This document shows positions 1 to 16,412 of a stretch of 16,412 nucleotides of DNA, in pieces; position 1 is the stretch's first letter; each line of letters opens with the position of its first letter. This stretch comes from Deltaproteobacteria bacterium (lineage in GTDB: Bacteria; Desulfobacterota; Syntrophia; Syntrophales; JAAYKM01). The stretch covers positions 1 to 16,412 of the forward strand of contig JAGVTI010000195.1 in NCBI GenBank assembly GCA_019136935.1, given 5' to 3'. Below the pieces are notes generated by a model. That model worked only from the letters and a program-made list of their open reading frames with translations. It did not search any database and was not told the DNA's origin. A program made the translations under genes and the position numbers.

Positions 1-212
1 AAATTCTTTACGCCCTTCCAGTGCTTTCTGCCCCAGGAGCAAAGATCCACTCAGGGCTTCCAGCACGTGCGGCCAGGGACGTGTTGCTCCGGAGTTTCTG
101 ATTATCACTCTTTCATTTTTGCTTGCGCTGCGCATCATGTCCGGTATGAGCCGGTCTGAAGCCCAGACGCCGATTACATACCGGCCCAGGCGCTGGCCCA
201 ACAAAATATCGT
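1..212 (-). pseudogene. rfbG: CDP-glucose 4,6-dehydratase remnant, truncated at the 5' end, running off the left edge
   Basis: Read on the minus strand in the frame whose last codon is bases 3-1, the sequence gives DRLIPDMMRS followed by IIRNSGATRPWPHVLEALSG and LLLGQKALEGRKEF. This matches the C-terminal half of CDP-glucose 4,6-dehydratase (family pattern DRLIPD...RNPxATRPWQHVLEPLxGYLLLAxKL), an SDR enzyme that makes CDP-4-keto-6-deoxyglucose for O-antigen sugars. The family's glycine-rich VIGGGDWA is reduced to VIGVWA, so about two codons are lost. There is no N-terminal half: recognisable sequence stops near base 178 and the upstream DNA belongs to rfbF. The 3' end is outside the window. 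I read it as a dead, deletion-truncated gene. The family call is fairly sure; the exact breakpoint is not. Confidence 0.68.
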
Positions 213-428
213 GGGTTTTTCCGTATTGGATCGGTGGACCTCGAAACTGTTCGTCAAAAGGTTGACGGTGACGTCTGAATTGTAAACGTAGTAGTTAAGA
301 AAATATTCCTTGATTAGGTAACTTTTATAGCCGACACGCCCTCTTTCTTGTCGGTCCTGAACAAAACGTACTGTACAAGGCTTTTGCTGCCTGGTGTACC
401 AAGAAATCCAGCAACCGGTAATATAGCA
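213..428 (-). pseudogene. rfbF: Glucose-1-phosphate cytidylyltransferase remnant
   Basis: On the minus strand, bases 335-213 translate as VGYKSYLIKEYFLNYYVYNS followed by DVTVNLLTNSFEVHRSNTEKP. This resembles the family block (L/C)GYKGYVIKEYFxNY...SDVT...NxxxVHxxxxEPWRVTLVDTG of RfbF, which makes CDP-glucose. It breaks off exactly where WRVTLVDTG should follow, and rfbG-like sequence begins within about 35 bases in another frame. Further upstream, around 428-390, a different frame gives ILPVAGFLGTP, a weak echo of the N-terminal VILAGGxGTRL nucleotide-binding loop; the roughly 40 residues between these blocks are missing. Two or more deletions plus frame changes mark it as a pseudogene. rfbF and rfbG are normally adjacent, which supports one ancestral locus. 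The 335-213 part is convincing; the upstream part is tentative. Confidence 0.6.
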
Positions 429-559
429 ATATCGGTGCCATATTACCGCATTAAATTGCCAGGTTGATTTCATGGAAGGAATGTGCGTCATGTGCCGCTT
501 TACAATACCACTACGTGAATCCCCTTAAAGTTTCCCGCAATTGTTCCGATAACCATTAC

Positions 560-1744
560 ATGGAAACGTACACCGCCGCCGACTTGCTTTTTTCCGCCAC
601 GACGCCCACGGTCGCCATGATGGACAACATCGCCGCGGGAGCCCTGGGGCGCGGCATCGATGCGTTCATGGCCAAGAATTACGATACGGCCGTCCGGGAA
701 TTCAGGCGCGCCGTTTCCCTGTCGCCTTATTCGGACAATGCCCTGAAAGCCTTCGAATACATGGCGAATGCCCTTGTCAGCGGCGGCAAGACCTCGGAGG
801 CAATGAAGGCTTATCGCCAGGCGATCAAGGTATTCCCTTCCGCCGACGGCCTGAACCTCAGCCTGGGAAATCTTCTGTTTTCAGAGGGGCGATACGAGGA
901 GGCATTGGAGCAGTACAAGACCGCCGTCAGAAAAAACACGGCGGTAAGTCAAAATTTCTACGCTCTCGGCCAGGGTTACCTGGCCCTGGAGCGCTACGAT
1001 GAGGCCGAAGCGCAATTCAAGGAGGTCATCCGGATGTCCCCCCGGGATTCCGGCGGGTATTACGCCCTGGGACAGACGTACCGGATGTCGGGCCGGTACG
1101 GCGAAGCGCAGGAACAGCTTGACCGCGCCCTGGCCATCAAAAAGGATTTCAGTTACGTCCATTTCGAGCTCGGGATGATCTACGCCAAACAGCAGCAAAT
1201 CGACAAGGCACGGGCGGAGTTGGACGTCATTTCCAAGGAGGCCCCGGATCTTTTCCCGGATCTGCAAAATGCAATAGACGAGAATTCCGCTCCAAGGTTC
1301 CTCCTGGCCTATATCGACAACCTCAACCTGGCCCTGCCGCCGGGGACCAAGGTGTCTTCCCTCGATTCGTCGCTGGCAGTGCCCGGCGCGAGCAGGAATT
1401 ACACGATGGACTTTGTCTTTGACAAGAACATGGACCCGTCCTCGGTCCGGAACATCGCCAACTGGAACATAAGCAGGTCCTCCAGTACCGGCACCGGGGG
1501 CCTTTACAACTGGGGGATGAAAGTCCCCTCGACGGAAATCAACCTGAATCCGATGCCGGTCGGCGTGGTTTATGATCCCGAACTCCTGACCGCCAAGGTC
1601 ACCTTCAAGATTACCCAGAACGCCTCCGGGGACGGCACCATCGACCCCTCCCACCTGGTTTTCAGGTTCCGGGGCACGGATGTCTACGGAAACGCCATGG
1701 ACCCGTCAAGAGATCAATACAACCGCATCTCGAAAATCGTTTAG
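560..1744 (+). CDS. TPR-repeat protein with C-terminal Ig-like domain
   Basis: A 394-residue protein of unknown specific role. Residues 30-233 form about six tetratricopeptide repeats, with typical signatures such as YALGQGYLALERYDEAEAQF and YYALGQTYRMSGRYGEAQEQ; these are helical protein-binding scaffolds. Residues 255-394 look like a beta-sandwich: FDKNMDPSSV followed later by DPSHLVFRFRGTD resembles SbsA/Big_5-type Ig-like domains of surface proteins. The start at 560 (METYTAADLLFS) was chosen because I recall related TPR proteins of Geobacter-type bacteria beginning with a very similar M-x-x-YTAxDLLFS. No good Shine-Dalgarno is visible, and an in-frame TTG at 464 would add 32 unlikely residues. 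There is no signal peptide despite the surface-like tail. It stands alone, facing a convergent gene. Confidence 0.8.
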   Translation: METYTAADLLFSATTPTVAMMDNIAAGALGRGIDAFMAKNYDTAVREFRRAVSLSPYSDNALKAFEYMANALVSGGKTSEAMKAYRQAIKVFPSADGLNLSLGNLLFSEGRYEEALEQYKTAVRKNTAVSQNFYALGQGYLALERYDEAEAQFKEVIRMSPRDSGGYYALGQTYRMSGRYGEAQEQLDRALAIKKDFSYVHFELGMIYAKQQQIDKARAELDVISKEAPDLFPDLQNAIDENSAPRFLLAYIDNLNLALPPGTKVSSLDSSLAVPGASRNYTMDFVFDKNMDPSSVRNIANWNISRSSSTGTGGLYNWGMKVPSTEINLNPMPVGVVYDPELLTAKVTFKITQNASGDGTIDPSHLVFRFRGTDVYGNAMDPSRDQYNRISKIV

Positions 1745-1807
1745 AATGGACGGCGGCCCCACAAGTATTGATGAGGCCGGAAAAAGTCGGCCAAGCCGAC
1801 AGGACGG

Positions 1808-1837
1808 ATTCCGGGCCGCGCTGCGCCTGCCCGGAAT
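1808..1837. repeat. Short inverted repeat, ATTCCGGGC family, between convergent genes
   Basis: ATTCCGGGC at 1808-1816 and GCCCGGAAT at 1829-1837 are perfect reverse complements around a 12-base loop. The hairpin lies between the stop of the TPR gene and the stop of the MEMO-AMMECR1 gene. It is related to the element at 11406-11442. It could act as a bidirectional transcription-ending structure, but no T-tract follows it, so I call it a dispersed palindromic repeat. Confidence 0.6.
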
Positions 1838-1854
1838 AACAGGCAACGATGCGC

Positions 1855-3411
1855 CTACTTGAACTCCCCTTCGTGGAAAACGATGGCCTGGAAGGTGGAA
1901 AACTGGGCGCCCTCGCGCCAGCTCCCCGCGGTCAGGCCCGCCTTCATGCTCAGGTGGTCGAGCATCGTGTCCCGGTCCCAGCCCTGCTCGGGCGCCACCT
2001 GGGGGAGAAAGACCGCCGAGTGCCCGTCCTTGCTGAGGACGACCCCGTCACGCCCCACGACGATGTCCTCATAGCCGGAAACGGGTTTCATGGGGGTCAG
2101 GACGGAGATCTCGATCTCCAGGTCCTTCAATTCGGAAGCGTTGACCGGAGAAAAACGTGGATCCTGGAAAGCGGACTGCAGGGCCATAACCCCCACCAGT
2201 TTCCCCAAGGCCGCGTCGGGAACGAGCCGCCCGATGCAGCCCCTCAACTGCCCCCGTTTCTTGAGGGTCACGAAGACGCCGCGGGGCTGCTGAAGCAGGG
2301 GGGCGAAACCCCGCGCCAGGGGAACGGTCTGGGTGGTCAGGTAACGGGTGATCGCCTCCCGGGCAAAGGCCAGCAGGGCCTTCTTGTCCTCCGGCCGCAG
2401 ATTCGTTTCGGCCGTAACGGGCACCGGGCGCTCCAGGGAACGTGAATCGATCCGTTCTTTCTCTCCCGTCAGGACCACGGCGCCATAACCGACGACCCGA
2501 TTCTGCTCCCCGATGATCGTATCCCCCGAATGGGCGTAACTGATCACCCGTCCTCCTTCGGCCCCCAGGGCCGCGGCGGCGGCCATGGCCGTCATGATGG
2601 GGCCTTCCCCGCAGGCGCAGGTATGGAGGTTCGGCAGGCGACGGCTCATCTGTGCCTGGATGGTATCCTGAAAGAGGCGCGTATCGAGGGTAATGACGGC
2701 GTCCAGGACGGGCAGATCGGATGAGACGGCGTTCCGGGACGACGGATAATGGGAAAGATCGGAACTCGCCACGATCAGGGCGCGGCGGTTTTTCAAGACC
2801 TTCCCGAGTGCCTGGCCCAGGCGCGTGCAGAGGGCCCGGTCGGGAGTGCCGATCAGCACCGGAACAATTTTGGCCTTGGGGAAAACGACCTGGACAAAGG
2901 GAACCTGCACCTCGATGGAATGCTCGGCGGCATGCACACCCTTATCGGCGACGCAGTCCTGGTCTTCCCGCAACAGCTCGGAGTTCACATCCTGATCGAT
3001 TTCGGCAATACCCAGGGGAGTCCGGAATCCCCGCCCCGGGTAGAGGCCGGCCTTCCGGAACCCCGCCGCCGCGTGATTCGTCCCGAGAATGACGACGACA
3101 TCGTAGTGCTGATTCCCTGCCTGGTTGTAGCCGTCGGCGGCAACCTGGCCGGAATAGATATACCCCGCATGGGGCACGATCAGGGCAACGGGTTTCCTGA
3201 CCTCCGGCGGCACGGCGTCTTCGAGATACTTTTCGATCCCCAGCCGCAACGCCTCAGGCGAATCGGAATAAAACTGCCCTGCCACGGCAGGAGAACGGAC
3301 CTCTCCTGACGCACCTCTGCATTCTTCAATCATCACGGCACCCCCTAATAAAAAAATCCCCAGGACAAACGCCCCAATCCATTTTCTCCTGTCCATCACG
3401 GGCCGCCTCAT
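1855..3411 (-). CDS. AmmeMemoRadiSam system proteins B and A fused (MEMO1-AMMECR1), exported
   Basis: 518 residues with two complete domains. Residues about 38-316 are a MEMO1-like domain of the extradiol-dioxygenase fold, with its conserved positions visible: PHAGYIYSG (H81), LGTNH (H113), AEHSIEVQVPF (H164), SSDLSHY (H221) and CACGEGP (C265/C267). Residues about 335-518 are an AMMECR1 domain with the hallmark LRGCIG (389-394). The N-terminus (MDRRKWIGAFVLGIFLLGGAVM...CRGA) is a signal-peptide-like or membrane-anchor segment, so both domains are probably outside the cytoplasm. An alternative ATG at 3396 (MDRRK) is equally plausible. The start lies 6 bases after the stop of the radical SAM gene, so the two are co-transcribed. 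The three families co-occur so regularly that they are named as one system, but its reaction is not established to my knowledge. Confidence 0.9.
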   Translation of the reverse strand: MRRPVMDRRKWIGAFVLGIFLLGGAVMIEECRGASGEVRSPAVAGQFYSDSPEALRLGIEKYLEDAVPPEVRKPVALIVPHAGYIYSGQVAADGYNQAGNQHYDVVVILGTNHAAAGFRKAGLYPGRGFRTPLGIAEIDQDVNSELLREDQDCVADKGVHAAEHSIEVQVPFVQVVFPKAKIVPVLIGTPDRALCTRLGQALGKVLKNRRALIVASSDLSHYPSSRNAVSSDLPVLDAVITLDTRLFQDTIQAQMSRRLPNLHTCACGEGPIMTAMAAAAALGAEGGRVISYAHSGDTIIGEQNRVVGYGAVVLTGEKERIDSRSLERPVPVTAETNLRPEDKKALLAFAREAITRYLTTQTVPLARGFAPLLQQPRGVFVTLKKRGQLRGCIGRLVPDAALGKLVGVMALQSAFQDPRFSPVNASELKDLEIEISVLTPMKPVSGYEDIVVGRDGVVLSKDGHSAVFLPQVAPEQGWDRDTMLDHLSMKAGLTAGSWREGAQFSTFQAIVFHEGEFK

Positions 3412-3417
3412 CCATGT

Positions 3418-4662
3418 TTATGCCCATACCCCGGCGATCTTCTCTCCGCAGAAAAGGCACCGGCCGTTTTTCAGGTGAATTTCTTCGACGAAGAAACTGT
3501 TTCTTTTAATTACCACCTTTCGGCAGCGGGGACAATAGGTGTGGTTTCCGGGGTGATCCGGCACGTTTCCCACGTAGGCATAGCGAATCCCCTTGTCCAT
3601 GGCCATTTGCCGGGCCCGCTCCAGGGTCGCAACGGGGGTGGGCGGCAGGTTCAGGAGCTGGTAATCAGGATGAAACCGGGTGAAATGGATGGGCACATCC
3701 GGCCCGATTTCACCGGCCACCCAGTCGCAGAGGCCCTTCATCATTTTATCCGAATCGTTGAGGGTCGGCACGACCAGGTTGACGATTTCCAGGTGCACCC
3801 GGCTTCGCGCCACCTGGCGAACGCTCCGGAGAACCGGCTTCAGCTCCGCTCCGCACACCTTCCGGTAGAAATCGGGGCTATAGCCCTTGAGGTCTATCTT
3901 GATCGCGTCCAGGCTTTCGCACATCTCCGAAAGGGGCGCCTCGTTCATGAAACCGCAACTGACGAGAACGGACCGGCGACCCTCCTTTTTCGCCAGGCGG
4001 GCGATGTCCAGCAGGTATTCCGTGAACACCGTCGGTTCGTTGTAGGTGAACGCGATGACCGGCGATCGGCGATCCAGGGCGGCCCGGACCACCTTCCGGG
4101 GAGAAACGTAAGTACCGGTGTGATCTTCCGGCGTGGACTGGGATATCTCCCAGTTCTGGCAGAACTTGCAGCGGAAGGGACAACCCGCCGTGGCCAGGGA
4201 AAAGGCATCCGCCCCCGGCAGAAAGTGATAAAAAGGCTTTTTTTCGATGGGATCGACGTGAACCGCCACGGGGCGGCCGTAGACGAGGCTGCGCAACTCG
4301 CCGCCGATGTTTATCCGGGCGCGGCAACGTCCCCGTTCTCCCTCCCGGATGACACAACTCTGGGCGCACAGGAGGCACTGGACAAAATTTTCACGGTGCC
4401 GATAGGCGCCGCCGATCCTCTTTTCCTCCGGCAAATGGCAGGCCGCGCAGTCGGCGCCGGCCAGGCTCGGCGACGTCCAGTAGCGGGCCCGCGGCGCCGT
4501 GCGGATGAGTTCCCCACGAAAATCTCCGGCAAAAGCAACCCCACCGGGGCCGCTCTTCAAAAAGCTCCATGTCCCGTGCAAAAGGGGCGGAAACAGGGCC
4601 ATCCCCGCCAGGCAGGGGGCACATCGCCATGCGGTTTTCAGCAGGTCACGCCGTGAAAGCAT
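3418..4662 (-). CDS. amrS: AmmeMemoRadiSam system radical SAM enzyme, with Tat-type signal
   Basis: 414 residues. The radical SAM cluster motif is C161-x3-C165-x2-C168 (CPFRCKFCQN), preceded by the family landmark VYGRPVAVHVDPIEKKPFYH and by a cysteine cluster C96-x2-C99-x3-C103...C113. The C-terminus carries a zinc-ribbon-like C377-x2-C380...C402-x2-C405. Two unusual features are visible at the N-terminus. SRRDLLK followed by a hydrophobic stretch looks like a twin-arginine export signal, and C72-A-A-C75-H76 is a CxxCH motif of the kind that binds c-type heme. The ribosome site is strong (AAAGGAGG, 7 bases before ATG). The gene is first in a two-gene operon with the MEMO1-AMMECR1 fusion, which also appears exported. 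Substrate and product are unknown. Confidence 0.9.
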   Translation of the reverse strand: MLSRRDLLKTAWRCAPCLAGMALFPPLLHGTWSFLKSGPGGVAFAGDFRGELIRTAPRARYWTSPSLAGADCAACHLPEEKRIGGAYRHRENFVQCLLCAQSCVIREGERGRCRARINIGGELRSLVYGRPVAVHVDPIEKKPFYHFLPGADAFSLATAGCPFRCKFCQNWEISQSTPEDHTGTYVSPRKVVRAALDRRSPVIAFTYNEPTVFTEYLLDIARLAKKEGRRSVLVSCGFMNEAPLSEMCESLDAIKIDLKGYSPDFYRKVCGAELKPVLRSVRQVARSRVHLEIVNLVVPTLNDSDKMMKGLCDWVAGEIGPDVPIHFTRFHPDYQLLNLPPTPVATLERARQMAMDKGIRYAYVGNVPDHPGNHTYCPRCRKVVIKRNSFFVEEIHLKNGRCLFCGEKIAGVWA

Positions 4663-4751
4663 GGGTTCCCCTCCTTTACGCCGTAAAAAGCCGGCCGGTT
4701 ATCCAAGAAACGCCTGTCAAGGCGTCTTCCCAAATCACCAACCATGATAAA

Positions 4752-4771
4752 CCCGTAAAAAGCCCGTTTTC
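4752..4771 (+). repeat. Short dispersed repeat, GTAAAAAG[C/T]CCGTTTTC type, copy 1
   Basis: CCGTAAAAAGCCCGTTTTC here matches TCGTAAAAAGTCCGTTTTC at 14810-14828 with two differences over 19 bases, in the same orientation. Both are in non-coding DNA upstream of minus-strand genes. A shorter core, CCGTAAAAAGCC, also occurs at 4681-4692. This is probably the edge of a dispersed intergenic repeat family. Confidence 0.5.
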
Positions 4772-4845
4772 CCCGCCCCTTGCGACACAACCCTTCAAGG
4801 AAAATGCACTGTAAATGGACCCCGGATCAGGAGGCTGTGTCGCAT

Positions 4846-4926
4846 GTCATTCTGAGGCGTCAGCCGAAGAATCTCGTCCTCTTAGCATATCGTTATGATT
4901 CAATTCTTCGCTCCGCTCAGAATGAC
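4846..4926. repeat. MITE- or REP-like inverted-repeat element
   Basis: The left arm starts GTCATTCTGAGGCG and reaches CGAAGAAT. The right arm runs ATTCTTCG through GCTCAGAATGAC. GTCATTCTGAG pairs perfectly with CTCAGAATGAC at the outer ends, and CGAAGAAT with ATTCTTCG further in, giving an interrupted long hairpin about 81 bases across. Similar GTCATTCTGAG...CTCAGAATGAC elements are familiar as multi-copy intergenic repeats in several bacterial groups. It carries no coding capacity. Placed after the phosphoesterase gene, it may also end transcription. Confidence 0.7.
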
Positions 4927-4999
4927 CTCGAATATAAACCGGGCATTACGACACCGCCTCCTGGCCCGGGATGACCGGTCTCCGGCTCCCCGGCGGAAA

Positions 5000-6694
5000 T
5001 CACGCCTTCTCCGTTGTCTCCCCGTCGGCCTTCATCCGGAGGTAGGTCTGCACCTTGTCACGGACCGAATCGGGAAGCTTGATGCCCAGGTGCCTCAGCC
5101 TCTTCTCGTACTTTTCGAAGGAACGGGTGTGCTGGGAGGTGTTGATGAAGATCTGCAAATACGACCGGATGCTTCCTTCCAACTCCCTGCGGAATTCCAT
5201 GTCCCGGTTCAGCATATCCTCCACCGGCGCGAGGGCGCGGTAATTGATCGGGCGGCAGATGGCCCGGTAGGCGACAAAGCGCTGGAGAATGTCGGATTCG
5301 TAATTTTTTTCCCGGATGGCCTGTTCCACGACGTTGAGATTGATGCAGTCCATGATCTGGAAATCGTATTCGCCGCCGATAATGTCCTGGATGGCCCGCT
5401 TCGCTCCCTGGTAGCGTTCGCACTGGTTGAACTCCTTGTCGCATCCTTCGATGCAGCGGACATAAAGAACGAAGTCGATATCCGATCCCTGCTGGGACAG
5501 GCCCATATTCACCGAACCCATGACGTCCATGGCGATATCCTGCTGGATCTGCTGGTCAAACCGCAGGGTCACCTCCTCCAGCTGCTCCAGCCGTTCATCC
5601 GTCTCCACTGTCTGGAAAGACCGGTAAAAGTTTTTGATATCGTTATACAATTCAAATTCCGGAATATGAGAATATTTTTCCACCCGGGCATCGTAGTTTT
5701 TCCCCAACCGATGCGCCCGGTAACGTTCCTCATCGACGATCCGTTCCTGCCATTTGCCGTCCCGCCGGACGTATTCGGCGATATCCCGAATCTTTTCTTC
5801 CACGAGTTTCCGGTACAGGATATGCTTGATTTCCCGTCCCTCCATCTCGATCTGGTAGAAGAATCCCCCTTCGGCCACCCGTCCGGAAATTTCCGTCACC
5901 TCGCCTAAAATGGACGGGTTCATGTAAACGGTCCCCTGGGACTCCTGGACCCCCCACTCGTTGTGGACATGACCGGACAGGCACATCAGTACGTCATGAC
6001 GGTCGCCGTAGGCCCGAAGCGCCGGTGAGCCTGAGGTCCCGTAGGTGGTGATCCGGTCCCGGATGCCGTGGGCGGGCTGATGGACCACCAGGATATCCGG
6101 CGTGCTGGTCCTGAAGAACTGGTACATCTCGTTTTTTTCGATGTCGACGCCGATGCCGGCGTTGTGGTGGATGACGTATTTCTCCGGCACCCCCGGCGTC
6201 CAGAGATCGGCCCCGCCGTAACCGGCGATTCTCAACCCGCCGACATCATAGTAATGCAGATGCAGGTCCCGGCCGTGGAGAGCCGTGAACTTGAGGTTCA
6301 TGTCGTAGTTGCCCGGCAGGCAGTACACCTTCGGTCCCTGCGTAACGGAGATCATGTTTTCCAGGACCCGGTACTTCTGTCGCATGACCCGCCGCGCCCG
6401 GTCCGTATACTCCTGGTACTTGTTGCCCTTGGCCCGGACCTCTTCCGAGATCTCGGTCGAATCCAGCAGGCTGTCGATGAAATCCTCGATATAGAGATCC
6501 TCCCGGTTCATCTTGCGGCGGAGACCGTGGAAGAAGGTCTGGAGCTCATGGTAGTTCATGGCCGTGTTCATCGTATAGAAGGGGATGTCGATGAGATCCC
6601 CGGCAACGATGTAGAGATCGGCCTCGGCCTGCTCCAGAAGGATTTTGACCCGCTCGAAATAGCCATGGACATCGGTCGCGAAAATGATTCTCAT
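5000..6694 (-). CDS. Metallophosphoesterase fused to a nucleotidyltransferase domain
   Basis: 564 residues. Residues 1-290 are a calcineurin-like phosphoesterase with its metal-binding motifs in order: D8-x-H10 (ATDVHGY), G32-D33 (AGDLID), G128-N-Y-D (PGNYD), H205 (VVHQP) and G241-H-V-H-N (SGHVHN). After a charged linker, residues about 365-480 show a DNA-polymerase-beta-type nucleotidyltransferase signature: G393-S394 followed by S404-D405-I-D407 (MGSVNMG...GSDIDFVLY), with D444 or D449 (YDFQIMD) as a candidate third carboxylate. A helical tail follows (about 490-555). Substrates are unknown; nucleotide turnover or RNA/protein modification are open guesses. A strong GGAGGAGGT ribosome site precedes the ATG, and the gap to the glk stop is 25 bases, so it is the third gene of the cutA-glk operon. 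The phosphoesterase half is certain; the transferase half is likely. Confidence 0.87.
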   Translation of the reverse strand: MRIIFATDVHGYFERVKILLEQAEADLYIVAGDLIDIPFYTMNTAMNYHELQTFFHGLRRKMNREDLYIEDFIDSLLDSTEISEEVRAKGNKYQEYTDRARRVMRQKYRVLENMISVTQGPKVYCLPGNYDMNLKFTALHGRDLHLHYYDVGGLRIAGYGGADLWTPGVPEKYVIHHNAGIGVDIEKNEMYQFFRTSTPDILVVHQPAHGIRDRITTYGTSGSPALRAYGDRHDVLMCLSGHVHNEWGVQESQGTVYMNPSILGEVTEISGRVAEGGFFYQIEMEGREIKHILYRKLVEEKIRDIAEYVRRDGKWQERIVDEERYRAHRLGKNYDARVEKYSHIPEFELYNDIKNFYRSFQTVETDERLEQLEEVTLRFDQQIQQDIAMDVMGSVNMGLSQQGSDIDFVLYVRCIEGCDKEFNQCERYQGAKRAIQDIIGGEYDFQIMDCINLNVVEQAIREKNYESDILQRFVAYRAICRPINYRALAPVEDMLNRDMEFRRELEGSIRSYLQIFINTSQHTRSFEKYEKRLRHLGIKLPDSVRDKVQTYLRMKADGETTEKA

Positions 6695-6719
6695 CGGTTA
6701 CGTGCACCTCCTCCGATCG

Positions 6720-7712
6720 TCAAGCCCCTCCCCGTTCCGAAAGCCAATGGGCCGCTCCCAGCAGGGCAGCCCTCGGCTCCAGGATGACATGGACGGGAAT
6801 CGTCTCCATCAGGTTTGACATGCGCCCCTTCCCGGCAAAGGACCGGGAAAACCCTTCCTCTTTCAGAAACGGGAGCACCCGCGGGGGAATGCCTCCCCCG
6901 ATATAGATCCCGCCGGTCGCCAGGACCTTGAGGGCGAGATTCCCCGCCTCGGCCCCGAGGACGGAGGCGAAAAAACGAAGCGTCCCGGCACAAAGCGGGC
7001 AGGCCTCACCCCCGCGCACGGCTTCCGCCACGATCAGGGGCGTGGGATCGTCCGCGCCCGCCAGGGCTTCCCGTAAGGCGGGCCCCTCCTCCTGTGGGAA
7101 CCGCTCCCGCAGGTGCCGGTAAATCATGGCGATTCCGGGACCGGAGCAGACCGTCTCATAGGAAACATGATCCTGCGTGCCCCTTAAAAACTGCCATAGA
7201 TCCCATTCTTCCTCGCTTCGCGGGGCGTAGTCCGTGTGGCCCCCCTCGGTTGCGAAGGCCCGCCAGCGGCCCCCGTCAGGAACCATGAAGGCCTCGCCCA
7301 ACCCCGTTCCCGGAGCGATGACCGCCCTGTTTCCACCCGGCTCGGCCCTGCCTTCCCGGAGGGTGAGGATCGCTTCTTTGTCCAGATGCGGCACCGCGGC
7401 AGCCGTGGCCAGGACGTCGTTGATCAGGGCGACCGATTCGAAACCCAGGATTTCACGCAGATGACGTTCATCGAGACGCCAGGGAAGATTTGTCAGCGCC
7501 GCCCGGCCTCCCGTAACGGGACCGGCCACCCCGAAGCAGGCCTTGTCGACGGCGCAGCCGGGCCGGGCGAGAAATTCCCGCACCATGTCCTCCAGGCTGC
7601 GGTAACCGCTGCTGGCAAAAACGGCCTCCCGCAGGGGTTCATGCAACGATCCTCCCGCCGGAAAGACCGCCAGGCGCGTTTTCGTTCCCCCGATGTCGCC
7701 GGCCAGGATCAT
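6720..7712 (-). CDS. glk: Glucokinase
   Basis: 330 residues of the bacterial Glk family, phosphorylating glucose with ATP to glucose-6-phosphate in the cytoplasm. Visible motifs are the N-terminal phosphate-binding GDIGGTKTRLAVF (5-17), sugar-binding N99-D100 (ALINDVLATAAAV), the second phosphate loop APGTGLGEAF (133-142), the E156-G-G-H159 region (ATEGGHTDYAPRS), and GGIYIGGGIPPRVLP near the C-terminus. The start at 7712 was chosen over an in-frame upstream position because AAGGAG lies 7 bases upstream and translation would begin right at the family's usual N-terminus. The ATG overlaps the cutA stop as TGATG, indicating translational coupling. Length is typical (about 320-335). Confidence 0.95.
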   Translation of the reverse strand: MILAGDIGGTKTRLAVFPAGGSLHEPLREAVFASSGYRSLEDMVREFLARPGCAVDKACFGVAGPVTGGRAALTNLPWRLDERHLREILGFESVALINDVLATAAAVPHLDKEAILTLREGRAEPGGNRAVIAPGTGLGEAFMVPDGGRWRAFATEGGHTDYAPRSEEEWDLWQFLRGTQDHVSYETVCSGPGIAMIYRHLRERFPQEEGPALREALAGADDPTPLIVAEAVRGGEACPLCAGTLRFFASVLGAEAGNLALKVLATGGIYIGGGIPPRVLPFLKEEGFSRSFAGKGRMSNLMETIPVHVILEPRAALLGAAHWLSERGGA

Positions 7713-8044
7713 CACGGCTCCTTGCACGGGAGGGTTTCGTCCTCCAGCCACGCACGATAGGACTCGTCCACGCGATCGAACTCCGTCGCCACGATCTCGG
7801 GAACTTCATAGGGATGCATGCCACGAATGGTGTCCCTGATTGCGCCGAAAAGATCGGAACGGCTCTTGATGACGCAACGCCACTCCGTCGCCTCCTCCAC
7901 CCGCCCCTTCCAGCGGTAAAGGCTCGTGACCGGTCCGTCGATCTGGACACAGGCCGCCAGGCGCTTCTCCACGAGGAACCGGGCGATCCTCTCCGCCGAT
8001 TCCCGGGTATCCGTTGTCGTCACGATCTGAATGTAAGTCCGCAT
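7712..8044 (-). CDS. cutA: Divalent-cation tolerance protein CutA
   Basis: 110 residues, the normal length for this small trimeric PII-like fold protein. Characteristic blocks are VTTTDTRESAERIARFLVEK, RLAACVQ, SLYRWKGRVEEATEW (the family has YxWxGxIxxxxE) and the C-terminal HPYEVPEIVA. CutA was named for copper tolerance, but its true cellular role is unsettled. The start at 8044 has a GGAGAG site at the right distance and matches the family N-terminus; the reading frame stays open upstream to 8290, but that stretch has no homology I recognise and overlaps the promoter. It is the first gene of an operon with glk and the phosphoesterase gene. Confidence 0.95.
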   Translation of the reverse strand: MRTYIQIVTTTDTRESAERIARFLVEKRLAACVQIDGPVTSLYRWKGRVEEATEWRCVIKSRSDLFGAIRDTIRGMHPYEVPEIVATEFDRVDESYRAWLEDETLPCKEP

Positions 8045-8063
8045 TTTCCGCTCTCCTGGCTTC

Positions 8064-8091
8064 ATTTTACACGGATGACCTTTTTTCGCAA
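8064..8091 (-). promoter_or_regulatory. Probable sigma-70 promoter of the cutA-glk operon
   Basis: On the minus strand, TTGCGA (8091-8086) and TAAAAT (8069-8064) are separated by 16 bases, close to consensus -35 and -10 boxes. Transcription would start near 8057, leaving a leader of roughly a dozen bases that contains the cutA ribosome site. Confidence 0.55.
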
Positions 8092-8263
8092 CCATGGATG
8101 ACGGCCTCGCAAAAACTCTGCATCCCCGTTTCGAGGAGCGGCGGCAAAGAAAAATCGGGAAAAAGAGCGCATCCGGCCCGGCATATGGGCGGGGATTATT
8201 CCCGCGATGCATGAAAATGCCCTTGTCATTGCTTAAAGTTATTTGACAGGAAAGCCGGCCGGG
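8092..8263. other. Divergent intergenic region between cutA and the desulfurase operon
   Basis: This is the middle of the 320-base gap between two divergent operons. It contains a hairpin, GCGGG (8189-8193) with CCCGC (8201-8205), and a TTGACA at 8243-8248 that could be the -35 box of the rightward operon, although no good -10 is visible. No RNA gene is recognised. Confidence 0.4.
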
Positions 8264-8368
8264 ATGTACAGAGAAACGAATGATTTTCAATCAAAGGAGT
8301 CTCTCAAAACGGCGATGGGTTTCATAAGGGACAAGAGATTTGAACAGATGACACGGGAAATGCCATGA
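8264..8368 (+). CDS. Possible 34-residue peptide coupled to the cysteine desulfurase
   Basis: An ATG at 8264 opens a 34-codon frame (MYRETNDFQSKESLK...EMP), hydrophilic and lysine/glutamate rich. Its TGA overlaps the desulfurase start as ATGA, the usual geometry of translational coupling. There is no good ribosome site before it (only a distant GGAAAG), and I recognise no homologue. It could be a leader peptide, a decayed end of a lost gene, or chance. Low confidence. Confidence 0.25.
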   Translation: MYRETNDFQSKESLKTAMGFIRDKRFEQMTREMP

Positions 8369-9519
8369 ACTTTCTCTATTTCGACAATGCCGCCACGACA
8401 TGGCCCAAACCGCAGGAAATGCTGGATGCAATGATCCGCTACCAGGAGACGGTGGGGGGAAGCCCCGGCCGGTCCGCCCATCGCCTGTCGATCGAGGCGG
8501 CCCGGATCGTCTACGATACACGGGAAGCCGTGGCGGAACTTTTCGGCATCGACGATCCCTTGCGGATCGTCTTCACCAAGAACGCCACGGAAGGCCTGAA
8601 CACCGCTATTCAGGGGTTGCTGAGACCCGGAGACCACTGCATCACCTCCGGCATGGAACACAACTCCGTCATGCGCCCCCTCCGGGCCATGGAAGCGAAA
8701 GGCGTCGATGTATCCGTCATTCCCTGCCGGGACGACGGCACCCTGGAGCCGTCCGATGTGGAAGCCGCCATCAGGCCCCGCACAAAGCTGATCGTCCTGA
8801 TCCATGCGAGCAACATCATCGGCACCCTCATGCCCGTCCGCAAGGTGGGTGCCATTGCCAAGCGTCACGGCATTCCCCTTCTGGTCGACGCGGCGCAGAC
8901 GGCAGGGGCGATTCCCATCGACGTCGGAGCCATGAATATCGACCTGCTGGCCTTCACGGGCCACAAATCCCTCTTCGGCCCCCAGGGAACGGGAGGACTT
9001 TATATCCGCGAGGGGCTCGACGAGCAAATTCCCCCTCTCATGATGGGAGGAACGGGGAGCCGATCGGAATTCGAAGAGCAGCCGAATTTCATGCCCGACA
9101 AGTACGAATCGGGCACGCCGAACGCCATCGGCCTGGCGGGGTTAGGTGCGGGAATCGGCTTTCTTCGCACCGTGGGGATCGATGCGATCCGGGAAAAAGA
9201 GACGGCCCTGACGAAGGCCTTTCTGGAAGGCGCCGGGACATTGAAGGGAATTCATCTCTACGGTCCCCCGGACATGAGAAAAAGGACCTCCGTGGTGTCC
9301 TTCAACATCGAGGGGATGTCGCCCTCCGAAGCGGCCATGCATCTGGACGAGAATTACAGGATTCTCTGCCGTCCCGGTCTGCACTGCGCCCCCCTGGCTC
9401 ATCGCACGGTGGGGACCTTTCCCCAGGGCACGCTCCGGTTCAGTTTCGGTTATTACAATACCCTCGGCCAGATACAGAAAGCCCTCAAAGCATTGGAAAA
9501 AATCAGCCGGGGACATTGA
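8365..9519 (+). CDS. Class V aminotransferase-fold cysteine desulfurase family protein
   Basis: 384 residues of the PLP-dependent NifS/SufS superfamily, which removes sulfur (or selenium) from cysteine (or selenocysteine) as an enzyme-bound persulfide. Visible residues are the N-terminal YFDNAATTWPKP (5-16), H99 over the cofactor (GMEHNSVMRPL), D175 and Q178 (VDAAQTAG), the Schiff-base lysine K201 (TGHKSLFGPQGTG), and the active cysteine C341 in RPGLHCAPLAH, a compact loop of the SufS/CsdB (group II) kind. The N-terminus and YDTREAVAELFG resemble the stand-alone cysteine desulfurase family often found beside yedF rather than SufS of the Fe-S operon. yedF follows 21 bases downstream. A role in selenium delivery is inferred from the neighbours. 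Confidence 0.92.
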   Translation: MNFLYFDNAATTWPKPQEMLDAMIRYQETVGGSPGRSAHRLSIEAARIVYDTREAVAELFGIDDPLRIVFTKNATEGLNTAIQGLLRPGDHCITSGMEHNSVMRPLRAMEAKGVDVSVIPCRDDGTLEPSDVEAAIRPRTKLIVLIHASNIIGTLMPVRKVGAIAKRHGIPLLVDAAQTAGAIPIDVGAMNIDLLAFTGHKSLFGPQGTGGLYIREGLDEQIPPLMMGGTGSRSEFEEQPNFMPDKYESGTPNAIGLAGLGAGIGFLRTVGIDAIREKETALTKAFLEGAGTLKGIHLYGPPDMRKRTSVVSFNIEGMSPSEAAMHLDENYRILCRPGLHCAPLAHRTVGTFPQGTLRFSFGYYNTLGQIQKALKALEKISRGH

Positions 9520-9540
9520 CGGTAAAGGAAGGAAAACGAC

Positions 9541-10137
9541 ATGACAAAGGAAATCGACGCGCGGGGTCTGTCCTGTCCGCAACCGGTTGTTCTGACGAAA
9601 AAGGCCCTGGAGACGGAAAGGGAAGTGATCGTTTTCGTCGATAACGATATCGCCGCGGAAAATGTGAAGCGACTGGGAGCCAACATGGGCTGCACCGTCA
9701 CGGTGGAGCAGCAAGACGCAAACACGTTCCGCCTGGCTCTTCTGAAATCTTCGGATACCTGCGCCCTGGCCGTAGAAGAGGCCCTGTCCCTGCCTGCGGG
9801 CGGTCCCCTGGTGGTGGTCATCGGAGAAAACCGCATGGGCCGGGGAAACGATGAACTGGGCTATATTCTGATCCGCAGTTTCATTCACACCCTGCTGTCC
9901 CTGGATCCTTTGCCGGAAGCGCTCATCTTTTTCAACACGGGGGTCAAACTGACCGTCCGGGGTTCGGACGTTCTGGACGATCTGCAGGAACTCGAAGCCA
10001 AAGGGGTCAAACTTCTCGTCTGCGGCACCTGCGCCAGCTTCTTCGACATTTCCAGGGACATCGCCGCAGGGGGCGTCTCCAATATGTACGACATCGTTGA
10101 AACCATGAAGAATGCGGGAAAAATCATCGCGCCATAG
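9541..10137 (+). CDS. yedF: Selenium metabolism protein YedF (TusA + DsrE-like domains)
   Basis: 198 residues. The first about 75 form a TusA/SirA-like sulfur-carrier domain with the persulfide cysteine in C12-P-x-P15 (ARGLSCPQPV). Residues about 90-198 are a DsrE/F-like domain (GRGNDELGYILIRSFIHTL...LIFFNTGVKL) with C161-G-T-C164. This two-domain arrangement defines the YedF family, which is associated by genome context with selenium utilisation. It probably receives S or Se from the upstream desulfurase and passes it on; the precise acceptor is not known. A GGAAGGAAAACGAC ribosome region precedes the ATG. The gene is in one transcription unit with the desulfurase. Confidence 0.93.
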   Translation: MTKEIDARGLSCPQPVVLTKKALETEREVIVFVDNDIAAENVKRLGANMGCTVTVEQQDANTFRLALLKSSDTCALAVEEALSLPAGGPLVVVIGENRMGRGNDELGYILIRSFIHTLLSLDPLPEALIFFNTGVKLTVRGSDVLDDLQELEAKGVKLLVCGTCASFFDISRDIAAGGVSNMYDIVETMKNAGKIIAP

Positions 10138-10224
10138 GCGTTTTGTCTCCCACACGGCCCCGCTTCGCCTCTCTTGTTCTGCAGCATGGTAAAATTCGCC
10201 GTTTTATGGTAGCAGAGCGCACAG

Positions 10225-10240
10225 TCATTGAAAACAATGA
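10225..10240. promoter_or_regulatory. Perfect 6-bp palindrome upstream of the DUF3343 gene
   Basis: TCATTG-AAAA-CAATGA is a perfect inverted repeat 18 bases before the DUF3343 start. It could be a repressor site or a weak mRNA hairpin affecting translation of the next gene; nothing else supports either reading. Confidence 0.25.
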
Positions 10241-10258
10241 GGATGGTCGCCGAATAAT

Positions 10259-10492
10259 ATGATGGATCAGCCCGAAAACTACGACGTTGTCTTGTTCAAC
10301 TGCGTCAGCCACGCCATTAAGGCGGAAAAAGTTCTCAAGGCAACAGGCCTGACATTTAAAATCATTCCGGTACCGCGGCACATCAGTTCGGATTGCGGCG
10401 TCTGCCTGCGCTTCCCCCGGGAACAAAAAGGGGCCGTGGAAGCGGCCCTTCAGGGACAGGTCGAGGTCCGGGAAATCCGCCCCCTCTGCTGA
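10259..10492 (+). CDS. DUF3343 small protein, putative Se/S carrier
   Basis: 77 residues matching the DUF3343 family: an N-terminal beta-strand VVLFNCVSHAIKAEKVLK (ferredoxin-like start), PVPRHISSDCGVCLRF in the middle with C46 and C49, and a terminal C77. The S-[SD]-C-G motif is the conserved element of the family, which is commonly adjacent to yedF and the desulfurase and is suggested to act as a sulfur/selenium carrier. The start is ATG 10259 or ATG 10262; neither has a strong ribosome site (GAGGAT is 16 or more bases away). A 121-base gap after yedF may mean its own promoter. The Cys-TGA at its very end is a normal stop. Confidence 0.85.
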   Translation: MMDQPENYDVVLFNCVSHAIKAEKVLKATGLTFKIIPVPRHISSDCGVCLRFPREQKGAVEAALQGQVEVREIRPLC

Positions 10493-10588
10493 CCCCCCTC
10501 CTGGCCGGTTTGCCACCTTCCCGCGTTTTCCCCGCCCCCCCTGGAAGAGGTATCGCAATGGGCATTGCCGGCCCCGGAAGTTGTGCCG

Positions 10589-11359
10589 TCATTCCATTTT
10601 CGTCCACTCGTACAGCAGGATCGCCGCCGCCTGGGGCAGGCTCAGGGATTCGGCATCTCCACGGCGGGGAATGCACCAGTTTTCATCCATCCGGTCAAGA
10701 AGGAATTCCGGCAGACCGTGGCTCTCGCTTCCCAAAAGAACAGCGGAAGGTTTCTCGACGGGGTGTGGAGGAACACCGCCCCGGACGGTGGTGCCGACGA
10801 GGGCGTAGCGTTCCTTCAGGCGCGGCAGCAAGCTCCGGAAATCGAGGCCGTCAAGAATCCGGAGATGAAAAAGGCTCCCCATGGAGGTCCGGATGACCTT
10901 GGGATGGACGAAATCGACGGAACCTTCGCTGAGCAGCACGGTTTCGATGCCGAACCAGTGGGCGGAACGCAGGATCGCCCCGAGATTCGCGGGGTTCCCA
11001 ACCTGGTACAGAAGCAAAAGGCGGCTTCCGCCCTCCGGAACGTCTTCCCGGCAAGACCGGAATGCCGGAAGGACCATGAGAGCGGCAACGCCTTCGGATT
11101 CCTTGTCCTGGCTGATCCGCTTCCACTCCGGATCGGACAAGGCGAAGACCTTTTTCCCCTCCATGGCGGGCAGCAGTCCGCCCAGATTTTTTGCCTTCGC
11201 CTCCCGGATGAGAAAGGATTCGATTTGCCAGGCGCTCCGGAGAGCCTCCTGCACGACTTTGGTCCCTTCAGCCAGAAAAAATCCTTCCCTTCGTCGGATC
11301 TTCGCCTGATCCAGGCCGGCCAGGAATTTGAGTTGCCCTTTCGATGGTTTCAGAAACAA
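10589..11359 (-). CDS. SpoU/TrmH-family RNA 2'-O-methyltransferase
   Basis: 256 residues with an N-terminal RNA-binding domain (REGFFLAEGTKVVQEAL...) and a C-terminal SPOUT knot. Motif 1 is VGNPANLGAILRSAHWFG (N125, G127 and the catalytic-type R131), motif 2 is VIRTSMGSLF, and motif 3 is LLGSESHGLP...CIPRRGDAESLSLPQAAA. It should transfer a methyl group from S-adenosylmethionine to a ribose in rRNA or tRNA; the target base cannot be told from sequence. In motif 3 the usual SLNV is SLSL, so the common asparagine is serine (S240). The start is TTG, with GAGGGG 8 bases upstream, which decides the choice. It lies downstream of the selenoflavoprotein gene, separated by 138 bases and a repeat. Confidence 0.9.
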   Translation of the reverse strand: MFLKPSKGQLKFLAGLDQAKIRRREGFFLAEGTKVVQEALRSAWQIESFLIREAKAKNLGGLLPAMEGKKVFALSDPEWKRISQDKESEGVAALMVLPAFRSCREDVPEGGSRLLLLYQVGNPANLGAILRSAHWFGIETVLLSEGSVDFVHPKVIRTSMGSLFHLRILDGLDFRSLLPRLKERYALVGTTVRGGVPPHPVEKPSAVLLGSESHGLPEFLLDRMDENWCIPRRGDAESLSLPQAAAILLYEWTKME

Positions 11360-11405
11360 GACCTATTCCCCTCAAGACCGGTGGAGTCGCAAAAATAGCT
11401 GTTTT

Positions 11406-11442
11406 GTCATTCCGGGCAAGCGTAGCGCGACCCGGAATCCAG
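11406..11442. repeat. Dispersed palindromic repeat, GTCATTCCGGG...CCCGGAATCCAG
   Basis: ATTCCGGG (11409-11416) and CCCGGAAT (11431-11438) are perfect complements around GCG-rich loop sequence. The flanks GTC and CCAG are typical of multi-copy intergenic repeats. The core is shared with the element at 1808-1837. It sits between the flavoprotein and the methyltransferase genes and could attenuate readthrough. Confidence 0.65.
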
Positions 11443-11497
11443 CATTTTCATTCATGACCTGTTCTTAATTTTACCGCGCAACCGACCTTGCTGAAGA

Positions 11498-12832
11498 TCA
11501 AAGCTTTTTCAGCAGATCCTGAGCCGCCAGGTGAATCGGATCCCAGGATGGGCTGAAGGGCGGCGCATAGGCCAGATCGAGGTAGGCAACCTCCTCCAGG
11601 CCCAATCCGGCCCACAGGGCGCATGAAAGGGTATTGACCCGGCTCACCGCCCCGGCTTCCCCGATCGCCTGTGCACCCAGGAGCTTGCCCGTCGAGCGGT
11701 CGGCGATCAGCTTGATCCCGACGGGGCTGTTTCCCGGCATCGCGCCGGCAATGGCGTTTCCCCAGACAATGGTGCTGACGGGATGGAAACCCGCCTGGTT
11801 CGCTTCCCGCTCGTCGATCCCCGTCGCCGCCATTTCCAGGTCGAACAACCGGAAGGACTGGGCGGCGACGATCCCCGGAAAGAGGATGGGCGCGCCGCCG
11901 ATATTGCGGCCCGCGACCCGCCCCTGTTTGTTGGCGATATCCCCCAGGGGGATATGGACCCACCGCATGCTCACGCGGTTGAACACTTCGCAGCAGTCCC
12001 CCACGGCATAGATATTTTCCAGGGGGGTTTTCTGAGAAAAGTCGACCTGGATTGCACCGGTTTTCCCCAGGGGAATACCGGCCTCGGCGGCAAGCCGGGC
12101 ATCCGGTCTGACGCCGATGGCAATGATCAGGAGATCCACTGCCAATTCTCCTGCCGTGGTGGCCAGGTGGAGGCGGCCGTCGTTCCCCCGGGTAATCGAC
12201 TCGGTCTTGGTTCCCGTCAGGGTGATTACACCGTTCCGATCGAGTTCTTCCTGGGCCCGCTTCGAAAAAATCGGGTCCCACCGGGTCACCGGCAGGTTCC
12301 CCATGTTGATGATCGTCGTTTCGATACCCCGGAGCCGCAGGTTCTCGCACATCTCCATGCTGATGAACCCGGCGCCGATGATGGCGGCGCTCCGGACGGG
12401 CTTCATGTCGATATAGGACTTGATCCGGATCGCGTCGTTCAGGCGTTTGAGGGTAAAGACCCCTTCGAGGTCCTGGCCGGGAATGCCCGGCAGGATGGGG
12501 ATCGTCCCCGTCCCGATGGCAAGGATATCGTAATCGATCGTCGAACCTCCTGCAAGCTGTACGGCGGATTCCTTCATATCGATCCGTTCGACGGGCGTCC
12601 GGATCAGCACTTCGATACCGCTGTCCCGGAACCGCTCCGGGGTCCTGGCCACCAGCTTGTTCTCATCCCGGATTACATCACCGATGTAATAGGGCATCGG
12701 TCAGGCCGCGGTGGATACGTAGTCCCCCTGTTCAATCATGACAATGTCGAGGTTCGGGTCACGCCGTTTCGCCTCCGCCGCGACAGATGCGCCCCCGGCA
12801 CCGCTTCCGATAATAACCAGCTTTTTCCCCAT
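11498..12832 (-). CDS. Selenocysteine-containing CoA-disulfide reductase/NADH oxidase-type flavoprotein
   Basis: Read through an in-frame TGA (12703-12701), this is one 444-residue protein. An FAD-binding Rossmann fold opens it (VIIGSGAGGASVAAEAKRR), the NAD(P)H-binding fold is AAIIGAGFISMEMCENL (about 149-165), the second FAD motif is YAVGDCCEV (about 275-283), and the C-terminal dimerisation domain follows. In this family the peroxide- or CoA-disulfide-reactive residue is a single cysteine in a pattern like A-C-G/P-x-PYY. Here the order is STAA-U44-PMPYYIGDVI, with TGA exactly at that place, matching Cys43 of S. aureus CoA-disulfide reductase. A SECIS-like hairpin follows at once. Downstream sequence is fully conserved, arguing against decay. 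ATG 12832 has GGAGG 8 bases upstream and gives the normal N-terminus. The substrate (CoA disulfide, O2, peroxide or polysulfide) is not known. The gene follows lgt by 49 bases. Confidence 0.88.
12667..12703 (-). promoter_or_regulatory. Bacterial SECIS-like hairpin with its UGA codon
   Basis: In the mRNA, UGA (12703-12701) is followed by AUUACAUC-GGU-GAUGUAAU, an 8-bp perfect stem closed by a GGU loop (bases 12690-12672). An outer CCC/GGG clamp (12694-12692 with 12669-12667) is separated by a small internal loop. The loop GGU is nucleotides 19-21 after the UGA. By my count from memory of the E. coli fdhF SECIS, its loop GGU is at the same place. SelB would bind this loop to direct selenocysteine insertion. 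Confidence 0.8.
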
Positions 12833-12881
12833 GGCCGCGTCCTCCTTTCCATGACGTGATGAGGTAATATTTTTTTCCTTC

Positions 12882-13730
12882 TTATCCGCCTCCGAGACGC
12901 CGGGCAGGCCCGCTTTTCGTCCGGCGGACAATCCAGACCGCTACGCCGCTTATGATCATGATAAAGCAGAGAACCTGCCCCATACTGAAGGGTCCCAGGA
13001 CGAATCCCAAATGGGCGTCGGGTTCCCGGACAAATTCGATGAAGAAACGGGCGAACCCGTATCCGATCAGGTACAGTGCGGCCAGAAAACCTTCAAAAGG
13101 CCTTTTCTTTCTTATGAACCAAAGCAGGGCAAACAGAACGATTCCCTCGAAAAAGGCTTCGTAAAGCTGGGAAGGGTGGCGAAGCAGTCCCTCCCGGTCA
13201 TCGGGAAAATACATTCCCCAGGGCATATCGGTCGCACGGCCGTAGAGTTCGCCGTTGATGAAGTTTCCGATTCGCCCGAAGGTGTATCCGAGGGGTATGA
13301 CGGGAACGAGCAGATCCGTAAAACGCCAGAACGATATTTTCGCCTTCCGGCAAAACAGGACCGTTGCCGCGAGAAATCCGACCAGTCCGCCGTGATAGGA
13401 CATGCCGCTGATGCCCGTGAAGCGGATACCATCGGAAAAGTCGAAGGGCAGGAAAATCTCCAGGGGATGGGCCATGTAATAATCGAAGTTGTAAAAAAGG
13501 ACGTATCCGAGCCGCCCTCCCAGAATCACCCCGAGAATCGCCCAGATGAAGTAATCCTGAATCGTCCCGGTTGTGAACTCGTAGTTCTCCTTCCTGATCC
13601 GGTAGCTGACCAGGAGATATGCGAGGCCGAAGGCCACCAGGTACATGAGGCTGTAATACCGGAGCTGGAAAGACCCGATTTCCAGGAGGTTCGGGCTGAT
13701 ATGAAAGGGAAGATGCTGCCAGTCGGTCAA
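12882..13730 (-). CDS. lgt: Prolipoprotein diacylglyceryl transferase
   Basis: 282 residues of an integral inner-membrane enzyme that transfers diacylglycerol from phosphatidylglycerol to the lipobox cysteine of prelipoproteins, the first step of lipoprotein maturation. About seven hydrophobic segments are visible. The Lgt signature GRIGNFINGELYGR (152-165) is complete with R153; H113 in SYHGGLVG and R235 in FVREPDAHLG correspond to essential residues of the E. coli enzyme. Translation starts at TTG 13730 with GGAG 9 bases upstream; no better ATG exists. The gene is 73 bases downstream of trxB and 49 bases upstream of the selenoflavoprotein. Confidence 0.96.
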   Translation of the reverse strand: MTDWQHLPFHISPNLLEIGSFQLRYYSLMYLVAFGLAYLLVSYRIRKENYEFTTGTIQDYFIWAILGVILGGRLGYVLFYNFDYYMAHPLEIFLPFDFSDGIRFTGISGMSYHGGLVGFLAATVLFCRKAKISFWRFTDLLVPVIPLGYTFGRIGNFINGELYGRATDMPWGMYFPDDREGLLRHPSQLYEAFFEGIVLFALLWFIRKKRPFEGFLAALYLIGYGFARFFIEFVREPDAHLGFVLGPFSMGQVLCFIMIISGVAVWIVRRTKSGPARRLGGG

Positions 13731-13803
13731 TGTCTTTTACTCCTTCCCCGCGATCCCCGGGTTCAGACTCCAAAAGCGCGGTTTTGCACCGTGCATGCGC
13801 TTC

Positions 13804-14775
13804 TCATCCGTACGGATTCCCCTTCAATTCCTCGACGTAGAGCTGTGCCGCATATGCCGCGGTAGCCCCGTCGCCGCAGGCCGTGACAACCTGCCGGAGC
13901 AGTTTCCGGGTGCAATCGCCGCAGGCGAAGATTCCCGGTGCCGACGTCCGCATCTGATGATCGACGAGGATGGCCCCGTCATCCGCCAGATCCGCCTGTC
14001 CGGCGACCAGATCGCTATTGGGGATCAGGCCGATGAAAACGAAGACGCCCGCCGCGGGCAGGTCCCAGTTTTTTCCGGCATCCCGGACATCCCGCAGACG
14101 AACACCGGTGACGGCTTCTCCCCCTGTCACCTCTTCGACAACGGCATTCCAGGCAAAGGCAATTTTCCCGCTGTCCAGAGCCCGCTGCTGAAGGATCGCC
14201 GCCGCCCGCAGGCGGTCCCGGCGATGGACGATGGTCACCTTCGAGGCAAAACGTGTCAGGAACAGGGCCTCCTGCACCGCCGTGTCTCCGCCGCCGACGA
14301 CAACCACTTCCCGGTTCCGGTAAAAGGGTCCGTCACAGGTGGCGCAGTAGGAAACACCGCGCCCCGTATATGTTTCTTCACCGGGAACGTCCAGTTTTCG
14401 CCAGTGAGCGCCCGTCGCAACAACCAGGGCCAGGGCCTCGAAGGATTTTTCGCCGGAGCGGACGGCCCAGCCCCTGATCCCGTTCCATTCCATGGGTTCC
14501 ACGCTCGAACAGTCGGCCTGGCTCACCTGCAGACCGAATTGTACCGCCTGCTTTCGAAACTTCTCGACGATCTCGAATCCGCTCGCCCCTTCGGGAATAC
14601 CCGGGTAATTCTCGATCCAGTCCGTTACGGTAATCTGGCTGACCGTGGACGCCCCCTCGATCAGGAGGGCTTTCAGGTTCGCCCGGGCGGCATAGAGTCC
14701 CGCCGTATATCCCGCCGGCCCGCCGCCGATGATGAGGACATCATAAACCGTATCGGGTATGCTTATTTCGGACAT
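13804..14775 (-). CDS. trxB: Thioredoxin reductase
   Basis: 323 residues, the usual length for the low-molecular-weight bacterial enzyme that reduces thioredoxin with NADPH. Visible are the FAD-binding GGGPAG (17-22), the redox disulfide C144-A-T-C147 followed by DGPF, the NADPH-binding GGGDTA (161-166), the HRRDRLRA basic patch (184-191) that prefers the 2'-phosphate, and GIFACGDC (281-288). GGAG lies 10 bases before the ATG. It appears to lead the trxB-lgt-selenoflavoprotein run; pairing two thiol-redox flavoproteins suggests a shared reductive role, which is inference. A classical CATC is present, so this TrxR does not use selenium. Confidence 0.95.
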   Translation of the reverse strand: MSEISIPDTVYDVLIIGGGPAGYTAGLYAARANLKALLIEGASTVSQITVTDWIENYPGIPEGASGFEIVEKFRKQAVQFGLQVSQADCSSVEPMEWNGIRGWAVRSGEKSFEALALVVATGAHWRKLDVPGEETYTGRGVSYCATCDGPFYRNREVVVVGGGDTAVQEALFLTRFASKVTIVHRRDRLRAAAILQQRALDSGKIAFAWNAVVEEVTGGEAVTGVRLRDVRDAGKNWDLPAAGVFVFIGLIPNSDLVAGQADLADDGAILVDHQMRTSAPGIFACGDCTRKLLRQVVTACGDGATAAYAAQLYVEELKGNPYG

Positions 14776-14809
14776 GTCTCATCGTCTCCTTCCGCTATCC
14801 ATATTGATC

Positions 14810-14832
14810 TCGTAAAAAGTCCGTTTTCGTCA
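14810..14832 (+). repeat. Short dispersed repeat, GTAAAAAG[C/T]CCGTTTTC type, copy 2
   Basis: TCGTAAAAAGTCCGTTTTC followed by GTCA, matching the copy at 4752-4771. It is followed by AATCCGGGG, an echo of the ATTCCGGG repeats, so it may be a degraded member of the same composite intergenic repeat. Confidence 0.45.
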
Positions 14833-14863
14833 ATCCGGGGAGAGCAGCGAAAGATTCGGGCTG

Positions 14864-15196
14864 TCACTCCGTCTTCCGCTTCGCTTCTTTCTTTTTCGCT
14901 TTCAGAAGAGCTTTCGCTTCCTTCTTCTTCAACTTCAACGCGGCGGCGTCGGCCTTGGAATCCGACGGCGGTTTATTCTCCTGCAGAATCTGCTTTTCTC
15001 CCGACGGCGCCACCGGGTACAGGGACTTTTCCTCTCCCGGGGTGCGCGCCTCGTCCGGTTCACTCTTTTTTTTCCGCCTGACCCAGGCGATGACGTGCAA
15101 GGCGAAGGATTTCCCGAACTGGCCGATAAAACCGGCCACCAGGACAATCAAGACCCACTTGATCACCCCCCATGAAAAAACATCGGAAATGTCCAT
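14864..15196 (-). CDS. Small single-pass membrane protein with Lys/Ala-rich tail
   Basis: 110 residues, not recognised as a named family. Residues about 9-28 (GVIKWVLIVLVAGFIGQFGK) form one membrane segment. A charged middle follows, then a C-terminal stretch of lysine, alanine and glutamate (KKKEAKALLKAKKKEAKRK) likely to be helical and strongly basic, perhaps contacting nucleic acid or acidic lipids. The start at 15196 has GGGAGGG 9 bases upstream; an in-frame ATG at 15226 lacks such a site. It lies downstream of the decarboxylase beta subunit but beyond a strong terminator. The size and single-helix-plus-tail form recall OadG-type gamma subunits, but no sequence motif supports that. Confidence 0.7.
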   Translation of the reverse strand: MDISDVFSWGVIKWVLIVLVAGFIGQFGKSFALHVIAWVRRKKKSEPDEARTPGEEKSLYPVAPSGEKQILQENKPPSDSKADAAALKLKKKEAKALLKAKKKEAKRKTE

Positions 15197-15286
15197 TTCG
15201 GATGCCCTCCCGCGATTTTTAGGCATACATGATTCCGCTGTCGTTGACCACTGAATTTTTCAGGTGCCACAAGGAAGCGTGAAAAC

Positions 15287-15322
15287 AAAAAGGGGAAAGG
15301 CGTCTCGCCTCTCCCCTTTTTT
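15287..15322 (-). terminator. Strong Rho-independent terminator of the decarboxylase beta gene
   Basis: On the minus strand, GGGGAGAGGCG-AGA-CGCCTTTCCCC forms an 11-bp stem (one G-U pair) with a 3-base loop, followed by TTTTT; the other side starts with AAAAAA, so the hairpin can extend and may work in both directions. It lies 46 bases after the stop codon at 15369. Confidence 0.9.
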
Positions 15323-15368
15323 ATCCAGTTGCGCAGGGCCGATCGAAAGACCCCGCTCTACGTAAAAT

Positions 15369-16412
15369 TTAATGCGGGATGATTCCCATACCGGCCAAGA
15401 CGGAGAGCATGACCGCCGCGGCGATAACCGAACCGACCTGGCCACCGGCGTTGGCGCCCATGGCATGCATAAGCAGGAAGTTCTTCTTGTTCCATCTCTG
15501 GCCTTCCTTCTGGACGACGCGGGCCGCCATCGGGAACGCGGAGATCCCTGCCGAACCGATCAGCGGGTTGACCTTGCCGCCGGACACCAGATAAAGCACC
15601 TTGCCGAAGAGAATACCGCAGACCGTGTCCAGGCAGATGGCGATAAAGCCCAACCCGAGAATCATCAGGGTCTGGACCTTGAGGAAAGCGGCGCCGGACA
15701 TGGTTGCCCCGATGCACAGACCCAAAAACAGCGTCGTCACGTTGGCGATTTCATTTTCCGATGCCTTGGTCAAACGCGCCACGACACCCGATTCGCGCAT
15801 CAGGTTTCCCAGCATGATCGTCGCCAGCAGGGGCAAGCCCATGGGAGCGATCACCCCGCCGAGAACGGTAATCACCAGGGGGAAAAGAAGCTTGGTCATC
15901 TTGGAAACGGGCTTGGCCTGGGACTGCATCACCACCATGCGCTCCTTTTTCGTGGTCATGAACCGCATGATCGGGGGCTGAACGATCGGCACGAGGGACA
16001 TGTAGCAATAGGCCGCCACCGCCACGGCACCCAGGAGTTCCGGGGCGTACTTGGAGGTCACGTAAATCGCCGTCGGGCCGTCACAGGCGCCGATGACCCC
16101 GATGCAAACCGCGTGCATTTTGGGAAATCCGAGAGCCAGGGCCAACAGCAGGGTCAGGAAGATACCGAACTGACCGGCGGCGCCCAGAAGGAACGTCGAG
16201 GGCCGGGCTAAAACGGGGCCGAAGTCGGTCATGGCGCCGATGCCGATGAAGATCAACAGGGGGAACAACTCCGTTGCAATACCGGCGTCATAAATCACCT
16301 TGATGAACCCTTCCACACCCATGACATTGGAGAAGGGGATATTGACGATAATACACCCGAACCCGATAGGCAAAAGCAGAAGGGGCTCGCAGTCCTTCTT
16401 GATTCCCAGGTA
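15369..16412 (-). CDS. Sodium ion-translocating decarboxylase beta subunit (partial)
   Basis: 348 codons are in the window and the frame stays open at the right edge, so the N-terminus is missing. It is a polytopic membrane protein of the OadB/GcdB/MmdB family, which decarboxylates carboxybiotin and pumps Na+ across the membrane. The key aspartate is in GACDGPTAIYVTSKYAPELLG (codon 16082-16080), the conserved Y-x-S-L-V-P-I-x-QPP segment follows, and GSAGISAFPMAARVVQ near the end is the family's second ion/proton-binding block. Which decarboxylase it serves (oxaloacetate, glutaconyl-CoA, methylmalonyl-CoA) cannot be decided without the alpha subunit; in a syntrophic fatty- or aromatic-acid degrader glutaconyl-CoA decarboxylase would be natural. 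It is the last gene before the terminator. Confidence 0.93.
   Translation of the reverse strand, partial: YLGIKKDCEPLLLLPIGFGCIIVNIPFSNVMGVEGFIKVIYDAGIATELFPLLIFIGIGAMTDFGPVLARPSTFLLGAAGQFGIFLTLLLALALGFPKMHAVCIGVIGACDGPTAIYVTSKYAPELLGAVAVAAYCYMSLVPIVQPPIMRFMTTKKERMVVMQSQAKPVSKMTKLLFPLVITVLGGVIAPMGLPLLATIMLGNLMRESGVVARLTKASENEIANVTTLFLGLCIGATMSGAAFLKVQTLMILGLGFIAICLDTVCGILFGKVLYLVSGGKVNPLIGSAGISAFPMAARVVQKEGQRWNKKNFLLMHAMGANAGGQVGSVIAAAVMLSVLAGMGIIPH

Follow-up and report, generated by a model that had tools for sequence, protein, structure and literature searches.

A flavoprotein gene from a Syntrophales bacterium with an in-frame UGA that very probably encodes a catalytic selenocysteine

What does an in-frame stop codon mean when it falls exactly where a flavoenzyme family keeps its catalytic residue? 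The window that we analysed, a contig stretch of 16,412 nucleotides from a Syntrophales bacterium, raises this question on its minus strand, where the frame 11498-12832 holds a single internal stop, a TGA at 12703-12701, between ...VSTAA and PMPYYIGDVI. The first-pass annotation had read this TGA, in frame and with fitting flanks, as selenocysteine (Sec) in a protein resembling CoA-disulfide reductase (CoADR), and translation of the minus strand bears out both frame and flanks. The parts of the gene are as follows:

11498..12832 (-), gene of a putative Sec-containing CoADR-like flavoprotein, 444 residues plus a terminal TGA at 11500-11498
12701..12703 (-), UGA codon 44, at the catalytic position, read as Sec on the strength of homologue codons and alignment to 6ruz, 3icr and 6pfz
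12672..12690 (-), bacterial SECIS-like hairpin, ATTACATC-GGT-GATGTAAT, apical loop from 18 nt after the UGA
12841..12848 (-), Shine-Dalgarno sequence, AAAGGAGG, upstream of the ATG at 12832

Pfam places FAD/NAD and dimerisation domains along the frame, and residue 44 aligns, with no gap before it, on the conserved Cys of 6ruz, 3icr and 6pfz. Because the catalytic residue is most likely Sec, written by an internal UGA, normal gene callers cut this gene in two: the list of open reading frames gives a 76-residue frame from a TTG, or 43 residues if counted from the ATG at 12832, and a 399-residue frame from an ATG at 12697, just the stub and truncated enzyme that had been foreseen.

Codon 44 across the family and the decoding machinery

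We gathered homologues from the window's own genome and 59 related ones, 53 of these 60 having a match at E 1e-60; from 297 genomes of the phylum, at least 66 of which had a match at E 1e-90, a figure that is no census of the family because at most five candidates per genome were scored at that threshold; and from one named collection, which supplied 11 loci. The first search yielded 86 matches, of which we took 67; the other 19 are weaker (E values of 1.5e-79 and above), 18 of them lacking an in-frame stop and one having a TAA. Of the 74 matches of the second, two were omitted, both without a stop. Of 144 loci examined, we left out 12 exact duplicates and two whose match falls short of residue 44 (L075 and L086), so that 130 distinct homologues, the window's gene included, could be read, 'distinct' meaning non-identical DNA and many of the rows being closely related. 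In L075 (G044:C162) the match begins at residue 96-99 and one TGA is counted, with residue 44 outside the match.

Codon 44 is TGA in 87 of these homologues, TGC in 23 and TGT in 20; among the 130 we found neither any other codon at this position nor a further stop in frame within the matched stretches. The expectation that the family carries one redox Cys exactly there is thus upheld, every readable homologue having a Cys codon or TGA. The other TGA genes are open to the same miscalling, which for the window's gene would give a stub and a shortened oxidoreductase that lacks its catalytic residue.

The host genome contains selA (591.7 bits), selB (357.1 bits), selD (387.2 bits) and tRNA-Sec (76.8 bits), each above its cut-off; these are the four genes for which the first-pass annotation had proposed a search, and all are present. 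ARAGORN reports a tRNA-SeC with anticodon tca (UCA). The SelD gene (L013, G000:C341, minus strand) has an in-frame TGA of its own, in GAGUACK, and its product is likely a selenoprotein itself. A second tRNA-Sec match, at G000:C9:130-223 (L002), scores 47.7 bits against a gathering score of 47.

Could the TGA instead be a true stop in a degenerate gene, or an error for TGC or TGT? The assembly is fragmented (72.7% complete, 343 contigs) and the ATG at 12697 would open the 399-residue frame downstream, but the same TGA stands in 86 other distinct genes with no further stop, and a sequencing error, the refutation named at the outset, is therefore excluded. Decay of the gene is opposed by the Sec machinery in the genome, by a hairpin kept together with Sec (below) and by purifying selection on either side of the codon: dN is below dS both before and after the TGA in five pairwise comparisons (dN/dS 0.19/1.08 before and 0.12/0.84 after for the window against L026; least clear for L037 before the TGA, at 0.39/0.84; dS saturated for L034 before the TGA). 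With 87 distinct TGA genes and purifying selection, we treat error and pseudogene alike as ruled out for practical purposes. A reading of UGA as some other amino acid, through near-cognate suppression or a reassigned code, is favoured by the open frame only and is scarcely credible, given that the homologues offer Cys codons as the sole alternative, that tRNA-Sec and selB are in the genome, and that, of 12 other window genes checked, 7 end in TGA, which excludes genome-wide reassignment.

Homologue codons, hairpin and selA, selB, selC and selD together support the original proposal, and UGA codon 44 almost certainly encodes Sec. We propose that 11498-12832 is one gene, whose codon 44 would be decoded by tRNA-Sec(UCA), SelA, SelB and a SelD with an in-frame UGA of its own, together with the hairpin and its GGN loop at +18.

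A hairpin that follows selenocysteine

Bacterial SECIS elements are hairpins placed just 3' of the UGA, with a G in the apical loop. The window's hairpin, an 8-bp stem with its GGT loop beginning 18 nt past the UGA, conforms to this rule, and the evidence for it is comparative. By itself the window's gene gives a synonymous-recoding p of 0.104 and a hairpin pair probability of 0.52-0.58, and in the single-sequence fold of the window the minimum-energy structure is not this hairpin but a competing helix; since the window's own fold and p value do not favour it, our claim for the hairpin rests on comparison among relatives. The competing helix does not track Sec: all its pairs form in 24 of 42 Sec genes and in 7 of 13 Cys genes. 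An Rfam search of the window returned no SECIS, its three matches being weak, unrelated and below gathering.

We scanned all 130 genes for hairpins with a G in the first two loop positions, using 200 synonymous recodings as control. The median hairpin energy is -5.8 kcal/mol in the 87 Sec genes against -0.9 in the 43 Cys genes; a hairpin reaching -5 occurs in 78 of the 87 as against 5 of the 43, and a recoding p of 0.05 is reached by 57 and 5, respectively. Nine Sec genes miss the -5 mark, six of which contain the same 8-bp stem, a mismatch having been counted in through the stem-extension rule. Of the five Cys genes that reach it, four form their hairpin elsewhere and the fifth, L036, keeps the Sec-type hairpin.

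Within the window's clade, 335 of 336 cells of the stem are formed (8 pairs in 42 Sec genes), whereas the stem is broken at several pairs in the 13 Cys genes. The third position of codon 53 takes part in stem pairing; in this clade all 42 Sec genes have A there, against 1 of 13 Cys genes (Fisher 3e-11, relatedness ignored), even though GTA makes up just 198 of the 1477 Val codons in those 42 Sec genes; residue 53 itself is Val or Ile in all 42, and Val, Ile, Leu, Ala or Tyr in the 13. A test on 10 independent Sec/Cys pairs, which respects relatedness, agrees: by the -5 criterion the hairpin follows Sec in an average of 7.8 pairs and opposes it in 0.0 (median p 0.008, range 0.004-0.07), and by the criterion of p <= 0.05 the averages are 6.8 and 0.1 (median p 0.016, range 0.004-0.22). 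As judged from these sequences, the putative element is retained where the gene has Sec and has decayed in most Cys orthologues.

Enzyme class, known relatives and neighbourhood

The best NCBIfam models for the Sec protein are CoADRs, all below cut-off (TIGR03385, the CoADR equivalog, at 375.9 bits under a cut-off of 578.8; a second CoADR model at 360.8 bits against 458), and among solved enzymes the nearest, in sequence and in fold, are a CoADR and CoADR/persulfide reductases. Features of the TIGR03385 type are present, namely a single redox Cys/Sec position and a C-terminal Tyr (residue 422). By contrast, residues 364-365 are Ala-Met where 6ruz, 3icr and 6pfz have Tyr-Tyr, a pair that presumably lines the CoA pocket; position 364 is Ser, Pro or Ala in 51 of the 55 rows of the window's clade, and position 365 Met or Leu in 48. 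Because of the sub-cut-off score and a pocket that departs from those of solved CoADRs, we go no further than 'CoADR-like', and at that breadth the label first given to the protein stands. The GDCCE motif (residues 280-281) has a second Cys, Cys281, conserved in the window's clade (51 of 55 rows), its equivalent being found in 20 of 22 rows of the UETP clade as against 1 of the 53 remaining rows.

That selenoproteins of NADH-oxidase type were already known, as the first-pass annotation had suggested, is confirmed by earlier surveys and reviews: a Sec 'NADH oxidase' was listed in 2006 from one sequence, of Geobacter metallireducens (PMC1794560), and again from one sequence in the GOS survey of 2008 (PMC2398784), and a Sec CoADR appears in a 2022 review (PMC9312934) and in a 2026 review, there with the motif UGxP and the representative WP_011365774.1 (PMC13188914). 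By these listings such proteins belong to the same group as the window's gene (PRK09564 / COG0446 / TIGR03385). Against the one sequence of each early survey, we find 87 distinct TGA genes, in a sampling almost wholly of one phylum. The motif separates the window's clade, which has UPMP or UPTP, from the UGxP of the one listed representative (PMC13188914): Pro directly follows Sec in the window and in 53 of the 55 rows of its clade, where UGxP would need Gly. Judged by motif, a UGIP/UGMP group, whose hairpin loop starts at +22, comes closer to the listed proteins. The portions of the open-access PMC literature that were searched yielded no report of a Sec CoADR-like protein from Syntrophales. 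The enzyme type, then, is already known as a selenoprotein, the window's gene belonging to a branch distinguished by its motif and pocket.

Among solved relatives, 6ruz, an NADH-dependent CoA disulfide reductase whose chain is named 'NADH oxidase', has Cys where the window's gene has Sec, Gly rather than Pro after it, and Tyr-Tyr rather than Ala-Met. NADH-dependent persulfide reductases (Npsr; e.g. 3ntd, 6pfz) resemble the window's protein in their FAD/NAD domains and single catalytic Cys position but are described as having a C-terminal rhodanese domain (PMC7969121), for which Pfam gave no match in the 444 residues of the Sec protein. Elsewhere in the host genome lies a longer paralogue with Cys, L087 (G000:C7), whose open frame runs to 521 residues.

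On this family pattern, the product is very likely an NAD(P)H-dependent reductase of the single-Cys class, working through Sec44; Sec at residue 44 and this class, taken jointly, are likewise highly probable. It would form a homodimer with FAD as cofactor and belong to the single-cysteine CoADR/persulfide-reductase/NADH-oxidase group. NAD(P)H would reduce FAD, and electrons would pass from FAD, at its si face, to Sec44. The selenolate would then open an S-S (or S-S(n)) bond through an Se-S intermediate, that bond belonging to a small disulfide, persulfide or polysulfide, probably one linked to CoA, and the next NAD(P)H would restore Sec44. That a CoA-linked di-, per- or polysulfide is the main substrate is a tentative choice, to which we give slightly under an even chance.

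The surroundings of the gene include:

12882..13730 (-), upstream, prolipoprotein diacylglyceryl transferase (Lgt; PF01790, 255.6 bits, cut-off 24.9)
13804..14775 (-), upstream, thioredoxin reductase (TrxR; TIGR01292, 363.6 bits, cut-off 343.45)
8365..9519 (+), cysteine desulfurase family, Sec-lyase-like (TIGR01977, 474.8 bits, cut-off 377)
9541..10137 (+), YedF, a sulfurtransferase-like selenium metabolism protein (TIGR03527, 210.6 bits, cut-off 110)
10259..10492 (+), putative Se/S carrier (PF11823, 71 bits, cut-off 25)

Among 22 other loci of the window's clade, 15 likewise have TrxR and Lgt upstream and in the same orientation as the enzyme gene; of the remainder, one, near a contig end, has Lgt alone and six have neither, as do all six UETP-clade loci. 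The neighbourhood stretches compared differ in length and several stop at a contig end. We considered and rejected the selenium genes at 8365-10492 and the Sec gene as one unit, the former being on the opposite strand and absent beside relatives: neither YedF nor the Se carrier occurs in any of the 28 other distinct neighbourhoods, where the sole desulfurase is one of 35% identity, 8 kb away in L168. The window's own desulfurase-like protein scores 406.6 bits with the SclA model, below its cut-off of 525. The adjacent selenium genes support selenium use by the organism, not a functional unit. Elsewhere in the window, on the minus strand, 5000-6694 encodes one protein with a calcineurin-like phosphoesterase match and a nucleotidyltransferase-like one (MTPAP-like_central, 22.9 bits, below the cut-off of 27), and 1855-4662 holds AmmeMemoRadiSam genes, with a fused Memo and AMMECR1 and an adjoining radical SAM enzyme.

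Might the enzyme be mainly a peroxide reductase like NADH peroxidase, with Sec44 passing through a selenenic acid and protecting the anaerobe from oxygen? The UETP clade has a FUR-family gene just upstream of the enzyme in three of its six loci, and in L020 the next gene, on the other strand, is an AhpC/TSA peroxiredoxin (the loci concerned are L017, L021, L024 and L020); yet in the stretches compared for the window's clade we found no relative of that peroxiredoxin, and a relative of the FUR gene just once (L170, 32% identity, several kb off). NADH peroxidase and water-forming NADH oxidase (1npx, 2bc0, 5vn0) are 23-28% identical to the window's protein, and at residue 12, which in ungapped numbering we take to be the position of His10, an active-site residue of NADH peroxidase, 124 of the 130 rows, the window's included, have Ala (the others being four gaps, one Ser and one Thr). 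The low identity and missing His set this class back as a first choice and, with the nearest solved enzymes being CoADR and CoADR/persulfide reductases, we consider a peroxidase role unlikely, preferring the disulfide, persulfide or polysulfide reductase described above.

We are doubtful, though not dismissive, of a further idea, that the UPMP clade is a separate selenoenzyme rather than a Sec copy of CoADR. If it were, the Pro after Sec and the lost Tyr-Tyr would admit a different oxidant, and the SECIS stem would constrain the protein sequence, at residue 53.

Exchange of selenocysteine and cysteine

Sec and Cys have changed places at least 13 times on the tree, 10 of these changes being forced by starred branches; the tree is a quick one under a simple model, unrooted and without an outgroup, with a program warning of long branches among Cys rows, and the count gives no direction. 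Among the Sec groups we distinguish three hairpin designs: a GGN loop at +18 in the UPMP (42 Sec) and UETP (22 Sec) groups; an RGGT-like loop at +22 in the USIP/UGIP group (21 Sec genes); and the loops of two lone Sec genes, L151 and L156, at +27 and +20. Because of these designs we read Sec as having probably arisen more than once at the same site, of which an unrooted quick tree is no proof. L151 and L156 sit within an otherwise Cys group (CGMPYNIA type) and are perhaps independent gains of Sec. In the other direction, the Cys orthologues L036, L040 and L055 keep a recognisable remnant of the hairpin, which suggests a recent change from Sec to Cys in each.

Cys forms do not usually result from loss of the Sec machinery, as 8 of the 9 genomes with Cys forms only (among matches at E 1e-60) retain selB. 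In four genomes (G005, G015, G021 and G037) members of the window's clade occur in both Sec and Cys form, and L037 (Sec) and L033 (Cys) are close sisters on the tree; these sisters and the four genomes offer material for a test of Sec against Cys. With at least 13 Sec/Cys exchanges and selB usually kept, the family amounts to a natural experiment on the benefit of selenium to an anaerobe, and the repeated exchange, the mostly retained selB and the staged decay of the hairpin would allow a test of what leads an anaerobe to invest selenium in this enzyme.
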